DNA from: Verrucomicrobiota bacterium
GTDB taxonomy: Bacteria; Verrucomicrobiota; Verrucomicrobiia; Chthoniobacterales; UBA10450
NCBI GenBank assembly: GCA_003218975.1
Contig: QHPD01000102.1
Location: forward strand, 1 to 64,000
DNA length: 64,000 nucleotides
Direction of reading: 5' to 3'
Positions 1-64,000 of the stretch are shown piece after piece. The position numbers and the translations under genes are program-made. Position 1 is the first letter of the stretch. Every line of letters begins with the position of its first letter. The notes under the pieces were generated by a model. It was not told the origin of the DNA and did not search any database. It was given only the letters and a program-made list of their open reading frames with translations.

Positions 1-241
1 CTTCGCCATCTGTGCGTGCAGTTTTCTCGGGTTCCTGCGTCTGCGGCTTTTCCAAACCGAGCGCGTCGAGGTCCTTCTCCGCGATTCGTGCGAGGCCCTG
101 ATAAGTTGCGATAGTGTAGCTTCCACCAAGGCTTTGGGTGATCACACCCCGAGTTCCAGCCGGGACCGTGGTTTTCTGTCCGCTCGGAATCTGGATAGCT
201 TCGCAATCGCGGCTCAATGTGAATTCAGTGTTCTCGTACAT
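1..241 (-). CDS. sufT: SufT-family Fe-S assembly protein, N-terminal part (runs off window)
   Basis: The reverse strand from an ATG at 241 reads an open frame starting MYENTEFTLSRDCEAIQIPS and containing PAGTRGVITQSLGGSYTI and LARIAEKDLDALGLE. That Cys-Glu-Ala-x-x-Ile-Pro-Ser-Gly and Gln-Ser-Leu-Gly-Gly-Ser/Thr-(Y/F)-Thr pattern is the N-terminal beta domain of SufT proteins, whose C-terminal half is the DUF59/MIP18 domain that helps mature Fe-S proteins in the cytosol. Only about 80 residues are inside the window, so the DUF59 half is not seen. An in-frame stop lies eight codons upstream of the chosen ATG, with no ATG, GTG or TTG between. Family assignment is by recognition of the motif and is fairly secure. 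Neighbouring suf genes would have to lie to the left of the window. Confidence 0.72.
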   Translation of the reverse strand, partial: MYENTEFTLSRDCEAIQIPSGQKTTVPAGTRGVITQSLGGSYTIATYQGLARIAEKDLDALGLEKPQTQEPEKTARTDGE

Positions 242-280
242 GACTTCAACGTTGACACTGTATTATGCCACAGATGCGAA

Positions 281-399
281 AAATGACGAAATCCGAATGA
301 CGAATGACGAAACAATGTCGAACTCACCAAAAGGATGGTTGAGCGCCTTTTTCCGATTTGATCATTCTTTCGTGCTTCGACATTCGTGCTTCATCATTT
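281..399. repeat. small element with imperfect inverted ends between sufT and the reductase gene
   Basis: The left arm at 281-304 and the reverse complement of the right arm at 376-399 agree over about 24 bases with a few mismatches (AAATGAcGAA...CGAATG). The right arm touches the stop codon of the flavoprotein gene at 398-400. No open frame of interest lies between the arms. It looks like a MITE- or REP-like unit sitting in the sufT/reductase spacer. Confidence 0.55.
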
Positions 400-1579
400 A
401 ATACACATCGCGCTTGTAACGCTTGTCGCTCTTGAGTTTCTCGACGTATTCATTGGCTTGATCGACACTTTTCGCGCCCTGTTCCTGGACAATTTTGCGC
501 AGCGTTGCATCGACATCCTTGGCCATCCGGCGCGCATCGCCGCACACAAAAAAATGCGCGCCCTCCGCGTCGATCCACTTCCAAATCTCCGCGGCGTTTT
601 CCTTCATCCGGTGCTGGACGTAAATTTTCTCGGGTTGATCGCGCGACCACGCGCAATCGAGCCGTGTCAGAATTCCCTCCTTCAGATACGCCTCGAATTC
701 ATCTCCGTAAGCAAAATCGCACTTCTCGTGTTGCGATCCGAAGAAGAGCCAGTTTTTTCCTTTCGCCCCGATCGCTTTTCGCTCCTGCAGATACGCGCGG
801 AACGGCGCAACGCCGGTCCCTGGACCGATCATGATAATCGGCGTGTTCGGGTCTTCAGGCAGGTGAAAGTGTTTTGCCACACTGGGGAAGACGGGCACCG
901 GCACATCGTCAGCGCGTTCCGCCAGAAAAGACGAGCAAACTCCTTTGCGCAGCCGGCCATGACTTTCGTAACGGACGACGTCCACAATGAAGTGCACCTG
1001 GTCGGGGAACGCCATCAGGCTCGAGGCCACTGAATAAAGTCGCGGCTGTAATTTCGTGAGTAACCCGACAAACTCTTCCGGCGCGAAACGAGCAGAAGGA
1101 TGTTCCAGGAGGAAATCGACTATTTCCATGCCCCACAGGTAAGTCTCGAGATCCTGTTTGCGGTTTGGAGCGAGAAGGTAGCCTAGCGTTGGCGCTGCGC
1201 TGGCGCGTTGGGCAATGGCCTTCAAAAACTTGGGTGTCGGCTGCGTTACGCTGTACTCCCGCAGCAACGCTTCGCGGAGTGTCGTTGGTTCACCTCTCGG
1301 TCGGGGGACTTTTTCATCCCCGGTCGCGTCGAGCGCACGAATGATTTCATCGACCAACTCAGGATCGTTAGTGGCGTAGACCGCCAATGAGTCGCCCACT
1401 TCAAAGCTCAAACCCCACCCCCTCAGATCGAGCTCGAAATGCCGCGTATCCTTCGCAGATTCCGGACCGCTGAGACGACGATTAACAACGAGACGAGCGG
1501 GAAATGGGTTTGCCCGTGTGTACCGTGGAGCGGCAGCAGTGGCAGTAGCAGGAGCAGTAGCGGTAGCGTCAGCATGCAT
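398..1579 (-). CDS. CysJ-like FAD/NADPH flavoprotein reductase without flavodoxin domain
   Basis: About 393 residues resembling the C-terminal two thirds of sulfite reductase flavoprotein (CysJ) and cytochrome P450 reductase. It has an FAD-binding domain with RLYSVASS, the GKGVCSSFL-like stretch (here RKGVCSSFL), and an NADPH-binding ferredoxin-reductase domain with IGPGTGVAPFRAYLQE, FFGSQ, FFVCGDARRMAKDV and a C-terminal aromatic (RDVY). The N-terminal FMN/flavodoxin domain of true CysJ is absent. Electrons would therefore have to pass from NADPH via FAD to a separate carrier, plausibly the small ferredoxin encoded just upstream on the same strand. I chose the ATG at 1579 because an upstream extension to 1606 would run through a dispersed repeat. 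The first 15 or so residues are an Ala/Thr-rich simple repeat. No sulfite reductase hemoprotein is nearby, so the substrate is unknown. Confidence 0.8.
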   Translation of the reverse strand: MHADATATAPATATAAAPRYTRANPFPARLVVNRRLSGPESAKDTRHFELDLRGWGLSFEVGDSLAVYATNDPELVDEIIRALDATGDEKVPRPRGEPTTLREALLREYSVTQPTPKFLKAIAQRASAAPTLGYLLAPNRKQDLETYLWGMEIVDFLLEHPSARFAPEEFVGLLTKLQPRLYSVASSLMAFPDQVHFIVDVVRYESHGRLRKGVCSSFLAERADDVPVPVFPSVAKHFHLPEDPNTPIIMIGPGTGVAPFRAYLQERKAIGAKGKNWLFFGSQHEKCDFAYGDEFEAYLKEGILTRLDCAWSRDQPEKIYVQHRMKENAAEIWKWIDAEGAHFFVCGDARRMAKDVDATLRKIVQEQGAKSVDQANEYVEKLKSDKRYKRDVY

Positions 1580-1582
1580 AAA

Positions 1583-1679
1583 GACACGAATTCCACGAAT
1601 TCGCACGAATTACAATGGTTCGTCTCTAACAGTTGGCTCAGATCCCATCAAGTTCGTGACAATTAGTGTAATTAGTGTC
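1583..1679. repeat. 97-bp MITE-like element with about 28-bp inverted ends
   Basis: The left end (GACACGAATTCCACGAATT..., 1583 on) matches the reverse complement of the right end (...GTGTAATTAGTGTC, ending 1679) with a few substitutions. It fills the spacer between the ferredoxin stop codon (1681-1683) and the start of the flavoprotein gene. A related single arm sits at 2475-2506, directly after the sigma factor stop codon. Confidence 0.6.
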
Positions 1680-1680
1680 T

Positions 1681-1911
1681 CTAGCCGTCGTTTCCGATCG
1701 CGAGCGTAGGGCAAACGTTCATGGCCCGTTCTGCGGCCGCAGTTTCTTGGGGCGTTTCCGGTTGTTTAAAAAAATGAACAGCGGTTTCGTCGCGATTGTA
1801 CGTGATGAGATTCGGCGCTTCCTCGAGACACATTCGGCACAATGCGCAGCTCGTGTCCACATACCATTGTCCGAGCCCGTTCTCGGGCTGTTTGCTCAGA
1901 TTGTCCGCCAT
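1681..1911 (-). CDS. small monocluster ferredoxin
   Basis: About 76 residues with a CALCRMC motif (Cys-x2-Cys-x2-Cys) around residue 24 and a fourth Cys in NVCPT near the C-terminus. This is the usual arrangement of a single [4Fe-4S] ferredoxin in which the last Cys precedes Pro. It is encoded upstream of, and on the same strand as, the FAD/NADPH reductase (about 100 bp spacer filled by a repeat), which suggests it is that enzyme's electron-transfer partner. The frame could begin at a TTG at 1929. I prefer the ATG at 1911 (MADNLSKQP). The fold assignment rests on Cys spacing and length. The redox partner is inferred from position only. Confidence 0.75.
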   Translation of the reverse strand: MADNLSKQPENGLGQWYVDTSCALCRMCLEEAPNLITYNRDETAVHFFKQPETPQETAAAERAMNVCPTLAIGNDG

Positions 1912-1992
1912 AATGCAAGCTAAACGCAAGACAGCGGTGAAGAAAATCAGTTCCGACGCGCTCCGGCACGGCCACCGGCAATCAGTGGAAGC

Positions 1993-2460
1993 TCAAGGGA
2001 GTTTTACAAGGCGCGGTTGTACATGACCGCCATTGATTTGAAACACCAGATAATGGTGGAAGCCGCCGTTTTTCGGCGTGCCTTCAAGCGGTCCTCCGGC
2101 TCCACCTGAAACCAGATAAAATGGCGGTTGCGTTGAAGGGTCGGTTCGGCTCGGCGGTGGCGACGTATCGCCGGTCTGCGGGTTGTAATAGAGGTGTTCG
2201 TGCGAAGCCAGCACGTATGAGATGTTCGAATAACGGCCAAACAGTTTCATCAAACTTTCCGCATTCTCGCGATTCAGTCCCATATCTGGCTTCTTCGGTT
2301 TGATCGGGTGATGCATGAAAATGAAGGTGTGCCTGGCTTTCTTTGCATTTAGTTCCTGCTTTAGCCATTGAAACTGCGCGGGGCTGACAAACCCAGGATC
2401 GAGATTTACCTCGCCTCCTGCGCCAGCTCTTGCATCTGGCGACCAAATTGATCCAACAGT
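1993..2460 (-). pseudogene. C-terminal remnant of a metallophosphoesterase
   Basis: The reverse frame ending at 1993 carries the C-terminal half of a calcineurin-like metallophosphoesterase: a PAQFQWLKQEL segment, HTFIFMHHPI (metal-binding His pair) and YVLASHEHLYY (equivalent of the GHxH metal motif, here SHEH), then a beta-rich tail with VSGGAGGPL. The N-terminal D-x-H and G-D motifs are missing. The frame stays open leftwards of these residues but soon enters a dispersed repeat (2475-2506) and shows no start or catalytic N-terminus. I read this as a truncated, non-functional gene. Confidence 0.6.
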
Positions 2461-2474
2461 TGACTCAGCCTTGT

Positions 2475-2506
2475 GAAATTCGTGACGATTCGTGTAATTC
2501 GTGTCC
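2475..2506. repeat. single arm of the GACACGAATTACACGAAT repeat family
   Basis: This stretch is nearly the same as the arms of the 1583-1679 element (reverse complement begins GGACACGAATTACACGAATC). It lies between the sigma factor stop codon at 2507-2509 and the metallophosphoesterase remnant, so it may mark the break point of that gene. Confidence 0.55.
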
Positions 2507-3283
2507 CTACCCGCGCAACACGGAAATCAAATGGCGCAGTTCATCCTCAACGTCGCCTGGCGCCAGCACGGTGTGGGCGATTTCCTCGCGTAACAGCATT
2601 CGGTAACGTTGGCGAAACCGATGAAACGCCTGCTTCACCGCGTTCTCGGTCATGCCCAATTCGGTAGCGATCTCCGCCTGGAGTGGCCGGCCTTCTTCGC
2701 CGACCAAGAATTCCTTTAACTTCTCGAACAACGGCTCGTGGCCCGCAGCTCGATACTCAGCCTCCAATCCAGTCAGCACTTGCTCCAGCACTGCCAACGC
2801 CCAGCGGCGTTCGTAAAGCCGGTCAGCGCTCCAGGTTTCCGCCAGCTCGAAATCGGCACCCTCCCAGTCGAGCAGTTCCTCCAATGGGATATGCCGACCG
2901 CTCTCGTACCGCTTAACTCCGCTGGCGCGATGCCGCTCGCTCGCCAGAAAACGTTTGAGCGACACAAGCAGATAAGAACGCAAACGTCCCTTCTCGCGCC
3001 GGACACTGTTCAGATTTTTTCGTTCCAGCAAACGCGCAAAAAATTCCTGGATCAGATCCTGCGCCTCCTCTCGTCCGACGCCTTGCCGTCGGGCAAACCC
3101 GTAAAGGGGCCGACAATAAGTCCGACAGAGTATTTCGAGTGCTCCCTGTGCAGCAGGCGATTGGCCTTGCGCCTCCAGCACTACGCTCCAATGAGTGGTG
3201 TAAACGTCATCGCGCCGCCATTGGCGCTTTGGATGGCGGGAGAACCATTCATAGACTGATGTGCCACGCCCGAATGCCGGCAT
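2507..3283 (-). CDS. ECF-type RNA polymerase sigma factor
   Basis: A 258-residue sigma-70 family protein. TTHWSVVLEA near residue 30 is the usual opening of the large ECF groups of Planctomycetes, Verrucomicrobia and Acidobacteria. Region 2 follows (EILCRTYCRPLYGFARRQG and EEAQDLIQEFFARLLE). A C-terminal helix-turn-helix region 4 is seen as LQAEIATELGMTENAVKQAFHRFRQRYR. The first ATG with a plausible context is at 3283. A TTG at 3316 would add 11 residues. No anti-sigma factor or Ser/Thr kinase is adjacent, so the signal it answers to cannot be read from this locus. Confidence 0.85.
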   Translation of the reverse strand: MPAFGRGTSVYEWFSRHPKRQWRRDDVYTTHWSVVLEAQGQSPAAQGALEILCRTYCRPLYGFARRQGVGREEAQDLIQEFFARLLERKNLNSVRREKGRLRSYLLVSLKRFLASERHRASGVKRYESGRHIPLEELLDWEGADFELAETWSADRLYERRWALAVLEQVLTGLEAEYRAAGHEPLFEKLKEFLVGEEGRPLQAEIATELGMTENAVKQAFHRFRQRYRMLLREEIAHTVLAPGDVEDELRHLISVLRG

Positions 3284-3416
3284 TCTGCCTGGATAAGCGC
3301 GACAAAAGCAAGCCAATTTTTACGCAAAAAACTACAAGCGACGCGAAGGTTGTTCCCTTTGCAAGCCTGGATTGCACCCGAGGGTAGACGCCGCTACATC
3401 CTCGCGGCTTTGCCTT

Positions 3417-5576
3417 TCAGCGACGCGGTTTCCTCGGCGCTTCTGGAGCAAGCGCGATTGTGAAGTCCACCTGTCGCTTAAAAGCGTCCACGCGGGCGAC
3501 AAAGACGGATATCTCGTCGCCTACGCTAAATCGTTTGCGCGAGCGTCTGCCAACGAGCTGCCGTCGAGCGGGTTCAAACAGATAAAAATCATCCATCAGC
3601 GAGGAGACATGGACGAGGCCGGTGATAAGCGCATCCGGTAGTTCCACCATCAATCCGTAGTTACGGACATCGACAATAGCGGCGCGAAAAATCTGCGGAT
3701 TACGTCGGTCGAGTTGCCGCTGGAAAAATTCGAGTTTCTTCATCTCAGCGGACTCAGTCTCCGCGTCTGCCGCGATGCGTTCGGTCAATGAGATGTGTTC
3801 GGCGATGGACGCGATCTGGCTCATGTCGATTCGGGAGCGGTGCTTCCTGTTGGGGTTCACTAACGCGCGGTGCACGACCAAATCCGCATACCGTCGAATC
3901 GGACTGGTGAAATGCAGATAATTTGCTTTTGCCAGCCCGTAGTGACCAAGTGGTTGGGGATCGTATCGCGCGCGTTTGAGGCTTTTGAGCAACGCGACTT
4001 TGAGCGCCTGCTCTTCCGGTTTGCCGGTAATCGCGGCAAGCAGTCGTTGTAATTCAGGGCGATGCGTCAGATCGCCAACCTTGTAGTTAAAACTGAGCGC
4101 GAACTCGCGATACTCCGCGAGTTTCTCCAGATCGGGATTTTCGTGAACGCGATAGATCGTAGGAATGGCGCGTTTCTTTAGCTCGCGCGCGACGGCCTCG
4201 TTTGCCGCCAGCATGAATTCTTCGATCAACTGGTGCGATTCATCATTCTCAATGCGCTCGAGCCTCGCCGGATAACCGTCCTGATCGACCAATACTTTCA
4301 CTTCCGGAAAATCGAGGTCGAGCGCGCCGTGTTGGAATCGTTTCCGACGCAATAATGCAGCCAGTTCCCAAGCGATGTGCAGCCGTTGGCTCAGTCCATC
4401 GCGCGGCGCCGATTTCAAGATCGCGTAAGCCTGTTTGTAGGTAAGACGGTGTGCGCTGCGAATCACGCTCCGGGCGAAGCGCGCACTCCTGGCGACTCCA
4501 TTTCTGTCGAAATGAATGAAAACTGAATGCGTGAGACGATCGACTCCTGGATTCAGGCTGCAGACGCCGTTACTCAAGCGTTCCGGCAACATCGGAATCA
4601 CGCGGTCTGGTAGATAAACGCTGTTTCCACGCCGGCGCGCTTCGCGATCAAGCGCGCTGTCTGGCTCTACATAAGCAGCGACGTCGGCAATGTGCACGCC
4701 GAGGAGCCGGCCGCTGTTTTCCAGTTTCTCAACGTGAATCGCGTCGTCGAAATCGCGCGCATCCTCCGGATCGATCGTGACGATGAATTTATCTCGCAAA
4801 TCTTCACGGCCCTTGAGTTGCTGCGCGTCGATTTCTTCCGGAATCTCATCCGCTTCCTTCAAGGCTTCGCTCGGAAATTCAGTCGGCAGACCGCATCTTC
4901 GGATGATCGAAAGCGTGTCTACGCCCGGCGCTGACGCAGGCCCGAGCACTTCGATGATTTCGCCTTCAGGATTAACATGGCGCGATTCCCAAGTCTCCAG
5001 ACGGACGACGACCTTATCGCCGACCGTGGCGGCGGTCTGCGACCGCCGGTCCCCCGTAGGGCGCACATAAATGTCGTGCACGATCCGTGGATCATCCGGG
5101 ACCACGTAATAAAAATTCCGCGAATGCTGCAGCGTCCCGACAATAGTATCGCGTGCACGCTCCAAAATTCGGATCACTCGTCCTTCGCGTCGTCCTTTCG
5201 CGCGCTCGTAGGGCAGATCGCGGGAGATCCGAGCCACCACGCGATCGCCGTGCATGGCCGTCCCGGTATTTTCTGCTGCAATGAAAATGTCCGGCTGGCC
5301 CGGTTTTTCGCTCGTAAGAAAACCGTAGCCGGCTCGATGAATCGACAATTTGCCGGTTACCAGATCTGCCTCGGCCGGCAGTACGTACAGATTCTTGCGA
5401 ATGCGCGCGATTTCGCCCGCGCGTTCGAGCTCGCGCAAATTGTGGCGCAGGACGACGCGTTCCCTGCCCTTTAACCCAAGCTTACGGGCGATGTCGCTTT
5501 TATCGAGCGGCTGGTAATCTTTGCGCCTGAGCAGGGCGAGAATTTGTTCTCGAATCTTACGTCCGTTTGAAGTCAT
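3417..5576 (-). CDS. rnr: ribonuclease R
   Basis: 719 residues with the domain order of RNase R/VacB. It has an N-terminal winged helix (about 1-65), cold-shock-like OB domains with GYGFLTSEKPGQPDIFI near residue 85, a central RNB catalytic domain with the acidic signature TIDPEDARDFDDAIHVEKL near residue 265, and a C-terminal S1 domain (about 635-715). It degrades structured RNA 3'-5' in the cytoplasm. It is shorter than the E. coli enzyme (813 residues), chiefly because the basic C-terminal tail is reduced to a short Arg/Lys end. The ATG at 5576 is the first in frame, and a divergent gene starts about 60 bp away. Confidence 0.95.
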   Translation of the reverse strand: MTSNGRKIREQILALLRRKDYQPLDKSDIARKLGLKGRERVVLRHNLRELERAGEIARIRKNLYVLPAEADLVTGKLSIHRAGYGFLTSEKPGQPDIFIAAENTGTAMHGDRVVARISRDLPYERAKGRREGRVIRILERARDTIVGTLQHSRNFYYVVPDDPRIVHDIYVRPTGDRRSQTAATVGDKVVVRLETWESRHVNPEGEIIEVLGPASAPGVDTLSIIRRCGLPTEFPSEALKEADEIPEEIDAQQLKGREDLRDKFIVTIDPEDARDFDDAIHVEKLENSGRLLGVHIADVAAYVEPDSALDREARRRGNSVYLPDRVIPMLPERLSNGVCSLNPGVDRLTHSVFIHFDRNGVARSARFARSVIRSAHRLTYKQAYAILKSAPRDGLSQRLHIAWELAALLRRKRFQHGALDLDFPEVKVLVDQDGYPARLERIENDESHQLIEEFMLAANEAVARELKKRAIPTIYRVHENPDLEKLAEYREFALSFNYKVGDLTHRPELQRLLAAITGKPEEQALKVALLKSLKRARYDPQPLGHYGLAKANYLHFTSPIRRYADLVVHRALVNPNRKHRSRIDMSQIASIAEHISLTERIAADAETESAEMKKLEFFQRQLDRRNPQIFRAAIVDVRNYGLMVELPDALITGLVHVSSLMDDFYLFEPARRQLVGRRSRKRFSVGDEISVFVARVDAFKRQVDFTIALAPEAPRKPRR

Positions 5577-5639
5577 AGCAGCGAAACAATCTCGTTGGGT
5601 TATTGTCGATGTAACGCGATTTCAACCGGAGATCGAATA

Positions 5640-6158
5640 ATGCAAAAAGGAACTATTGCGGGCGCATTTGCGATTACACTGGCGGTTATCGCTTCATTTG
5701 CTGCAGGAGGTGCCAAGATGAAAATCACGAGTTCCGCTTTTCAGGAAGGTGCAAGCATTCCATCCAAATTTACATGTGACGGTTCGGATACCAGCCCACC
5801 CCTGCAAATTGCGGACGTCCCGTCTGGCGCCAAGAGCCTTGCGCTAATTGTGGATGATCCCGACGCGCCGAGCGGATTGTTCACGCACTGGACCGTTTGG
5901 AATATTCCGCCTGAAACCAGTGCGATCGGCGAGGGAAGCACGCCGAAGGGAGTGCAGGGGACAAATGATTTCGGCAAATCAGGTTACGGCGGGCCGTGCC
6001 CGCCCTCTGGCACGCATCGTTATTACTTCAAGGTTTTCGTGCTCGATCGCGAGCTGGATTTGCCGTTCGGCGCAAAACGCGGCCAGCTCGATGCGGCGAT
6101 GAAAGGACACATCGTCGCGCAAGGCGAACTAATGGGGCGTTACTCGCGTAAAAAATAG
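5640..6158 (+). CDS. YbhB/YbcL-family PEBP-like protein, exported
   Basis: About 172 residues. An N-terminal hydrophobic segment (AFAITLAVIASFAAGGA) looks like a signal peptide. The rest matches the bacterial phosphatidylethanolamine-binding/Raf-kinase-inhibitor-like family: IPSKFTCDGSDTSPPL, LALIVDDPDAPSGLFTHWTVWNIP, YGGPCPPSGTHRYYFKVFVLD. The D-P-D-A-P and G-x-H-R-Y ligand-pocket residues are present. The biochemical role of bacterial members is not settled. The start at 5640 puts the signal sequence at the N-terminus. The frame is open to 5595 but that would bury it. Confidence 0.85.
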   Translation: MQKGTIAGAFAITLAVIASFAAGGAKMKITSSAFQEGASIPSKFTCDGSDTSPPLQIADVPSGAKSLALIVDDPDAPSGLFTHWTVWNIPPETSAIGEGSTPKGVQGTNDFGKSGYGGPCPPSGTHRYYFKVFVLDRELDLPFGAKRGQLDAAMKGHIVAQGELMGRYSRKK

Positions 6159-6261
6159 CGTCAGCTTTTCGGGCTTGCGCAGCCGGAATGTCACAAACGG
6201 GATGCATGCGCAACGTTTGCGACTGTCTCGAATAAACCGTCGTGTATGTTAGTCTCACCGC

Positions 6262-7116
6262 ATGATGGGCGGGAGACAGTGGAAAATCGTGGAGCGCGTC
6301 TTCGATCTTTCCCGACAGGGACTGATCATGGGGGTCTTAAATGTTACCCCAGATTCATTCTCGGATGGCGGCAAGTTTTTGACAACGGAGAAGGCAGTTG
6401 AACACGGAATGCAAATGGCGGCGGAGGGCGCGGATCTCATCGATGTGGGTGGCGAATCGACGCGACCAGGCGCAGAGCCTGTCGCTGCGGAGGAAGAACT
6501 GCATCGCGTGATCCCGGTGATCGAAAAACTGCGACCGAAGATCCACATCCCGATCTCGATTGATACTTCGAAGGCTCAGGTCGCCAGCGCAGCAATTGAG
6601 ACTGGCGCCTCGATTGTAAATGACGTTACCGGAGGTCGAGGCGACGAAGAAATGCTGCCACTTGTTGCCGAAACCAAATCAGCGTTCATCATCATGCATA
6701 TGCAAGGTAATCCGCGGACGATGCAGCTCGAGCCGCGCTATGCGGACGTAGCGTCGGAAGTGGCTGATTTTTTTCGACAACAGTATGCGCGCGCAATAGA
6801 GTGTGGTAGTGATCCCATGGCGATTGCGTTTGATCCGGGAATTGGTTTCGGGAAAACGCTGGAGCATAATCTTGAGCTGCTCGCGCAACTGGAGAAAATT
6901 CGGGTGCACGATCGGCCGTTGGTAATCGGCGTCTCGCGCAAGGGTTTTTTGGCGAAACTGATCGGCGCGCCCGAGATGGAAGCGCGGCTCGGGCCTACGC
7001 TGGCCTTGACCTCGCTGCTGCGGTCGCGCGGCGCGGACGTGTTCCGCGTTCACGACGTGAAAGAAAATGCAACCGCATTACGGGTAACGGAAGCAATTCT
7101 CCAGAAAGCGACATGA
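6262..7116 (+). CDS. folP: dihydropteroate synthase
   Basis: 284 residues of a TIM-barrel pterin-binding enzyme that joins p-aminobenzoate to the dihydropterin pyrophosphate in folate synthesis. Seen directly: IMGVLNVTPDSFSDGGKF (diphosphate-binding loop 1), VGGESTRPGAEPV, SIDTSKAQVA, IVNDVTGG, MHMQGNPRTMQ, FDPGIGFGKT and PLVIGVSRKGFL. Its stop codon overlaps the start of cdaA by four bases (ATGA), so the two are translationally coupled. Another folate gene, folB, lies far away at 60.3 kb. Confidence 0.96.
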   Translation: MMGGRQWKIVERVFDLSRQGLIMGVLNVTPDSFSDGGKFLTTEKAVEHGMQMAAEGADLIDVGGESTRPGAEPVAAEEELHRVIPVIEKLRPKIHIPISIDTSKAQVASAAIETGASIVNDVTGGRGDEEMLPLVAETKSAFIIMHMQGNPRTMQLEPRYADVASEVADFFRQQYARAIECGSDPMAIAFDPGIGFGKTLEHNLELLAQLEKIRVHDRPLVIGVSRKGFLAKLIGAPEMEARLGPTLALTSLLRSRGADVFRVHDVKENATALRVTEAILQKAT

Positions 7117-7997
7117 TTCAGGAACTCATTCATCTCTGGTTTAGAGGATGGCGCAGCGCTGTGGAAATCCTTTTGCTGACCGTCGCGATCTACTACGGCT
7201 ATCTCTATTTTCGCGGGACGCGCGGCGCTAAAGTGTTGACCGGCTTGGCGATCGTTTTTCTGACGCTGACGCTGATCTCGACCTTGCTCAACCTCGTCGT
7301 GATCGGCTGGTTGGTGCGAAGCTTCTCGGTTTTCCTGGCAATCGCGCTGGTGGTGATTTTTCAACCGGAGCTGCGACGCGGTCTGGCGGCGCTCGGTGGA
7401 CATCCGATTTTTTCCCTAACGAGCGAAAAGCGGGAGACGGTTCACGATCTGGTCGAGGCGGTGACACAACTGGCCAACAAACAGTTTGGTGCGCTCATTG
7501 CGATTGAACGCGACACGTCGATTCGCGTTTATGAGGAAACGGGCGTGACTATTGACGGCGATTTTTCGGTAGAGCTGATCCTGGCGATCTTTCATCCGAA
7601 AGCAGCTCTGCACGATGGCGGTGTGATCTTGCGCAACGGACGGATCGCGGCTGCGGCTTGCATTTTTCCGGTGAGCCAGCGGGAAACGCTCGATCGAAGC
7701 CTTGGTTTGCGTCATCGCGCCGGGCTCGGGATCACGGAGGAATCGGACGCCGTGGCAGTAGTGGTTTCCGAAGAGACAGGCGGCATTTCCATTTGTCACC
7801 GGCGGCGAATCGAGCGCAATTTTACCCCGGAAACATTTCGTCAACGCATCGCGGAGATTTTGTTGCACGCTGATTATGAAGAGACTGAAGAAACTTATCC
7901 TGAAAAACTGGGGCGCGAAGTTGATCTCGCTCCTACTCGCAACAACGCTTTGGTACCTCATCAAAAAGAACGTAGCGACGACGCCCTCGCCGTCTGA
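7113..7997 (+). CDS. cdaA: diadenylate cyclase CdaA (c-di-AMP synthase)
   Basis: 294 residues. Three N-terminal transmembrane segments (about 15-95) are followed by a DAC domain that makes c-di-AMP from two ATP at the inner membrane. Active-site motifs are visible: ALHDGGVILRNGRIAAAACIFP (the usual DGA is DGG here) and LGLRHRAGLGI (RHR). The stretch DYEETEE and beyond (last 35 or so residues) looks unlike the family and overlaps a second reading frame that encodes a CdaR-like transmembrane segment, so the true functional C-terminus is probably short. It is coupled to folP by a four-base overlap. Confidence 0.92.
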   Translation: MIQELIHLWFRGWRSAVEILLLTVAIYYGYLYFRGTRGAKVLTGLAIVFLTLTLISTLLNLVVIGWLVRSFSVFLAIALVVIFQPELRRGLAALGGHPIFSLTSEKRETVHDLVEAVTQLANKQFGALIAIERDTSIRVYEETGVTIDGDFSVELILAIFHPKAALHDGGVILRNGRIAAAACIFPVSQRETLDRSLGLRHRAGLGITEESDAVAVVVSEETGGISICHRRRIERNFTPETFRQRIAEILLHADYEETEETYPEKLGREVDLAPTRNNALVPHQKERSDDALAV

Positions 7998-8034
7998 GCC
8001 GCGCTCCCAACCGGCAGCCACCGAACGGCGCTAA
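7876..8034 (+). CDS. small membrane protein resembling the CdaR (YbbR) N-terminal anchor
   Basis: A 52-codon frame, offset from cdaA and overlapping its last 122 bp. It starts with an ATG at 7876 and reads MKRLKKLILKNWGAKLISLL, then LATTLWYLIKKNV, then a short Pro/Ser/Arg tail, with a stop at 8032-8034. A basic N-terminus followed by NWG-x-K-L-(I/L)-S-L-L-L-A-x-x-L-W is how CdaR/YbbR proteins begin, and cdaR is normally directly downstream of cdaA. Here the extracytoplasmic YbbR domains are missing. It may be a stripped-down CdaA partner or the remnant of a truncated cdaR. No clear Shine-Dalgarno is seen close to the ATG. Confidence 0.6.
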   Translation: MKRLKKLILKNWGAKLISLLLATTLWYLIKKNVATTPSPSEPRSQPAATERR

Positions 8035-8068
8035 GGCGTGCGCGCCACCTAGTTTTTGCGACAATCCG

Positions 8069-8539
8069 CTAGCGCAAGAAACGTGACAGGTTTTCTTCTT
8101 CCCAGCGTCGGGCACGCCGATAACTTGGAAACTCACGTTCGCGCCGGTTGAATTCTTGTGTGTGAACGCGCCGGCGGCCAGGCGACAGGACCTCGTCAGG
8201 TACGACGGAATGCAGCATCTCGTGATAAAGCACGTACTGAAGAAACCAGAGCGGCACGAATGGTCGATTAAGTGCCCAGTTGATCCGGATAACCCGGTCT
8301 TCCTCCTGGATTGTGCCAAACACGAAATGATCCCTGGGGCGATGTTTTCGTCGCCGGCCCCACACGACTCTGTAACCGCGAAGGCGTCCACGAAAATACC
8401 GCTGATTTAACCGTTCGAAAATTGGTCGAAGATCGAAATGTGTTTCCTCGTCTCGCAAATTCAGTTGCCTTTGCATCGGCAACTGTGGGCGGGCGAGTTT
8501 ACGTTTCGTCTTCTTCTTTCTTTTGGTCTTCCTGGCCAT
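8069..8539 (-). CDS. SprT-like zinc metalloprotease-fold protein
   Basis: About 156 residues. A strongly basic N-terminus (MARKTKRKKKTKRK) is followed by a SprT-like domain: IFERLNQRYFRGRL, then the zinc-binding YHEMLH around residue 112 with a further His in VHTQEFNRRE. The HExxH core is typical of SprT/Spartan proteases, and the bacterial family is mostly of unknown role. The basic tail suggests nucleic-acid binding, which is an inference. ATG at 8539 chosen. A longer frame from 8569 is possible. It stands alone between the cdaA locus and rodA and is transcribed towards cdaA. Confidence 0.75.
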   Translation of the reverse strand: MARKTKRKKKTKRKLARPQLPMQRQLNLRDEETHFDLRPIFERLNQRYFRGRLRGYRVVWGRRRKHRPRDHFVFGTIQEEDRVIRINWALNRPFVPLWFLQYVLYHEMLHSVVPDEVLSPGRRRVHTQEFNRREREFPSYRRARRWEEENLSRFLR

Positions 8540-8837
8540 CGTCTGCCCCCGAAAAACGAACAATTGCAACGTATTCTAGTGGCCCCAAAATCAAGTGACA
8601 AGAGAGGCGACAAATTTTATGCAAGTTTTTCAAGTAGCTTATCCACAAGTAATTATGTGGTTAGGTAGAAGGCACGGAACTCCAATATCCAGCGCCGACC
8701 ATCGAACTCGGCGCTGCAGGTCAGATGACCCTCCGTTGAACGTTTGAGCGTTGGACGTTTTGCCAAGACCGCAATTCGCGTATAATTCCTGTGAGTTTCT
8801 GGCGGTGCGCCGGAATTTCACGCGGAGATCAATCGCC
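8540..8837. other. intergenic region upstream of sprT-like and rodA genes
   Basis: A divergent spacer of about 300 bp with no gene. It holds an AT-rich patch, one perfect DnaA-box-like 9-mer (TTATCCACA, 8639-8647) followed by a short inverted CCACA/TGTGG pair, a repeat-like tract with GTTTGAGCGTTGGACG at about 8739-8762, and a likely promoter for rodA just after it. Confidence 0.5.
8760..8786 (+). promoter_or_regulatory. candidate sigma-70-type promoter for rodA
   Basis: A perfect TATAAT at 8781-8786 lies about 50 bp upstream of the rodA ATG, with TTGCCA at 8760-8765 as a possible -35 (15-bp spacing, a little short). It is followed by GGAG at 8824-8827 ahead of the start codon. Confidence 0.4.
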
Positions 8838-9950
8838 ATGATGCCCTTTCTTCGAAAATTGCTCGGCCAAAATTGGCTCCTTTTGTTGAGCATGCTCGCG
8901 CTGGCCATCTTCGGCGTGATCGCAATCTACAGTGCCACTTCTTCGCGCGCCGATTCCTACGCGGCGGATTTCTGGCGAAAACAGGCCAACTGGGTCGCTG
9001 TCGGCGTCTTCGCGTTCATTCTCACGAGCCTGGTTGATTATCGATGGATTCGTTGGGGCGCCTTACCGATGTATCTGGCTGGTATCGTTTTTTTGGTCCT
9101 GACGAAATTCATCGGAACAAAAGTTTATGGGGCACGCAGTTGGCTGCATCTGGGGCCGATCAATTTTCAACCTGCGCAGCTTGCTGTCGTGGCCGGGATC
9201 ATGGTGCTGGCGCTGTTCCTAACTCAATTCCGCGATATTCATCCGATGCTGCGCCTGCTACTCTGCGGAGCGATCGCCGCCGCGCCTTGTCTTCTGATCT
9301 TGCTGCAGCCGGACCTGGGCGAAGTGATCATTTGGATACCGGTGCTTTTGGCGCTACTGTTTGTGAGCGGCCTTCCGTCGCGCTATTTGATTTGCATCAT
9401 TCTTATCGGGTTGGCCTTTATTCCCATCGCCATCAATTTCGGTCTAAAACCTTATCAGCAACAACGGATCACCGCCTTCACTCATCCTGATATCGACAAG
9501 CAGGGGTCGGCGTGGGCGATTAATCAGTCACTCATTGCGATTGGCTCTGGTGGGTGGTCAGGCAAAGGATTCAAAGCGCCGAACACGCAGATTGAGTTGG
9601 GCTTCCTGCCGGCGACCGCCGTCCACAACGATTACATTTTCTCCGCGATCGGCGAGCAATGGGGATTTGTCGGTGGAGCGTTTCTTATTGGAGGATTCGC
9701 CTTGCTACTAATAACGTGTCTCTTCGTCGCCTTTTTCGCCGGGGATCAACTCGGTATGCTGCTGGTGATTGGGATCACCGCGCTCGTCTTCACGCATATT
9801 TTCCAGAACATGGGAATGACAATTGCGATGTTGCCAATCACCGGCGTACCGCTGCCCTTGATCAGTTACAGCGGCTCGTTTGTGCTCATGATCATGTTCG
9901 GGCTCGGTCTCGTGAACAGCGTCTGGATCCACCGGCATGTTCCCGCTTAA
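8838..9950 (+). CDS. rodA: rod-shape peptidoglycan glycosyltransferase RodA
   Basis: About 370 residues with ten or so hydrophobic segments, belonging to the SEDS family (RodA/FtsW/SpoVE) that polymerises lipid II glycan chains in the inner membrane with a class B PBP. Characteristic segments are YGARSWLHLGPINFQPAQL, LLQPDLGEV (the catalytic-type Asp), GFLPATAVHNDYIFSAIGEQWGFVG and ITGVPLPLISYSGS. The start is ATG ATG at 8838, with GGAG about 10 bases upstream. The frame extends left to 8751 but that would add non-membrane sequence over the promoter. No PBP2 or mre genes are in the window. Confidence 0.9.
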   Translation: MMPFLRKLLGQNWLLLLSMLALAIFGVIAIYSATSSRADSYAADFWRKQANWVAVGVFAFILTSLVDYRWIRWGALPMYLAGIVFLVLTKFIGTKVYGARSWLHLGPINFQPAQLAVVAGIMVLALFLTQFRDIHPMLRLLLCGAIAAAPCLLILLQPDLGEVIIWIPVLLALLFVSGLPSRYLICIILIGLAFIPIAINFGLKPYQQQRITAFTHPDIDKQGSAWAINQSLIAIGSGGWSGKGFKAPNTQIELGFLPATAVHNDYIFSAIGEQWGFVGGAFLIGGFALLLITCLFVAFFAGDQLGMLLVIGITALVFTHIFQNMGMTIAMLPITGVPLPLISYSGSFVLMIMFGLGLVNSVWIHRHVPA

Positions 9951-10023
9951 TCGAGGCTGTTGAACGATACTGCGGGAAACCTTCTCACTCATGCTCATGT
10001 TCTTGAGCAGCGGCGTCGGTAAC

Positions 10024-10063
10024 GAGCAGGAGCAAGATTTAGAGCAAGAGTAAGAATAAGAGG
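10024..10063. repeat. purine-rich degenerate GAGCAAGA tract
   Basis: The spacer between rodA and scpA contains imperfect repeats of GAGCA(A/G)GA and AGAGTAAGAATAAGAGG. A similar tract occurs at about 49038-49090 upstream of mqnC. No coding or hairpin potential is evident. Confidence 0.45.
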
Positions 10064-10079
10064 ATAAGTTACACGACGC

Positions 10080-10799
10080 ATGGACGCCGATTACAAGGTC
10101 AAGCTCGAGGTTTTCGAGGGACCGCTTGATCTTTTGCTTTATTTGATCAAACAGGATGAGATCGACATCTATGATATTTCAATCGAGCGCATCACGCGCC
10201 AGTACCTTGAATATCTTCAGACGTTCAAAGAGTTGAACATCGAGCTGGCCGGTGAATTCATCGTAATGGCGGCAAATCTCATTTACTTGAAGAGTCGCAG
10301 CCTGCTCCCCATCGATCAACAGCCACCTGCTGAAGAAGCCGAGGAAGACGACCCTCGTTGGGATTTAATCCGGCAACTGGTCGAGTACAAAAAATTTAAG
10401 GAAGCCGCAGTGAACTTGCATCTGCGCGAAGTGGAACAAGAAACCATTTTTGCCAGGGAAGCATCACCCATGCTCTCGGAGAACCCGCTTCGCTTGGAAG
10501 AAGTTGGAATTTTTCAGTTGATCAACGCATTCCAAAGCGTGATTAAACGCATCGAAGCGCGACAGGAAGTGCAGGAAATTTTCGGCGAACGTTTTAGCGT
10601 TTCGGAAAAAATCGATGCAATTTTGCGACGCGTCGCGGCCGGCGCTACGGTCCGGTTCTCGGATTTGTTTGGAGCCATCGTGTCGCGTGTCGAAGTGGTA
10701 GTGACGTTTCTCGCGCTTTTGGAGCTCATTCGGCTCAAACAAGTCCGTGCCACGCAGAAGAACGTCTTCGCTGAAATTGAGATCGCAGCGGCAGAGTGA
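10080..10799 (+). CDS. scpA: segregation and condensation protein A
   Basis: 239 residues. The N-terminus YKVKLEVFEGPLDLLLYLIKQDEIDIYDI is the hallmark of ScpA, the kleisin that bridges the SMC dimer in bacterial condensin. FIVMAANLIYLKSRSLLP follows around residue 70, and the C-terminal winged-helix region (SDLFGAIVSRVEVVVTFLALLELIRL) near residue 210 contacts the SMC cap. The usual partner scpB is not adjacent. The next gene overlaps its 3' end. It acts in chromosome segregation on the nucleoid. Confidence 0.93.
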   Translation: MDADYKVKLEVFEGPLDLLLYLIKQDEIDIYDISIERITRQYLEYLQTFKELNIELAGEFIVMAANLIYLKSRSLLPIDQQPPAEEAEEDDPRWDLIRQLVEYKKFKEAAVNLHLREVEQETIFAREASPMLSENPLRLEEVGIFQLINAFQSVIKRIEARQEVQEIFGERFSVSEKIDAILRRVAAGATVRFSDLFGAIVSRVEVVVTFLALLELIRLKQVRATQKNVFAEIEIAAAE

Positions 10800-11688
10800 A
10801 GATCGACCCGCCTCAGACGGGCCGCGAATCTTGATTGCCGGATGCGGTTACGTTGGGCAAGCAACCGCGGATTTGTTTTATGCTGCTGGCTGGGCCGTGG
10901 AAGGCTGGGTGTATTCCACAAAATCCGCAGCTAGGTTATCGATTAAGCCGTATCCCGTTTTTGCCGTCGATATTGCGGACCCGGCTGAGGTCTGTGCGTA
11001 CGCTCCAGCGGCTGCCGCGTTTGACGCCGTAATTCATTGCGTTAGCTCACGTGGCGGCGCCGCAGACTTTTATCGTCAAATTTACCTGAACGGAGGGCGT
11101 AATCTTCTCGATCGATTTGCTGGAGCAAGAATGCTCTTTACGAGCAGCACCAGCGTTTATGCGCAGCGAGATGGCTCGTGGGTTACCGAAGAGAGCGAGA
11201 CCAAACCCGAGCGCGAAACTGGTCGAATACTGCTTGAGACGGAAAGGTTGGTACTCGCGAGCAAGGGCATCGTCACGCGACTTGCAGGAATTTACGGCCC
11301 GGGGCGTTCAGCGCTGCTGGGTAAATTTCTAGCCGGCTCGGCGACCATCGATCAGGAAAGCGATCGATTCGTTAATCAGGTGCATCGCGACGACATCGCG
11401 TCTGCGCTTTTTCTTTTGCTGGATCGACAATCAACAGCGGGAGAAATTTACAACGTCGTTGATGATCAACGGATGTTGCAAAGCGAATGTTACTGCTGGC
11501 TGGCGAAAAAATTGAATCGACCAATTCCGCCAAGCGGAAGATCGACATTGATCTCGAAGCGTGGCGCGAGCAACAAGCGTGTCAGTAACGCGAAATTGCG
11601 TCGCCTCGGTTGGGTCCCGCGGTATCCTACGTTCGCTGAAGCAATGGAAAAAAGCATTTTGCCCAGCTTCGCAGAGCACCCTACCTAA
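10747..11688 (+). CDS. NAD(P)-dependent epimerase/dehydratase-like protein
   Basis: About 313 residues of the extended short-chain dehydrogenase fold. The N-terminal Rossmann motif is ILIAGCGYVGQATADLF (G-x-G-x-x-G) at about residue 28, followed by VIHCVSSRGG and MLFTSSTSVYAQ (Ser of the SDR active site) but no obvious Y-x-x-x-K; TRLAGIYGPGR follows. This resembles the YeeZ/SDR_a5-like group often annotated as sugar nucleotide epimerase. The substrate cannot be told. The start is uncertain: a GTG at 10747 overlaps scpA by 53 bp, and a TTG at 10777 is possible. It converges on the ABC ATPase gene with four bases of overlap. Confidence 0.72.
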   Translation: MPRRRTSSLKLRSQRQSEDRPASDGPRILIAGCGYVGQATADLFYAAGWAVEGWVYSTKSAARLSIKPYPVFAVDIADPAEVCAYAPAAAAFDAVIHCVSSRGGAADFYRQIYLNGGRNLLDRFAGARMLFTSSTSVYAQRDGSWVTEESETKPERETGRILLETERLVLASKGIVTRLAGIYGPGRSALLGKFLAGSATIDQESDRFVNQVHRDDIASALFLLLDRQSTAGEIYNVVDDQRMLQSECYCWLAKKLNRPIPPSGRSTLISKRGASNKRVSNAKLRRLGWVPRYPTFAEAMEKSILPSFAEHPT

Positions 11689-12710
11689 TTAACTTGCGCG
11701 GCTTCTGCCGTCGCTAGATCGACACTGCGATGACTCTCGTGCCGTTCGCCGAAAAGTTGACGGATCACTTCTTCCACCGGCACTTCCTGGACATTTATGT
11801 CGCTTATGTCACACGCTTCGAGTAATTGCCGGCATGTTTCCGTGACTTTTGCGCGCGGAACCTTCAGCTGCACTGAAGCCGGGGTTTGTTCAGTCACTTC
11901 GCCGAACGCGGAGAGGTCGCGCTGTCCTTCGTTTTCAAAAGTAAGGCTGAGAAGTTTGTGTCGGGAAAATCGATCGATGATTTGCGTCAGCGGGCCGTCG
12001 AAGAAAATCTTGCCGTGATCAATCACCAGCACGCGATCGCAAAGTTCTTCGATGTCTTGCATATAATGGCTGGTGAGGAGCGTGACAATGTGATGTTCCG
12101 CGTTGTAAATGCGCAGGAACTCGCGGACGCGCTTTTGACTGACCACATCGAGCCCGATTGTCGGTTCATCTAGAAACAGCACGCGGGGCTGATGAATGAG
12201 CGCCGCGATCAACTCCATTTTCATTCGCTCACCCAACGAGAGCTCCCGCACCATCACGTTCATTTTGTCCTGCACTTCCAAAAGCTCCGATAATCCGTCC
12301 ACAACTTTTTTGAAGCGGTCGTAATCGATCCCGTAGATCGCGCGATTGAGCTCGAGCGATTCTTGCGCGGGCAGGTCCCACCAAAGCGCATTCTTTTGCC
12401 CCATGAGCAAACTGAACTGCCGCTTCATTTCGTTGCGCCTTTCCCAGGGAACAAACCCGAGCACGCGCGCATCGCCCGAAGTTGGATTCAGCAAGCCAGA
12501 AAGCATTTTGAGCACAGTGGTTTTCCCGGCGCCGTTGGGACCGAGGAATCCGACAAACTCCCCTTCCTCGATCTGAAACGAGACTTGGTCGGCTGCGCGC
12601 GTTTCATCGTACCGCCGACGTAACAGACCCTTCACGGAACCCCAAAGACCGCGCTCTTTGCGGTAAGTGCGATAGACCTTGGTCAATCTGGAAGCTTCAA
12701 TTGTTGGCAT
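11685..12710 (-). CDS. ABC transporter ATP-binding protein (ABC-2 type)
   Basis: 341 residues. Walker A GPNGAGKTT near residue 58, Q-loop region LLMGQKNALWWDL, signature LSLGERMK near 157, Walker B VLFLDEPTIGLD and the switch His in LLTSHYM are all visible, followed by a C-terminal extension of about 100 residues. The close similarity in layout to ATPases of ABC-2 exporters (natA/drrA style, with an N-terminal RTYRKERGLWGSVKGL linker) suggests export of a lipid, drug or glycan. No permease gene is adjacent, so the transported substrate and partner lie elsewhere. It may be transcribed after the aminotransferase gene upstream on the same strand (about 95 bp spacer). Confidence 0.85.
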   Translation of the reverse strand: MPTIEASRLTKVYRTYRKERGLWGSVKGLLRRRYDETRAADQVSFQIEEGEFVGFLGPNGAGKTTVLKMLSGLLNPTSGDARVLGFVPWERRNEMKRQFSLLMGQKNALWWDLPAQESLELNRAIYGIDYDRFKKVVDGLSELLEVQDKMNVMVRELSLGERMKMELIAALIHQPRVLFLDEPTIGLDVVSQKRVREFLRIYNAEHHIVTLLTSHYMQDIEELCDRVLVIDHGKIFFDGPLTQIIDRFSRHKLLSLTFENEGQRDLSAFGEVTEQTPASVQLKVPRAKVTETCRQLLEACDISDINVQEVPVEEVIRQLFGERHESHRSVDLATAEAAQVN

Positions 12711-12782
12711 AAGCCCTCAATGAAGCTACGTGGCAATGCTAGGTGAGCAAAATGCCGCGTGTTGGCTACCCGGCATTCGCTA

Positions 12783-12806
12783 CATCGGCGGTCATAGACC
12801 GCCTTA
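12783..12806. repeat. palindromic GGCGGTC-ata-GACCGCC unit
   Basis: A perfect 7-bp stem with a 3-base loop (12787-12803). It touches the aminotransferase stop codon (TAA at 12804-12806 on the reverse strand). Related units with TGTAGCGG starts occur at 32901-32925 and 38726-38750, making this a dispersed REP-like family. Confidence 0.55.
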
Positions 12807-13874
12807 CAGGATGTCGTCAAGACACGCCAGCAAATGCGAGACTGTTTCCTCCGTCTCGTCACCCATGTTCGACAGCCGAAAGGTTTGGCCTCGGATCTTT
12901 CCATAGCCGGGATCAATCACCAGACGATGTTTCTGCCGAAGTTTCCTCGCAAACTCCAGCACGTCGATGCCCTTATTGTTTTTGACGGAGGTGAGCGTTT
13001 TTGAGCGGAATCCTTCCTCGGCGAAGAAATCGAATCCGGCGCGGCGAACCCAATCGTGCACCAGCGCGTTCGTGCGCGTATGTCGATCAAAGCGCGCCTC
13101 CAGGCCTTCCTCGAAAATTTCGTCGAGCTTTGATTGGAGCGCGTGAATGTGCGCGATGCTGGGCGTGCTCGGCGTCATCCATTGCGCCTGCTCCTTCCTG
13201 AACTCCAGGAAATCGAAATAAAATCCGCGGTTCGGAATTTTTTCCGCGCGCGCGAACGCTTTTTCCGAAACAGAAAACAACGAAAAACCGGGCGGCAGCG
13301 CCAGTGCTTTTTGCGCGCCCGTGAGCATCACGTCGATCCCCAGCGCGTCCATGTCGATCTTGACTGCGGAAAATGAAGAGACCGTATCGACGATGACTGC
13401 GACCTCGGGATATTTTGGAAGAATAGAGCAGATTTCCTCGAGCGAATTCATCACGCCGGTCGAGGTCTCACTGTGGATCAATGTAACGGTGTCAAATTTT
13501 CCACTCGCCAATTGTCGATCTACGTCCTTGTGGTCGATATGTTTTCCCCAATCGACTTGCAGCGGTTCGGCGTGTTTCCCGCAGCGCTTCGCGACATCGA
13601 GCCATTTATCGGAGAAGGCGCCGCACATGCAGCAAAGCACCCCGCGATCGACCAGGTTGCGGATGGAAGCTTCCATTACGCCCCAAGCCGATGAAGTGGA
13701 AAGAAAAACTGGCTGGTTTGTTCCGAACAGCGTTTGGAGCTTTGGATGAATCGTGCGGTAGAGATTTTTGAAGTCCTCGCCGCGATGGCCAATCATTGGG
13801 CGCGAGAACGCCATCCACGTTCTAGGCGAGACCTCCACCGGCCCGGGAGTAAAGAGCTTGTCGTGTGATTCCAC
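12804..13874 (-). CDS. class V aminotransferase (serine-pyruvate/alanine-glyoxylate type)
   Basis: 356 residues of fold-type I PLP enzyme. The N-terminus (KLFTPGPVEVSPRTWMAFSRPMIGHRG) and STSSAWGVMEASIRN match the class V group that includes serine-glyoxylate and phosphoserine aminotransferases. The PLP-binding Lys is in MLTGAQKALALPPG near residue 190, preceded by VIVDTVSSFSAV with the ring-nitrogen Asp. The C-terminal FRLSNMGDETEE is also typical. The exact amino donor and acceptor cannot be assigned from sequence alone. It precedes the ABC ATPase on the same strand. Confidence 0.85.
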   Translation of the reverse strand: MESHDKLFTPGPVEVSPRTWMAFSRPMIGHRGEDFKNLYRTIHPKLQTLFGTNQPVFLSTSSAWGVMEASIRNLVDRGVLCCMCGAFSDKWLDVAKRCGKHAEPLQVDWGKHIDHKDVDRQLASGKFDTVTLIHSETSTGVMNSLEEICSILPKYPEVAVIVDTVSSFSAVKIDMDALGIDVMLTGAQKALALPPGFSLFSVSEKAFARAEKIPNRGFYFDFLEFRKEQAQWMTPSTPSIAHIHALQSKLDEIFEEGLEARFDRHTRTNALVHDWVRRAGFDFFAEEGFRSKTLTSVKNNKGIDVLEFARKLRQKHRLVIDPGYGKIRGQTFRLSNMGDETEETVSHLLACLDDIL

Positions 13875-13944
13875 GCACTAAAATTAGCGCCCGCACGGCA
13901 GCGGCGCTACAACGGTCGGAAAGATTTTTCTGCCGGCGCGGATT

Positions 13945-14457
13945 CTACTCGTCTTTTTTGATAAAGCTGATTTCGCCACTTCGTTCCACGCGGGCTAGGC
14001 GCACTTGGGAGATGTCATCCGTGTGCCCGAGCAAGCGCATATCCTCATCCAGATCATGGATGGAAACATGGTTGCGTCGCATCACGCAAAGATCGCATTT
14101 GCCATCGCGCACAATGGTGTCTGGTGAGCCTTTGACCAAAATTCCGAATCGATGAGAGTGATACGCGAGGTGAGCAAAGACCCGGTGGAGGACCACCAGA
14201 ACTACGCCTCCGCCGAGTGTGGCGAAAAAAGCTGCCGAACCGTTGATGGCGCGCGAAAGCACGGAGGCTAAAATCACGAGCAGAATGGCGTCGAACGGCG
14301 TTTTGTGCGCGAGCGAGCGTTTATGCCCAAGCCGGACCATGATCAGTGTCGCGAGAAAGACGATGATCCCACGCAGAGAGACTTGAACGAAGGTCAAATC
14401 TTTCGGTTCCGCGCTCAGGCCGAGCAATGTCTCTAAGAGGTTCTGGAATGCATTCAT
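13945..14457 (-). CDS. DUF421 (YetF/YcaP) family membrane protein
   Basis: 170 residues. N-terminal hydrophobic segments (about 25-45, 58-90) are followed by FDAILLVILASVLSRAINGSAAF and a C-terminal soluble YetF domain with ILVKGSPDTIVRDGK and the conserved MRRNHVSIHDLDEDMRLLGHTD. Family members are inner-membrane proteins of poorly known function, linked in some bacteria to sporulation or stress. It is divergent from the TPR gene with a 129-bp spacer and shows nothing unusual in length. Confidence 0.83.
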   Translation of the reverse strand: MNAFQNLLETLLGLSAEPKDLTFVQVSLRGIIVFLATLIMVRLGHKRSLAHKTPFDAILLVILASVLSRAINGSAAFFATLGGGVVLVVLHRVFAHLAYHSHRFGILVKGSPDTIVRDGKCDLCVMRRNHVSIHDLDEDMRLLGHTDDISQVRLARVERSGEISFIKKDE

Positions 14458-14586
14458 AGATGAGATTGTATCGCCGGAGAACCCACTGCCGCGTTCATGT
14501 CAGTTTTGGCAGTGCTTGCGCGCAAAACTTTCGCGTGGCATAAGACCACGCTCGCGCGGTGCAAATCGGGCGAGAGTAATTGAATT

Positions 14587-15297
14587 ATGCCGACCGCCCC
14601 ACCTCCTTCGCGCGATGTAGCGCTGGAAACGCGCGTGTTTTGGGAGCGATTCAAATCGCAAATCGTCGCGACCTTGGTTGTCCTTATGGTCGCTGCCGCC
14701 GGTTTTGTCGCATATCGCGTTTACGTTGATAGACAATCGGCGGCCGCATCAGCCTTGCTGGCCCGCTCAAAAAGCGCGGAGGATTATCAACAAGTGATCG
14801 CGCGTTACCCGAAAACGCCTGCAGGCGCTGATGCTTATCTTCTGCTCGCCGAAGCGCAACGGAAGGAGGGGAAGTTCGCAGACGCAAACGCAACGCTTCA
14901 GGTTTTCATCACGCAAAATCCGAACCACGAGTTTGTGAGCACGGCACGAATGGCGATGGCCGCCAATCTGGAATCGATGGGAAAAAGCGATGAAGCGTTG
15001 TCGATGTACCAACAGGTCGCATCGCTTTACCCGAACAGTTTCAATGCCCCGCTTGCGCTCCTTTCGCAGGTCTATCTTCTGAAGGGGAAAAACCGAACAG
15101 ATGAGGCACGTCGTGCCTGCGAAAATATTCTAACGCAATACCGGACAACCTTTTGGGCAGGCGAAGCCGCACAAGAGTTGCGGCTGCTAAGCAGCAGTGA
15201 ACAACCGCCGCCAACATCATCCCTCCCGGCGCTATTAGCGCGTCCTCCAGCGGAAGGGTCACCATCTGCGCCAACGCCGGGCGGAAAGAAACCGTAA
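14587..15297 (+). CDS. membrane-anchored tetratricopeptide-repeat protein
   Basis: 236 residues. A short cytoplasmic N-terminus and a single transmembrane segment at about 28-46 (IVATLVVLMVAAAGFVAYRV) are followed by TPR-like helices (SAEDYQQVIARYPKTPAGADAYLLLAEAQRKEGKFADA, DEALSMYQQVASLYPNSFNAPLALL) and a Pro/Ser/Ala-rich tail. The layout resembles YfgM-type periplasmic chaperone proteins and BamD-like TPR proteins. A scaffold role in the envelope is an inference. It converges on rpsI across a palindrome that may end both transcripts. Confidence 0.7.
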   Translation: MPTAPPPSRDVALETRVFWERFKSQIVATLVVLMVAAAGFVAYRVYVDRQSAAASALLARSKSAEDYQQVIARYPKTPAGADAYLLLAEAQRKEGKFADANATLQVFITQNPNHEFVSTARMAMAANLESMGKSDEALSMYQQVASLYPNSFNAPLALLSQVYLLKGKNRTDEARRACENILTQYRTTFWAGEAAQELRLLSSSEQPPPTSSLPALLARPPAEGSPSAPTPGGKKP

Positions 15298-15328
15298 AGA
15301 TTGGGATCGTCGCCGAGGCGCAAGTCAG

Positions 15329-15348
15329 ATGGGACGCACTAGTCCCAT
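15329..15348. terminator. candidate bidirectional hairpin between TPR gene and rpsI
   Basis: ATGGGAC (15329-15335), loop gcacta, GTCCCAT (15342-15348): a perfect 7-bp stem in the 56-bp gap between two converging genes. There is no T-run, so this may be a repeat of the REP type that also slows or ends transcription. Confidence 0.4.
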
Positions 15349-15353
15349 AAATG

Positions 15354-15749
15354 CTACCGCTTTGAAAATTGGAACCGTTTCCGCGCTCCAGGCTGCCCTG
15401 ATTTCTTTCGCTCCCGCATGCGCGGATCGCGACGAAGCAAGCCTTCGCTCTTCAATGTCCCGCGCAGATTGTTATCGACCTGAAGCAGTGCCCGCGAAAT
15501 CGCCAGCCGGACGGCGCCAGCCTGCCCGGTCGCGCCGCCGCCGCCTGTGTTAATCCAGAGATCGTAAGCGTGGACGAGTTTCGCGGTTTGGAGTGGCTGT
15601 AGCATCAAATTTTGCAACGACGCGGTAGGAAAATAATCTTCAAAACTCCGGCCGTTTATGTCGATCTTGCCGCTCCCTGGCGACATGCGGACCCGCGCGA
15701 CCGATGTCTTGCGGCGACCTGTGGCGGTGAATTCCTGAGCGTCCGCCAT
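15354..15749 (-). CDS. rpsI: 30S ribosomal protein S9
   Basis: 131 residues beginning MADAQEFTATGRRKTSVARVR, the canonical S9 opening, with the long basic C-terminus ending in QFSKR that reaches into the ribosomal P site. The frame extends upstream to 15797, but the ATG at 15749 fits the family. It follows rplM on the same strand with a 10-bp gap, the standard rplM-rpsI pair. Confidence 0.97.
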   Translation of the reverse strand: MADAQEFTATGRRKTSVARVRMSPGSGKIDINGRSFEDYFPTASLQNLMLQPLQTAKLVHAYDLWINTGGGGATGQAGAVRLAISRALLQVDNNLRGTLKSEGLLRRDPRMRERKKSGQPGARKRFQFSKR

Positions 15750-15759
15750 AAGATTATCT

Positions 15760-16191
15760 CTACGCGAGTTTAACAAGCTGCGGTTGTTGCGCCGCATGAG
15801 GATGAGTCTCCCCGCGATAAACTTTCAGTTTCCGATAACTTGCGCGTCCCAGCCGATTGTGTGGGATCATCCCACGCACCGCCCGCTCGACCAGCAATTC
15901 CGGGTGTCGCGCACGGCGTGCACGGACACTCTCCGATTTGTGTCCTCCGACGTAACCGGAAAAGCTCATGTAGGTTTTCTGCTCTTCTTTTTTTCCCGAC
16001 AGTCGCACTTTGGCCGCGTTGATCACGATGACGAAGTCGCCCGTGTCCAAGTGTGGTGTGAAGATCGCTTTCTCTTTGCCGCGCAATAAATTGGCAGCCT
16101 TGACCGCGACGCGGCCAAGCACCTGATCCTTGGCATCGATCAGCCACCACTTACGCGATAATTCGTTAGCTTTCGCAGAAAACGTTTTCAT
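15760..16191 (-). CDS. rplM: 50S ribosomal protein L13
   Basis: 143 residues. MKTFSAKANELSRKWWLIDAKDQVLGRVA, INAAKVRLSGKK, ERAVRGMIPHNRLGR and the KLKVYRGETHPHAAQQP tail are all signatures of L13. It is the first gene of the rplM-rpsI pair and divergent from proS. Confidence 0.97.
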   Translation of the reverse strand: MKTFSAKANELSRKWWLIDAKDQVLGRVAVKAANLLRGKEKAIFTPHLDTGDFVIVINAAKVRLSGKKEEQKTYMSFSGYVGGHKSESVRARRARHPELLVERAVRGMIPHNRLGRASYRKLKVYRGETHPHAAQQPQLVKLA

Positions 16192-16328
16192 CCGGCAGAA
16201 AAGGCACGAAAACTACGGGCGGCGCAAAGGCCTGTCAACCATATGACGCGAGGTTATTAACTTGCGTGCTTCTTTGATCGCGGAAGTTGAAAACTTGCAC
16301 CACATTCTTGCGCGCTTAATCCTTCGCC

Positions 16329-17855
16329 ATGTCGAATTCGGCAACAACAAAGACCGCAATCAGTCCGCGCCGGGAAGACGATTTTCCCGAATGGTATCAG
16401 CAGGTGATCCGTGCGGCAGAGTTGGCCGAGCCTTCGGATGTGCGCGGCTGCATGGTGATCCGCCCCTGGGGCTACGGCGTTTGGGAGAACATGCAGCGTC
16501 AGCTCGATGCGATGTTTCGTGCAACCGGCCATCGGAACGCGTATTTTCCTCTGTTTATTCCGCTGAGTTATTTCGCGAAGGAAGCGGAGCATGTTGAAGG
16601 CTTCGCGAAAGAATGCGCGGTGGTCACGCACAGCCGGCTCGAGGCGGATGCCGATGGAAAATTGAGACCAGCGAGCGCGCTCACCGAGCCGCTGGTGGTG
16701 AGGCCAACCTCGGAAACAATTATCGGTGCGAGTTATGCGAAATGGGTGCAATCATATCGCGATCTTCCCATCCTAATTAATCAGTGGGCGAACGTTGTGC
16801 GCTGGGAAATGCGACCGCGCCTCTTCTTGCGCACGACTGAGTTTCTCTGGCAGGAAGGTCACACCGTCCACGAAACCGAGGCCGAGGCGCGGGCCGAAGC
16901 AAAGTTAATTCTCGATCTTTACGAGCGATTTGCGTGCGAGCATCTCGCGGTGCCGGTTTTCACTGGTGAAAAATCCGAGAGTGAACGTTTTCCCGGTGCG
17001 GTGCAGACGTTGTCGATCGAAGCGATGGTGCAGGACCGCAAAGCGATCCAGGCCGGAACCTCGCATTTTCTCGGCCAAAACTTCGCGCGCGCCAGCGGTA
17101 TCCAGTTTCAAAATCGCGAAGGCAAACAGGAATTCGGTTGGACCACTAGCTGGGGCGTAAGTGCGCGGCTGGTTGGCACTGTTGTGATGATGCATGGCGA
17201 CGACGATGGAATTATTCTGCCGCCGCGTATTGCACCCACTCAGATCGTGATTTTGCCGGTTACGCCGAGGGAAGAAGCCCGGGCGGCCGTGCTGGAAGCT
17301 TGTGATAAATTGGCAGAACAACTCCGCGAAGCTCGATATGTCGATCTTCCGATCGAAGTGGAGATCGATCGGCGGGAGATCGGCGGCGGCGCAAAGAATT
17401 GGGAATGGATCAAGAAAGGCGTGCCGTTGCGCGTCGAAATTGGCCCGCGCGATCTTGAAGAAAATTCCGTCGAACTTAGCCGGCGCGATCAGCCCGTGAA
17501 GCAGAAACAGTCAATGTTGATGAAAGAATTCGTCGCGCGCGCACCGGAAATTCTCAGGTCGATCCAACAAAACCTTTACGACCGCGCCAAACAGTTTGCC
17601 GATGCGAACACGCGCGTGATCGGCAGCAAAGAGGGATTCTACGATTTCTTTACGCCGAAGAATACCGCTAAACCGGAGATCCACGGCGGCTTCGCGCTTG
17701 CGCATTGGAGCGGCTCGCGGAAAGTCGAAGAACAAATCAAGAACGATCTCAAAGTAACCATTCGAGTGATTCCATTGGGAGATTCTGAGCCCGGACGATG
17801 CATCTTTACTGGCGAACCGAGCCCGTGCCAAGTGGTCTGGGCGAAGGCGTACTAA
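16329..17855 (+). CDS. proS: prolyl-tRNA synthetase, archaeal/eukaryal-type short form
   Basis: 508 residues, without the editing (INS) domain of the common bacterial form (about 570 residues). Class II motifs are visible: MVIRPWGYGVWENMQRQLDAM near motif 1, RPTSETIIGASYAKWVQSYRDLPILINQWANVVRWEMRPRLFLRTTEFLWQEGH for motif 2 and the proline-binding TXE loop, and a C-terminal domain with a zinc-site-like ending GRCIFTGEPSPCQVVWAKAY. This is the ProS type 3 architecture, which charges tRNA-Pro in the cytosol and is scattered among bacteria by old transfers. Adjacent genes show no link to proline. Confidence 0.94.
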   Translation: MSNSATTKTAISPRREDDFPEWYQQVIRAAELAEPSDVRGCMVIRPWGYGVWENMQRQLDAMFRATGHRNAYFPLFIPLSYFAKEAEHVEGFAKECAVVTHSRLEADADGKLRPASALTEPLVVRPTSETIIGASYAKWVQSYRDLPILINQWANVVRWEMRPRLFLRTTEFLWQEGHTVHETEAEARAEAKLILDLYERFACEHLAVPVFTGEKSESERFPGAVQTLSIEAMVQDRKAIQAGTSHFLGQNFARASGIQFQNREGKQEFGWTTSWGVSARLVGTVVMMHGDDDGIILPPRIAPTQIVILPVTPREEARAAVLEACDKLAEQLREARYVDLPIEVEIDRREIGGGAKNWEWIKKGVPLRVEIGPRDLEENSVELSRRDQPVKQKQSMLMKEFVARAPEILRSIQQNLYDRAKQFADANTRVIGSKEGFYDFFTPKNTAKPEIHGGFALAHWSGSRKVEEQIKNDLKVTIRVIPLGDSEPGRCIFTGEPSPCQVVWAKAY

Positions 17856-17918
17856 ACATCATCGACCTGATGCTTCAGTTGACGTTGCGATCGCCTCTCG
17901 TTTATTTCCCACCGCAAG

Positions 17919-18164
17919 GTGGAACTAAAGCTTTACAGTCGGGAATGGTGCTCGTGGTGTATTGACGCGAAGGATTATCTCAGCGAGAAGGGATACCGCT
18001 TTCTCGAAATTGACGTCGGCAAGGATCGGGAAGCATACGAAGAAATGAAAAAGCTTTCCGCTCAGACTTATGTGCCTACCTTCGTGGCCGGCGATAAAGT
18101 TCTGGCCAATTTCGACACGAGACAGCTCGAGAAATTTCTGAACGAGCACCGGATCAATCCCTGA
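17919..18164 (+). CDS. glutaredoxin-like protein
   Basis: 81 residues, a full-length small glutaredoxin. It has the redox motif CSWC (Cys-x-x-Cys) at about residues 11-14 after KLYSREW, the cis-Pro in TYVPTFVAGDK and the C-terminal FDTRQLEKFL. The start is GTG at 17919. It probably reduces disulfides in the cytoplasm with glutathione or another thiol. Its stop overlaps the ATG of the next gene (TGATG), so the two are co-translated. Confidence 0.88.
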   Translation: MELKLYSREWCSWCIDAKDYLSEKGYRFLEIDVGKDREAYEEMKKLSAQTYVPTFVAGDKVLANFDTRQLEKFLNEHRINP

Positions 18165-18979
18165 TGCTGTTTCCTCTTCTTGTAACGCTGGGTGCGGCAC
18201 TGCTCAGCATCGGTTTGCGCAGCTTTCAGAATTCCTATGCGCAGAAAGCGGGCGCGCTCGGAATTCTCGTTACCACTTTCCTTGGGGTTTATTTTATCAC
18301 TAGAAGCTGGCTACTAGGTTTGGCCGCGGCGGTGAGCTGGCTCTTTCTTCCCTGGCTAGAAATTCTTACTCGGATTCGCGCGCTTCGGCTGCCAAAAGAA
18401 AAACAGCTTCGCCCGAAAAGCCCGCCGTCCTCCGATACATTCCCTGCGCTTAGCGAGATCACGCGCGAGATCGAGGACGAAGGATTTGTGCATGTAGGCG
18501 ACGCCGGATGGGACTGGGAGGATTACCGGCAATTTTTTCGATTGTTTTACAAGGAGGAAGATCGCGCGCAGGCCGCCATTTGTCTGAACGAACAACATGA
18601 TCTCTCGTTTTATTACCTACGAATTTCGTCACGCAGGAAAAACGGCGCAGTTTGGACGACGTGGAATTATCCGCTTTCCTACGGTTTGAAGCTCACCCCG
18701 CAGTTTCGCATTAATCGTCAGCGGCCGGACCAATCATTCTGGCAGCTTTACCAAAGTCATCGCGAGTTTCTGCGGCGAAACGGCGTGGACGCAGACGCGA
18801 TCGATGCTCTTGACGAAGAGCAGATTCAAACAGAAATGGAAAATGATCTGCGCGATCAAATAGCGCACAACATTCACAAGGGCGTTCTCAAGCAGACCGC
18901 CGCAGGTGACGTAAAATATTCCTGGCGCGGGATGATTTATCTTTGGTGCCAGTTCCTGGTCGATCTGGTTAGGCTGTAA
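18164..18979 (+). CDS. membrane-anchored protein of unknown function
   Basis: I do not recognise this 271-residue protein. Residues 1-70 hold two or three hydrophobic segments (LLVTLGAALLSIGL, AGALGILVTTFLGVYFIT, LLGLAAAVSWLFLPWLEIL). A soluble region follows with ITREIEDEGFVHVGDAGWDWEDYRQFFRLFYKE and many aromatic and acidic residues, and the C-terminus YSWRGMIYLWCQFLVDLVRL is again hydrophobic. It is translationally coupled to the glutaredoxin gene, which hints at a redox or envelope role but does not prove one. It converges on frr. Confidence 0.6.
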   Translation: MLFPLLVTLGAALLSIGLRSFQNSYAQKAGALGILVTTFLGVYFITRSWLLGLAAAVSWLFLPWLEILTRIRALRLPKEKQLRPKSPPSSDTFPALSEITREIEDEGFVHVGDAGWDWEDYRQFFRLFYKEEDRAQAAICLNEQHDLSFYYLRISSRRKNGAVWTTWNYPLSYGLKLTPQFRINRQRPDQSFWQLYQSHREFLRRNGVDADAIDALDEEQIQTEMENDLRDQIAHNIHKGVLKQTAAGDVKYSWRGMIYLWCQFLVDLVRL

Positions 18980-19032
18980 TGTGGGACGGGCGTTAGCGCC
19001 CCGACAGTCGCGGCACTAAGGCCGCTCCCACA
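18980..19032. repeat. twin-hairpin element with 7-bp terminal inverted repeats
   Basis: TGTGGGA (18980-18986) and TCCCACA (19026-19032) are perfect inverted ends. Inside are two short hairpins: GGGCG-ttag-CGCCC (18988-19001) and GCGGC-actaag-GCCGC (19010-19025). It fills the gap between two converging genes and has the same architecture as the element at 62078-62131. It may double as a bidirectional terminator. Confidence 0.65.
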
Positions 19033-19033
19033 A

Positions 19034-19594
19034 TTACACTTTCATGATCTCGGCTTCCTTGTGCTTGAGATGATCGTCGATCGATTTGACGAAGCGATCG
19101 GTCAGCTTTTGCACTTCGTCCTCTACGTCACGCAGACCGTCCTCGGTCAGTTCACCCGCGGCTTTGAGTTTTTTCGCTTCGTCGAGCGCCGCGCGCCGAT
19201 TACTGCGAACGCGGACACGCGCTTCCTCAGCCATTTTTCCGAGTGAACGCGCAAGCTCCTTGCGCCGCTCCTCTGACAACTCTGGAATCGGTAGCCGAAT
19301 GATCTTTCCATCGACTGCAGGCGTGATGCCGATCTTCGATTCCTTGAGCGCCCGTTCGATATCCTGCACCGTGCCAGCGTCGAACGGTTGAACAACCAGC
19401 AGGCGCGGCTCCGGGGTCGTGATCAGCGCAAGCTGTTTCAATTTCATGGTCGATCCGTACGCTTGCACATCGACATTTTCCACAAGGCCGGGCGAGGCTT
19501 TGCCGGTACGCACCGCGGCAAATTCGTGCACCAGATGATTCACGCTTTTTTCCATTGACATCTCGGCTTCCAGAAGAACGTCGTCTCTGCTCAT
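19034..19594 (-). CDS. frr: ribosome recycling factor
   Basis: 186 residues, standard length. AAVRTGKASPGLVENVDVQAYGS near the N-terminus, PEPRLLVVQPFDAGTVQDIERALKES, PLPE-like IRLPIPELSEERRKEL and VRVRSNRRAALDEAKKL are the conserved stretches. It splits post-termination ribosomes together with EF-G. It lies 12 bp downstream of pyrH on the same strand, the common bacterial order. rpsB and tsf, often upstream of this pair, are not here. Confidence 0.97.
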   Translation of the reverse strand: MSRDDVLLEAEMSMEKSVNHLVHEFAAVRTGKASPGLVENVDVQAYGSTMKLKQLALITTPEPRLLVVQPFDAGTVQDIERALKESKIGITPAVDGKIIRLPIPELSEERRKELARSLGKMAEEARVRVRSNRRAALDEAKKLKAAGELTEDGLRDVEDEVQKLTDRFVKSIDDHLKHKEAEIMKV

Positions 19595-19606
19595 GGCGTT
19601 GAATCT

Positions 19607-20347
19607 TTACTTCGGCTCCGACTCGTCGCAAACCAGCGTGCCGACTTTTTGCCCCAGCACGGCGTCGCGAATGCTGCCAGGCTTATACATGTCGAATACG
19701 ACAATGGGTATCTTGTTGTCCATGCACAGGCTGAACGCGGTCGAATCCATGATCCGGAGACGCTTTGTCAACGCTTCGGTGAATGTGAGCCGATCATAAA
19801 GTCGCGCGTCTGCGTGAATATTCGGGTCGCGATCATAGACGCCATCGACTTTTGTCGCTTTCAGAATCACATCAGCGCGAATCTCACTCGCGCGCAGCGC
19901 CGCGGTCGTGTCGGTGGAAAAGTAGGGGTTACCGGTGCCCGCAGCAAAAATCACAACGCGCCCCAGTTCAAGATGCCGAATGGCGCGGCCAAGAATAAAC
20001 GGCTCGGCAACATTTTTCATTTCAATGGCTGTCTGCACGCGCGTTTGGACGCCCATTTGATCGAGCGTGGTGCGTAACGCCAGCGCGTTAATCACAGTGG
20101 CCAGCATCCCCATGTAATCGGCCGTGGTGCGATCCATCCCGCGATGCGATGCAGAGAGACCGCGCCAGATGTTTCCTCCGCCGATCACCACCGCCACTTG
20201 CACGCCAAGGTCGCGCACCTCTTTTATGCGCTCAGCAATCTCGCGCACCACTGTGGGCGAAATATTGTCCCGGCCACCGCGCTCCTGCATGGCTTCTCCG
20301 CTTAGTTTGAGCACGATGCGTTTATAGACTGGCGTTTCCTTTTCCAT
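19607..20347 (-). CDS. pyrH: uridylate kinase
   Basis: 246 residues of the amino-acid-kinase fold. Seen: [62 protein letters not shown] and [11 protein letters not shown]. It phosphorylates UMP to UDP in pyrimidine nucleotide synthesis. It is followed by frr at 12 bp. The upstream gap to fmt is occupied by a dispersed inverted repeat. Confidence 0.96.
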
Positions 20348-20396
20348 CCTCAGCCATCATCAAACAAACACGCCGATCTTGAAAAGCAAAATGAAC

Positions 20397-20511
20397 TGTC
20401 ATCTCGACCCGCGAAGACCGCGAGGGATCCCACCTGCGAGGCTGGCGGCCGCAGACTACTCAGTGTTCTCGAGCAGCCTGTGTGAGATCCTTCGCTTCGT
20501 TCAGGATGACA
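20397..20511. repeat. 115-bp MITE-like element of the TGTCATCC...GAGGGATC family
   Basis: Both ends read inward as TGTCATC(C/T)(C/T)GA...CGAAG...GGATC, forming inverted copies of a roughly 35-bp unit around a 45-bp centre. A single copy of the same unit (GATCCCTCGACTTCGCTCGG) sits inside the DAO-type oxidase gene at 48624-48659. The right end overlaps the last codons and stop of fmt. Confidence 0.7.
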
Positions 20512-21412
20512 AGACGCGGTGCCCGCGCAGAAATTCCGCCGCGCTCATTTGCCGTTTCCCTTCCAGTTGCACTTCCCCCAGGGAAAGCGCGTCTTTGCCG
20601 GCGGCAATAACCAGCTCCTTTTCGCTTCGCAAAATCTCCCCCGGCTTGCCGCGAAGATCGACAATAGATGCAGAAAATATTTTCAGATTTCGGCCGCCGA
20701 GTTTTATGAACGCACCCGGCCACGGATTAAATGCCCGAACTTTTCTCTCGATCGCTTCCGCTGGCTCCGACCAGTCGATTCTCCCATCTTCGCGTTTCAG
20801 CTTTGACGCATAAGTTGCAAGTATGTTGTCTTGCGGAATCCGCGGCGCGTTTCCTTCCGCAAGCAATCTCAAGGAATCGAGCAGTGCGTTCGGCGCGAGC
20901 TTCGCCAATCGGGCGGGCAGCGATCCGCCGGTCTCCGCCGGCAGAATGTCGATCTTGCGTTGTAACAAGATGTCGCCGGTATCGAGTCCTTCATCCATGT
21001 ACATCACGGTGATGCCGGTCTCGCGGTCGCCCGCCGCGATTGCCGCCTGAATCGGCGCAGCCCCGCGCCAGCGCGGCAACAGCGACGCATGCAAGTTCAA
21101 ACAGGCGATGCGCGGAATTTCGAGCACATCACGCGGGAAAATTTGGCCGTAGGCCATCACGACAATCACGGCTGGTTGCAACGCGCGAATTTCTTCGATT
21201 ACTTGTCGATCTTTGATTCGCGCCGGCTGCAAAATTGGTATGCTCGTTTCTATGATCACCTTCTTGATTGGTGGCGGCTCAATTCGCTGGGAGCGCCCCA
21301 CCGGTTTGTCCGGCTGGGTGACGACTGCTTTGAGTTCGTGCTCAGCTGATTTTTGCAGAGCTTGTAGTGTCGGCACACCAATTTCGCCGCTGCCGATGAA
21401 GACGATGCGCAT
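20501..21412 (-). CDS. fmt: methionyl-tRNA formyltransferase
   Basis: 303 residues. MRIVFIGSGEIGVPTLQAL, VVTQPDKPVGR, NLHASLLPRWRGAAPIQAAI (formyl-folate site with the catalytic Asn/His), GDRETGITVMYMDEGLDTGDIL and the C-terminal WSEPAEAIERKVRAFNPWPGAF are typical of Fmt, which formylates initiator Met-tRNA. The last codons, LSS plus the stop, are formed by the end of the 20397-20511 repeat, so a short native tail has been replaced. The catalytic part is complete and the gene should work. Confidence 0.95.
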   Translation of the reverse strand: MRIVFIGSGEIGVPTLQALQKSAEHELKAVVTQPDKPVGRSQRIEPPPIKKVIIETSIPILQPARIKDRQVIEEIRALQPAVIVVMAYGQIFPRDVLEIPRIACLNLHASLLPRWRGAAPIQAAIAAGDRETGITVMYMDEGLDTGDILLQRKIDILPAETGGSLPARLAKLAPNALLDSLRLLAEGNAPRIPQDNILATYASKLKREDGRIDWSEPAEAIERKVRAFNPWPGAFIKLGGRNLKIFSASIVDLRGKPGEILRSEKELVIAAGKDALSLGEVQLEGKRQMSAAEFLRGHRVLSS

Positions 21413-21418
21413 GCCGAG

Positions 21419-21667
21419 TTACGGCGCCAACTGATGAACGATTGTGGGTCGGCGGCGAGGCCGCGCCGCTATCGCTTGCGCCATCAGTCTTTCACCAGCC
21501 GTAATCTCGCGTCGGCCTACCGATGATCCGCAGCCGATGCAAAGATAATCGAAAATCTCCCGATCGGGCAGGACTAAAAGCAGCCGCTCGCGGACCGGCA
21601 TCGCGGTTTTGCACTTTTCGCAATAGAGACTGGAGGCGGTGAAATTTTCAAACTGCTGCTGGTTCAT
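21419..21667 (-). CDS. small zinc-ribbon protein of unknown function
   Basis: 82 residues with two Cys pairs, YCEKCKTAMPVRE and LCIGCGSSVGRRE, spaced as in a zinc ribbon, followed by a short Arg-rich C-terminus. I do not recognise a named family. The start overlaps the end of adk by 20 bp, and fmt begins 6 bp after its stop, so it is embedded in an adk-orf-fmt run and probably co-expressed. A role in RNA or protein binding is possible from the fold only. Confidence 0.65.
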   Translation of the reverse strand: MNQQQFENFTASSLYCEKCKTAMPVRERLLLVLPDREIFDYLCIGCGSSVGRREITAGERLMAQAIAARPRRRPTIVHQLAP

Positions 21668-22268
21668 ACACGCCGTCGTTCACGCTCTGGAGGATGTCGA
21701 GCAGAACTTTGGCGGGCGGCCGAGTCGCGTCAACCTCCGTGATCAGCTCTGGCGGATAATATGAGAGCACTGGCTTTGATTCCCTTTCGTAGGTATCGAG
21801 CCGGCGCTGGATGACCTGTTCATTTGCGTCATCGAGGCGGTTGTCTTTCAAGGCACGCTTTTTCAGCCGAGCAAACAGTGTTTCGCGGTCTGGGCACGCG
21901 AGATGAAAAATTTTTTTAACGTCAATCATTTCCTCCATAATCTTCGCCTGTCCGATATTCCGAGGAATACCGTCGAGCACCAGCGTATCGATGTCGGGCT
22001 TAAACTTGTGCGCCTCTACGGCCGCGTCGATTGCCTCTCGCCAGAGCTCGACGGTGATATCGTCCGGCACGAACTGGCCTTTGCTCGAATATTCCAGGAA
22101 CGCTTTGCCGACCTTGGTGCGCGTGTCGATGGAGCGAAATACATCGCCGCAGGCGCAATGATAAAAGCGCGGAATAGTGCCGAGCGTTTTGCCCTGTGTG
22201 CCTTTGCCGCTGCCAGGCGCGCCAAAGAGGATGAATGTGTTGTATCTCATGGGCGAATTCGATTTCAT
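21648..22268 (-). CDS. adk: adenylate kinase-family nucleoside monophosphate kinase
   Basis: 206 residues. The P-loop ILFGAPGSGKGTQGKTLG is near residue 13; ACGDVFRS, VLDGIPRNIGQAKIMEEM (the usual DGFPR is DGIPR) and FARLKKRALKDNRLDDANEQVIQRRLDTYERESKPVL complete the fold. The LID is short, as in UMP/CMP kinase-like and short-form adenylate kinases, so the base preference could differ from E. coli Adk. It starts at 22268 or at an ATG six codons later (22250), and no Shine-Dalgarno settles this. Confidence 0.82.
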   Translation of the reverse strand: MKSNSPMRYNTFILFGAPGSGKGTQGKTLGTIPRFYHCACGDVFRSIDTRTKVGKAFLEYSSKGQFVPDDITVELWREAIDAAVEAHKFKPDIDTLVLDGIPRNIGQAKIMEEMIDVKKIFHLACPDRETLFARLKKRALKDNRLDDANEQVIQRRLDTYERESKPVLSYYPPELITEVDATRPPAKVLLDILQSVNDGVYEPAAV

Positions 22269-22306
22269 AGCGGGGCCGGCGCGAAGATGGGAAGCGGAAT
22301 CGGCTG

Positions 22307-22564
22307 CTATGATCCAACGGCCACAGGATCGACATTCACTCGGCGACCGCCGCGATCGAAGCGCACGTTGCCATCGATAAGTGCAAAAATCGTATAGTCA
22401 CGGCCAAGTCCAACATTTTTTCCGGGCAAAAATTTCGTTCCGCGCTGCCGCACAATGATGTTGCCAGCCACGACCATCTCGCTGCCGAATTTTTTTACGC
22501 CAAGCCGCTTACTGACACTGTCGCGGCCGTTCTTAACGCTGCCTTGTCCTTTTTTATGAGCCAT
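22307..22564 (-). CDS. rpmA: 50S ribosomal protein L27
   Basis: 85 residues beginning [20 protein letters not shown], with [24 protein letters not shown] and [18 protein letters not shown]: complete L27, whose N-terminal tail sits at the peptidyl-transferase centre. There is no cleavable N-terminal extension as in Firmicutes. It is downstream of rplU by about 40 bp, the usual rplU-rpmA order. Confidence 0.97.
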
Positions 22565-22607
22565 TGAAGAAAGTTCTTGGTTGAGAGTTGATATCCGCTA
22601 CGCGTTT

Positions 22608-22958
22608 TTATTCCTCGATTTTCTTCGCCTCGGCCTTCTTCGCTCCTACACTGATGCTCTTAATTTTTACCCGCGTCAATTTGCGCCGATGCCCCACCGC
22701 GCGGTGATAGCCTTTGCGCCGTTTGAATTTGAACGCGATGACTTTTTTGTCCTTACGTTGCTCGAGAACTTCCGCGGTCACCTTCGCGCCCGAGATGATC
22801 GGCGTACCATGTGTCACGGTCTTCCCGTCGGCAAACATTAGCACCGAGCTAAATGTGGCCGTCTTTCCCGGATCGACGTCCAAAAGATCGACATCGATCG
22901 CGTCGCCCTCTGCGACGCGATATTGGCGTCCACCAGTCTTGATAATTGCGTAAGTCAT
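22608..22958 (-). CDS. rplU: 50S ribosomal protein L21
   Basis: 116 residues from the ATG at 22958 (MTYAIIKTGGRQYRVAEGD), with the L21 core VTAEVLEQRKDKKVIAFKFKRRKGYHRAVGHRRKLTRVKI and a short Lys/Ala/Glu-rich tail. The frame is open to 23069, but the added residues do not resemble L21. It is the first gene of rplU-rpmA. Confidence 0.96.
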   Translation of the reverse strand: MTYAIIKTGGRQYRVAEGDAIDVDLLDVDPGKTATFSSVLMFADGKTVTHGTPIISGAKVTAEVLEQRKDKKVIAFKFKRRKGYHRAVGHRRKLTRVKIKSISVGAKKAEAKKIEE

Positions 22959-23077
22959 AAGCCGTTTCCGGGGGAGAAAAAGCCGCGCAAAATCCCATAG
23001 ATAGCGCGCTTTCGCAAGCTCAAATGTAGATCGCGATCGCCCAGCGCGATGACCTAGGTTGGTCGGCAAAGCCGCGG

Positions 23078-23767
23078 TTATTTTGCCATCGCCCGCGAAG
23101 CGGTCGATCCACCTTCAATCAGTAGCACAATTTCCCCTTTTGGCGGGTGCGCTTGGTAATGCGCGAGCAGCTCGCTGGCGGTACCTCTCCGGAATTCTTC
23201 GAATTTTTTGGTGAGCTCGCGTGCGACGCAGAGTTGCCGCTCCGGCATAATATCGATGCATGCGACGAGCGTCTTTGTGAGGCGGTGAGGCGACTCGAAG
23301 AAGACACTCGTCTCATTGCAGTCGACGGCTGCTCGCAGTTCTCGCTCGCGTTGCCCGCGTTTCACGGGAAGAAACCCACGAAAACAAAATCTCTCCGTCG
23401 AAAATCCCGAACCGAGGAGTGCGATGAGAATTGAAGACGGACCGGGAATAATGCTGAAAGGTAAACCGCGCTTAATGCACTCGCGGATGAGACGCACACC
23501 GGGATCAGCGAACCCGGGTACCCCTGCATCTGTAATCAACGCGACGTTTTCGCCTTGGACGAGGCGCTCGGCCAGCTGCGCCGTGCGCATCGCCTCATTG
23601 TGCTCGTGATAACTAATGAGAGGCTTTTTGATTCCGAAATGTTTCAGCAACACGCCGGAATGCCGCGTATCTTCGGCCGCGATTACATCCACGGATTTTA
23701 AAACTTCAAGCGCCCGCAAGGTGATGTCTGTACGATTGCCAATCGGTGTCGCTACCACGTAAAGCAT
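23078..23767 (-). CDS. rsmI: 16S rRNA 2'-O-ribose C1402 methyltransferase RsmI
   Basis: 229 residues of the tetrapyrrole-methylase-like fold: LYVVATPIGNRTDITLRALEVLKSVDVIAAEDTRHSGVLLKHFGI, LITDAGVPGFADPG, SIIPGPSSILIALLGSGF and FFESPHRLTKTL. It methylates C1402 of 16S rRNA. It ends at EIVLLIEGG with only a short tail, without the C-terminal helical domain of the longer E. coli protein (286 residues). It lies upstream of rplU on the same strand. Confidence 0.93.
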   Translation of the reverse strand: MLYVVATPIGNRTDITLRALEVLKSVDVIAAEDTRHSGVLLKHFGIKKPLISYHEHNEAMRTAQLAERLVQGENVALITDAGVPGFADPGVRLIRECIKRGLPFSIIPGPSSILIALLGSGFSTERFCFRGFLPVKRGQRERELRAAVDCNETSVFFESPHRLTKTLVACIDIMPERQLCVARELTKKFEEFRRGTASELLAHYQAHPPKGEIVLLIEGGSTASRAMAK

Positions 23768-23878
23768 TCCATATCATCGGTTCAAAACCGGTCTTCCGCT
23801 ATCGAAGGCGGGGGGGAACCTTAAATTCTGATAAAGCCGGCGCGGTGTCACAAAACGAATCCGTAAGGGAGGCGTAAC

Positions 23879-24229
23879 ATGAGAACAGGCTCTTATCTAT
23901 CGATGTTGGCGCTGCTAGCTTTGGTTGGTTGCGCAGAGGAACCAACGACGGTGACGACGACTACAACGACACAAGAAGTTACGACGACGGGTCCAGCCCG
24001 CGAGGTGGTAGTGACTAGGCCGCCGCCGCCAGTTCGGGTTGAAACGCAGACGGTCACGCCGGGGCTGGGCTATGTTTGGACGCCCGGGTATTGGCGCTGG
24101 ACGGGGACTGACTATGTGTGGGTGTCTGGTAATTGGGTCATTCCGCCGCGAACAACTACCGTTTGGGTGCCAGGCCAATGGGTGCGTCGTCCCAGCGGCT
24201 GGGTGTGGATTCCTGGCCACTGGCGATAA
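23879..24229 (+). CDS. lipoprotein with YXWXGXW-type repeats
   Basis: 116 residues. A signal peptide with lipobox LVGC (Cys about residue 18) is followed by a Thr-rich spacer and four imperfect repeats of the form (Y/W)-V-W-x-P/S-G-x-W (GYVWTPGYWRW, DYVWVSGNWVI, TVWVPGQWV, GWVWIPGHWR). These repeats are common in secreted proteins of Verrucomicrobia and Acidobacteria, and their function is unknown. GGGAGGCG precedes the ATG at a good distance. Confidence 0.78.
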   Translation: MRTGSYLSMLALLALVGCAEEPTTVTTTTTTQEVTTTGPAREVVVTRPPPPVRVETQTVTPGLGYVWTPGYWRWTGTDYVWVSGNWVIPPRTTTVWVPGQWVRRPSGWVWIPGHWR

Positions 24230-24350
24230 GGAAGAGGTGCAGCAGCGAGACTGCATTCTGGGGATGGGTTCTGGGCGGCGAGTTGGCACCCGAACTTTTT
24301 TTAAAGCTGCTTCCTCCTGCGAACGTGGTATAATAGTCTCGACACAGGCT

Positions 24351-24641
24351 ATGAAACCGACGGGTCCGTCCGTTGCCGGCAAGAAGCGGTTTCCGCAGAC
24401 GGATTACTGCTTTCATGTGGGTTTTGGCCAATGGCGCGGGTGGTCGCCGTATGACGGAGAAGATCGGTCGGCATTTCGGAATTTTTACAATTTAGGCCGT
24501 CAATTCCGCATCGAAGCTGCGCGCGAACGAGCCAAAGAAATGGTCGCGTTTGGCTTTATTGTGGTGACGGCAGCTTGGCCAGTCATCTACATGATCGTCA
24601 CCGTCGTGAAATTACTGAGCAAGGGGCGGCCGCTGGAGTGA
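24351..24641 (+). CDS. small membrane protein of unknown function
   Basis: 96 residues from the ATG at 24351. An aromatic/charged N-terminal part (FPQTDYCFHVGFGQWRGWSPYDGEDRS) leads into an amphipathic stretch and one C-terminal transmembrane helix (AFGFIVVTAAWPVIYMIVTVVKLL). A TATAAT at 24329-24334 lies about 17 bp upstream of the ATG, without a convincing -35. A longer frame to 24039 would overlap the lipoprotein gene and is unlikely. I do not recognise the family. Confidence 0.55.
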   Translation: MKPTGPSVAGKKRFPQTDYCFHVGFGQWRGWSPYDGEDRSAFRNFYNLGRQFRIEAARERAKEMVAFGFIVVTAAWPVIYMIVTVVKLLSKGRPLE

Positions 24642-24672
24642 ACGGGCTGCCGTTTCGAACGGATTTCTTCGT

Positions 24673-27600
24673 TTACTGTTTCGGCCGCGGCCAGAGGAAT
24701 TCGTCGCGATATTCCGGCGCTCTTTCGGGCGCTAAGCCGTGGCGGGTAATGTTTTCGGTAACAACGCGCGGCAGGAGGAAGTGCAGCAGATAATCTTCGC
24801 CGCCAGCTTTGGTGCCGCCGCCGCTCATTTTGAATCCGCCAAATGGATGACGCCCGACAATCGCGCCCGTGCACGAGCGATTGATATAAACGTTTCCCGC
24901 TTCCAATTGCGCTTTCACTCGCTCGATGTTGGCGGGACTACGCGAAAAAAATCCGCCGGTCAGCGCGTAATCGGTGCCATTCGCAACTTCGAGCGCTTCG
25001 TCGAGATCGCGCGCTTTTAGGATGCTCAACACGGGGCCGAAAATTTCTTCGCGCGCGATCCGCATGTCTGGTTTTACCTCAGTAAAAATGGTTGGCGGCA
25101 CAAAATAGCCGTGCGGCGGCACTTCCTTGGCCTGATAAGCAAGCGTCGCCTCACTCTTGCCGATCTCGATGTAATCTAAAATGCGCCGGTAAGCCGATTC
25201 ATCAATCACGGGACCGACCATGATCCCCGGTTCTTCAGGATCTCCAACGCGCAGACTGGCGGCTGCGGGAATCAAGCGCTCCAGGACACGGTCATGATTT
25301 TCTTCCAGAAGAATGAGGCGTGAGAGCGCCGAACATTTTTGTCCTTGGTAACCGAACGCAGAATAAATCGAATAGCCGATCGCTTCATCGAGGTCTGCAT
25401 CCGAATCGACGATCATCGCATTCTTGCCGCCCATCTCGCAGACTACGCGCTTGAGCTCGCGCTGACCGGGTCGCGTCACTCCCGCCGACTCCCAAATTTT
25501 CAGCCCAACTTCGCGCGACCCAGTGAACGCGATAAGATCGACATCTTTGTGATCAACAAGATGCGCGCCGATAACGGAGCCGTGCCCGGACAGAAAGTTC
25601 AAAACACCAGGCGGCACACCGGCTTCTTCGAAAACCTGCATCAGCATGGCGCCGCAGATTATCGATTGCTCAGACGGTTTCATGATTACGGTATTACCGG
25701 TGACCAGCGCGGCCGACGTCATGCCGCAGAGAATCGCTATCGGAAAATTCCATGGCGCAACCACGAACGCGACGCCGCGCGGCCAGTAATGGTGATAACT
25801 TTCCTCACCGGGAACTTGCTGCGTAAGCTTGGGACGCCCCAGGCGCCGCATTTGCTGCGCGTAGAAGCGGCAAAAATCGATCGCCTCGCGGATGTCTGCA
25901 TCCGCTTCAGACCAGGCTTTAGCTACCTCAAAAACCTCGAGCGCAGAAAGTTCGAAGCGACGGCGCTCCAGGATTTCCGCAGCGCGCTCGACCAAGCGCG
26001 CTCGCTCCTCAAACGGCGTCCGGCTCCATTTGCGAAATGCCGCGCGCGCAGCTTTGACGGCGCGCTCGGCTTCGGGAATGCCTGCTTTGGCGGCATAACC
26101 GACAATCTCGGTCGGTGCGCTGGGATTAACTGACGGCGTCAGTTGATCGGTCCAGACCTTTTCGCCACCAATGACGAGCGGATATTTTTCGCCAAAGCGG
26201 CTGCGCACTTCACGCAGTGCACTGCGCATTTTGTCCTGGCTTTCTTTGCAAACGAAATTCACAAGCGGTGAGTTTTCGTAAATGTCGCCGGAGGCGGTGT
26301 CAAGGGAAGCGTCATTTTTGCGCTGTCGATCTTGCACACACGCGACGGAGCGCGCCGCTCCATCCTTCTTGATTAGTTCGTCCGGATTGCGCAGCAGCTC
26401 TGCCGCGGAAACATTCTCCGCAAATTTTGCGCGCAGAAATCCTTCGTTGGAAGTGTTCTCAAGTAAACGCCGAACCAGGTAGGCCATACCGGGCAACAGC
26501 TCGCCAAGGGGGCAGTATTCGCGGACGCGATACCCCAATTCGACGAGCGCGCGCTTGATCGGTCCGGCCATGCCATAGAGCAGTTGGAACTCGAAGCGGC
26601 TGCGGTCGATACCGAGCTCGTCCGCGAAAACCTGAGCGTGGGCGATGCTGCGAACATTGTGCGACCCGAATGCAGCAGTCACAATCGACTCATTTTCGAG
26701 CAGCAAGCGGCTGAGCGCTTCGAAATTCGTGTCGCTTTCAGGTTTTTGGAAAAACACCGGACAATCCCAGCCGTTCTGCCGCGATTTCATTGTTTCGTAA
26801 TCCCAGTACGCGCCTTTCACCAGCCGCACTGTGAAACGCGTGCCACGCGCCCGACCCCACTCGATCAGGTCCCGCAAATCGGCGTCCGCATCTCGCAGAT
26901 ATGCCTGGATAACGATCCCAGCGTGCGGCCAATCTTTGAACTCCCGCTTGGTGAAGATCGTTTTGAAAAGCTCGAGCGTGATATTTTTGTGATCGTAACT
27001 TTCCATGTCGAAATTAATGAAGGCGCCGAGCTCTCGCGCGCGGCGCAGAATCGGTCGCAGCTTCGGCGCGAGATGCGCGATGGCGTCAGTTGGATCGGCC
27101 GGATTGATCTGCGAATAGAGCGCGGAGATTTTGACGGAAAGATTTACCACCGGAAAAAGCCCGGAATTTTTGCCGAGCGGATCTGTCCAGCCTTGTGTTT
27201 CGCGGGCAAGAATTTCCAGCAGCTCGAGGCAGCGCGCGGCGTACTCGTCCGCCTCCCTTTCACTGACGACGGCTTCTCCCAGAAGATCGACAGTAAACCC
27301 GATTTTTTGTGCCCGACGCTTGCGCAACATCTTCATCAGGTCGCGGGGATTTTCTCCAGCGATGAATTGGTGCGCCATTTCCGAGACATTCCACCGCAGA
27401 ACACGCGCGCTTAGCCACGGAACGACTCCGGCCAGACGAACCCCAGCGCGAATAAGTGGTGTAAAGCCATCGCTGGTATCGGCGAGGTATTCTTGGAGAT
27501 GCTCGATGACTTCAGCCGACGTGCGCAGCGACGGGAGAACATCGACAAGGCGAAACAGGTGCACTTTGAGTTGCTCATCACGCATCGAGAGGGCCATCAT

Positions 27601-27705
27601 CCGCTGGTGGAAGCCGGCCTTGCTGAAAGGCGATTCGAGATGTTGCTCGACGAGTTCGAAAATGCGCATGCCGCGCTGCTCGATCTCGTTTTTGAGCGAT
27701 CTCAT
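24673..27705 (-). CDS. putA: bifunctional proline dehydrogenase / L-glutamate gamma-semialdehyde dehydrogenase
   Basis: 1010 residues. The N-terminal half (to about 430) is the FAD-dependent proline dehydrogenase barrel: FINFDMESYDHKNITLELFK, FTVRLVKGAYWDYE, FEFQLLYGMAGPIKRALVELGYRVREYCPLGELLPGMAYLVRRLLENTSNE. The C-terminal half (from about 470) is an aldehyde dehydrogenase with VAPWNFPIAI, MKPSEQS, the catalytic Glu in VCEMGGKNAMIV and the catalytic Cys in GYQGQKCSAL near residue 795. Proline is oxidised to glutamate with substrate channelling. It lacks the N-terminal DNA-binding domain of trifunctional PutA. It is divergent from ltaE and has no regulator gene beside it. Confidence 0.95.
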   Translation of the reverse strand: MRSLKNEIEQRGMRIFELVEQHLESPFSKAGFHQRMMALSMRDEQLKVHLFRLVDVLPSLRTSAEVIEHLQEYLADTSDGFTPLIRAGVRLAGVVPWLSARVLRWNVSEMAHQFIAGENPRDLMKMLRKRRAQKIGFTVDLLGEAVVSEREADEYAARCLELLEILARETQGWTDPLGKNSGLFPVVNLSVKISALYSQINPADPTDAIAHLAPKLRPILRRARELGAFINFDMESYDHKNITLELFKTIFTKREFKDWPHAGIVIQAYLRDADADLRDLIEWGRARGTRFTVRLVKGAYWDYETMKSRQNGWDCPVFFQKPESDTNFEALSRLLLENESIVTAAFGSHNVRSIAHAQVFADELGIDRSRFEFQLLYGMAGPIKRALVELGYRVREYCPLGELLPGMAYLVRRLLENTSNEGFLRAKFAENVSAAELLRNPDELIKKDGAARSVACVQDRQRKNDASLDTASGDIYENSPLVNFVCKESQDKMRSALREVRSRFGEKYPLVIGGEKVWTDQLTPSVNPSAPTEIVGYAAKAGIPEAERAVKAARAAFRKWSRTPFEERARLVERAAEILERRRFELSALEVFEVAKAWSEADADIREAIDFCRFYAQQMRRLGRPKLTQQVPGEESYHHYWPRGVAFVVAPWNFPIAILCGMTSAALVTGNTVIMKPSEQSIICGAMLMQVFEEAGVPPGVLNFLSGHGSVIGAHLVDHKDVDLIAFTGSREVGLKIWESAGVTRPGQRELKRVVCEMGGKNAMIVDSDADLDEAIGYSIYSAFGYQGQKCSALSRLILLEENHDRVLERLIPAAASLRVGDPEEPGIMVGPVIDESAYRRILDYIEIGKSEATLAYQAKEVPPHGYFVPPTIFTEVKPDMRIAREEIFGPVLSILKARDLDEALEVANGTDYALTGGFFSRSPANIERVKAQLEAGNVYINRSCTGAIVGRHPFGGFKMSGGGTKAGGEDYLLHFLLPRVVTENITRHGLAPERAPEYRDEFLWPRPKQ

Positions 27706-27858
27706 TTTTAAAGCTAGCCGCCGTTATCCGTTGGGCAATGCGGAACGGAGCGCTCCCCGCTGTATCAAAATAATCGCATGCAACCCGCGCAGTCTGCGGG
27801 TCGCGTCCGAAATAATAGATGAAAATTGCTGCATATAATTTCGGGGAGCAAGTGGAGG

Positions 27859-27911
27859 AGATTTGCCTGGCAGACGCCGGAGGCCCAGGGCTCGGGTCTG
27901 TCAGGCAATCT
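27859..27911 (+). promoter_or_regulatory. long hairpin in the ltaE leader
   Basis: AGATTTGCCTGGCAGA (27859-27874) pairs with TCTGTCAGGCAATCT (27897-27911) with one mismatch and one bulge around a 22-base GC-rich loop. It lies 66 bp upstream of the chosen ltaE start and about 20 bp downstream of a TATAAT (27834-27839). It could be a cis-acting RNA element or a repeat. It does not fit the glycine riboswitch fold when read by eye. Confidence 0.35.
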
Positions 27912-27977
27912 CTTTCCGGTTTTCTACTCGTGATTGCTCTGGAAGGGAAACTCGCGAAGCAAACTGGCAAAAGACGC

Positions 27978-29015
27978 ATGGATTCCGGCCGTTATGGGTT
28001 TGCTAGCGACAACACCGCCGCGATTTGTCCAGAGGCGTGGGCGGCGTTGCAAGAAGCAAATGCAAAAAGCGCGCCATCCTACGGTGAAGATTGCTGGACT
28101 GCGCGGGTCAGTGATCGCATTCGTGAGATTTTCGAAACGGATTGCGACGTCTATTTCGTTTTTAACGGCACGGCTGCAAACGCGTTATCGCTGGCGCAGC
28201 TTTGTCAATCTTTCCACAGTATTATCTGCCACGAATATTCCCATCTTCAGACCGATGAGTGCGGCGCGCCGGAATTTTTGACGAAGGGATCGAAGCTGCT
28301 TCTGGTTGGCGGCGCGAGTGGCAAGATCGACATTGCTCAGGCGGAAACAGTAGTCGCACGCCAAAACGAGCTGCATTCGCAAGAGCCGCGCGTCGTCAGC
28401 ATCGCCCAGGCGACAGAGTTCGGAACCATTTACGCGGGCAACGAGATTGCTGCCATCGCCGAGTTTGCCCGTGCGCGTGAAATGTTTTTTCATCTAGACG
28501 GGGCGCGCTTCGCCAACGCAATCGCGTCGCTCAATTGCGCGCCGAAAGCGATCACCTGGGAAATCGGTGTTGATGTTCTCTGTTTCGGCGGAACAAAAAA
28601 TGGGACGGCCGCAGGCGAGCTGGTAATTTTCTTCAATAAGGAAATCTCACGCGAGTTCGGCTATCGACTGAAACAAGCCGGTCAACTGGGCTCAAAAATC
28701 CGTTTTCTTGCCGCGCCCTGGCTCGGTCTTTTGACGAATGGCGTCTGGTTAAAAAATGCGCAGCACGCCAATGGCGCGGCGCGTCGGCTTGCGGATCGCC
28801 TGCAAAACGAAGCAAAGATCGACATCGTATTTCCCGTGGAAGCAAACTTGGTCTTTGTGCGGATGAATGAGCCGAGCGTGCGCGATCTCCATGCGCGCGG
28901 CTGGCATTTCTACAAATTCATCGAGCCCGATGTTCATCGGTTGATGTGTTCGTGGTCAACGACTGACCGGGAAATTTCCGACTTCATCGCTGACATTGTT
29001 GCATCAAATCATTGA
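27978..29015 (+). CDS. low-specificity threonine aldolase family protein
   Basis: 345 residues of PLP fold-type I: SDNTAAICPEAWAAL, APSYGEDCWTARVSDRIREIFETD, FVFNGTAANALSL, HEYSHLQTDECGAPEF, FHLDGARFANA (Asp to the PLP ring N) and the PLP Lys in CFGGTKNGTAAGE. The family cleaves L-threonine and related beta-hydroxy amino acids to glycine and an aldehyde. I start at the ATG at 27978 because the 53 extra upstream codons fall across a hairpin and do not resemble the family. It stands alone, divergent from putA. Confidence 0.86.
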   Translation: MDSGRYGFASDNTAAICPEAWAALQEANAKSAPSYGEDCWTARVSDRIREIFETDCDVYFVFNGTAANALSLAQLCQSFHSIICHEYSHLQTDECGAPEFLTKGSKLLLVGGASGKIDIAQAETVVARQNELHSQEPRVVSIAQATEFGTIYAGNEIAAIAEFARAREMFFHLDGARFANAIASLNCAPKAITWEIGVDVLCFGGTKNGTAAGELVIFFNKEISREFGYRLKQAGQLGSKIRFLAAPWLGLLTNGVWLKNAQHANGAARRLADRLQNEAKIDIVFPVEANLVFVRMNEPSVRDLHARGWHFYKFIEPDVHRLMCSWSTTDREISDFIADIVASNH

Positions 29016-29050
29016 ACAGATCGCGATCGCAACGCGTCTGTACAGCCAAA

Positions 29051-29581
29051 ATGAATACGTTTGCGCGAGGTATGATCTTTGCGGCGATTTTGCTCGGCGG
29101 ATGTCGAGCGACCCGTGATGTCGCCGTGACTTCGTATCATGTGACCCGCGGCATCGCAGTGGGTTCGTACCGGGTTGCGACGGCGCCCGTGCATTACGCC
29201 TTGCGCAAACGGGGCGAGGGATCAGAGGCAGTCACTACGGAGACTATTCCATCCGACGTTGCCAGCCCCAGTCAATCTATCCCAATATCGGAAGCGGCTG
29301 TTAGACAGCAAGCACGGCAGCAGCCCTCAGAGGAAAGGATTCCATCTTCTTCACGCCGCGTGGCCCAAAGGGAGACAACGCAATCCAAGACGAAAACGTC
29401 CTCCTCGCTGCCTGCGTCCTCTTCGCAAGCCGAATTTCCAACAGCCAAAGCGGTTCCGGGCAAGCCCGGATACGTCGTTAGCCCATTCGATTCCAGTGGC
29501 AGGTATGTCGATATCAGCGGATACGCGTCCGGCACCAAAGTAAAAGATCCCTGGACCGACAAGATCTTCATCGTTCCGTAA
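29051..29581 (+). CDS. lipoprotein of unknown function
   Basis: 176 residues from the ATG at 29051. An N-terminal hydrophobic stretch ends in the lipobox LLGGC. The middle is Ser/Thr/Gln-rich and probably disordered. The C-terminus (KAVPGKPGYVVSPFDSSGRYVDISGYASGTKVKDPWTDKIFIVP) is the only ordered-looking part, and such short tails occur in Verrucomicrobial exported proteins. I do not recognise a catalytic motif. dsbD starts 73 bp downstream on the same strand, so it could share an envelope role. Confidence 0.62.
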   Translation: MNTFARGMIFAAILLGGCRATRDVAVTSYHVTRGIAVGSYRVATAPVHYALRKRGEGSEAVTTETIPSDVASPSQSIPISEAAVRQQARQQPSEERIPSSSRRVAQRETTQSKTKTSSSLPASSSQAEFPTAKAVPGKPGYVVSPFDSSGRYVDISGYASGTKVKDPWTDKIFIVP

Positions 29582-29654
29582 TTTGCGGCGCAGTCGCGGC
29601 GACTCCCTAGCCTACCCTTATTGCCGCGAACTCCCGCGAGTGCTAGTTAATAAA

Positions 29655-31784
29655 ATGATACCCGCATCGCGAGTTATTGCCTGCGCGATCGTTTGCTTGT
29701 CGATCTTCGCTGTATTGCCGCAGGGCCAAAGCCAAACTTATGAAGGAAAGCAACTCGTCAAAGCGGAACTCCTCGCAGATACAAACGCGGTCGTTCCGGG
29801 AAAAACTTTTACTGTCGGTTTGCTGCTTCGTATGGCGCCAGGCTGGCATACCTACTGGAAATTTTCCGGCGACGCTGGCCTTCCCACAGAATTGAAATGG
29901 AAACTGCCACCAGGCTGGAAGATCGGCGAGATTCAATGGCCGATTCCACTGAAAACCATCGATCCGGGCGATATTGAGACTTACGGCTACGAAAACGAAG
30001 TCCTGCTGATGCAGGAAATCACGCCGCCGCAGAAGCTCGACAATTCACCAGCAAAACTTTCTGCCGACGTAAACTGGCTAGTCTGCGAGAAAATCTGCAT
30101 TCCTGGCAGCGCAACATTGCAGTTGGAGTTGCCGACATCGACAACAAGCGAGGCAGCGAACACGGAACTCTTCGCGCTTTACCGGGGTTTGTTGCCGCAA
30201 AACTGGCCGGGATCGAACGTGGCATCCGCCAGTTGGAGTCGGACCGGATCCGATCTTCGTCTGAAGGTCACAAGCGAGACCCTCGCTAATTTTCCGACAG
30301 TGGATTTGTTTCCGTTGCCGGAGCAGGGCGCTGTTGTTGGTCATCCAAAAATTGACTCGCGGAGTAAGAGCGAAGTTGTCTTTCATATTCCGATTGAGTC
30401 GTCGGAGAAAAATTTGTCATCGGTCCCGGGCCTCGTGGTTTTTTCCCAACGACCAAATGAGGACGACCGCGCGGCATGGCAAATTGCCACTCCGCCAAAT
30501 GTTTCGACGGCTGGCGCGGCGCCCGTGCGGGGGATTTTCACTTTTCTGCTCTTTGGCTTTCTCGGGGGAATCATTTTGAACCTGATGCCATGTGTCCTCC
30601 CGGTCATCTCGCTCAAAATCTTTGGATTCATTCAGCATGCTGGCCAGAGCCGGCAAAAGATTTTGCGGAGCGGGATTGCTTTTGCCGCTGGCATTTTTGC
30701 GTGGTTCATCGCGCTTGCGCTGCTCCTGATTGTGCTCAAAGGTGCCGGGCGCGAAGTCACCTGGGGCGGATTTCAATTCACTAACGCTTATTTCGTTCTT
30801 GCGCTGAGCGTGATCGTCCTCGTGTTCGCTCTGAATCTCTTTGGTGTGTTCGAAATTTCGTTGCCGCAAAGCATGACACGCGGTTTGCTTTCAACCACCG
30901 AGCGCAAAGACGATCTCGGCTCATTTTTCCAAGGCATATTCGCGACTGTGCTCGCGACGCCGTGCACTGCGCCGTTCCTGGGCACCGCGCTCGGCTTCGC
31001 GTTTTCGCAGTCGCCGGCAATCATACTGTCGATGTTCGTTGCCATCGCTGCTGGCATGAGCGCTCCGTATCTGCTTTTAAGCGCGCAACCGGCCTGGTTG
31101 CGCTTTCTGCCAAAGCCGGGCCCGTGGATGCTGCATGTGAAACAATTCATGGGATTTCTGCTGTTGGCGACGCTACTCTTTCTGCTTTACGTCCTCGGCG
31201 CGCAACGCGGCCTGGAGGGAGCGATTTGGGCCAGTTGCTTTTTGCTGCTGATCAGCATCGCGTGCTGGATGAAAGGCGCGTTCATCACGCCGACGGCATC
31301 CGTGACGACGAGGCGCATTTCGGTCGTGCTTGTGCTTGTGCTCGTGCTCGCGAGTGGCATTTATTTCATCAGCGGCAAATTTCGGTCAACGACTCTCGCC
31401 TCAGTTGGTTCGCGGCTTCGAGGAGACTGGCAGGTGTTCACGCCGGATCGCTTGCAAGCAGAACTGGAGCAAGGCCATTCTGTCTTTGTGGATTTTACGG
31501 CGGCATGGTGTCTCACATGCAAATTTAACGAGGCCAATGTGCTCGAGAGCGCTGCGGTGCGTGAGGCGTTTCAGCGTCACGCCATCGTCAAATTGAAAGC
31601 AGATTGGACCAACGGCGACCCAGTGATCACAAAATTATTACAGCAATTTGGCCGGCCTGGCGTCCCCCTCTATGTGCTTTATCCAGGAAAATCCGAGAAG
31701 CCGATTGTGTTCCCGGAGTTGCTCACTAGGAGCATCATTCTGGAGAAACTCGAAGCAACATCGCGCGCGGTTGCTTCGCAATAA
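29655..31784 (+). CDS. DsbD-family thiol:disulfide reductase
   Basis: About 709 residues in three parts. A signal peptide and periplasmic DsbD-alpha domain carry VCEKICIPG. A polytopic middle (about eight hydrophobic segments from residue 305) has the DsbD-beta Cys motifs in LMPCVLPVIS and ATPCTAPFLG. A C-terminal thioredoxin-like domain has WCLTCK near residue 618. It carries electrons from cytoplasmic thioredoxin across the membrane to periplasmic partners. A Val/Leu run encoded by a short GTGCT(T/C) repeat lies in the last membrane segment. The genes after it, an SRPBCC protein and an exported redoxin, are closely spaced. Confidence 0.9.
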   Translation: MIPASRVIACAIVCLSIFAVLPQGQSQTYEGKQLVKAELLADTNAVVPGKTFTVGLLLRMAPGWHTYWKFSGDAGLPTELKWKLPPGWKIGEIQWPIPLKTIDPGDIETYGYENEVLLMQEITPPQKLDNSPAKLSADVNWLVCEKICIPGSATLQLELPTSTTSEAANTELFALYRGLLPQNWPGSNVASASWSRTGSDLRLKVTSETLANFPTVDLFPLPEQGAVVGHPKIDSRSKSEVVFHIPIESSEKNLSSVPGLVVFSQRPNEDDRAAWQIATPPNVSTAGAAPVRGIFTFLLFGFLGGIILNLMPCVLPVISLKIFGFIQHAGQSRQKILRSGIAFAAGIFAWFIALALLLIVLKGAGREVTWGGFQFTNAYFVLALSVIVLVFALNLFGVFEISLPQSMTRGLLSTTERKDDLGSFFQGIFATVLATPCTAPFLGTALGFAFSQSPAIILSMFVAIAAGMSAPYLLLSAQPAWLRFLPKPGPWMLHVKQFMGFLLLATLLFLLYVLGAQRGLEGAIWASCFLLLISIACWMKGAFITPTASVTTRRISVVLVLVLVLASGIYFISGKFRSTTLASVGSRLRGDWQVFTPDRLQAELEQGHSVFVDFTAAWCLTCKFNEANVLESAAVREAFQRHAIVKLKADWTNGDPVITKLLQQFGRPGVPLYVLYPGKSEKPIVFPELLTRSIILEKLEATSRAVASQ

Positions 31785-31790
31785 TCTAAA

Positions 31791-32231
31791 ATGCTACGGG
31801 TTTTTGTGAGCGGCGTTGTGGACGCGCCGGCGGAAAAAGTCTGGCCGGTGATCCGGCGATCTGATGCAGCTGCCGATTGGCTGCCGTTTGTGAAATCAAG
31901 CCTGATCGAAGACGGAGGCGATCCAACCCGCGTTGGATGCGTTCGCGTTTTGACTCAGACAAACGGGGAGGTGCTTCGCGAGGTGCTCGTTGCGCTTTCA
32001 GATGCTAAGCATTTCTATTCGTACACGTTTGTCAGCTCGCCAGTTCCCGTTCGGAACCATCGCACTACGCTGAGAGTTTTGCCGATCACCGACGGCGACC
32101 GCTCTTACGTCGAGTGGTTATCCAGATTTGAGATCGCGCCGGAGCATGAGACACAACTTGTCGAACTGATGAACCGCAATTTCCTCAACGATCTTCGCAG
32201 TCTCGCCGAGAGATTTCGGAATGAATCTTGA
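31791..32231 (+). CDS. SRPBCC (START-like) family protein
   Basis: 146 residues. VSGVVDAPAEKVWPVIRRSDAAADWLPFVKSS at the N-terminus is the usual first strand and helix of the SRPBCC/polyketide cyclase 2 fold, which binds hydrophobic ligands in a deep cavity. RTTLRVLPI and SYVEWLSRFEI follow, and a long C-terminal helix ends the protein. No signal peptide is seen. It begins 6 bp after dsbD and is likely co-transcribed. The ligand is unknown. Confidence 0.78.
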   Translation: MLRVFVSGVVDAPAEKVWPVIRRSDAAADWLPFVKSSLIEDGGDPTRVGCVRVLTQTNGEVLREVLVALSDAKHFYSYTFVSSPVPVRNHRTTLRVLPITDGDRSYVEWLSRFEIAPEHETQLVELMNRNFLNDLRSLAERFRNES

Positions 32232-32283
32232 AGCGGGAAAAATGCCAGTTTACCGCGCACGCTGAGAGCCTATGTTCCATTCT

Positions 32284-32898
32284 ATGAAAACGAAAACGAT
32301 CCTGACCATTATTACGGCACTCATGGCTACTGCGGTTTTTGCCTTTGATCCGCCGCCGGTTGGCAGTGCAGCTCCGGATTTTTCGCTGACCGATGCGAGC
32401 GGCAAGACGCATTCGCTTTCGCAATATAAAGGCAAATACGTCGTGCTCGAATGGTTCAACCCGGAGTGCCCGTTTGTAAAGAAGCACTATGGAAGCGGCA
32501 ACATGCAAAAACTACAGCAACAATACACCGGGAAAGGCGTTGTCTGGCTGACTATCGATTCCAACGCGCCCGGCACTGAGGGTAACATCACTCCGGAACA
32601 GGCGCAGAAGATCGCCGAATCTTGGAAAACGCATCAGACCGCGTTGCTGCTCGATTCTGAAGGCAAAGCAGGTCGCGCGTACGGCGCGAAGAACACGCCA
32701 AACATGGTCGTGGTAAGCCCGGAAGGAAAAATTGCCTACGAAGGCGCGATCGACAGTAAAGCGACGCCGAATCCGGCCGATATTCCAAACTCGACCAACT
32801 ACGTCAAAGCTGCGCTAGACGAATCCCTGGCGGGCAAACCCGTCACAACTCCACAGACCAAACCCTACGGCTGCTCGGTTAAATACAAGTCATCGTAA
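32284..32898 (+). CDS. exported thioredoxin-fold redoxin
   Basis: About 204 residues. A signal peptide (TILTIITALMATAVFAF) precedes an AhpC/TSA-redoxin domain: GSAAPDFSLTDASGKTHSLSQYKGKYVVLEWFNPECPFVKKHY, with a single peroxidatic-type Cys (ECPF) instead of C-x-x-C, TIDSNAPGTEGN, and a C-terminal Cys in PYGCSVKY. The family is widespread in envelopes of Planctomycetes and Verrucomicrobia and is annotated only as thioredoxin family. Its place after dsbD suggests DsbD as its electron donor (inference). Confidence 0.82.
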   Translation: MKTKTILTIITALMATAVFAFDPPPVGSAAPDFSLTDASGKTHSLSQYKGKYVVLEWFNPECPFVKKHYGSGNMQKLQQQYTGKGVVWLTIDSNAPGTEGNITPEQAQKIAESWKTHQTALLLDSEGKAGRAYGAKNTPNMVVVSPEGKIAYEGAIDSKATPNPADIPNSTNYVKAALDESLAGKPVTTPQTKPYGCSVKYKSS

Positions 32899-32900
32899 GC

Positions 32901-32925
32901 TGTAGCGGTGGTCTATGACCGTCGG
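32901..32925. repeat. TGTAGCGGTGGTCTATGACC palindromic unit
   Basis: An imperfect palindrome centred on GGTC-tat-GACC directly after the redoxin gene. It belongs to the same family as 12783-12806 (GGCGGTC-ata-GACCGCC) and 38726-38750. Confidence 0.5.
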
Positions 32926-33024
32926 CAGAATCGCTCTTCGCTCAAAGCGGCTGTCCCATTCTGCAGCCGCTTTGTTTACAATGTCGATCTTCGCTAATGT
33001 GAAGAAAGGCGTTGGGAATTGGAA

Positions 33025-33477
33025 ATGGATCCGCTTGAAGTCGTTCGCAGATTTTTCCAGGAGGTTTGGAATGGGCGGCGGTTAGAGCTTCTCGACGAAC
33101 TTGTCCATCCAAACTGCGTGACTCACCAACTGCGATCGGTGCGAGGCTCGGTCGAGTCACTACCTCGAGGGCCGGCCGCGTTGCGTGATCATATTGCTGG
33201 CTGGCTGAAGGCGTTTCCAGATATCAGTGTCACGACAGATCTGCAGACCGCGTTGGGACCGAATGTAGCCTCATGGGTGACAATGCGTGGTACACATCGT
33301 GGTGTCTGGCAAGGGGTGCTGCCGACGAATCGTGAGACTACAATTCGGACGGTCGCCCAACACCGCGTGGAGAATGGCCGCATTGTGGAAGATTGGGTAA
33401 TGGTGGAGGCGCTCGGATTGTTCCAACAGTTACGCCTTGTCCCGCCAACCCCAGAATTGCTTGCCGCCGGTCGCTGA
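33025..33477 (+). CDS. SnoaL-like (ester cyclase/NTF2 fold) protein
   Basis: 150 residues. VVRRFFQEVWNGRRLELLDELVHPNCVTHQ, GPAALRDHIAGWLKAFPDISVT, RGTHRGVWQG and RTVAQHRVENGRIVEDWVMVEALGLFQQL match the SnoaL-like polyketide cyclase group often annotated as ester cyclase. The His and Asp that line the pocket are present. The ligand is unknown. The start is an ATG at 33025, two codons after a TTG. Convergent with the acyltransferase-glycosyltransferase gene. Confidence 0.8.
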   Translation: MDPLEVVRRFFQEVWNGRRLELLDELVHPNCVTHQLRSVRGSVESLPRGPAALRDHIAGWLKAFPDISVTTDLQTALGPNVASWVTMRGTHRGVWQGVLPTNRETTIRTVAQHRVENGRIVEDWVMVEALGLFQQLRLVPPTPELLAAGR

Positions 33478-33537
33478 AGTTAGATGCGCTTCGGCGTGAG
33501 TCGCTTCGCCTGACGAGTTGGCTGCACGCTTCCCCGG

Positions 33538-35487
33538 TCAAACTGTAGCGTCAGATTGCGGCCTCGATTTTTGTAAGATCGACATAACCGCGTCAGTCAC
33601 CTCTTGCGCGTTGATCGCTTTCATGCAGCGAAAGTCGATCGGGCAATGGCGCAAGAAACAGGGGCTGCACTCGACGTGACGCCGCAGGATGACGTGATCG
33701 TTCCCCATCGGCCCAGTTAGAAGGGGCTCGGTCGAGCCAAAAATCGCGACCACCGGCACACCAAGCAAGGCAGCTAGATGCATCGTGCCGGTGTCGTTCG
33801 TCAGCAACAAACAGCACTCGCGCAACTCGTCAATGAGTTGGTCGAGCGTGGTCTGGCCGATCCGGTTGATGCAGTGATCGCCTAGAGCTCTGGAAATTTG
33901 CTCGCCGATTGGTGCGTCCTGGGCGATTCCAAGAAGAATCCATTGCACCTGTAATTTGGCAGCCACAGCCGCGGCCACTTCAGCGAAACGCTCTGGCAAC
34001 CAGCGTTTGGCCGGGCCGTACTCCGCGCCGGCGCAAAGACCAATCTTGGGCGGTCCATCGGTGATAGTTGATGGTTGATCAGAATTCGGAATTCGGATTT
34101 TGGACGCTTGATGTTTGACGTTTGGCATTTCTGCCCCGCATGAGCGCGCAATTCGCAAATAACGATTGCTCTGGTGTTCGAGGTGTCCCGGTTTTTCTCG
34201 TTCGCGCACTAGTTGGTTTAACAGCCATTGCCGCGAATGACCGCGGTAACCAACCCGGCGCCGGATGCCGCCGAGGTAGGCTTCAAGTGCGGCGCGCAAC
34301 GAGTTTGGGAAAAGGATCGCCGCGTCAAAACTTGGTTGCCTGCGGATCAAACGACTAGCGGCAAAAAGGAAGTTGTTCGGAAAAGTAATAGTCGCGTCCA
34401 CCTCTGGAACCAGTTTCCACATCGGCGCAATTTTCGATGGTGCAGCTATAGTGATGTGTGCATCGGGGCGCCCACTTTTGATCGCGCGCACGGCAGGCGT
34501 GCTCATCACGGCGTCCCCCAGCCAATTGCCTGAGCGAATGAGAATTCGAAATGGCTTCAGGTCCGGCGAAACGCCGTCTGGCAGGTAAACACCGCGTTTG
34601 TATTGCGACAGGAGAAAATGCGGCCGGGGCGTTTTCCACCGGTTATGCACCCAAAACCAATCCTCCGGCGCTCGCCGGATTTGTTGTTCGATGATTTCAT
34701 TTATTCTTGAAGTGAGCGCATCGACGGAGGAATCGGCGGTATCAAAGCGCTCGAGGAACACGATGCGCCATCGAGCGCGGCCATCCGTATAAACCCCGGC
34801 AGCGACGAGCGCTGCGCTAGTGCGTCTGGCAAGCAAAGAAGCAAGCGGCGAAGTGGACGCCAGTCTTCCAAAAAATGGTGCCCACACTCCGTGGTCGCCC
34901 GCGTGTTGGTCGCACAAAACACCTACGCCACCGCCGGATCGGAGCAGTTCGATCACGGGTTGAAAACCGTCTTTGCGATCAAAGAGTTCAAGGCCGGTGC
35001 GACTACGGGTGCGCCGCACATGCGCGTCGATGAAGCGATTGCCAAGCTTTTGGTACACGCTGGCGTTTCGCACGTAACCGACGAACTTGGGCATCAACTG
35101 GGCAAACAACTCCCAAATTCCGAGATGGCTTAACACCAAAACGACCGGAACGCCGGCCCGAAATCGGCTATCCATCGCTTCGATGTTTTCGACTGTGACG
35201 CGACGCAGGATTTTCTCTGGCGACATTTGAGTGAGCTTGACGCTGCATAAGAGATTCGCGCCCAGGCGTTGAAAATGACGACGCACAAGGCGGCGCAATT
35301 GGCCGGGCGATTTTTCATCGCCGAAAGCAATGGCAGTATTGCGCTGTGCCAGGCGACGATATTTTCCAAGAATGATCCAGGCGCAAAGGCCAAGAAATTG
35401 TCCGACGACAAAGAGCAAGCGCAGCGGGAGCGCGTTGGCAACCGCCGATCCCGCGCGATAAAGAAGATAAACAACAAAATCGAGCAT
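33538..35487 (-). CDS. fused lipid A acyltransferase (LpxL-like) and heptosyltransferase (GT9)
   Basis: 649 residues joining two enzymes that are normally separate. Residues 1 to about 290 are an HtrB/LpxL/LpxM-type acyltransferase with an N-terminal hydrophobic anchor, the catalytic H-x4-E in LSHLGIWE (His121, Glu126), LLRSGGGVGVLCDQ and PEDWFWVHNRWK. Residues about 314-640 are a GT-B ADP-heptose:LPS heptosyltransferase-like domain with ILIRSGNWLGDAVMSTPAV, LCAGAEYGPAKRWLPERFAE, LLTNDTGTMHLAALLGVPVVAIFGSTEP and the HVECSPCFLRHCP Cys segment. Both act at the inner leaflet on LPS. Residues 456-477, between the two GT-B lobes, look like translated dispersed repeat. Divergent from the GT2 gene. 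Confidence 0.87.
   Translation of the reverse strand: MLDFVVYLLYRAGSAVANALPLRLLFVVGQFLGLCAWIILGKYRRLAQRNTAIAFGDEKSPGQLRRLVRRHFQRLGANLLCSVKLTQMSPEKILRRVTVENIEAMDSRFRAGVPVVLVLSHLGIWELFAQLMPKFVGYVRNASVYQKLGNRFIDAHVRRTRSRTGLELFDRKDGFQPVIELLRSGGGVGVLCDQHAGDHGVWAPFFGRLASTSPLASLLARRTSAALVAAGVYTDGRARWRIVFLERFDTADSSVDALTSRINEIIEQQIRRAPEDWFWVHNRWKTPRPHFLLSQYKRGVYLPDGVSPDLKPFRILIRSGNWLGDAVMSTPAVRAIKSGRPDAHITIAAPSKIAPMWKLVPEVDATITFPNNFLFAASRLIRRQPSFDAAILFPNSLRAALEAYLGGIRRRVGYRGHSRQWLLNQLVREREKPGHLEHQSNRYLRIARSCGAEMPNVKHQASKIRIPNSDQPSTITDGPPKIGLCAGAEYGPAKRWLPERFAEVAAAVAAKLQVQWILLGIAQDAPIGEQISRALGDHCINRIGQTTLDQLIDELRECCLLLTNDTGTMHLAALLGVPVVAIFGSTEPLLTGPMGNDHVILRRHVECSPCFLRHCPIDFRCMKAINAQEVTDAVMSILQKSRPQSDATV
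34060..34125. repeat. dispersed repeat translated in frame inside the LpxL-GT9 gene
   Basis: The stretch encodes roughly NVKHQASKIRIPNSDQPSTI and has the look of the non-coding GTTTGACGTTTGG and CGGAATTCGGAATTC-type repeats of such genomes. A distantly similar tract lies upstream of rodA (about 8739-8762). It falls in the linker between the two GT-B lobes and keeps the frame. Confidence 0.5.
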
Positions 35488-35550
35488 GCAGAGTCGGCAG
35501 GGGACGTTGTGGCAGGGTAAATTTGCCTCAGCCGTGCTTCAACCGATATA

Positions 35551-37965
35551 ATGTGTGCGGTGTTTCGATCGCCTTTGCATTCTTTCCGCCCTGATTTTGC
35601 GCAGCTCGTCTCGGGAACGTTCGAGCGTGACCGTTATCTAATCGTCGGAGGTGCTTCTGCAGAATTGCAACAGCAGTTTGCCGCGTTAGGAAGAGAAGCC
35701 GTCGTTTGCAAGTCGTATTCCGATTTGGAGCGAAAGTTTCCCCGGGGCTGCAGCGGAGCACATTTTCAGATCGCGCTCTGGTTTTATTCCGGAGAGGAAA
35801 GCGCCGACGACCGGATGGCCGAAGAACTTTCGCGCTGCGCGAGTGAGATTGTGCTGATTCCCGGCGCTGGCGCCGACGTTGCCAAACGTCGTCCGCAACT
35901 TGTGAAATTGTTTGGACGCCTTGGATTTCTGCCTGATTACATATGTGATCTTAGCGAGATCGACCCGGGAACCATCCGCCTCCGGCGGCAGCCCAGCAGG
36001 TCGGCCAATGAGGTTGTTTCAGCGGTAGAGACTGCATTCGCAAGACTCAACAGGCGGCTGGCCGATTTGCAGCGAGCCTTGCGCGCGCGCACGTCCGAAC
36101 TGGATGCGGCCCATCGGCACATTGCAACCGTTGAAGAAAAACTCCTCAAACTGAAGCAATACCGCCGCGAGCTAAAATTACTGAGGGAACAAAGACAGGC
36201 GCTTCGCAAATCCCCGGAGCGCAGGATCGGTCAGCTATTGCTCGTGCCATATCGTCTTCCAGAGAAGCTGGTGAAAGCAGTCTGGAAGAAATTGCGTCCG
36301 TGTGCCGCGAAGCGTCGGGAAGATCTAACTGAATATCAGCGATGGTTCGAGCAACACCGCGCGAACACGGATGATCTCGATCGAATGCGGTACGAGGCGC
36401 GCACGTTTGGGTTGTCGCCGCTCATCAGCATAATCACTCCCGTTTTCGATACGCCCGTGCCGCGAATTGAGGAAGCGGTCGAATCAGTGCTCGCGCAAGT
36501 TTACGAAAATTGGGAGCTCGTGCTGATCGACGATGGATCGACCGCTGCCGACCTCCTGCGGGCTTTGCCCGCGTTGGGCATGCGGGATCGACGGATCCGT
36601 CTCGCAACGCTTGAGAGCCACCAAGGCATCGCCGCAGCATTGAACCGAGGACTGGCCCTCGCGAGCGGCGAGTGGATCGTTTTTCTCGATCATGATGATA
36701 TTCTCGAGCCGGATGCTCTTTTCCAAGTTGTGAAGCTTCTGCAGACGCATGCCGATGTCGATCTGATTTACTCGGACGAAGACAAATTGGGCGAAAATGG
36801 TTTTGAGGCGCCTCTGTTTAAGCCTGACTGGTCGCCCGATTTTTTTCTCTCCTACAACTACGTCGGTCATTTGACCGCGGTGCGGTGGGAAATCGCTCAG
36901 AGAATCGGCGGCTTTCGCTCAGAATTCGACAGCGCGCAGGATTACGATCTGTTTTTCCGGATCGTCGAGCAGACCAGTCGGATTTACCATATTCCGCGGG
37001 TGTTGTATCATTGGCGGCGAAGCGAAGACTCCAGCGCGATCGGCGTTCGACAAAAGCCTGGGCAACTAGACGCCTCGCGGCGCGCGATTGAAGATCACTT
37101 GAAGCGTCGCGGCGAACACGCCCACGTCGCGGTAGATTGGCGGACGCACGCCTTCTGTGTCAGGCGCGAGCTATTGGAAGCGAGGGAGATTTCAGTGATC
37201 GTTCCGAGCTGCCACGGCCCGGAGTCGCTCGAACGGTGCGTCGAAAGTCTGATGAGGAAAACGAGCTATCCGAATTACGAGATTGTTATCGTCAACGGCG
37301 ACGACAAATCACCTGAGTCCACCACTTGTTTCTCACGTTTTCCACATCGCTTGCTGCGTTTTTCAGGCGCATTCAATATCCCCGGAGTCAAGAATTTCGT
37401 GGTCGAGCAAACTGACAGTCCATGGCTTCTTTTCTTGGACGACAACATCGAAGTGATGGAAAACGACTGGCTGACGATCATGGCTGAGCACATTCAGCGG
37501 CCGGAAATTGGCGCAGTCGGTGCGCGATTATTGAATTTGAACGGCACAATCGAACACGCCGGAATCATTCTTGGCGTCAATGGAATTGCACAGCCGGCTT
37601 TTCGCGGCTTTCCTGCGGAACATCCCGGCGCGAATCGCCAGTTGCAGATATCGCGCAACTGTAGCGCGGTTTCGGGCGCATGCTTGTTGACGCGCCGGGA
37701 AGTTCTGCGGGAGGTTGGCGGGTTCGACGAAAGCCTGCCGGAATCGCTTGCCGATGTCGATCTTTGCCTGAAAATGCGGCAAGCGGGTTATCTAATTGTT
37801 TACACTCCGTTTGCAAAACTTTACTGGGAGGCGTCAATACGCGACAAGATCGACATCAGCGCCGAGGCGGCTATGCGCCAGCGCTGGTCTGACGCTTTAG
37901 CGCAAGATCCTTACTATAACCCGAATTTTTCTCGCGAACGCGCCGATTTCTCGTTAGGCAAATGA
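35551..37965 (+). CDS. glycosyltransferase with two GT2 domains
   Basis: 804 residues. The first 220 contain an unassigned Rossmann-like N-terminal region and a coiled coil (about 165-220). A GT-A family 2 domain starts near 290 (PLISIITPVFDTPVPRIEEAVESVLAQVYENWELVLIDDGS, FLDHDDILEPDAL, IYSDEDK, HWRRSEDSSA) and a second near 545 (ISVIVPSCHGPESLERCVESL, LFLDDNIEVMENDW, SGACLLTRREVLREVGGFDESL). The second domain has DDN in place of a clean D-x-D. Such two-domain GT2 proteins build O-antigen or other surface glycans in the cytoplasm. It shares a 63-bp divergent spacer with the LpxL-GT9 fusion and precedes a cupin gene by 18 bp. Confidence 0.87.
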   Translation: MCAVFRSPLHSFRPDFAQLVSGTFERDRYLIVGGASAELQQQFAALGREAVVCKSYSDLERKFPRGCSGAHFQIALWFYSGEESADDRMAEELSRCASEIVLIPGAGADVAKRRPQLVKLFGRLGFLPDYICDLSEIDPGTIRLRRQPSRSANEVVSAVETAFARLNRRLADLQRALRARTSELDAAHRHIATVEEKLLKLKQYRRELKLLREQRQALRKSPERRIGQLLLVPYRLPEKLVKAVWKKLRPCAAKRREDLTEYQRWFEQHRANTDDLDRMRYEARTFGLSPLISIITPVFDTPVPRIEEAVESVLAQVYENWELVLIDDGSTAADLLRALPALGMRDRRIRLATLESHQGIAAALNRGLALASGEWIVFLDHDDILEPDALFQVVKLLQTHADVDLIYSDEDKLGENGFEAPLFKPDWSPDFFLSYNYVGHLTAVRWEIAQRIGGFRSEFDSAQDYDLFFRIVEQTSRIYHIPRVLYHWRRSEDSSAIGVRQKPGQLDASRRAIEDHLKRRGEHAHVAVDWRTHAFCVRRELLEAREISVIVPSCHGPESLERCVESLMRKTSYPNYEIVIVNGDDKSPESTTCFSRFPHRLLRFSGAFNIPGVKNFVVEQTDSPWLLFLDDNIEVMENDWLTIMAEHIQRPEIGAVGARLLNLNGTIEHAGIILGVNGIAQPAFRGFPAEHPGANRQLQISRNCSAVSGACLLTRREVLREVGGFDESLPESLADVDLCLKMRQAGYLIVYTPFAKLYWEASIRDKIDISAEAAMRQRWSDALAQDPYYNPNFSRERADFSLGK

Positions 37966-37983
37966 ACCATCGTCTGGATTGAA

Positions 37984-38730
37984 ATGAGCAAGCACGGTAT
38001 GGATCTTTGGCAAGGCGTCGATGCAGATGCACGAAAAGCGTTGAGCAGTCGCAATTATGCCACGCAATCTCTCGCACAGGAGCTTTCAATGCGAGGGGTC
38101 GATGCGGGCCAGCTTGCTGCTGCGGATCGTAATGAGCGCGAAGTAAAAGGGGCCTGGATCCCTGGAGTGGAAATTTTTCCCAGAAAAATTCATCCACAGC
38201 GGCACCGTGGATCATTTGGCGAGTTCGCCCGGCGGGACAACGGCATTCTCGCGCAGATCGGCTTGTGGCCAAAGCAATGGTCGGGCGCGCGTATGCTTGC
38301 ACACAGCGCAAAAGGTCTCCACGTGCATCCGCCCAGCATTCCCGGAAATGTGACTGCGACAGATTGGCTACGCCGTTTATTTGTCGATGAACCTGCGAAT
38401 TATTCGTTACGCCGGTACGACGACGAGCAATGGGACGTGATGTTTTTTCTTCAGGGCCGGGCGGAGGTGATTCTGTGTGATATTCGCGCCGGTTTTCCAA
38501 GACGCATCATGCGTTTTTTTGTGGATGGCGATGATCATCGCAGCAGCAACAATGTTGGCATCGTGATTCCACCCGGCGTGGCCCACGCAATCCGGTCAGA
38601 GGGCTCGGAGGATGTGATCATGGTTTACGGAACGAGCACGACTTTCCAGCCGGAATTCGAAGGCCGGATCGCGAGCGAAATCGAAACCGCACAGTTGCCC
38701 GATTCGTGGCAGAAATTTCTGGGGTTGTAG
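37984..38730 (+). CDS. RmlC-like cupin protein
   Basis: 248 residues. AKGLHVHPPSIP (metal/substrate-side His residues), DVMFFLQGRAEVILCDIRAG, RIMRFFVDGDDHRSSNNVGIVIPPGVAHAIRSEG and MVYGTSTTFQPEFEGRI form a double-stranded beta-helix like dTDP-4-dehydrorhamnose 3,5-epimerase. An N-terminal 100-residue region is extra. Its position straight after the GT2 gene fits a role in making an activated deoxysugar, but other rml genes are not here, so the substrate is inferred only. Confidence 0.68.
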   Translation: MSKHGMDLWQGVDADARKALSSRNYATQSLAQELSMRGVDAGQLAAADRNEREVKGAWIPGVEIFPRKIHPQRHRGSFGEFARRDNGILAQIGLWPKQWSGARMLAHSAKGLHVHPPSIPGNVTATDWLRRLFVDEPANYSLRRYDDEQWDVMFFLQGRAEVILCDIRAGFPRRIMRFFVDGDDHRSSNNVGIVIPPGVAHAIRSEGSEDVIMVYGTSTTFQPEFEGRIASEIETAQLPDSWQKFLGL

Positions 38731-38750
38731 CGGCGATCTCTGATTGCCGA
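38726..38750. repeat. TGTAGCGGCGATC palindromic unit
   Basis: CGGCGATC (38731-38738), loop, GATTGCCG (38742-38749), preceded by the family leader TGTAG. The cupin stop codon lies inside the unit (TAG at 38728-38730). Confidence 0.5.
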
Positions 38751-38772
38751 AAATGCGGCGGCAGCTCCCAGA

Positions 38773-39462
38773 ATGAAGAGAAGCTTCGATCCATCTGTTT
38801 TGGAAATGATGGATCGGCCACAGCCGGTCTCAGTTGAGCTGGAGAACGATCTGAAGCGTATCCGTCAGCTCAATCGCTGGTTCGGCAGTCATCGCCTCGT
38901 CCGCCACTTTGCACAGCGCTGGATCAAGCCTGGCGCGTCGATGCGGATCGTCGATCTCGCCACTGGTTCGGGAGACATTCCGCGATTGATTGTCGATTTT
39001 GCGCGAAGGATTGGCGCGCACGTCGAGATCGACGCGGTAGATCGACAATCTGCCACGCTGGAAATCGCCAGGAAATTGAGCACCGGTTACTCCGAAATTT
39101 TCTACCGCGAAGCCGACATTCTCGGATGGGATCCTGTCGCGCCATACGACATCGTGCTTTGCACGCTCACACTGCATCACTTTAGCAATGAAGACGCTGT
39201 GCGCCTCTTGTGCCGATGTCGCAAGTTATCCCAAAAATTTGTTCTCGTGTCGGATTTGCGCCGGGGATTTCTGCTTAAGGCTGGCGTTTATCTTTTAACG
39301 GCGCTGATTTTTCGCGAACCAATGACGCGCTACGATGCACGTCTTTCCGCCGAGCGCGCATTTTCATTTTCCGAAATGCGCGCTCTCGCGGCGCGCGCTG
39401 GCTGGCAAAATTTTGGCCACAAAAAGTTTCGTTTCGCCCGGCAAGCAATTTGGCTCGAATGA
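38773..39462 (+). CDS. class I SAM-dependent methyltransferase
   Basis: 229 residues. Motif I is IVDLATGSGDIPRLIVDFA near residue 60; the acidic end of strand 2 is IDAVDRQSATLEIARKL; the motif IV region is YDIVLCTLTLHHFSNEDAVRLL; and a post-motif stretch VLVSDLRRGFLL follows. The layout resembles UbiE-like and small-molecule O- or C-methyltransferases. A clear substrate cannot be given. It follows the glycan genes on the same strand and could modify a sugar or lipid. Confidence 0.8.
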   Translation: MKRSFDPSVLEMMDRPQPVSVELENDLKRIRQLNRWFGSHRLVRHFAQRWIKPGASMRIVDLATGSGDIPRLIVDFARRIGAHVEIDAVDRQSATLEIARKLSTGYSEIFYREADILGWDPVAPYDIVLCTLTLHHFSNEDAVRLLCRCRKLSQKFVLVSDLRRGFLLKAGVYLLTALIFREPMTRYDARLSAERAFSFSEMRALAARAGWQNFGHKKFRFARQAIWLE

Positions 39463-39572
39463 CATTAGAGTTACACCGACGCTGTCTTCGGTGCGGAATA
39501 GGGCCAAAAATCGCTTGAGGTTTTGCCGGTGAAAGCATACTGAAATTAACGAGTTAAGGGGATACGTATTTT

Positions 39573-40967
39573 ATGCCGCTCTTGAGACCCGACCCGACGT
39601 TTTACCCGTCGCCGCGGCTGGCCATGCAGGCCCCTCCAGAAAAGCATGCATTCGTGGCGGCGCTTAACCCGCCCGGCAGCAAGCTTAACGACGCGATACT
39701 AGTTGTGGATGTCGATCCCGGGTCGCGCACCTACGGCAATCGTGTGGGCCAAGTGACGTTGCCGAAGTTCGGTGATGAGCTGCACCATTTCGGTTGGAAT
39801 GCTTGCAGTTCAGCCCTTTGCCCGTATGCGCCACACCCGCATGTCGAGCGGCGTTATCTCGTTGTGCCTGGGCTGCGCTCGTCGCGCCTGCATATCATTG
39901 ACACAAAGCCCGACCCGCGAAAACCGAAGGTCGTTAAAGTGATCGAACCGGAAGAAGTTTTTGCGCGCGCCAATTACTCGCGTCCACACACGATTCACTG
40001 CGGGCCGGAAGGCATTTACGTGAGCGCGCTCGGAGCGCCGAATGGCGACGGCCCGGGCGGCATCTTCATGCTCGATTGCGAGACATTCGACATCTTAGGC
40101 CAGTGGGAGATGGACCGGGGACCCCAGTTTCTTCAGTATGATTTCTGGTGGCATTTGGGATTCGACGCGCTGCTCACCAGCGAATGGGGTACGCCGAACA
40201 TGATCGAGAGCGGACTTCAGCCGGACCTTCTCCTCGGTAGCAAATATGGCCATCAAATGCACGTCTGGGACCTGCGCCGCCGCCGCCATATCCAAGCGCT
40301 GGATTTGGGCAAAGAGCAACAAATGGTCCTCGAGATGCGTCCCGCGCACAACCCTACCAAAGCCTACGGCTTCGCCTGCGTCGTTGTTTCGCTCAAGGAT
40401 CTGTCTGCATCAGTCTGGCTCTGGCATCGCAACAACGGTGCGTGGGATTTGAAGAAAGTGATCGAAATTCCGGCTGAACCCGCGGATCCAGCGAAGCTGC
40501 CGCCGTTGCTCAGGGATTTTAAAGCAGTACCGCCACTAGTGACAGACATTGATTTGTCGCTCGATGACAAATTCTTGTACGTCTCCTGCTGGGGAACAGG
40601 TCAGTTCTTGCAGTACGACGTGTCGGATCCGTTCAATCCGAAGAAGACTGGCTCGGTGCGCATCGGCGGGATCGTCAATCGCACGCCACACCCAAAGAAC
40701 CCCAATCAGCCGCTGGCCGGCGGACCGCAAATGGTGGAAGTGAGCCGCGATGGCAAACGGGTCTATTTCACGAACTCACTTTACGCGGCGTGGGACGAAC
40801 AGTTCTATCCCGACGGCGTGGGCAGTTGGATGGTCAAGCTTGATGCCGGTCGCAACGGTGGGATTACATTTGACCAAAACTTTTTCGTGGAAAGCAGCGA
40901 TTACCGAGTTCATCAAGTTCGCCTCGAAGGAGGCGATTCCTCGAGCGATTCCTTTTGTTTTCCGTGA
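39573..40967 (+). CDS. selenium-binding protein SBP56 family (methanethiol oxidase-like)
   Basis: 464 residues of beta-propeller protein: DELHHFGWNACSSALCPYAPHPHVERRYLVVPGLRSSRLHIIDT, YSRPHTIHCGPEGIYVSALG, WWHLGFDALLTSEWGTPNMIESGL, YGHQMHVWDL and NRTPHPKNPNQPLAGGPQMVEVSRDGKRVYFTNSLY. The several His residues match the metal-binding sites of the SBP56/SELENBP1 family, some of which oxidise methanethiol. No signal peptide is present. Its 3' end overlaps the next gene (GTGA), suggesting the two work together. Confidence 0.92.
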   Translation: MPLLRPDPTFYPSPRLAMQAPPEKHAFVAALNPPGSKLNDAILVVDVDPGSRTYGNRVGQVTLPKFGDELHHFGWNACSSALCPYAPHPHVERRYLVVPGLRSSRLHIIDTKPDPRKPKVVKVIEPEEVFARANYSRPHTIHCGPEGIYVSALGAPNGDGPGGIFMLDCETFDILGQWEMDRGPQFLQYDFWWHLGFDALLTSEWGTPNMIESGLQPDLLLGSKYGHQMHVWDLRRRRHIQALDLGKEQQMVLEMRPAHNPTKAYGFACVVVSLKDLSASVWLWHRNNGAWDLKKVIEIPAEPADPAKLPPLLRDFKAVPPLVTDIDLSLDDKFLYVSCWGTGQFLQYDVSDPFNPKKTGSVRIGGIVNRTPHPKNPNQPLAGGPQMVEVSRDGKRVYFTNSLYAAWDEQFYPDGVGSWMVKLDAGRNGGITFDQNFFVESSDYRVHQVRLEGGDSSSDSFCFP

Positions 40968-41632
40968 GGGGGCTCTGGCCGTGGCTGGCGGTCTTTGGGC
41001 TGGGCGTTTTTCATGGGATCAATCCTGCCATGGGATGGTTGTTTGCTGTGGCGCTCGGATTGCAGGAACAGAAGCGCGCAGCAGTGCTCCGCGCGCTGCC
41101 GCCAATCGCCCTAGGGCACGCGCTCTCCATTGGGGTCATCGTTGCCGCGGTTCTTCTGGTCCGAATTAGCCTGCCGCACCGAGCTCTAAAAATTGCCGCC
41201 GCAGGGATTCTATTTGCTTTTGGATTGTATCGCCTCATTCGCTCCCGTCACCCGAACTGGGTAGGGATGCGGGTTGGTTTTGGCGATTTGACTCTTTGGT
41301 CGTTCATCATGGCATCGGCACACGGGGCCGGGTTAATGCTGATTCCGTTATTTCTTAGACCAGCCCCGTCGCCTCTTGCACCAGGGACACGTCCAATGGA
41401 CTCACACATGCATTCGACGTGCGGTTTCGGATTCGACAGTTTCAGCTCGCCTTCCTTGCTAGCGGTTTCAGTGGTGGTGCATACCTGCGGCTATCTTCTG
41501 GTAACTGGTCTTTTGGCAATGCTGGTTTACGAAAAAGTCGGTGTCGGCATATTGCGTCGCGCCTGGTTCAACATGGATTTGTTCTGGATGCTGGCTCTGA
41601 TGGTCACTGGTATGTTTATCCTCTTCATTTGA
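40964..41632 (+). CDS. polytopic membrane protein, coupled to SBP56
   Basis: About 222 residues with six or so hydrophobic segments. FGLGVFHGINPAMGWLFAVALGLQE near the N-terminus, ALGHALSIGVIVAAVLLV, SFIMASAHGAGLMLIPLFL and SVVVHTCGYLLVTGLLAMLV place His residues inside membrane helices, as in metal-transport-like families (UreH/NiCoT-like). The start is a GTG at 40964 overlapping the SBP56 stop, or a TTG at 40955. A role in metal supply or maturation for SBP56 is an inference from coupling. Confidence 0.7.
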   Translation: MRGLWPWLAVFGLGVFHGINPAMGWLFAVALGLQEQKRAAVLRALPPIALGHALSIGVIVAAVLLVRISLPHRALKIAAAGILFAFGLYRLIRSRHPNWVGMRVGFGDLTLWSFIMASAHGAGLMLIPLFLRPAPSPLAPGTRPMDSHMHSTCGFGFDSFSSPSLLAVSVVVHTCGYLLVTGLLAMLVYEKVGVGILRRAWFNMDLFWMLALMVTGMFILFI

Positions 41633-42002
41633 TTTGGAGTGTGTGTCGGCCGGATGAATTTCGTAATTCGCGTTTACGATTAAACGGGAAATGTGACCGA
41701 GACGCACGAGCACGCTGGCGATTTCAAACAGTGGTGAGTGCTTTGTTTCGCATCGGTCACGCAATGATCAAGCAGCTGTTATTACCTTGCTCCTGCCGGG
41801 CTTCGCCGTTAAAAGGACCTGCATGATTCCGCTCTTATCGGCGATCGCGAGGGAGGCAAGCGGATCAAAACGGAACTATTCCGCAAAACATTACGGAAAG
41901 ATTCCGCGGATATCTCGTTGGCCGGAGGAAGGACATCTGAAACCCAGCAGACGTCGTGACGGCTGAAGTGAACAACTAGAGCCAAAACATGAGGACCGAG
42001 AA
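41633..42002. other. intergenic region without recognised gene
   Basis: 370 bp between the membrane protein and the NTF2-like gene. I see no plausible coding frame, tRNA or terminator. A short GAATTTCGTAATTCGCG stretch near 41660 resembles the degenerate GAATTCG-type repeats. GAGGACCGAG just before 42003 can serve as the ribosome-binding region of the next gene. Confidence 0.4.
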
Positions 42003-42353
42003 ATGGCTTCGACAAAAGACGTTCTAGATCACCACTTAAAGTGTTTTCGTGAGGACGACCTTGAGGGCATCCTGTCTGATTACGCACCGAGCGCCGTCCT
42101 GTTCACGGCGGACGGACCGCTCAGGGGAGCTGACGCGATCAGGCTGTTGTTTGAGGCGATGGTTGCGGAGTTTGGAAAACCTGGCGCAACGTTCAGTATG
42201 AAGCAACAGCTCGTCGAGGACGACTATGCTTACATTCTGTGGATCGCAGAGACTGCCGACAACGTGTACGAATTGGGCACGGACACGTTCGTCGTGCGGG
42301 ACGGCAAGATCCTGGCTCAATCATTTACCGGCAAGATTACGCCCAAGGGCTGA
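42003..42353 (+). CDS. NTF2-like/SnoaL-like protein
   Basis: 116 residues, a full NTF2-like cone fold: DVLDHHLKCFREDDLEGILSDYAPSAVLFTADGPLRGADAIRLLFEAM, KQQLVEDDYAYILWIAETADNVYELGTDTFVVRDGKILAQSFTGKI. This group is usually annotated nuclear transport factor 2 family protein or ketosteroid isomerase-related. It binds a small ligand that cannot be told. It is separate in sequence from the SnoaL-like protein at 33.0 kb. Confidence 0.8.
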   Translation: MASTKDVLDHHLKCFREDDLEGILSDYAPSAVLFTADGPLRGADAIRLLFEAMVAEFGKPGATFSMKQQLVEDDYAYILWIAETADNVYELGTDTFVVRDGKILAQSFTGKITPKG

Positions 42354-42429
42354 GAAGACGCATTGATTCCGGGAGGCTGCCCAACACCATTAGCCGATCA
42401 TTGCTTGCTGCTACACTGAGACAGGAGGT

Positions 42430-42895
42430 ATGGCGTTGTCAGCATCTACCGTCGGATTGATAGTGATTATGACGCTCTACTTCGGCATTGGAGTCCTGTC
42501 TGCCGCTGGCTCAATTTACATATCGAAGGCACTCCTTACTCCAAAACTCGAACAAATCGTCTTCGCTTTGTTTCTCATCGCGATTGCTTGATTTTATCTA
42601 GCGTTCACTGCCTACTTCGGAAGCGATAGAGTGTGGCGATTGGAATCAGAAGCGGTAGTTGCGTTCACTGTTATAGGGCTTGTCGGTGTGCGAGTACCGA
42701 TTGCTCTCATAATTGGGTACCCATTGCATGGAATTTGGGATGTCCTTCATGAACTGCATGCTCATGGCGGAAGAGACGTTTTCGGAAGGGAAAGTAACTG
42801 CGATTCCGTTGGCTTACGGCGTCTTTTGTGCCACCTACGATTTGTGCCTGGGGTTGTATTTCTATACGCGCCGCAGCCAATGGCGTGCTGCCTAG
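42430..42895 (+). pseudogene. broken DUF6010-like membrane protein gene
   Basis: From the ATG at 42430 the frame reads a hydrophobic protein (TVGLIVIMTLYFGIGVLSAAG, KLEQIVFALFLIAIA) up to a TGA at 42589-42591. It then continues in the same frame with FYLAFTAYFGSDRVWRLESEA and YPLHGIWDVLHELHAHGG. At about 42765-42790 coding shifts by one base into FSEGKVTAIPLAYGVFCATYDLCLGLYFYTRRSQW, ending at 42895. Joined, these form one membrane protein resembling DUF6010. One stop and one frameshift make it a pseudogene, probably recent because both halves are still well kept. Confidence 0.72.
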
Positions 42896-43055
42896 GCGCC
42901 TCCAGAACAGTAGAACGCTTGATCGGACGTTTGGATTGCGGCGATTGGTTTTTTGTCGAAGTCGGTGTCCCGGAGCAACTTTCTATTTGGCATTCGGGCG
43001 AGCGAGATACACTTCGTGATTCGCGCATTGCAGGCAAGTAAGGAATGCTTGTAGC

Positions 43056-43883
43056 GTGAAAGTTCTCACCACGGTTGCCGGGGCCCAGTCGCAAGTAAAA
43101 CACCAGCCTCGCATGCTCGTTCCGACCATGGGAGCGCTGCACAAGGCGCACGGTGAATTGATTCGGGTTGCGAGTGAGCATGCTGGCCGCAACGGTGAAG
43201 TGGCGGTGAGCATTTTTGTGAATCCGCTCCAGTTTGAACCCGGCAGCGATTACGAGCGATACCCGCGCCCGGAAAAAGCTGACGAAGAATTTTGTCGAAA
43301 TACCGGTGTCGATCTCTTGTTCCGGCCAAGTCTCGCGGAAATGTATGCCGACGATCGCTCGGTGTTCGTCGAAGAATCGTCACTTTCGAAGACGCTGGAG
43401 GGCAAGTTGCGTCCCGGACATTTCTGCGGGGTTTGCACAGTTGTCGCGAAGTTGTTCAATGTTCTTGCGCCTGACGCGGCGGTGTTTGGCGAGAAAGATT
43501 TTCAGCAGTTGGCGATTGTTCGCCGCATGGTGCGCGACCTCAATTTTAAGATCGACATCATCGCGGTGCCGACGGTGCGTGAAGCCGATGGGCTGGCGTG
43601 TAGCTCGCGCAATCAATATTTGAGTTCCGACGAGCGAAAACAGGCAGCCGTTTTGCACAAATCACTACTCGCGGCTGCCAATGCCGGAAAAACATCCGTG
43701 CGAGAACTTGTCGCTCTTGTACGAAAGACGATTGGCGAAGCGCCGTTGGCGCGGATCGATTATGTTGAACTTGTAGACACAGAAAGCTTGCAGCCGCTCG
43801 AGGTTGTTAGGCCAAATTCGCTGCTCGCGGTTGCAGTTTTCTTCGGCAAAACTCGCTTGATCGACAACATTCGGCTGCGATGA
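43056..43883 (+). CDS. panC: pantothenate synthetase
   Basis: 275 residues. VPTMGALHKAHGELIRVASEHA (ATP-binding HIGH-like), VSIFVNPLQFEPGSDYERYPR, EGKLRPGHFCGVCTVVAKLFN, DAAVFGEKDFQQLAIVRRMVRDLN, TVREADGLACSSRNQYLS: all PanC hallmarks. It condenses pantoate and beta-alanine using ATP. The start is GTG at 43056, just before KVLTTV. It overlaps nadB by four bases (ATGA), so pantothenate and NAD synthesis genes are coupled here. Confidence 0.96.
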   Translation: MKVLTTVAGAQSQVKHQPRMLVPTMGALHKAHGELIRVASEHAGRNGEVAVSIFVNPLQFEPGSDYERYPRPEKADEEFCRNTGVDLLFRPSLAEMYADDRSVFVEESSLSKTLEGKLRPGHFCGVCTVVAKLFNVLAPDAAVFGEKDFQQLAIVRRMVRDLNFKIDIIAVPTVREADGLACSSRNQYLSSDERKQAAVLHKSLLAAANAGKTSVRELVALVRKTIGEAPLARIDYVELVDTESLQPLEVVRPNSLLAVAVFFGKTRLIDNIRLR

Positions 43884-45472
43884 GGGATTACGATTTCGTG
43901 GTGATTGGCAGCGGCATAGCCGGTCTGACTTTTGCGCTGAAAGCGGCGAAGCATGGGTCGGTTGCCGTAGTCACAAAACGCAAGGGTTCTGACACAAACA
44001 CGGCGCGGGCGCAAGGTGGAATCGCGTGCGTGACGAGCGACGAAGATTCGTTTGAGCTGCATGTGCGCGATACCCTCGAGGCGGGTGCGGGCCTTTGCGA
44101 TGAGGCGGTCGTCCGCACAATTGTCACCGAAGGTCCGGACCGTATTCGCGAATTGATCGCGCTCGGGTTGCAATTCGATGAACGCGAAGTCTCAGGGCAT
44201 CGCGAGCTTGATCTGGGCAAGGAGGGCGGTCACTCGAAGCGTCGCGTTTTGCATGTGCGCGACGTGACCGGCAAAGAGGTCGAGGAAACTTTGCTGCGTG
44301 AACTCGACCGGCAATCGCGGGTCGAGCTACTGGAAAATCACATGGCGGTTGATCTGATCACGGCGGCCAAGCTCGGGTTTGCCACAGAAGATCGCTGCCT
44401 TGGCGCCTACGTTTTGGATGAAACGGCCGGAAAAGTTGAAACGATTCGCGCGGATCGAATCGTGCTCGCGACTGGCGGTTGCGGCAAGGTTTATTTGTAC
44501 ACGACCAATCCCGATATCGCGACGGGGGACGGTGTGGCTATGGCGTGGCGAGCAGGCGTTGAGATCGCCAACATGGAATTCATCCAATTTCATCCGACTT
44601 GTCTCTTCCACCCTCAGGCCAAATCGTTCCTCATCTCGGAAGCAGTGCGCGGTGAAGGCGGAATTTTGCGCAATGATCGCGGTGAAGATTTTATGAAACG
44701 CTACGACGCCCGGGGCTCGCTCGCTCCGCGCGACATCGTGGCGCGTGCGATCGATTCCGAAATGAAGCGGTCGGGTGCAAAATGCGCGTTTCTGGATATC
44801 ACGCACAGATCCCCGGAATTTCTTCGGGAGCGCTTCCCACACATTTATCAGACCTGCCTGCGATTTGGGATCGACATGTCCAAGCAACCGATACCGGTCG
44901 TGCCAGCGGCGCATTATCAATGCGGCGGAATCAAGACGGATGTGAATGGCGCGACGAGTTTACCCGGGCTTTACGCCATTGGTGAAGTGGCCTGTACCGG
45001 CTTGCACGGAGCGAATCGTCTCGCGAGCAACTCGCTACTCGAAGGCTTGGTGATGTCGCATCGGGCCGCCGCGACCGCTGTGCATGTGGAATCAACTTCA
45101 AAGCGGAAAATTCCTTTGCCCGAGTGGAAATCGGGAAATGTGCAGGACGTCGATGAAATGGTGGTGATCTATCATAATTGGGACGAGATCAGGCGGCTGA
45201 TGTGGGATTATGTGGGAATTGTGCGCACGGATAAGCGGCTGCAGCGTGCTAGCGCCCGGCTCCGGAATCTCCAGCGCGAAATCCGTGAATTCTATTGGAA
45301 TTTCAAAGTCTCCGTGGATTTGTTGGAACTGCGGAATCTCGCGACGGTGGCAGCGTTGATTGTCGATTCGGCGTTGAGCAGGAAAGAAAGTCGCGGTCTG
45401 CATTACACGCTGGATTATCCGCAAGCCGATGATCGCGAATTCAGGCAGGATACGTTGGTCAGGCGCAATTGA
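43880..45472 (+). CDS. nadB: L-aspartate oxidase
   Basis: 530 residues of FAD flavoprotein in the succinate dehydrogenase/fumarate reductase family: DFVVIGSGIAGLTFALKAAKHGSVAVVTK, NTARAQGGIACV, GHRELDLGKEGGHSKRRVLH, FHPTCLFHP, LISEAVRGEGGILRNDRGEDFM, VPAAHYQCGGIKTD and GEVACTGLHGANRLASNSLLEGLV. It oxidises aspartate to iminoaspartate, the first step of de novo NAD synthesis. nadA and nadC are not in this window. Start codon shares the ATGA overlap with panC. Confidence 0.96.
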   Translation: MRDYDFVVIGSGIAGLTFALKAAKHGSVAVVTKRKGSDTNTARAQGGIACVTSDEDSFELHVRDTLEAGAGLCDEAVVRTIVTEGPDRIRELIALGLQFDEREVSGHRELDLGKEGGHSKRRVLHVRDVTGKEVEETLLRELDRQSRVELLENHMAVDLITAAKLGFATEDRCLGAYVLDETAGKVETIRADRIVLATGGCGKVYLYTTNPDIATGDGVAMAWRAGVEIANMEFIQFHPTCLFHPQAKSFLISEAVRGEGGILRNDRGEDFMKRYDARGSLAPRDIVARAIDSEMKRSGAKCAFLDITHRSPEFLRERFPHIYQTCLRFGIDMSKQPIPVVPAAHYQCGGIKTDVNGATSLPGLYAIGEVACTGLHGANRLASNSLLEGLVMSHRAAATAVHVESTSKRKIPLPEWKSGNVQDVDEMVVIYHNWDEIRRLMWDYVGIVRTDKRLQRASARLRNLQREIREFYWNFKVSVDLLELRNLATVAALIVDSALSRKESRGLHYTLDYPQADDREFRQDTLVRRN

Positions 45473-45559
45473 ATTGGGGAGGCCGGGAATATTGGGGCCC
45501 CAAAAAAAATCTTGCCTAATTGCCGGTGATCGGATAAGGGGGACGGCGATTATCTGCGC

Positions 45560-46390
45560 ATGAAGAGGCTTTTAGCGTTTTGTCTCACCCTGGGAATGGC
45601 GGGCGCGGCGAAAGCCGACGAACAATCCACGTCGCCGTACGCAACGGCGGCGGATTTTGCCAAGTATGCCATGAAGCTGCGGGAGCAAGCGCTGCTCAAA
45701 GTGGAGCCGCAAGTTTTCGTGCCGACGAGTTCTCGGCCGATCACACCGCGTTATCCATGGAAGACCAAGGTAGTGACCACGGTGTTTTGGGTTGGCGAAC
45801 AAGCGAGCGGCAACAATCCTGTGCCCAATTTCAGGAGTTCCTGGGACGCAAATTGGACAGGGAGTTATGGCGGCTTTGACAGCCCCGATCCATCGGCGCG
45901 GCGCAACTATATCCCGGTGGCGTTTATTCCCCACCTAAATCCATTCTACTGCGCGCTGCCCTACAACGATGTCACGCATGGGCAATTTAAGCCAGAGGCG
46001 GCGCTGATCATTCCGTGGTTTAAACAAGCGTATACAGGGCCGGGTCAGTCGGTTTGCCAGCATCGCTGGGTCGCCATTCGGAAAGGCAATCGCACTTGTT
46101 ACGCGCAATGGGAGGATTGCGGCCCGTTTCGCACAGACCATTTTCAGTACGTTTTTGGAAACGAGCGGCCAAAACCAAATCTTAACCAGGGCGCTGGGCT
46201 GGACGTTTCGCCAGCGGTGCGCGATTATCTCGGGCTAGCGCCAACCGATGTGACTGATTGGCAATTTGTGGAATGGCGTGAAGTGCCTCCAGGGCCATGG
46301 CGAAACTATGGCGATAACAACCATTTCGTCACTGCGCATCGCCAGCTTGAGCAGCAATTGGCCAAACAAACCGCCGCGGCGAAGAAGTAG
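45560..46390 (+). CDS. exported protein, possible double-psi beta-barrel fold
   Basis: 276 residues. A signal peptide (LLAFCLTLGMAGAAKA) is followed by a region with TVFWVGEQASGNNPVPNFRSSWD, YIPVAFIPHLNPFYCALPYNDV, QHRWVAIRKGNRTCYAQWEDCGPFRTDHFQYVFGN and GLDVSPAVRDYLGL. The last two stretches, with the Cys pair and the acidic WEDCGPF, are reminiscent of RlpA/expansin-like barrels that act on cell-wall glycan, though I cannot prove this. It stands alone between nadB and the deacetylase. Confidence 0.62.
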   Translation: MKRLLAFCLTLGMAGAAKADEQSTSPYATAADFAKYAMKLREQALLKVEPQVFVPTSSRPITPRYPWKTKVVTTVFWVGEQASGNNPVPNFRSSWDANWTGSYGGFDSPDPSARRNYIPVAFIPHLNPFYCALPYNDVTHGQFKPEAALIIPWFKQAYTGPGQSVCQHRWVAIRKGNRTCYAQWEDCGPFRTDHFQYVFGNERPKPNLNQGAGLDVSPAVRDYLGLAPTDVTDWQFVEWREVPPGPWRNYGDNNHFVTAHRQLEQQLAKQTAAAKK

Positions 46391-46411
46391 TCGGTTCGGA
46401 TTTCAGACTCC

Positions 46412-47251
46412 TTAATCGCGTGGCGCAGAGGTCCGAGAAGGAGTCGCTGATGGTGACGGCGAGGCGACTGTGGCTGGAACGCTTGCCGTTGCCTCAGGCT
46501 GTGGCGACGCCGACGGGCGTTGAGGTACGGCCATTCGAATCACTTCCGATACTGTCACGAACTTGAATCCCTTTGCTGCAAGGGCGTCGAGAGTAGAAGG
46601 CATCGCTTCGATTGTTCCTGGATGAATGTCGTGCGACAACACGATTGAGCCGGGCTGAGTCTCTTTCAAAATGCGGTTGCGAACCACGGCCGGGCCGGGC
46701 CGTTTCCAGTCATAGGGATCGACGTCCCAAAGAATGATGTCGTAGCCCAATTCATCGTGGATCCAACGTTTCTCCCGTGCCGTGATCGAGCCGTAGGGCG
46801 GCCGCATCAAAGTGGGGCGCTTGCCGGTGGCGTTTCTAATTGCGTCGTCCGTTCGCCACAACTGCTGGTGCACGCGGTCCTCCGACATCTTCGCAAAATT
46901 CGGATGCGACCAACTATGATTGCCAATCTCATGGCCTTCTCGCGCAGCGCGAGCCACAATCTCGGGATGCTCCGCGACATTCTCTCCAATTACGAAGAAG
47001 GTTGCCTTAATGTGACGGGCTGCGAGTAGATCCAGCAATTTCGGGGTAAGGGTTGCGCTTGGGCCGTCGTCAAAAGTCATCGCGATGTAAGGACCATCCA
47101 CGTGAACTGAACTGAACGTGATGCTCTGTTCCGTCGCAGCATTACGCTCGCTCTTTTCTGAAGTTCGCAGCGGGATTTCCTTCTCGGTTCCAAGAGCAAG
47201 CGTCGCGATGAGCCCGACAAAGCAAAGGAATAGTAAACGGAAAAAAAACAT
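46412..47251 (-). CDS. polysaccharide deacetylase (NodB domain), exported
   Basis: 279 residues. A hydrophobic N-terminal signal/anchor (LLFLCFVGLIATLALG) is followed by a carbohydrate esterase 4 domain with all five motifs: TFDDGPS (metal Asp), HSWSHP (metal His pair), RPPYGS, WDVDPYDW and LSHDIH. It should remove acetyl groups from peptidoglycan or another glycan in the periplasm. The last 40 residues are a Ser/Pro/Ala-rich low-complexity tail. The neighbouring genes do not fix the substrate. Confidence 0.9.
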   Translation of the reverse strand: MFFFRLLFLCFVGLIATLALGTEKEIPLRTSEKSERNAATEQSITFSSVHVDGPYIAMTFDDGPSATLTPKLLDLLAARHIKATFFVIGENVAEHPEIVARAAREGHEIGNHSWSHPNFAKMSEDRVHQQLWRTDDAIRNATGKRPTLMRPPYGSITAREKRWIHDELGYDIILWDVDPYDWKRPGPAVVRNRILKETQPGSIVLSHDIHPGTIEAMPSTLDALAAKGFKFVTVSEVIRMAVPQRPSASPQPEATASVPATVASPSPSATPSRTSAPRD

Positions 47252-47371
47252 CAGCGCGAAAGCGGTGGATTAAAATGCGTGTATCTAGCAGAGGTCGCCA
47301 GCTACGCAAGGCGCGGCACGGAGTGAAAATTCGAACGAGTTTTCGCCGTCCCGCGGAAAAAGCCCATTTGC

Positions 47372-47839
47372 TTAGCCTTTACGCAATTTCTCCAATTTCG
47401 TGATAAGCGCTTCTGTGCCGCCTGGAAAGTAGCCTTCGAACTCCCAAAGTTTCTGCCCATCGCCATCGAGAACGATGAGGGTGGGAAATCCTTGCACCTG
47501 GTATTGCTGCGCAAGATCCTGGTTTTGCTTCTTTAATGCGGCGGCTTGCGCCTGCCAACGAGAGCCGCCGGGCCGCGGGAAATCCAGTTCCAGAAGGATC
47601 AAATTTTTGCTCGCGTACTCTTTGAAATCCGGTTGGGAGAAAACTTCCTTGTCCAGCTGGATGCAGTAGCCGCACCAATCGGAACCGGTGAAATCGAGCA
47701 GCAGCAGTTTGTTGCCCGCTTTGGTCTCCTGCTGAGCTTTCTTGTAATCGTTCAGCCATCCGGACGCGGCGCTGCCGAGCGGCGCATGGAGGAAAATGCA
47801 GGCTGCGACAGCAAAGAGAATGAGATGACGCTTTTCCAC
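47372..47839 (-). CDS. exported thioredoxin-like protein
   Basis: 155 residues. A signal peptide (LILFAVAACIFLHAPLGSA) precedes a thioredoxin fold with LLLLDFTGSDWCGYCIQLDKEVFSQPDF (C-G-Y-C), the cis-Pro in VQGFPTLIVLDGDG and a closing helix. It resembles DsbD-partner or TlpA-like periplasmic thioredoxins (thioredoxin_7 type). It is complete and lies apart from the dsbD group at 29.7 kb, which could be its reductant. Confidence 0.85.
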   Translation of the reverse strand: MEKRHLILFAVAACIFLHAPLGSAASGWLNDYKKAQQETKAGNKLLLLDFTGSDWCGYCIQLDKEVFSQPDFKEYASKNLILLELDFPRPGGSRWQAQAAALKKQNQDLAQQYQVQGFPTLIVLDGDGQKLWEFEGYFPGGTEALITKLEKLRKG

Positions 47840-48029
47840 ATCTCCATCTTGAACCAGACCACGATCGAGCGCAAGGACGCCAAACCACGACGGTGGATCA
47901 CTCTCGACTGGCTGCGAGTGACGATGACTGCTGCTGGATCAATTTCATGTGTCCGCGCGATTAATCTTCCAATTCTGGCGAAAAGAAGCGCGTAGTTAAG
48001 GTTTTTGAGCAACGGGCCGAACCGCTTAG

Positions 48030-48977
48030 CTAACTCGCAAGCTCGAGAACGTCACTCGCGGAGCCCCATGAAAGGGTGAAGCCGGCGCCGCCATGGCCGT
48101 AATTGTGAATGACGATGCGGCCATCGCGCAATCGATCGCGTTCGAGCCGCACGCCTGATCTTCGGAAGGGGCGCAGGCCGACGCGCTCTGCAAGCACATT
48201 CGGTTTCTCGATCTCCAATACCCGACTGCATTCCTCGAGAATCCGCGCTGTTGAGCCGGGATCGACAGCGAGATTATCGCTGATTTCGTTTGTCCCGCCG
48301 AATACGCAATCGTTCGCGCGCGGGATTGCGTACATGAGCGGTGCGTCATCGCAAACGATCGCGCTCGAGAGTTTTTCAATCTTGGGAATAATGACGACTT
48401 GGCCGCGGTGCGGCTCAAGATCGGCATCGTGAACGAGCTCGCGGGCACCAATGCCGGCGCAGTTGATCAGGAGATGGAATTCGGGGGGGGCGTCTTCGAG
48501 TTTTTCGAGGCGGGCATCGGCAGTTATTGATCCGCCAGCTTTTTGAAATCGGTTTGCCAGATAATCGAGGTAAATCGTTGTGTCCATGAGCGGAACGCGG
48601 AGCGAGAAACCACTCTTGAATAACTTGTGAGATCCCTCGACTTCGCTCGGGATGACATGGGCGCCTAACGAATGCGCCCAGGCGGGGATTTGAATTTCGC
48701 CTGTCCGAGAAAATTGACGCAGCTCGATCATGGAAACGCCCGCGCATGGATCACGGCAAAGATCGACAAGCGCCTGGTATGTTTCCAGCGCCCACGGGAT
48801 CACTTTTTCAGCCGGCTGCGCGTCGTACGGGAACCAAACCGCCGCGGCTGCGCCGGAGGTTGTTTGCTGCCCCGCTTCTTTTGCAAAGATTGCTGTCTGG
48901 TAGCCTCGCTCGGCTAGAACGATGCCGGACGTCAATCCAGACACGCCGGCACCGATGATGGCGATATCTTTCGGCAT
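48030..48977 (-). CDS. D-amino-acid oxidase-like FAD oxidoreductase with an in-frame repeat insertion
   Basis: 315 residues from the ATG at 48977. The FAD-binding motif KDIAIIGAGVSGLTSGIVLAERGY opens the protein, and the body follows D-amino-acid oxidase/D-aspartate oxidase proteins (AAAAVWFPYDAQP, LLINCAGIGARELVHD, PHRGQVVIIPKIE, NVLAERVGLRPFRRSGVRLER, HNYGHGGAGFTLSWG). The enzyme deaminates D-amino acids with O2. Residues 107-118 (HVIPSEVEGSHK) are translated from a dispersed repeat and interrupt the usual IPAWAH...LFKSGFSLRVPLMDTT stretch. The frame is kept, but activity could be altered. ATG at 48977 was chosen over 49115. Confidence 0.85.
   Translation of the reverse strand: MPKDIAIIGAGVSGLTSGIVLAERGYQTAIFAKEAGQQTTSGAAAAVWFPYDAQPAEKVIPWALETYQALVDLCRDPCAGVSMIELRQFSRTGEIQIPAWAHSLGAHVIPSEVEGSHKLFKSGFSLRVPLMDTTIYLDYLANRFQKAGGSITADARLEKLEDAPPEFHLLINCAGIGARELVHDADLEPHRGQVVIIPKIEKLSSAIVCDDAPLMYAIPRANDCVFGGTNEISDNLAVDPGSTARILEECSRVLEIEKPNVLAERVGLRPFRRSGVRLERDRLRDGRIVIHNYGHGGAGFTLSWGSASDVLELAS
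48624..48659. repeat. single unit of the TGTCATCC...GAGGGATC repeat inside the DAO-type gene
   Basis: 36 bp encoding 12 residues in frame. It differs only slightly from the right arm of the 20397-20511 element (GAGATCC.TCG.CTTCG.TC.GGATGAC). Confidence 0.68.
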
Positions 48978-49037
48978 GAAAGAAAGCTTGTAGAGCAGGC
49001 GCGGTGCCTGCCAACCAAAAAAACTGAGCCAAGTCGG

Positions 49038-49090
49038 ATTCGAGCAAGAGCAAAGGGTAGGATGGCGAATAAGAATACGAGAAAGAAAGA
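49038..49090. repeat. purine-rich degenerate AGCAAGAGCAAAG tract
   Basis: The spacer between the oxidase and mqnC contains GAGCAAGAGCAAAG, GAATAAGAATACGAGAAAGAAAGAG and similar purine runs, like the tract at 10024-10063. Confidence 0.4.
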
Positions 49091-49131
49091 GACGTGCAGA
49101 ATGCGCAGCAGTCATTTAGGGTTGGATTGAC

Positions 49132-50223
49132 ATGGGGCTACCAAATGGAGGTGCGCTAATTGAAAAGGTGTTGGCGGGTCAGCGAATTTCGTGCGAGGAC
49201 GTCTTAGAGCTCTACCGCTTCCCGCTGCAAGAACTTGCCGCGCTGGCGGACGAACGACGCCGACAAGCGAAACGCCTGTCCTACAACGGCAGGGGAAATG
49301 AGATCGTTACTTACATTGTCGATCGAAACATCAATTACACGAATGTTTGCAATGTTTATTGTAAATTCTGCGCATTTTATCGAACCGAGCGCGACGAAGA
49401 TCATTACGTTCTGAGCTTTGAGCAGATCGATCAAAAACTGGACGAACTTTCCGCGGCGGGCGGGGTTCAAATTCTGATGCAGGGCGGGCACCATCCGAAA
49501 TTGCCGTTCGCATGGTACATCGATCTCCTCCGTCACATCGGGAAGAAGTATCCGCACATCAATATCCACGGATTCAGTCCGCCGGAGTTCCAGCATTTCG
49601 CAGAAACTTTTCGGATGCCGTTGCGGGAAGTGATTTCCGAATTCAAAAATGCGGGCCTCGGGTCGATTCCCGGCGGTGGCGGCGAAATTCTGGTTGATCG
49701 CGTGCGGCAGAAAATTTCGCCGTTAAAAATTAACAGCGATCAATGGTTGGAGGTGATGCAGGTGGCGCACGAGCTGGGGTTGAAATCGAGCGCCACGATG
49801 ATGTTTGGCCATGTGGAGACGGTTGAAGATCGGATCGAGCATCTGCGACGCGTCCGCGAACAACAGGACCGGAGCGGCGGGTTTACCGCATTCATTTGCT
49901 GGACCTTTCAGCATGAGCACACCGTTTTGAAGGTGAAGCACCCCACCGGCGTGGCCGAATATTTGCGGACGCAAGCGCTGGCCCGGATTTTTTTGGATAA
50001 CATCGACAATGTCCAAAGCTCGTGGGTGACGCAGGGACCCGGCATCGGCCAGGTGGCGCTTAAATACGGAGCGAACGATTTCGGCTCCGTGATGATGGAA
50101 GAAAATGTGGTAAGCAGCGCCGGGACAACGTTCCGATTGAATGCTGAGCAGATCGAGTCTCTTATTCGCGATGCCGGCTACGAACCGCGCCGACGGAATA
50201 ATTGGTACGAGCTTTTGAATTAA
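49132..50223 (+). CDS. mqnC: cyclic dehypoxanthine futalosine synthase
   Basis: 363 residues. Radical SAM enzyme with the CNVYCKFC (C-x3-C-x2-C) cluster motif after IVDRNINYTNV, ILMQGGHHPKLPFAWYIDLL, INIHGFSPPEF, GLGSIPGGGGEILVDRVRQKISPLK and WTFQHEHT. These features identify MqnC of the futalosine menaquinone route, rather than MqnE. It cyclises dehypoxanthine futalosine. Other mqn genes are not in the window. The presence of this gene indicates menaquinone respiration through futalosine. Confidence 0.94.
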   Translation: MGLPNGGALIEKVLAGQRISCEDVLELYRFPLQELAALADERRRQAKRLSYNGRGNEIVTYIVDRNINYTNVCNVYCKFCAFYRTERDEDHYVLSFEQIDQKLDELSAAGGVQILMQGGHHPKLPFAWYIDLLRHIGKKYPHINIHGFSPPEFQHFAETFRMPLREVISEFKNAGLGSIPGGGGEILVDRVRQKISPLKINSDQWLEVMQVAHELGLKSSATMMFGHVETVEDRIEHLRRVREQQDRSGGFTAFICWTFQHEHTVLKVKHPTGVAEYLRTQALARIFLDNIDNVQSSWVTQGPGIGQVALKYGANDFGSVMMEENVVSSAGTTFRLNAEQIESLIRDAGYEPRRRNNWYELLN

Positions 50224-50357
50224 GACCCGCGACCAATCTCTCGATGGATGCATCACTGGTGACCACGAAAAATCTTGCCTTGACGTTTGGGCTCTTCTTT
50301 CCGATATAGCCGCCTGTCCGCGTGGAACGGTTTGCGCGGGACTGCGCTTCTTAACCT

Positions 50358-52691
50358 ATGAAAGAATTTTCCGGATGGATGCGCCCCCCGCTGTCTGCGA
50401 CTTGGGTTGCATTCATTTGCGCACTGCTCGGAGCGGCGTCGGCCCGGTCACAAGCTCCGCAGGCTTCACCGGGTGCTCCTGTCATCCGGTCCATCGAAGT
50501 GGAATACACAGGACCGGAGACGGTGAGCAAGGAGCGGATTCTGGCGCAGATGCGGATGAAAGTAGGCCAGCCATTCAGCAGCGCAATGGTGGAGCAAGAT
50601 GTGGAGGCGCTTTACAAGAGCGGTGCCGTTTTAAACGTCCGCATCTTTGCTGAGCCGGAAGGCGATGGCGTCAAAGTGATCGTTCGGGTGCAGACGCGTT
50701 CGATCGTGCGCGAGATTGTAATTGATGGAGCCGAACGCATCAAAGCGAAGAGGCTGCGCAAGGAAATCAAATTGCGACTCAACCAGCCGATCAAAGAAGA
50801 GCAATTGGAGGAAGCGCGCCAAAAAATAATCGAAGTTTATCAGGCGCACGGCTTTACCGATGTCAACGTGCAGTTCCGTGTCGATCCGATTGACGAGCGG
50901 CGCGGGACTGCGCGGGTCGTTTTCACCGTCAACGAAGGAGCGAAAGGCGCGGTGAGCCAAATCCGTTTCGAGGGCAACCTACATTTCAGCGACTGGCGGT
51001 TGCGCAAGGAGATGAAAACGAAGCGCAAAACGATCGTTTCGTTTATTGATAAATCGGGCCGGCTCGACGAGGCGCAGTTGCAACAGGATCTGGATAGCAT
51101 CCGTGAGTGGTATCAGAACCATGGCTTCATTGATGTGGAAATTAAAGATGTGCGCCGAGAACGGAACACCAAGGGCACGCTCACTATCACGATCGTGATT
51201 GCGGAAGGTCCACAGTATCACGTAGGCAAGGTCACCGTTTCGGGAGAGAAAGTGGCGAAGGAAGAAAGTATCCGTGCACTGTTAAAAATGAAGGAGGGCA
51301 GCGTTTATTCGCCGAAACAGTTGCACGACGATGCAAAAGCGGTGGCCGATGCTTACGGCAGCGGCGGTTACGTCGATCTTGTGATTACCCCGGAAAGCAC
51401 GCCAGCCGGTCCTGCCCTTGTGGATGTGCATTATAAGATTGAGGAAGGCGAACGCTCGTTTGTGAATCGAGTCACTATTGCTGGTAACACGCGCACGAAG
51501 GATAAGGTCATCCGCCGGGAAGTTCTCGTTGCGCCGGGAGATGTCTTCAACACCGTTCGAGCAGACCTGACTAAGAAGCGTCTGGAGAATCTCGGGTATT
51601 TTTCCAAAGTGGAAACTTACCCCGAAGAGACGGATGTCCCCGGCCGGAAAGACCTCACAATTTTGGTGCAAGAGAAGCGCACCGGCTCGTTCAGTTTTGG
51701 GGCGGGTTTCAGCACGATTGATCAATTGGTTGGATTCGCGGAACTGACGCAAGGCAATTTCGATTTGTTCAACTGGCCCACCTTTACCGGCGGCGGCCAG
51801 AAATTCCGGTTGCGCGTCCAGTACGGCACCCAGCGCAAGGATTTTCTTCTTAACGTGACTGAGCCGTATTTCCTCGATCGAAGGTTGTCGTTGAGCGGCC
51901 AGCTTTTTTACACGGAGGCAGATTACTTGAGCGTCGAATACAACCAACGCAATTATGGGTTCACAATCGATCTGCGCAAACCCATTACTTCCTTTATTTA
52001 CGTGAGCCTGGGTTATCAGCTCCAGGACATCGATATTTTTGATGTGTCCTCCGGGGCCTCCGCGTTCATTAAGTCACAGGAGGGTTCGTTTACCGAAAGC
52101 AAGATCATAAGCAGCGTCGTGTTCGACCGGCGCGACAATGCGTTGCTCACGCGGACTGGGCAACGCATCACCCTTGCGCCTTTTGTTGCGGGTGGTTTTC
52201 TGGGTGGCAACACTCAGATCTACGGATGGGACCTGGAGGGATCGCAATATTTTCGTCTCAAGTGGGACACCATCCTGCTCATCAACGGTGAAATTGCGAC
52301 GGTTGATAATTGGGGAAATGGCAGCGGGGTTCCAATCTTCGAGCGCCTTTATCTTGGCGGCGCAAACAACCTCCGCGGATTTCCCTACCGCGAAGTTGGC
52401 CCGCAAGATGTCACTGGCGAACCAATAGGCGGTCTATCAATGGCTCGGGCGACGGTTGAATGGACTTTCCCGATCATCGAAAAAGCGCGTGGCGCAATTT
52501 TTTACGACACTGGTTTTGTCAATAGTGACGCCTGGTCCTTTGGCTTCAAGCATATCGCCTCCGATGTCGGTGTGGGGATTCGACTCAATCTGCCTATCGG
52601 CCCGTTGCGCCTTGACTATGGGTATCCGCTTCAACGCGATGGCTACAATGGCGGCGGCCATTTCAATTTCAGTGTTGGTTACCAATTTTGA
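50358..52691 (+). CDS. bamA: outer membrane protein assembly factor BamA
   Basis: 777 residues. A signal segment (TWVAFICALLGAASARS) leads to five POTRA domains (about 45-420; for example IRSIEVEYTGPETVSKERILAQMRMKVGQPFS, VRQIRFEGN-like VSQIRFEGNLHFSDWRL, VTIAGNTRTKDKVIRREVLVAPGD), then an Omp85 beta-barrel with QEKRTGSFSFGAGFSTIDQL, IFERLYLGGANNLRGFPYREVGP (the VRGF-type L6 motif, here LRGF) and a C-terminal Phe in SVGYQF. It inserts outer-membrane proteins. skp follows 55 bp later, the usual partner order. Confidence 0.96.
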   Translation: MKEFSGWMRPPLSATWVAFICALLGAASARSQAPQASPGAPVIRSIEVEYTGPETVSKERILAQMRMKVGQPFSSAMVEQDVEALYKSGAVLNVRIFAEPEGDGVKVIVRVQTRSIVREIVIDGAERIKAKRLRKEIKLRLNQPIKEEQLEEARQKIIEVYQAHGFTDVNVQFRVDPIDERRGTARVVFTVNEGAKGAVSQIRFEGNLHFSDWRLRKEMKTKRKTIVSFIDKSGRLDEAQLQQDLDSIREWYQNHGFIDVEIKDVRRERNTKGTLTITIVIAEGPQYHVGKVTVSGEKVAKEESIRALLKMKEGSVYSPKQLHDDAKAVADAYGSGGYVDLVITPESTPAGPALVDVHYKIEEGERSFVNRVTIAGNTRTKDKVIRREVLVAPGDVFNTVRADLTKKRLENLGYFSKVETYPEETDVPGRKDLTILVQEKRTGSFSFGAGFSTIDQLVGFAELTQGNFDLFNWPTFTGGGQKFRLRVQYGTQRKDFLLNVTEPYFLDRRLSLSGQLFYTEADYLSVEYNQRNYGFTIDLRKPITSFIYVSLGYQLQDIDIFDVSSGASAFIKSQEGSFTESKIISSVVFDRRDNALLTRTGQRITLAPFVAGGFLGGNTQIYGWDLEGSQYFRLKWDTILLINGEIATVDNWGNGSGVPIFERLYLGGANNLRGFPYREVGPQDVTGEPIGGLSMARATVEWTFPIIEKARGAIFYDTGFVNSDAWSFGFKHIASDVGVGIRLNLPIGPLRLDYGYPLQRDGYNGGGHFNFSVGYQF

Positions 52692-52746
52692 ACAAATATA
52701 AATGGTTGCAGTCTAACGCGGTTCCATCGACCGTTACCTCCGTTTT

Positions 52747-53379
52747 ATGAAGAAGTTTGTTTCCATGCTGTTTGGCTTGACGCTGGCCTTTCCGATTGCG
52801 GCCTTTGCGCAAGGCACACTAAAAATCGGAACCGTCGATGTGAGGCGCGCGTTTGATGAGTATACCAGGAAGAAAGAGGCGGACGCGAAATTGAACGACG
52901 CCAGAAACGCTGCTCAAAAGGAATTTACCGATCGGGCTGACGCCTACAAGAAAGTACTGGATGAGATCAATAACTTGAACAAGCAACTGGAGTCGCCAGC
53001 GCTGAACGCCGAAAAGAAAACTCAAACCGCCAAGGAGCGTGACGACAAGATCGCCAACATCAAAAACATGGAGCGGGAGATCAATGATTTCCGCCAGACC
53101 CGCGAGCGGCAGTTGCAAGAACAGGCGATGCGCATGCGAGAAGGCATTGTGAAAGAGATCACCGACGTAGTGATGGAGAAGGTCAAAGCCAAAAATCTGG
53201 ATCTCGTGTTCGATAAATCGGGCATGAGCATTAACGGTGTTCCTGTTGTGATGTACGCACCCGATAATGATGATTTTACCAATGAGGTCGTTGCCGCCCT
53301 AAACAAGCCGGGCCGCGCCAGCGCAAGTTCGATCTCAACCAGTCCGTCTCCGTCGCCAGCAAGAGCGTCGAGACCGTAG
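52747..53379 (+). CDS. skp: Skp/OmpH-family periplasmic chaperone
   Basis: 210 residues. Signal peptide (MLFGLTLAFPIAAFAQG) then KIGTVDVRRAFDEYTRKKEADAKL and a long charged coiled coil (about 40-140), ending in VMEKVKAKNLDLVFDKSGMSINGVPVVMYAPDNDDFTNEV. This is the OmpH fold that holds unfolded outer-membrane proteins in the periplasm. The C-terminus carries a Ser/Pro/Ala low-complexity tail that is not usual for Skp. It follows bamA and ends before a strong hairpin. Confidence 0.9.
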   Translation: MKKFVSMLFGLTLAFPIAAFAQGTLKIGTVDVRRAFDEYTRKKEADAKLNDARNAAQKEFTDRADAYKKVLDEINNLNKQLESPALNAEKKTQTAKERDDKIANIKNMEREINDFRQTRERQLQEQAMRMREGIVKEITDVVMEKVKAKNLDLVFDKSGMSINGVPVVMYAPDNDDFTNEVVAALNKPGRASASSISTSPSPSPARASRP

Positions 53380-53398
53380 CTTTAATTGCAACGAGTTC

Positions 53399-53430
53399 AA
53401 ATACACGCGAGCCCAAGCTCGCGTGTATTT
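53399..53430 (+). terminator. 14-bp perfect hairpin after skp
   Basis: AAATACACGCGAGC (53399-53412), loop ccaa, GCTCGCGTGTATTT (53417-53430): perfect 14-bp stem ending in a short T run, 20 bp after the skp stop codon. A likely intrinsic terminator for bamA-skp. The A-rich left side would let it work in both directions. Confidence 0.65.
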
Positions 53431-53497
53431 TCGTACAGTGAAAAGCAGACGCCTACTCCGGTCTCAATTCGTTTGCCAACGGCTACAAAATGCGAGC

Positions 53498-54346
53498 ATG
53501 TGGGGTTGCCCGCTGTGGATTGTAGATCGGACTCGATTGCGGCCACACCAGTCAGCCGCAATTGGGCTTCTTCTCCTTTTTGCTTCGGCGCTTACGTCGG
53601 TTGGGGCGAGTTGGCAATCAACTCTCACGAAAGATCCGCCCGGTAATTTTCCTGAGCTGCGACCTCTTCGTGCAACATACCGGTTCGGATGGGCGGGTTT
53701 TACCGCAGCTACGAGCGAAATCCATTTCACAAAATCCTCGGAAAACAAGTTTCAACTCGATGGCACAGGACGGACTATCGGCCTCGTGCGTGCCTTGTGG
53801 AAGCTGGACGCGGACTACCATGCAGTCGCCGATCAGGAAACGTTGCGCCCTATCGAAGCACGGCAAACGGAGAATTATCGATCTAGGAAAATCGCAACCC
53901 ATCTTGCTTTTACAAGCAACGGGGTCACTCGGACGAAAACAGAAAGCCAGACAGGCTCCCCCGGAACAAAGGCACGCCAATTCCGCTTTGCTGACCTCTT
54001 CGATATGCATTCGGCGATACTTTATTTGCGGAGTCAGCCACTCAAAAACGGAGATGTTTACCGGCTTGTCGTTTATCCCGCCAATAACGCCTATCTTGCT
54101 ATCACTACAGTAATTAGCCGGGACAGAATTTCCGTTCAGGCAGGCGCCTACAAGGCCATCAAAATCGATTTGCAACTGAAGCGGATCGGGAAGCACTTGG
54201 AATTGGAACCACACCGGAAATTTCGTCGGGCCACGATCTGGGTCTCGGACGATGCCGACCGGATTCTGCTTCGCATTGAAGCTCAAATTTTCGTCGGCAC
54301 AGTTTGGGCCGAGCTACAATCGCTGCAATTCGACAATCCACGATAG
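53498..54346 (+). CDS. DUF3108 family exported protein
   Basis: About 282 residues. After a hydrophobic N-terminal segment (SAAIGLLLLFASALTSVGA) comes LRATYRFGWAGFTAATSEIHFT, RTIGLVRALWKLDADYHAVADQETLRPIEARQTENYRSRKIATHLAF, and RRATIWVSDDADRILLRIEAQIFVGTVWAELQ. The F-G-x-x-x-x-A(G)-x2-x-F...D...P and final SxD-x-R-x-P-L-x-I-like stretch fit the DUF3108 group of periplasmic proteins of unknown role. ATG at 53498 chosen. It follows a terminator and is likely transcribed on its own. Confidence 0.75.
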   Translation: MWGCPLWIVDRTRLRPHQSAAIGLLLLFASALTSVGASWQSTLTKDPPGNFPELRPLRATYRFGWAGFTAATSEIHFTKSSENKFQLDGTGRTIGLVRALWKLDADYHAVADQETLRPIEARQTENYRSRKIATHLAFTSNGVTRTKTESQTGSPGTKARQFRFADLFDMHSAILYLRSQPLKNGDVYRLVVYPANNAYLAITTVISRDRISVQAGAYKAIKIDLQLKRIGKHLELEPHRKFRRATIWVSDDADRILLRIEAQIFVGTVWAELQSLQFDNPR

Positions 54347-54398
54347 AACCGTAGGGGAAGCGGATAGCTTTCCCGCCAAGCCTTCGGGAGGTCAACAA

Positions 54399-55136
54399 CT
54401 ACTCGGGAACCCATTCGCCACGCACAGGCGGCGGCGGTCGAAAGCGTCGCCGCGACGGATCATAGACTGGTTCGCGTGGCGGCGGCAGCAAGCGGAGCGC
54501 GGCGATCGTTTCCAGATCGAGCTGGCCAGTAATGGGAAGGTGTGTTCGTGCCTGGTAGGCGCGCAGGGAAAATTCCATTTCCGTGCTGTAGGCACCGTCG
54601 ATTTCTCCTCGATACAGGCCGCGACGGCCTAGGGCTATTTGCGCAGAGACGATGACTTTGCGTTGCACCTCTAAAGGTGCCTTCTCATATGGGGTTCCGG
54701 GAAGGAGTCCTGCGCCCGGCGAAGCGCTTGGATACACAGGGCTGGACGGATAAACCTGTCGATCTTGTGGTGCGTTTGCAAAAGGCTGAACTGGCGCCGG
54801 CGTCGCACTTGCTCCCGGGCGGGTAGACTGCTCGCCGGGATTTATGGCGCCGAGACCGGGTGACGGACTGGGTTTTGTCTCGCGCCGTGCCACGCCTGAA
54901 GAATCAATGCCAAGGGACTGCAATGTTTCACCATTAAGTTCGCCGTTTACTGTGAGCCCATTACGGATTTGGTAGCGACGAATCGCTGCGGTAAGATTTG
55001 CGCTCGGTTCACCGGTGATCTCTCCATAATAAAATCCCTGGTCCTTCAGCGCCTGCTGAACGCTCTCAATCATTTGGTCCGCGTACGCGAGCGCAATCCA
55101 ACCAAGGAAGATGATCGCGCCCACTTTGGTCTTCAT
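54399..55136 (-). CDS. exported protein with two peptidoglycan-binding domains
   Basis: 245 residues. A signal peptide (GAIIFLGWIALAYA) is followed by a PG_binding_1 domain (ESVQQALKDQGFYYGEITGEPSANLTAAIRRYQIRNGLTVNGELNGETLQSLGI), a Pro/Ser/Ala-rich linker of about 75 residues, and a second one (IVSAQIALGRRGLYRGEIDGAYSTEMEFSLRAYQARTHLPITGQLDLETIAAL). No catalytic domain is attached. It is the last gene of the UBact-prcB-prcA-amidase run and 36 bp from the amidase gene, so it may help localise that enzyme. Confidence 0.85.
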   Translation of the reverse strand: MKTKVGAIIFLGWIALAYADQMIESVQQALKDQGFYYGEITGEPSANLTAAIRRYQIRNGLTVNGELNGETLQSLGIDSSGVARRETKPSPSPGLGAINPGEQSTRPGASATPAPVQPFANAPQDRQVYPSSPVYPSASPGAGLLPGTPYEKAPLEVQRKVIVSAQIALGRRGLYRGEIDGAYSTEMEFSLRAYQARTHLPITGQLDLETIAALRLLPPPREPVYDPSRRRFRPPPPVRGEWVPE

Positions 55137-55172
55137 GGAATGTTATTTTTGACGCTTTGCATTCTCGCCTAT

Positions 55173-55985
55173 TCAGTGCTGTTCCGCATTTGTAACGGCA
55201 ATTGTTGATTGACGCTGCTTCACTGCATCGCGGTAGCGCAAAATTCCGTCGCTGACCGCCGCGGCAATTTCCTCCCGGTAATCTTCGCTGGCGAGCTTGG
55301 AAATGTCCTCTTTATTCGTAAGAAATCCACCTTCTACCAGAACAGCGGGGCAAGTGACATTTGAGATCACAAAGAACTGTTTCGCCTTGGTGCCCCGGTC
55401 GAGCGCCCGCGTGCGTGCCACCAGCGCTCCCTGAATAAAAGCGGCAAGGCTTTGGCTTTCAAAATTTGGCGATTCGGAAAGTGCGCGCCACAGAAAAGGC
55501 AGCCACGAAGCCGCGAATGAGCCCCCAGTAATTTGATGGGCCGCGTAATAAGTTTCGACTCCAGTGGAAACGGGCCGGTTATCTTCGTTGAAATGAATGC
55601 TTATCAGGATGGAATCTCGTACGCGATTGGCGAGCGCCGCGCGATCGGCCAGTGAAACATAGCTGTCGCCCACGCGCGTCATCACGGTAGCGATCCCGTC
55701 CGCCTCCAATAGCCGTTCGATCCGTCGGGCCACATCCAGGGTCAGATCTTTTTCAAGCACGCCACCGCAGATGGCACCCGAGTCTTGGCCGCCGTGGCCG
55801 GGATCAAGAACTACTACTACGAACGGCTTAGGCGTGGGCTGCGGCTGCGCGATCTGCGGTTTCACCGGCCGCTGCCGCCCCGGGATTCGCTGCATCCAGA
55901 CGAAGGAGGCGATCATCAGCAACAACCCTGCCAAGGCCAGTATGCTCCCTATGGTTTGTCTTGCTCGTGGTCTTTGGCCGAACAT
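55173..55985 (-). CDS. N-acetylmuramoyl-L-alanine amidase (Amidase_3)
   Basis: 270 residues. An N-terminal membrane anchor (TIGSILALAGLLLMIASFVW) leads to a zinc amidase: VVVLDPGHGGQDSGAI (zinc His), a Glu in GGVLEKDLTLDVARRIERLL, ILISIHFNEDNRPV (zinc His) and the catalytic Glu in PAVLVEGGFLTNKED. It cleaves the amide between MurNAc and L-Ala in peptidoglycan. It lies 13 bp downstream of prcA on the same strand, an unexpected partner for proteasome genes. Confidence 0.92.
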   Translation of the reverse strand: MFGQRPRARQTIGSILALAGLLLMIASFVWMQRIPGRQRPVKPQIAQPQPTPKPFVVVVLDPGHGGQDSGAICGGVLEKDLTLDVARRIERLLEADGIATVMTRVGDSYVSLADRAALANRVRDSILISIHFNEDNRPVSTGVETYYAAHQITGGSFAASWLPFLWRALSESPNFESQSLAAFIQGALVARTRALDRGTKAKQFFVISNVTCPAVLVEGGFLTNKEDISKLASEDYREEIAAAVSDGILRYRDAVKQRQSTIAVTNAEQH

Positions 55986-55998
55986 TTCTCTCCATATT

Positions 55999-56778
55999 TT
56001 ATTCGTGAATCAATGCGCGCAGTTCCTTATCCAGTAATGAACGATAGCGAATTGCCCGGCTCGCGTCGCGCTCAAGTATTCCGGCTTCAACTCCAGCTTT
56101 GGCGAGTTGCTCCTGTCGATATTTCGTAATGGCGGTGCGTTCCGGAAGTTCTTTTGCGTCGCTTGTCTGCAAAGTCATATGTCCAATGCTCCAGGCATCG
56201 AGCCCGGATTTGAGCGCTGCTTCAAAACCGGCGTCCGGCGAATGTTCGGCTTGCAGAAATGATTCCATCTGCTCGCTCGATTGCCGGGTTCCGCTCAGCA
56301 CAGCGAAATCCCGCCGCGCCTGCGTGAAGGTTGCGCCGTTGCTTGCAATCTCGCCGTCATAATCGACCCGCAGGAACAAATCTTCTTCAGGCCGATCGCC
56401 GACCTCGGCAAAAAGCATCCGCGCCAGATAAGGCGCGCCATATACCTGTTCGAACGCCCCCTTCATCACCGGACTGAGCGAATAATGCACCAGCCGCCGC
56501 AGCGAAACATCGGCCGCTGAGCGAGTGAAGCCTTCGGTGCTAGCCAGCTCGATGGCCGCCATCCGCAGCCGCTCGATGTCCCCTGGATGACCAATGGCGC
56601 CCATGGCAATGCGGTCGTAAATCTCAAAAAGTTTCTGCCGTCTCTGACCGAAGGTGAGAAACAAGATGCCATCGCGATAGCCAAGCGCCACGATAGGACT
56701 GCCCGAGGCGAGCTGCATTTCGATGTACTCGCGGCGGTTGGCGATCGCTTCAACCCAACGATACGGCTCTTCGATCAT
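55999..56778 (-). CDS. prcA: proteasome alpha-type subunit
   Basis: 259 residues of Ntn-hydrolase fold without a catalytic N-terminal Thr. EEPYRWVEAIANRREYIEMQLASGSPIVALGYRDGILFLTF, RIAMGAIGHPGDIERLRMAAIELASTEGFTRS and PYLARMLFAEVGD are recognisable alpha-subunit stretches. The N-terminal helix that gates the pore is present. It overlaps prcB by four bases (ATGA). Bacterial alpha subunits of this divergent, non-actinobacterial type occur with UBact. The ring-shaped unfoldase that would dock on it is not in the window. Confidence 0.85.
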   Translation of the reverse strand: MIEEPYRWVEAIANRREYIEMQLASGSPIVALGYRDGILFLTFGQRRQKLFEIYDRIAMGAIGHPGDIERLRMAAIELASTEGFTRSAADVSLRRLVHYSLSPVMKGAFEQVYGAPYLARMLFAEVGDRPEEDLFLRVDYDGEIASNGATFTQARRDFAVLSGTRQSSEQMESFLQAEHSPDAGFEAALKSGLDAWSIGHMTLQTSDAKELPERTAITKYRQEQLAKAGVEAGILERDASRAIRYRSLLDKELRALIHE

Positions 56779-57602
56779 GCGACCGTTTCTTTAAACACGG
56801 CAGCGATTTTGCTTTCCGGCAAGGTCCTGATGCCTTCGCGCGAGACGATCTTGATGAGCGGATAGATTTTCCCGCTGCGATCCACGCCGCCCGTCGATGT
56901 GTCGGACTCCGCAGCCGTGTCCAGCGCGCGCAAGGCAATCGATATCGCTTCGTCCTCGCTCGTTTTTTGCAGCGGCTTCCCGCCCCAGTTATTTTCGTAA
57001 TAAAGAATGCCGCGCACGGCCGGCGACCCCGACCCGGTCGCGGCGTAGTCGGCCGCTTCAAACTGCGCGCCCATAGCGTCGTAAAAATAGAGTCGCGCCT
57101 CCGGTTTCGGATGAGAATTGTACGTCGCGAAAATCGGCACTACTACTCCCACTCCTTGCATGACGAAGCCGATGTTGTCCCGCAACAGCTTGGAAAGCGC
57201 GCGCACCTTGCCATCCACGCTCATTTCCTGTAGTTGCGTGCGTCGGAAATATTGAAACGAATGTTCGAGCACGCGCGCCATTTCCCACGCCGTCGCCGGC
57301 ACGCCTGCGATTGCCATGATCGATTGGCGATCGATTTCCAGTACTTTGTCGGCGCGATCGTAGACGACAGTATTGCCAGCCGTGGCGCGCCGATCGCCAG
57401 CCACTAGCACGCCGCCAGAAAACTTGAACGCGAGAATGGTAGTGGCCTCCGTTGGCTGCCACGATTTTTGGTGCGGCGTCGCCACCGGAGAAGTCGAAGT
57501 GACAGTCGCCGGAGCGAGTAACCCTTTGCGCCTGAGCAATGCGGGAAAATCGTCGGCCGTGCCGGAAAAATGTGGCCCAAGCGTCACCAGGGACGGCTCC
57601 AT
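56775..57602 (-). CDS. prcB: proteasome beta-type subunit
   Basis: 275 residues. A propeptide of 53 residues (containing DFPALLRRKGL, as in actinobacterial PrcB) precedes the catalytic N-terminus TTILAFKFSGG, with Thr54 as Thr1 of the mature enzyme, Asp in AGDRRAT as Asp17 and Lys in DRADKVLEI as Lys33: the full proteasomal triad. AIAGVPATAWEMARVLEHSF, YDAMGAQFEAADYAATGSGSPAVRGIL complete the fold. It is the proteolytic core of a 20S-type proteasome. Its ATG overlaps the stop of the UBact gene by one base (TAATG). Confidence 0.93.
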   Translation of the reverse strand: MEPSLVTLGPHFSGTADDFPALLRRKGLLAPATVTSTSPVATPHQKSWQPTEATTILAFKFSGGVLVAGDRRATAGNTVVYDRADKVLEIDRQSIMAIAGVPATAWEMARVLEHSFQYFRRTQLQEMSVDGKVRALSKLLRDNIGFVMQGVGVVVPIFATYNSHPKPEARLYFYDAMGAQFEAADYAATGSGSPAVRGILYYENNWGGKPLQKTSEDEAISIALRALDTAAESDTSTGGVDRSGKIYPLIKIVSREGIRTLPESKIAAVFKETVA

Positions 57603-57778
57603 TATTGGCCGGTGCGCTGGCGATAGCGCTTGGACTGGTTAGGATCGACCTTGCGCATTTTTTTTAAAAGATCCTTGGTGTCCGGCCGTGAAACGTCGGG
57701 TGAACGCGGGCCGCCGCCATCGCCTTGTTTGGGTCCCCACGGAACTGGATCGAGTGGCTTTTGAATGCGCTCTGGCAT
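57602..57778 (-). CDS. ubact: UBact, ubiquitin-like/Pup-like protein modifier
   Basis: 58 residues from the ATG at 57778: a short, charged, probably disordered protein opening MPERIQKPLDPVPWGPKQGD, with RSPDVSRPDTKDLLKKMRKV in the middle and the C-terminus DPNQSKRYRQRTGQ. This matches the UBact family described in Nitrospirae, Verrucomicrobia and related phyla: a Pup-like tag whose C-terminal Gln or Glu after Gly is joined to Lys of target proteins, sending them to the proteasome. A Gln end implies activation to Glu by a Dop-like deamidase first. Direct one-base overlap with prcB and the same strand as prcA support the call. A frame extension to 57811 is unlikely. Confidence 0.9.
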   Translation of the reverse strand: MPERIQKPLDPVPWGPKQGDGGGPRSPDVSRPDTKDLLKKMRKVDPNQSKRYRQRTGQ

Positions 57779-57783
57779 AAAAA

Positions 57784-57811
57784 AATCTAAGGGCAAATAT
57801 TGGAAAGGCAA
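57784..57811 (-). promoter_or_regulatory. possible promoter of the UBact-proteasome operon
   Basis: On the reverse strand TTGCCT (57806-57811) and TAGATT (57784-57789) are 16 bp apart, ending only 6 bases from the UBact ATG. No Shine-Dalgarno is present, so translation could be leaderless or use another mode. This is a weak call by eye. Confidence 0.25.
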
Positions 57812-57895
57812 GCGATCCCGCGCCGTGGGTCTCGCAAAATTCGGCTACCGCCCCACGCTTGCCAGGCAAAGCGGCCGATGCCAACATTCGGGAGG

Positions 57896-58378
57896 ATGAA
57901 GATCCTTCCTGTTGTTGCTGCTGCGTTTTTCTTCAGCGCGGGGCCGTTCCCTTCGGCGTGGGCGCAAGCGCCGTCGCCAGAATCGTTGAAATCGCCCGAG
58001 CATGCTCAACTCGAAATGTTGGCAAAAAAAATCGACGAACAGAACGCAAAGATCGACGCGCTCTCTCAGGAGATCCTGAAACTAGAACAGCAGCTTTCAC
58101 ACGTTCGCCCGGGCGTAATGATTGGAGAGAGCACGCCTGCGACTCCTACGGCAGGCGCTCCGGCCGAATCTGCGTCGCGTCCTGAGAATGGCAACACACA
58201 CGTGGTTGCCCGCGGCGAAACGCTCACATCTATCGCAAAATTGTACAGAGTAAGCGTGGATGAATTGCAAAAGGCCAATCACATCGAAGACGGCCGTAAA
58301 CTGCAGGCCGGACAGACAATCATCATTCCTGCGGCGTCATCGCCCGCGCCGTCTGTTTCCCCGCCACCACCCAATTAG
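57896..58378 (+). CDS. exported LysM-domain protein
   Basis: 160 residues. Signal peptide (ILPVVAAAFFFSAGPFPSAWA), a coiled coil (LEMLAKKIDEQNAKIDALSQEILKLEQQLSHV, about 38-70), a Pro/Ala spacer and a single LysM domain (THVVARGETLTSIAKLYRVSVDELQKANHIEDGRKLQAGQTIIIP) that binds glycan. A Pro-rich tail ends the protein. ATG at 57896, or 57878 with six more residues. It is divergent from the UBact operon with a spacer of about 115 bp. Confidence 0.85.
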   Translation: MKILPVVAAAFFFSAGPFPSAWAQAPSPESLKSPEHAQLEMLAKKIDEQNAKIDALSQEILKLEQQLSHVRPGVMIGESTPATPTAGAPAESASRPENGNTHVVARGETLTSIAKLYRVSVDELQKANHIEDGRKLQAGQTIIIPAASSPAPSVSPPPPN

Positions 58379-58379
58379 C

Positions 58380-58409
58380 AAGCGCGCTTGTGGTACGGAG
58401 CCGCTCCGT
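58380..58409. terminator. palindromes between two converging genes
   Basis: AAGCGCGCTT (58380-58389) and ACGGAG-ccg-CTCCGT (58395-58409) occupy the 35-bp gap between the LysM and ABC exporter genes. They may end both transcripts. A similar GGAGCGCTCC lies at 27747-27756. Confidence 0.4.
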
Positions 58410-58413
58410 TCAG

Positions 58414-60216
58414 TTAGACAGGCAATTGCTCATCTAAGGTGTCAATTGGCGTAATCTCAGTTTCTGCCGGGGTTTGGAATTGAGGCTGCGGTGATGTCTC
58501 AAGCAGGCTTTGTTCGCAAAGGCGCGCATATTTTCCGCCCAGCGCGATCAATTCGTCGTGCTTGCCTCGCTCGATAATGCGGCCGCGATCAAGCACCAGA
58601 ATTTGGTCTGCGTGCACGATGGTGGAAAGCCGATGCGCAATCACGATCGACGTCCGATTCGCCATCAAATGTTCCAGTGCTTCCTGAATCAGTCGTTCCG
58701 TGGCGGTATCCACGCTGGCGGTTGCTTCATCAAGAATCAAAATCGGCGGGTCCTTTAAGAGCGCCCGCGCAATTGAGAGCCGCTGTTTTTCGCCCACGCT
58801 CAATTTCACGCCGCGCTCGCCGACCACGCTCTCCAAGCCCTCTGGCAAACGCTCGATGAATTGTCGCGCCTTCGCCGCATCCACGGCACGCCACAGTTCC
58901 GCATCGGTGGCAGTCGGTTTCCCCATCAAAAGATTTTCCCGAATCGATCCGTTGAACAGGAAGCTCTCTTGCGTCACCACTCCGATTGCTTCGCGCAACA
59001 CACCTAGCCCGTACTCGCGAATAGCTCTGCCATCGATATAAACCCGGCCGCTCGTAAATTCGTAAAAGCGCACCAGCAAATTCACCAGCGTCGATTTCCC
59101 GGCGCCAGTCGCGCCGACCAGCGCAATCGTCGCGCCCGGCGCTGCATGAAACGAAACATGCTTGAGCGCGGGCAATCCTTCCGTATAACTGAAGCTCACG
59201 TCCTCGTAGCGAATGTCGCCAGCAATTCGCACCAACATTTTTCCCTTCTCGATCAATCCCGGCTCGGCTGATTCATCGAGAATCTCAAAAACGCGTTCGC
59301 CCGCCGCCCGTCCGGCTTGAACAAGTTGATTGAGTTGATGCAGCCGGCTGATCGGATCGTAAAGAAATGCCGTCAACAAAAGGAAAGCGACCAGATCACC
59401 CATCTGCATCCCGCCGTTTAAGACGGCATAGCTGCCAAACCCAAGCACGAGCACGGCGCCGATCGCTTCAAACATCGACATCGACGGCGAGTAAATGGCC
59501 CACGTCCGCATCACCACCAGTGTGGCGCGCCGCAATTGATCGCTTACCCGATTGAAACGCGCATGTTCCTCTCGCTCGCGCACGAAACTTTTGATCTGAC
59601 GAATCCCGGCAAGATTATCGTGCAACAGCGCGTTGATGTCCGATGACGCGCGCCGCTGCAATCGATAGCGTCGATGCGCGGTGAGCGTATAAGCTAGTGC
59701 GCCCGCGATGAGCAGCGGAAACGGCACCAACGCTAGGAGCGCCAGCTTCGCATTCCAATAAAACATCACCGTCATGACGATGACAATTTGCAAGACCGCA
59801 ACCACGCCCTGCTCGATTCCATCGATGAGGACACGCTCGACGGAGTTCACGTCTTCTATCACCCGCGTCATCAGATCGCCCGTGGCGCGATTATCGAACC
59901 AGCGCAACGGCAGCAATTGAATGTGGGAATACAAATCGCTCCGCAGATCGAAAATGACTTTCTGCTCGAACGTGTTGTTGAGGATGATCCGCAGCGCGTT
60001 GAAAACGTGCTGAAGCAGAAATGCCACTGCCGCCAGCAAAATGAGCGGCAACAATTTGTCCGGTCGCTGCGCGCGCACCACGTCGTTAATGATCCATTTG
60101 GTGACGCTTGGGAAAACGATCACCATCAGCGTGGTCAGAATCGCGCACGTCAACGTGCCTGCAGCCATCCATGGGTACCGCGTTAAATAACCAAATACGC
60201 GCCAGACCGTTTTCAT
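58414..60216 (-). CDS. ABC exporter, MsbA/lipid flippase-like
   Basis: 600 residues, a complete half-transporter. Six hydrophobic segments (about 15-300) include the coupling motif region FDNRATGDLMTRVIEDVNSVERVLIDG. The ATPase part has ALVGATGAGKSTLVNLLVRFYEFTSGRVYIDG (Walker A), VTQESFLFNGSIRENLL (Q-loop), KLSVGEKQRLSIARALLKDPPILILDEATASVDTATE (signature, Walker B) and IVIAHRLSTIVHADQILVLDRG. Likely role is flipping of lipid A or another lipid, by family. msbA is not confirmed by context. Confidence 0.9.
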   Translation of the reverse strand: MKTVWRVFGYLTRYPWMAAGTLTCAILTTLMVIVFPSVTKWIINDVVRAQRPDKLLPLILLAAVAFLLQHVFNALRIILNNTFEQKVIFDLRSDLYSHIQLLPLRWFDNRATGDLMTRVIEDVNSVERVLIDGIEQGVVAVLQIVIVMTVMFYWNAKLALLALVPFPLLIAGALAYTLTAHRRYRLQRRASSDINALLHDNLAGIRQIKSFVREREEHARFNRVSDQLRRATLVVMRTWAIYSPSMSMFEAIGAVLVLGFGSYAVLNGGMQMGDLVAFLLLTAFLYDPISRLHQLNQLVQAGRAAGERVFEILDESAEPGLIEKGKMLVRIAGDIRYEDVSFSYTEGLPALKHVSFHAAPGATIALVGATGAGKSTLVNLLVRFYEFTSGRVYIDGRAIREYGLGVLREAIGVVTQESFLFNGSIRENLLMGKPTATDAELWRAVDAAKARQFIERLPEGLESVVGERGVKLSVGEKQRLSIARALLKDPPILILDEATASVDTATERLIQEALEHLMANRTSIVIAHRLSTIVHADQILVLDRGRIIERGKHDELIALGGKYARLCEQSLLETSPQPQFQTPAETEITPIDTLDEQLPV

Positions 60217-60252
60217 CTCCCGGTCAAAGTCGACGCGCAGGTCACCACGTCA

Positions 60253-60280
60253 AGATAGGGCGATTCACCTCAATCGCTCC
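60253..60280. repeat. degenerate GGGCGATTCACCTCAATCGC unit
   Basis: GCGATT-cacctc-AATCGC (60260-60277) is a partial copy of the first hairpin in the 62078-62131 element (GGGCGATTG-acct-CAATCGCCC). It is located between the ABC exporter and folB starts. Confidence 0.5.
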
Positions 60281-60334
60281 GCTTTACGTCGAAACACGTT
60301 GTCGTCCTCATCCGCACTGCGGTAATCTTGCCCC

Positions 60335-60715
60335 ATGACCAACGAATCGAACCCTTTCGCCGACGAAATTCACATTGACCAACTTGAGATTTTCACACAT
60401 ATCGGGGCTCCGGAGGTAGAGCGCGCTGCTCCACAACGCTTAACCGTCAGCATTTCCTTTTGGCCGTATCAGCAAACGCCCGATCTGGCAGATAAAATCG
60501 ACCAGACAGTTAACTATTCAGCCGTGGCCGAGGAGACGAAGAGTTTCGTGCGCGATCAATCGGTCAATCTGATCGAGACGTTGGCGGACCGGCTCGCAAC
60601 GCATTTACTGAAAACTTTTCCGATACAGAGGGTCGCCATCGACCTGCGGAAATTCCCTTTGGAGGATGCCAAGTACGTCTCCGCAACTGTAACGCGCACT
60701 GCATCCGTCGGTTGA
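60335..60715 (+). CDS. folB: dihydroneopterin aldolase
   Basis: 126 residues. DEIHIDQLEIFTHIGAPEVERAAPQRLTVSISFWP (pterin-binding start), DLADKIDQTVNYSAVAEETKSFVRDQSVNLIETLADRLATHLL and KFPLEDAKYVSATVTR fit FolB, which converts dihydroneopterin to hydroxymethyl-dihydropterin. Standard size. argH begins 2 bp after its stop codon. Together with folP at 6.3 kb it shows folate synthesis spread over the chromosome. Confidence 0.93.
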   Translation: MTNESNPFADEIHIDQLEIFTHIGAPEVERAAPQRLTVSISFWPYQQTPDLADKIDQTVNYSAVAEETKSFVRDQSVNLIETLADRLATHLLKTFPIQRVAIDLRKFPLEDAKYVSATVTRTASVG

Positions 60716-60717
60716 CG

Positions 60718-62091
60718 ATGCGCAAAGGACGATTCAACACACCCGCTGCGGAGATCGCCCAGCGCTACAGCGAATCCGTTTCGTTTGATTGGCGACTTTA
60801 TCGCTACGATATCGCAGGATCGACCGCGCATGCCGCAGCGCTCGCCCGCGCACGAATCATGACTAGGGCTGAACACCGAAAAATTGAGGGTGGCTTGCGC
60901 GCAATCCAGCAGCAGATCGAATCCGGCAAATTCCAATGGGACCGCTCGCGCGAAGACGTGCACATGAACATCGAAGCCGCGCTTACGAAACGAATCGGGC
61001 CCGCCGGCGCGAAACTGCAGACTGCCCGCAGTCGGAACGACCAAGTTGCGCTGGACATGAGGCTTTATGTAAAAGACGAGATCACGGAAGTCTCATCGCG
61101 CCTGCGAAATTTGCGGAGAGCGCTGCTCAACCTCGCCGAAAAACACGTCGATGTTGTGGTGCCTGGTTACACGCATCTCCAGCGCGCCCAGCCGATCACT
61201 TTTTCGCATTACTTGCTCGGGCAAATCGAGGCTTTTGAACGAGACGCGGAACGGCTTCGTGATTGCCTGGTTCGAACGGACGTTCTCCCGCTTGGATCTG
61301 GCGCGCTCGCCGGATCGACAATCGTCCTCGATCGCGAACTTATCGCGCGCCAACTCGGTTTTTCGCGCGTGAGTCAGAACAGCACCGATGCCGTGAGCGA
61401 TCGCGATTTCGTGTGCGAATTCCTTTTTTGCCTCGCCGTGATCGGCCTGCATCTGTCTCGTTTAAGCGAAGACTTGATCATCTGGAGCACGAGCGAATTC
61501 GGATTTCTGGAATTCACCGACGCATTTTCCACCGGCTCCAGCCTGATGCCGCAGAAAAGAAATCCCGACATGGCCGAGCTGACTCGCGGCAAGACCGGCA
61601 GGCTTTACGGAAATTTGATGTCGATCCTGACGATGACGAAAGCGCTTCCATCTTCCTACAATCGCGACCTGCAGGAAGATAAGAAACCGCTTTTTGATTC
61701 CGTGGATACGGTCCGCGCCGCGCTGGAAATTTTTGCGGCGATGCTCCCCGAATTGAAAGTCAATCGCAAACGCATGCAGGCCGCAGCAAGCGACCCGAAT
61801 CTTTTCGCGACCGATCTGGCGGAATATCTAGTGAAAAAAGGAATACCCTTTCGCAAGGCTCATGAAATTGTCGGCAGTCTCGTTGCAGAATGCGCGAGGA
61901 AGGGAATCGCACTTAATCGGGTGTCCCTCGCCGAACTGAAAAAACGTTCGGTGCTGTTCGATGTCGACGTTGCTGATGTTTTCGATATTCGCCATTCGCT
62001 TTCGCAGCGCCGCGCCATCGGCGCGCCATCACATGAGAACGTCGCGGCGCAGATCAAGCGCTGGCGCGCGTATCTCGGTAGGGGCGATTGA
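60718..62091 (+). CDS. argH: argininosuccinate lyase
   Basis: 457 residues. RFNTPAAEIAQRYSESVSFDWRLYRYDIAGSTAHAAALARA, EDVHMNIEAALTKRIGPAGAKLQTARSRNDQVALDMRLYVKD, GYTHLQRAQPITFSHYLLG and the fumarase-superfamily signature GSSLMPQKRNPDMAEL (catalytic Ser loop) are complete. It splits argininosuccinate to arginine and fumarate. The stop codon lies within the 62078-62131 twin-hairpin repeat, which encodes its last few residues (GRGD). Catalytic parts are unaffected. Confidence 0.96.
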   Translation: MRKGRFNTPAAEIAQRYSESVSFDWRLYRYDIAGSTAHAAALARARIMTRAEHRKIEGGLRAIQQQIESGKFQWDRSREDVHMNIEAALTKRIGPAGAKLQTARSRNDQVALDMRLYVKDEITEVSSRLRNLRRALLNLAEKHVDVVVPGYTHLQRAQPITFSHYLLGQIEAFERDAERLRDCLVRTDVLPLGSGALAGSTIVLDRELIARQLGFSRVSQNSTDAVSDRDFVCEFLFCLAVIGLHLSRLSEDLIIWSTSEFGFLEFTDAFSTGSSLMPQKRNPDMAELTRGKTGRLYGNLMSILTMTKALPSSYNRDLQEDKKPLFDSVDTVRAALEIFAAMLPELKVNRKRMQAAASDPNLFATDLAEYLVKKGIPFRKAHEIVGSLVAECARKGIALNRVSLAELKKRSVLFDVDVADVFDIRHSLSQRRAIGAPSHENVAAQIKRWRAYLGRGD

Positions 62092-62131
62092 CCTCAATCG
62101 CCCGCCGGCGGTTTCGATGAACCGCCCTACC
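62078..62131. repeat. twin-hairpin element with GGTAGGG/CCCTACC ends
   Basis: GGTAGGG (62078-62084) and CCCTACC (62125-62131) are perfect inverted ends. Inside are GGGCGATTG-acct-CAATCGCCC (62082-62103) and GGCGGTT-tcgatg-AACCGCC (62107-62126). It has the same architecture as 18980-19032. The argH stop codon (62089-62091) is inside it. Confidence 0.68.
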
Positions 62132-62172
62132 TAAGCATTCGCTTTTCTGCCTCCTGTTCATACTCTTCGGAT

Positions 62173-62796
62173 ATGAAGCAGAGCAACATCGTGCACGGAG
62201 ACCAAGGTTGGGAAACCGTTTCCAGCGAACGGCATTTCGCCGACGCGCATGTCGAAGTTGTAACCGATCAAGTGCAAACGCCGACTCGAACCAGGCCGCG
62301 TACATGGACAATCGTGCACCGCAAAGCAGCCGCCGTCATTGCGCCTATGGCGCAGGACGGCAAACTCGTCCTCATTTGCCAGGAACGTATCCCGATCCGC
62401 GAAGCAATCTGGGAAATGCCCTCGGGTCAAATCGATGTTGTAGCCGGGATCGGCGATCCCGGCTACCCCACGGAAACAATCGAACAAGTTGCATTGCGCG
62501 AACTTCGGGAAGAGGCCGGTTACGAGCTGGCCAAGGACGGCGAGCTCATTCCACTCGGCCATTACTTCTCATCGCCGGGATTCACGGATGAGCGCGGCTA
62601 CTTCTTCCTGGCGCGCCCGGTCGTACCGTGCCCGGATTATGTGCGCGACGAGTCGGAATACATTTTGGACTGCCGCGCGTTCGCGATCTCCGAAATTCGC
62701 CGCATGATCGCCGAGAACGAAATACGTGACGGAAATACTCTTGGCATTTGCGCACGCCTAGCGGCGCGCGGTTTTATCTCGATGGAGTCGCGCTGA
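62173..62796 (+). CDS. Nudix hydrolase (ADP-ribose pyrophosphatase-like)
   Basis: 207 residues. IREAIWEMPSGQIDVVAGIGDPGYPTE, then ETIEQVALRELREEAGYEL: the Nudix box R-E-L-R-E-E-A-G-Y with its metal-binding Glu residues is present, though the Gly-to-Glu spacing is one longer than the consensus. SSPGFTDERGYFFLARPVVP follows, as in ADP-ribose pyrophosphatases. It probably clears ADP-ribose or a similar nucleotide. It begins 41 bp after a twin-hairpin repeat. Confidence 0.82.
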   Translation: MKQSNIVHGDQGWETVSSERHFADAHVEVVTDQVQTPTRTRPRTWTIVHRKAAAVIAPMAQDGKLVLICQERIPIREAIWEMPSGQIDVVAGIGDPGYPTETIEQVALRELREEAGYELAKDGELIPLGHYFSSPGFTDERGYFFLARPVVPCPDYVRDESEYILDCRAFAISEIRRMIAENEIRDGNTLGICARLAARGFISMESR

Positions 62797-62830
62797 CTCT
62801 GAAATCGGTCCCGAGTAAATTATCAATCCG

Positions 62831-63613
62831 ATGGCGCTGCGAGACATTTTCAAATTCCGCGATCTGCCGGAAAGCGAAACGTCGAAACCGTTTCTCGAGC
62901 ACTTGGAAGACTTGCGCTGGATGATCGTGAAGATGGCGATCACGCTCGCTGCCGCGATGATCGTTTGCTTCGCCTTTCGCTCTACGCTCGTGCGGATCAT
63001 GCAGGCGCCCCTGCAGGATGTCGGTTCGCAAATCGGCACGCTCAAAGCGCTCGGCATCACTGATTCAATCGTGATTTCGTTTCATCTCGCCTTTTACGCA
63101 GGAATTGTTCTCTCCTTCCCGCTTCTTCTCTATTTTCTTGCGGAATTCGTTTTGCCGGCGCTCACCGCGGTGGAGAAACGCTTTTTATTTCCCGCGATCG
63201 GCGTCAGCTTCGCGCTGTTTCTCCTTGGCGTCTCGGTTTGTTATTTTTGGTTATTGCCAAAGACGATTCTCTTTTTCTTCCGTGACACCGAGTCGCTCGG
63301 CTGGGCGCCCACGTGGACCGTGCAACAGTATTATTCTTTCGTGACACGATTCACTATCGGGTTCGGCCTGGCGTTCGAATTGCCCGTGGTCGTTCTGGCG
63401 CTAGTTCGATTTGGATTGATCACCTACAGATTCATGGCACGCACCCGGCCCTATGCCGTCGTCCTGATCTTTATCCTGGCGACCATCATCACGCCGACGC
63501 CGGACATTCTGACATTGATCGCGATGGCGCTGCCGATGTGTCTACTCTACGAGAGCTGCATCTGGATTGCCTGGCTCATGGAACGCCCCAATTCTGGATC
63601 CATCGCCAAGTGA
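62831..63613 (+). CDS. tatC: Sec-independent protein translocase TatC
   Basis: 260 residues with six transmembrane segments. FLEHLEDLRWMIVKMAITLAAAMIV at the N-terminus (the conserved HLxELR-like signal-peptide contact), FHLAFYAGIVLSFPLLLYFLAEFVLPALTAVEKR and FELPVVVLALVRFG are typical. It is the receptor of the twin-arginine export path for folded proteins. tatA/B are not seen here. It converges on mutS with a 10-bp gap. Confidence 0.93.
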   Translation: MALRDIFKFRDLPESETSKPFLEHLEDLRWMIVKMAITLAAAMIVCFAFRSTLVRIMQAPLQDVGSQIGTLKALGITDSIVISFHLAFYAGIVLSFPLLLYFLAEFVLPALTAVEKRFLFPAIGVSFALFLLGVSVCYFWLLPKTILFFFRDTESLGWAPTWTVQQYYSFVTRFTIGFGLAFELPVVVLALVRFGLITYRFMARTRPYAVVLIFILATIITPTPDILTLIAMALPMCLLYESCIWIAWLMERPNSGSIAK

Positions 63614-63623
63614 TGGCGGCGTC

Positions 63624-64000
63624 TCAGAGTAAATCCAGTTGCGGTTTTGCAGTAGTTGGGCGGGACTTTTTCTTTCGGCGCGATTTTGCCACAGCCGGAG
63701 CTTCGATTGCGCCGTTGGGCCTTTCCAAGTACGCGAGAATCTCCTTGGCTCGATCGAGAATCTCTTTCGGCAACCCAGCGAGGCGCGCGACCTGAATTCC
63801 GTAGCTTTTGTCCGCGCCGCCGGGCACGATTTTGCGCAGGAAAATAATTTGATCGTTCCACTCGCGCACGGCGACATTGAAATTACAGACGCCACCGCGT
63901 TCTTCGGCTAGTTTGGTCAGCTCGTGGTAATGCGTCGCGAACAAAGTGCGCGCCTTGATTTTGTCGTGCAGAAATTCGGCCACGCTCCAAGCGATGGAGA
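63624..64000 (-). CDS. mutS: DNA mismatch repair protein MutS, C-terminal part (runs off window)
   Basis: The reverse frame ends at 63624 and stays open to the window edge. It reads [42 protein letters not shown], with the ATPase His of FATHYHEL, then [33 protein letters not shown] and a basic tail with a short QLDLL end. This is the C-terminus of MutS ATPase, which finds base mismatches. The Walker A and the recognition domains lie beyond the right edge. Confidence 0.95.

Follow-up and report, generated by a model that had tools for sequence, protein, structure and literature searches.

Introduction

The closest described relative of the locus reported here is the UBact-proteasome system, which is attributed to Lehmann et al. 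(2017, BBRC 483:946) in PMC12751074. UBact is one of only a few ubiquitin-like degradation systems in bacteria and it is almost unstudied. Verrucomicrobia belong to its known hosts. The second system to which the locus can be compared is the Pup-proteasome of Actinobacteria, consisting of Pup, the ATPase Mpa/ARC, the 20S subunits PrcAB, the enzymes Dop and PafA, and Bpa, and the occurrence of Dop/PafA in Verrucomicrobia has been reported (PMC7947786). In mycobacteria, Mpa opens the gate of the 20S particle with its C-terminal residues GQYL, the Tyr of which touches Arg26 or Glu119 of PrcA, while the carboxylate can pair with PrcA Lys52 and the Gly backbone with Asp144 (PMC9599533; PMC12288473). 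The penultimate Tyr is described as being required in mycobacteria (PMC12288473), and contacts of the Mpa beta-grasp with the 20S particle are known as well (PMC9599533).

The stretch of 64,000 nucleotides analyzed here, referred to as the window, derives from contig C122 of a genome of 3.06 Mb that is 97% complete. The window contains a UBact-prcB-prcA operon, and it is highly probable that these three genes supply the tag and the protease of a complete UBact-proteasome system that functions in the manner of the Pup-proteasome. The six components, the catalytic residues, the operon and the lack of Pup and HslV were read from the sequence and we infer each biochemical step from these. The system belongs to the UBact-proteasome kind already known, and its host is a soil member of the Chthoniobacterales with a genome related to Ca. 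Udaeobacter; UBact, PrcB, PrcA, ARC, Dop and PafA are all present, and the tag carries the C-terminal RTG[QE]. It differs from the described system in that UBact-prcB-prcA stands apart from ARC-Dop and from PafA, and in that a gene for a cell-wall amidase comes next. The features of the window are as follows:

57602..57778, minus strand: UBact, a basic, ubiquitin-like (Pup-like) modifier of 58 aa with C-terminal Arg-Thr-Gly-Gln (matches to NF033388 and PF20513)
57605..57607, minus strand: codon CAA of the C-terminal Gln of UBact (read from the sequence)
56775..57602, minus strand: prcB, 20S proteasome beta subunit, 275 aa including a propeptide of 53 aa (TIGR03690, PF00227)
57441..57443, minus strand: codon of the catalytic Thr1 of mature PrcB (residue 54, aligned with residue 1 of the mature beta chains 1q5q and 2fhg)
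57393..57395, minus strand: codon of Asp17 of mature PrcB (residue 70; sequence and alignment)
57345..57347, minus strand: codon of Lys33 of mature PrcB (residue 86; sequence and alignment)
55999..56778, minus strand: prcA, 20S proteasome alpha subunit, 259 aa (TIGR03691 and structure model)
56632..56634, minus strand: codon of PrcA Lys49, equivalent of the activation-pocket lysine Lys52 of M. tuberculosis PrcA (alignment of 81 PrcA)
55173..55985, minus strand: N-acetylmuramoyl-L-alanine amidase (Amidase_3; PF01520, 172.5 bits), 13 bp downstream of prcA

The UBact Gene and Its Product

A preliminary description of this DNA had proposed a 58-codon UBact-like gene with a Gly-Gln end, and this assignment is borne out by both curated UBact models: the 58-aa protein scores 83.8 bits with NF033388 (cut-off 35) and 81.9 bits with PF20513 (cut-off 27.8), far above the cut-offs and beyond what chance would give. 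The frame starts with ATG, stops with TAA and encodes a protein ending with ...RYRQRTGQ, of which RYRQRTG is invariant across the aligned UBact relatives. The open reading frame is short and has both TTG and ATG starts on offer, as might be expected if it had arisen by chance ahead of a proteasome operon acting on untagged substrates. However, this explanation is contradicted by the model scores, by the maintenance of the 58-codon frame beside prcB-prcA in approximately 90 genomes and by the codon-position pattern, as 71% of the pairwise differences in the last 40 UBact codons fall on third positions (22606, 11983, and 84301 at positions 1, 2, and 3, respectively). We regard the chance frame as refuted, its probability being close to nil. 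Since the frame is kept beside prcB-prcA and shows this third-position excess, it can be taken to be translated and under purifying selection.

UBact shares with Pup the character of a disordered tag, the Gly-Gln or Gly-Glu end and two helices near the C-terminus. In the predicted structure the helices span residues 32-43 and 48-56, inside the final 27 residues, at a mean confidence of 68, which is modest; Pup bound to PafA and Dop also has two helices, which comprise residues 44-53 and 57-64 on Dop (PMC8599861). However, UBact is basic (net charge +7, pI 10.4), whereas the Pup of Nonomuraea is acidic (-13, pI 4.2). It is likely that UBact and Pup share the same mode of action and unlikely that they are cross-recognized.

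The 20S Proteasome Genes prcB and prcA

All three genes are encoded on the minus strand, for which the preliminary description had given no orientation, in the order UBact (57778-57602), prcB (57602-56775), and prcA (56778-55999). The coordinates agree with the overlaps described before: UBact and prcB share one base, the final A of the UBact stop codon TAA being the A of the prcB ATG (57602), and prcB and prcA share four. PrcB matches TIGR03690 with 170.5 bits (E 4e-50) and PF00227 with 99.7 bits, and its best match in the PDB is M. tuberculosis PrcB (E 2.5e-30). In the alignment with actinobacterial beta subunits, residue 54 falls on the first residue of the mature chain; the propeptide therefore comprises 53 residues, and the same alignment confirms Thr1, Asp17, and Lys33 behind it, as had been claimed. 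PrcA is more divergent, reaching 21.8 bits with PF00227 (cut-off 22.4) and 77.8 bits with TIGR03691 (E 8e-22), the latter also under the curated cut-off. It can nevertheless be assigned the alpha-subunit fold, on the basis of the TIGR03691 E-value together with the match of its predicted model to M. tuberculosis PrcA; the best PDB matches of this model are mycobacterial PrcA structures (prob 1.00), the pLDDT of the model being only 65. The N-terminal gate segment of PrcA, MIEEPYRWVEAI (56778-56740), ranks with the best-conserved stretches of the verrucomicrobial protein and is unlike the actinobacterial gate. In two draft genomes (loci L046 and L048) prcB lies in two overlapping frames, probably due to assembly frameshifts.

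Homologues of ARC, Dop and PafA Elsewhere in the Genome

The remaining components were looked for in the rest of the genome, where the preliminary description had suggested that a Dop/PafA-like ligase and an ARC/Mpa-like ATPase should be sought, and homologues of all three are present. Contig C123 encodes an ARC/Mpa-like AAA ATPase (TIGR03689, 446 bits, under the cut-off) and, directly downstream in the same orientation, a Dop homologue (TIGR03688, 479.7 bits, slightly under the cut-off of 492.3). This ARC-Dop pair adjoins guaA. A PafA homologue starts contig C101, its best NCBIfam match being PafA TIGR03686 with 325.5 bits (cut-off 551.3); its start lies 5 bases from the end of the contig. 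The scores under the curated cut-offs probably reflect that these were set for actinobacterial orthologues. These findings support the preliminary interpretation of the operon, together with the UBact models and the prcB and prcA genes.

The assignment of the two ligase-type homologues can be refined by their active-site features. The Dop protein has an insert of the length of the Dop-loop, Trp47 and the catalytic Asp94, the Trp and the Asp being present in 9/9 verrucomicrobial Dop rows, whereas the PafA-like ligase has the Asp94 equivalent (12/12) and lacks Trp47 and the Dop-loop, in place of which it carries a segment of 18 residues vs. 46-52 residues. Compared to the families with solved structures, each enzyme scores best with its own, Dop with 399 bits for Dop vs. 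263 bits for PafA and the PafA-like ligase, nearly equidistant, with 238 bits for PafA vs. 232 bits for Dop. In the Dop/PafA tree all Dops fall on one side with a support of 93/91, and a verrucomicrobia-only grouping is not rejected (p-AU 0.34); an independent duplication of Dop/PafA within Verrucomicrobia is neither favored nor rejected.

Homologous PrcA, PrcB, ARC, Dop, and PafA are thus what the host shares with the actinobacterial Pup-proteasome. Differences are that no match to the Pup model (PF05639) was obtained in the genome, the C. glutamicum control being positive, and that no match to Bpa was found, although here the control was silent as well, so that the absence of Bpa is not proven. 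HslV was not detected in the genome either, in which only two proteasome-fold proteins were found while the controls were positive.

Based on these components, a course of tagging and degradation can be proposed by analogy. UBact, mostly disordered, would be made with a C-terminal Gln, which Dop would deamidate to Glu; the PafA-like ligase would then use ATP to activate the Glu side chain and join UBact to substrate lysines, a tagging that Dop could reverse. The N-terminal coiled coil of ARC would capture the tagged proteins, which the ATPase ring would unfold and feed into the 20S chamber of PrcA/PrcB, in which Thr1 of PrcB, freed from the propeptide, would cut them. This genome-wide parts list makes reconstitution of the system possible.

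The C-Terminal Residue of UBact and Deamidation

The last residue of UBact is Gln in 67 and Glu (GAA or GAG) in 22 of 89 loci, and a tree of 81 species built from PrcB+PrcA requires at least 12 changes between Gln and Glu. It is reasonable, by analogy to Pup, that the Gln end requires prior deamidation. Such frequent interchange at visibly unchanged gene content could also mean that deamidation is unneeded, either because the Gln form is used directly or because the Gln/Glu state is neutral to a ligase that accepts both. However, actinobacterial PafA working with ATP requires the Glu form (PMC7947786), and the genome encodes a Dop with a conserved active site, by which the switch becomes nearly neutral without any new ligase chemistry; we therefore judge dispensable deamidation to be quite improbable. 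Gln-ending and Glu-ending relatives alike keep Pup-ligase homologues, and both enzymes to the extent that the MAGs reveal, so that the co-occurrence of Dop does not discriminate between these explanations. Most simply, Dop would be retained in order to reverse tagging, and its presence would leave the Gln/Glu state almost neutral. The repeated switch represents a natural test of the purpose of the deamidation step.

The ARC C-Terminus and the Activation Pocket of PrcA

A further difference from the Pup-proteasome concerns the contact between ATPase and 20S particle, for which the actinobacterial side of the comparison was taken from Nonomuraea, from the solved M. tuberculosis and Rhodococcus sequences and from published work. 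The host ARC ends with V/I-I/V instead of GQYL, and its PrcA lacks Arg26 and Glu119. Verrucomicrobial ARC was represented by 45 distinct C-termini, of which 41 have Val and 4 have Ile in the penultimate position, followed by a final Ile or Val; none of the 45 has the penultimate Tyr of GQYL/HbYX, whereas the Nonomuraea control ends with GQYL. Within the last 15 residues of these 45 tails, variability is lowest at positions -1 and -2 (0.80 and 0.43 bits vs. 2.3-3.5), and the linker ahead of them is variable. The pocket residues were read from an alignment of 81 verrucomicrobial PrcA with those of M. tuberculosis and Nonomuraea. In this alignment the equivalents of Lys52 and Asp144 are each present in 81/81 proteins, the Arg26 equivalent in 0/81, and Glu119 is replaced by Leu in 81/81. 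As verrucomicrobial and mycobacterial PrcA are only approximately 25% identical, the loss of Arg26 and Glu119 alone is unsurprising and constitutes weak evidence. Taken together, the fixed Leu119, the fixed Lys, and the fixed tail suggest that the carboxylate anchor has been retained while the hydrophobic pocket was rebuilt.

ARC might accordingly dock onto the 20S particle via its hydrophobic Val-Ile/Val-COOH tail, the carboxylate of which would pair with the PrcA pocket lysine, and without the tyrosine of the mycobacterial Mpa type. We give about an even chance to a gate key free of tyrosine, in which ARC V-[I/V]-COOH would meet a rebuilt alpha pocket keeping the carboxylate-lysine anchor only, and which, together with the charge-reversed tag, would make the system a specificity-insulated sister of the Pup-proteasome. 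In another explanation, which we hold to be rather unlikely, the ARC tail is not used on the 20S particle: docking would rely solely on the beta-grasp hairpins and alpha H0 helices, or a different activator carrying a regular HbYX tail would open the gate and ARC would mainly act in unfolding the tagged proteins. This would account for a tail lacking the Tyr that mycobacteria need, and it is in line with the beta-grasp contacts of Mpa and with the existence of additional activators in Actinobacteria. However, conservation within the tail is highest in its two terminal residues, which follow a variable linker, and the pocket Lys of PrcA is invariant; that Bpa was not found argues in the same direction, its silent control leaving the absence unproven. 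The combination of a Tyr-less ARC tail with an altered PrcA pocket is new in that no description was found in the literature searched, and it calls into question the view that docking of proteasomal ATPases needs a penultimate tyrosine. A shorter coiled coil of ARC was also considered as a strong difference and was set aside, as the part preceding the OB domain is only modestly shorter and its net charge is near zero.

Distribution and Gene Order in Relatives

In a sample of 289 genomes from across the phylum, UBact scores over the cut-off in 10, namely in the host's own family, in another family of the same order and in a family that is probably Methylacidiphilaceae, as judged from its particulate methane monooxygenase genes. 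UBact matches at loci L013 and L014 are below the cut-off and were taken as chance. UBact is common in Chthoniobacterales and Methylacidiphilaceae. Relatives are encoded in 325 stretches of GTDB contigs, and the best 80 of these 325 are named Verrucomicrobia, Spartobacteria, Chthoniobacterales or Ca. Udaeobacter and are mostly soil MAGs. Ca. Udaeobacter is a very abundant soil lineage, and UBact hosts include soil bacteria related to it.

In Methylacidiphilaceae the genes form one operon, ARC-Dop-UBact-PrcB-PrcA-PafA, which ties all six components together, and in Chthoniobacterales UBact-PrcB-PrcA forms a separate cassette. A Pup-ligase homologue is present in 50/50 UBact genomes searched, most of them having two (about 550 and 420 bits) and with these both Dop and PafA, and ARC was found in 35/37. 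A few relatives show a third, weak match to the proteasome fold, which may be Anbu-like (G298:C1:12879-13460, G299:C74:12893-13474, G329:C41:145573-146157, and G331:C21:30295-30576). A viral or mobile origin was rejected, as viral contigs contain no UBact relative and phages no PrcB relative, and as the matches of the Dop query in a plasmid collection are two actinobacterial records only, one of them of 11.85 Mb.

Neighboring Genes

Of the 75 relatives whose sequence extends far enough, 55 have the Amidase_3 gene within 3 kb downstream of prcA on the same strand, mostly at less than 40 bp. This is a feature of most Chthoniobacterales (relatives L025-L104), and the gene is absent from that place in Methylacidiphilaceae. 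It is probable that it represents a fourth member of the UBact operon, and its position a few bases past prcA in most Chthoniobacterales suggests that the proteasome is co-transcribed with peptidoglycan hydrolysis. Upstream of UBact, a divergent LysM-domain protein gene (57800-58378 in the window) is kept in 57 of 70 relatives.
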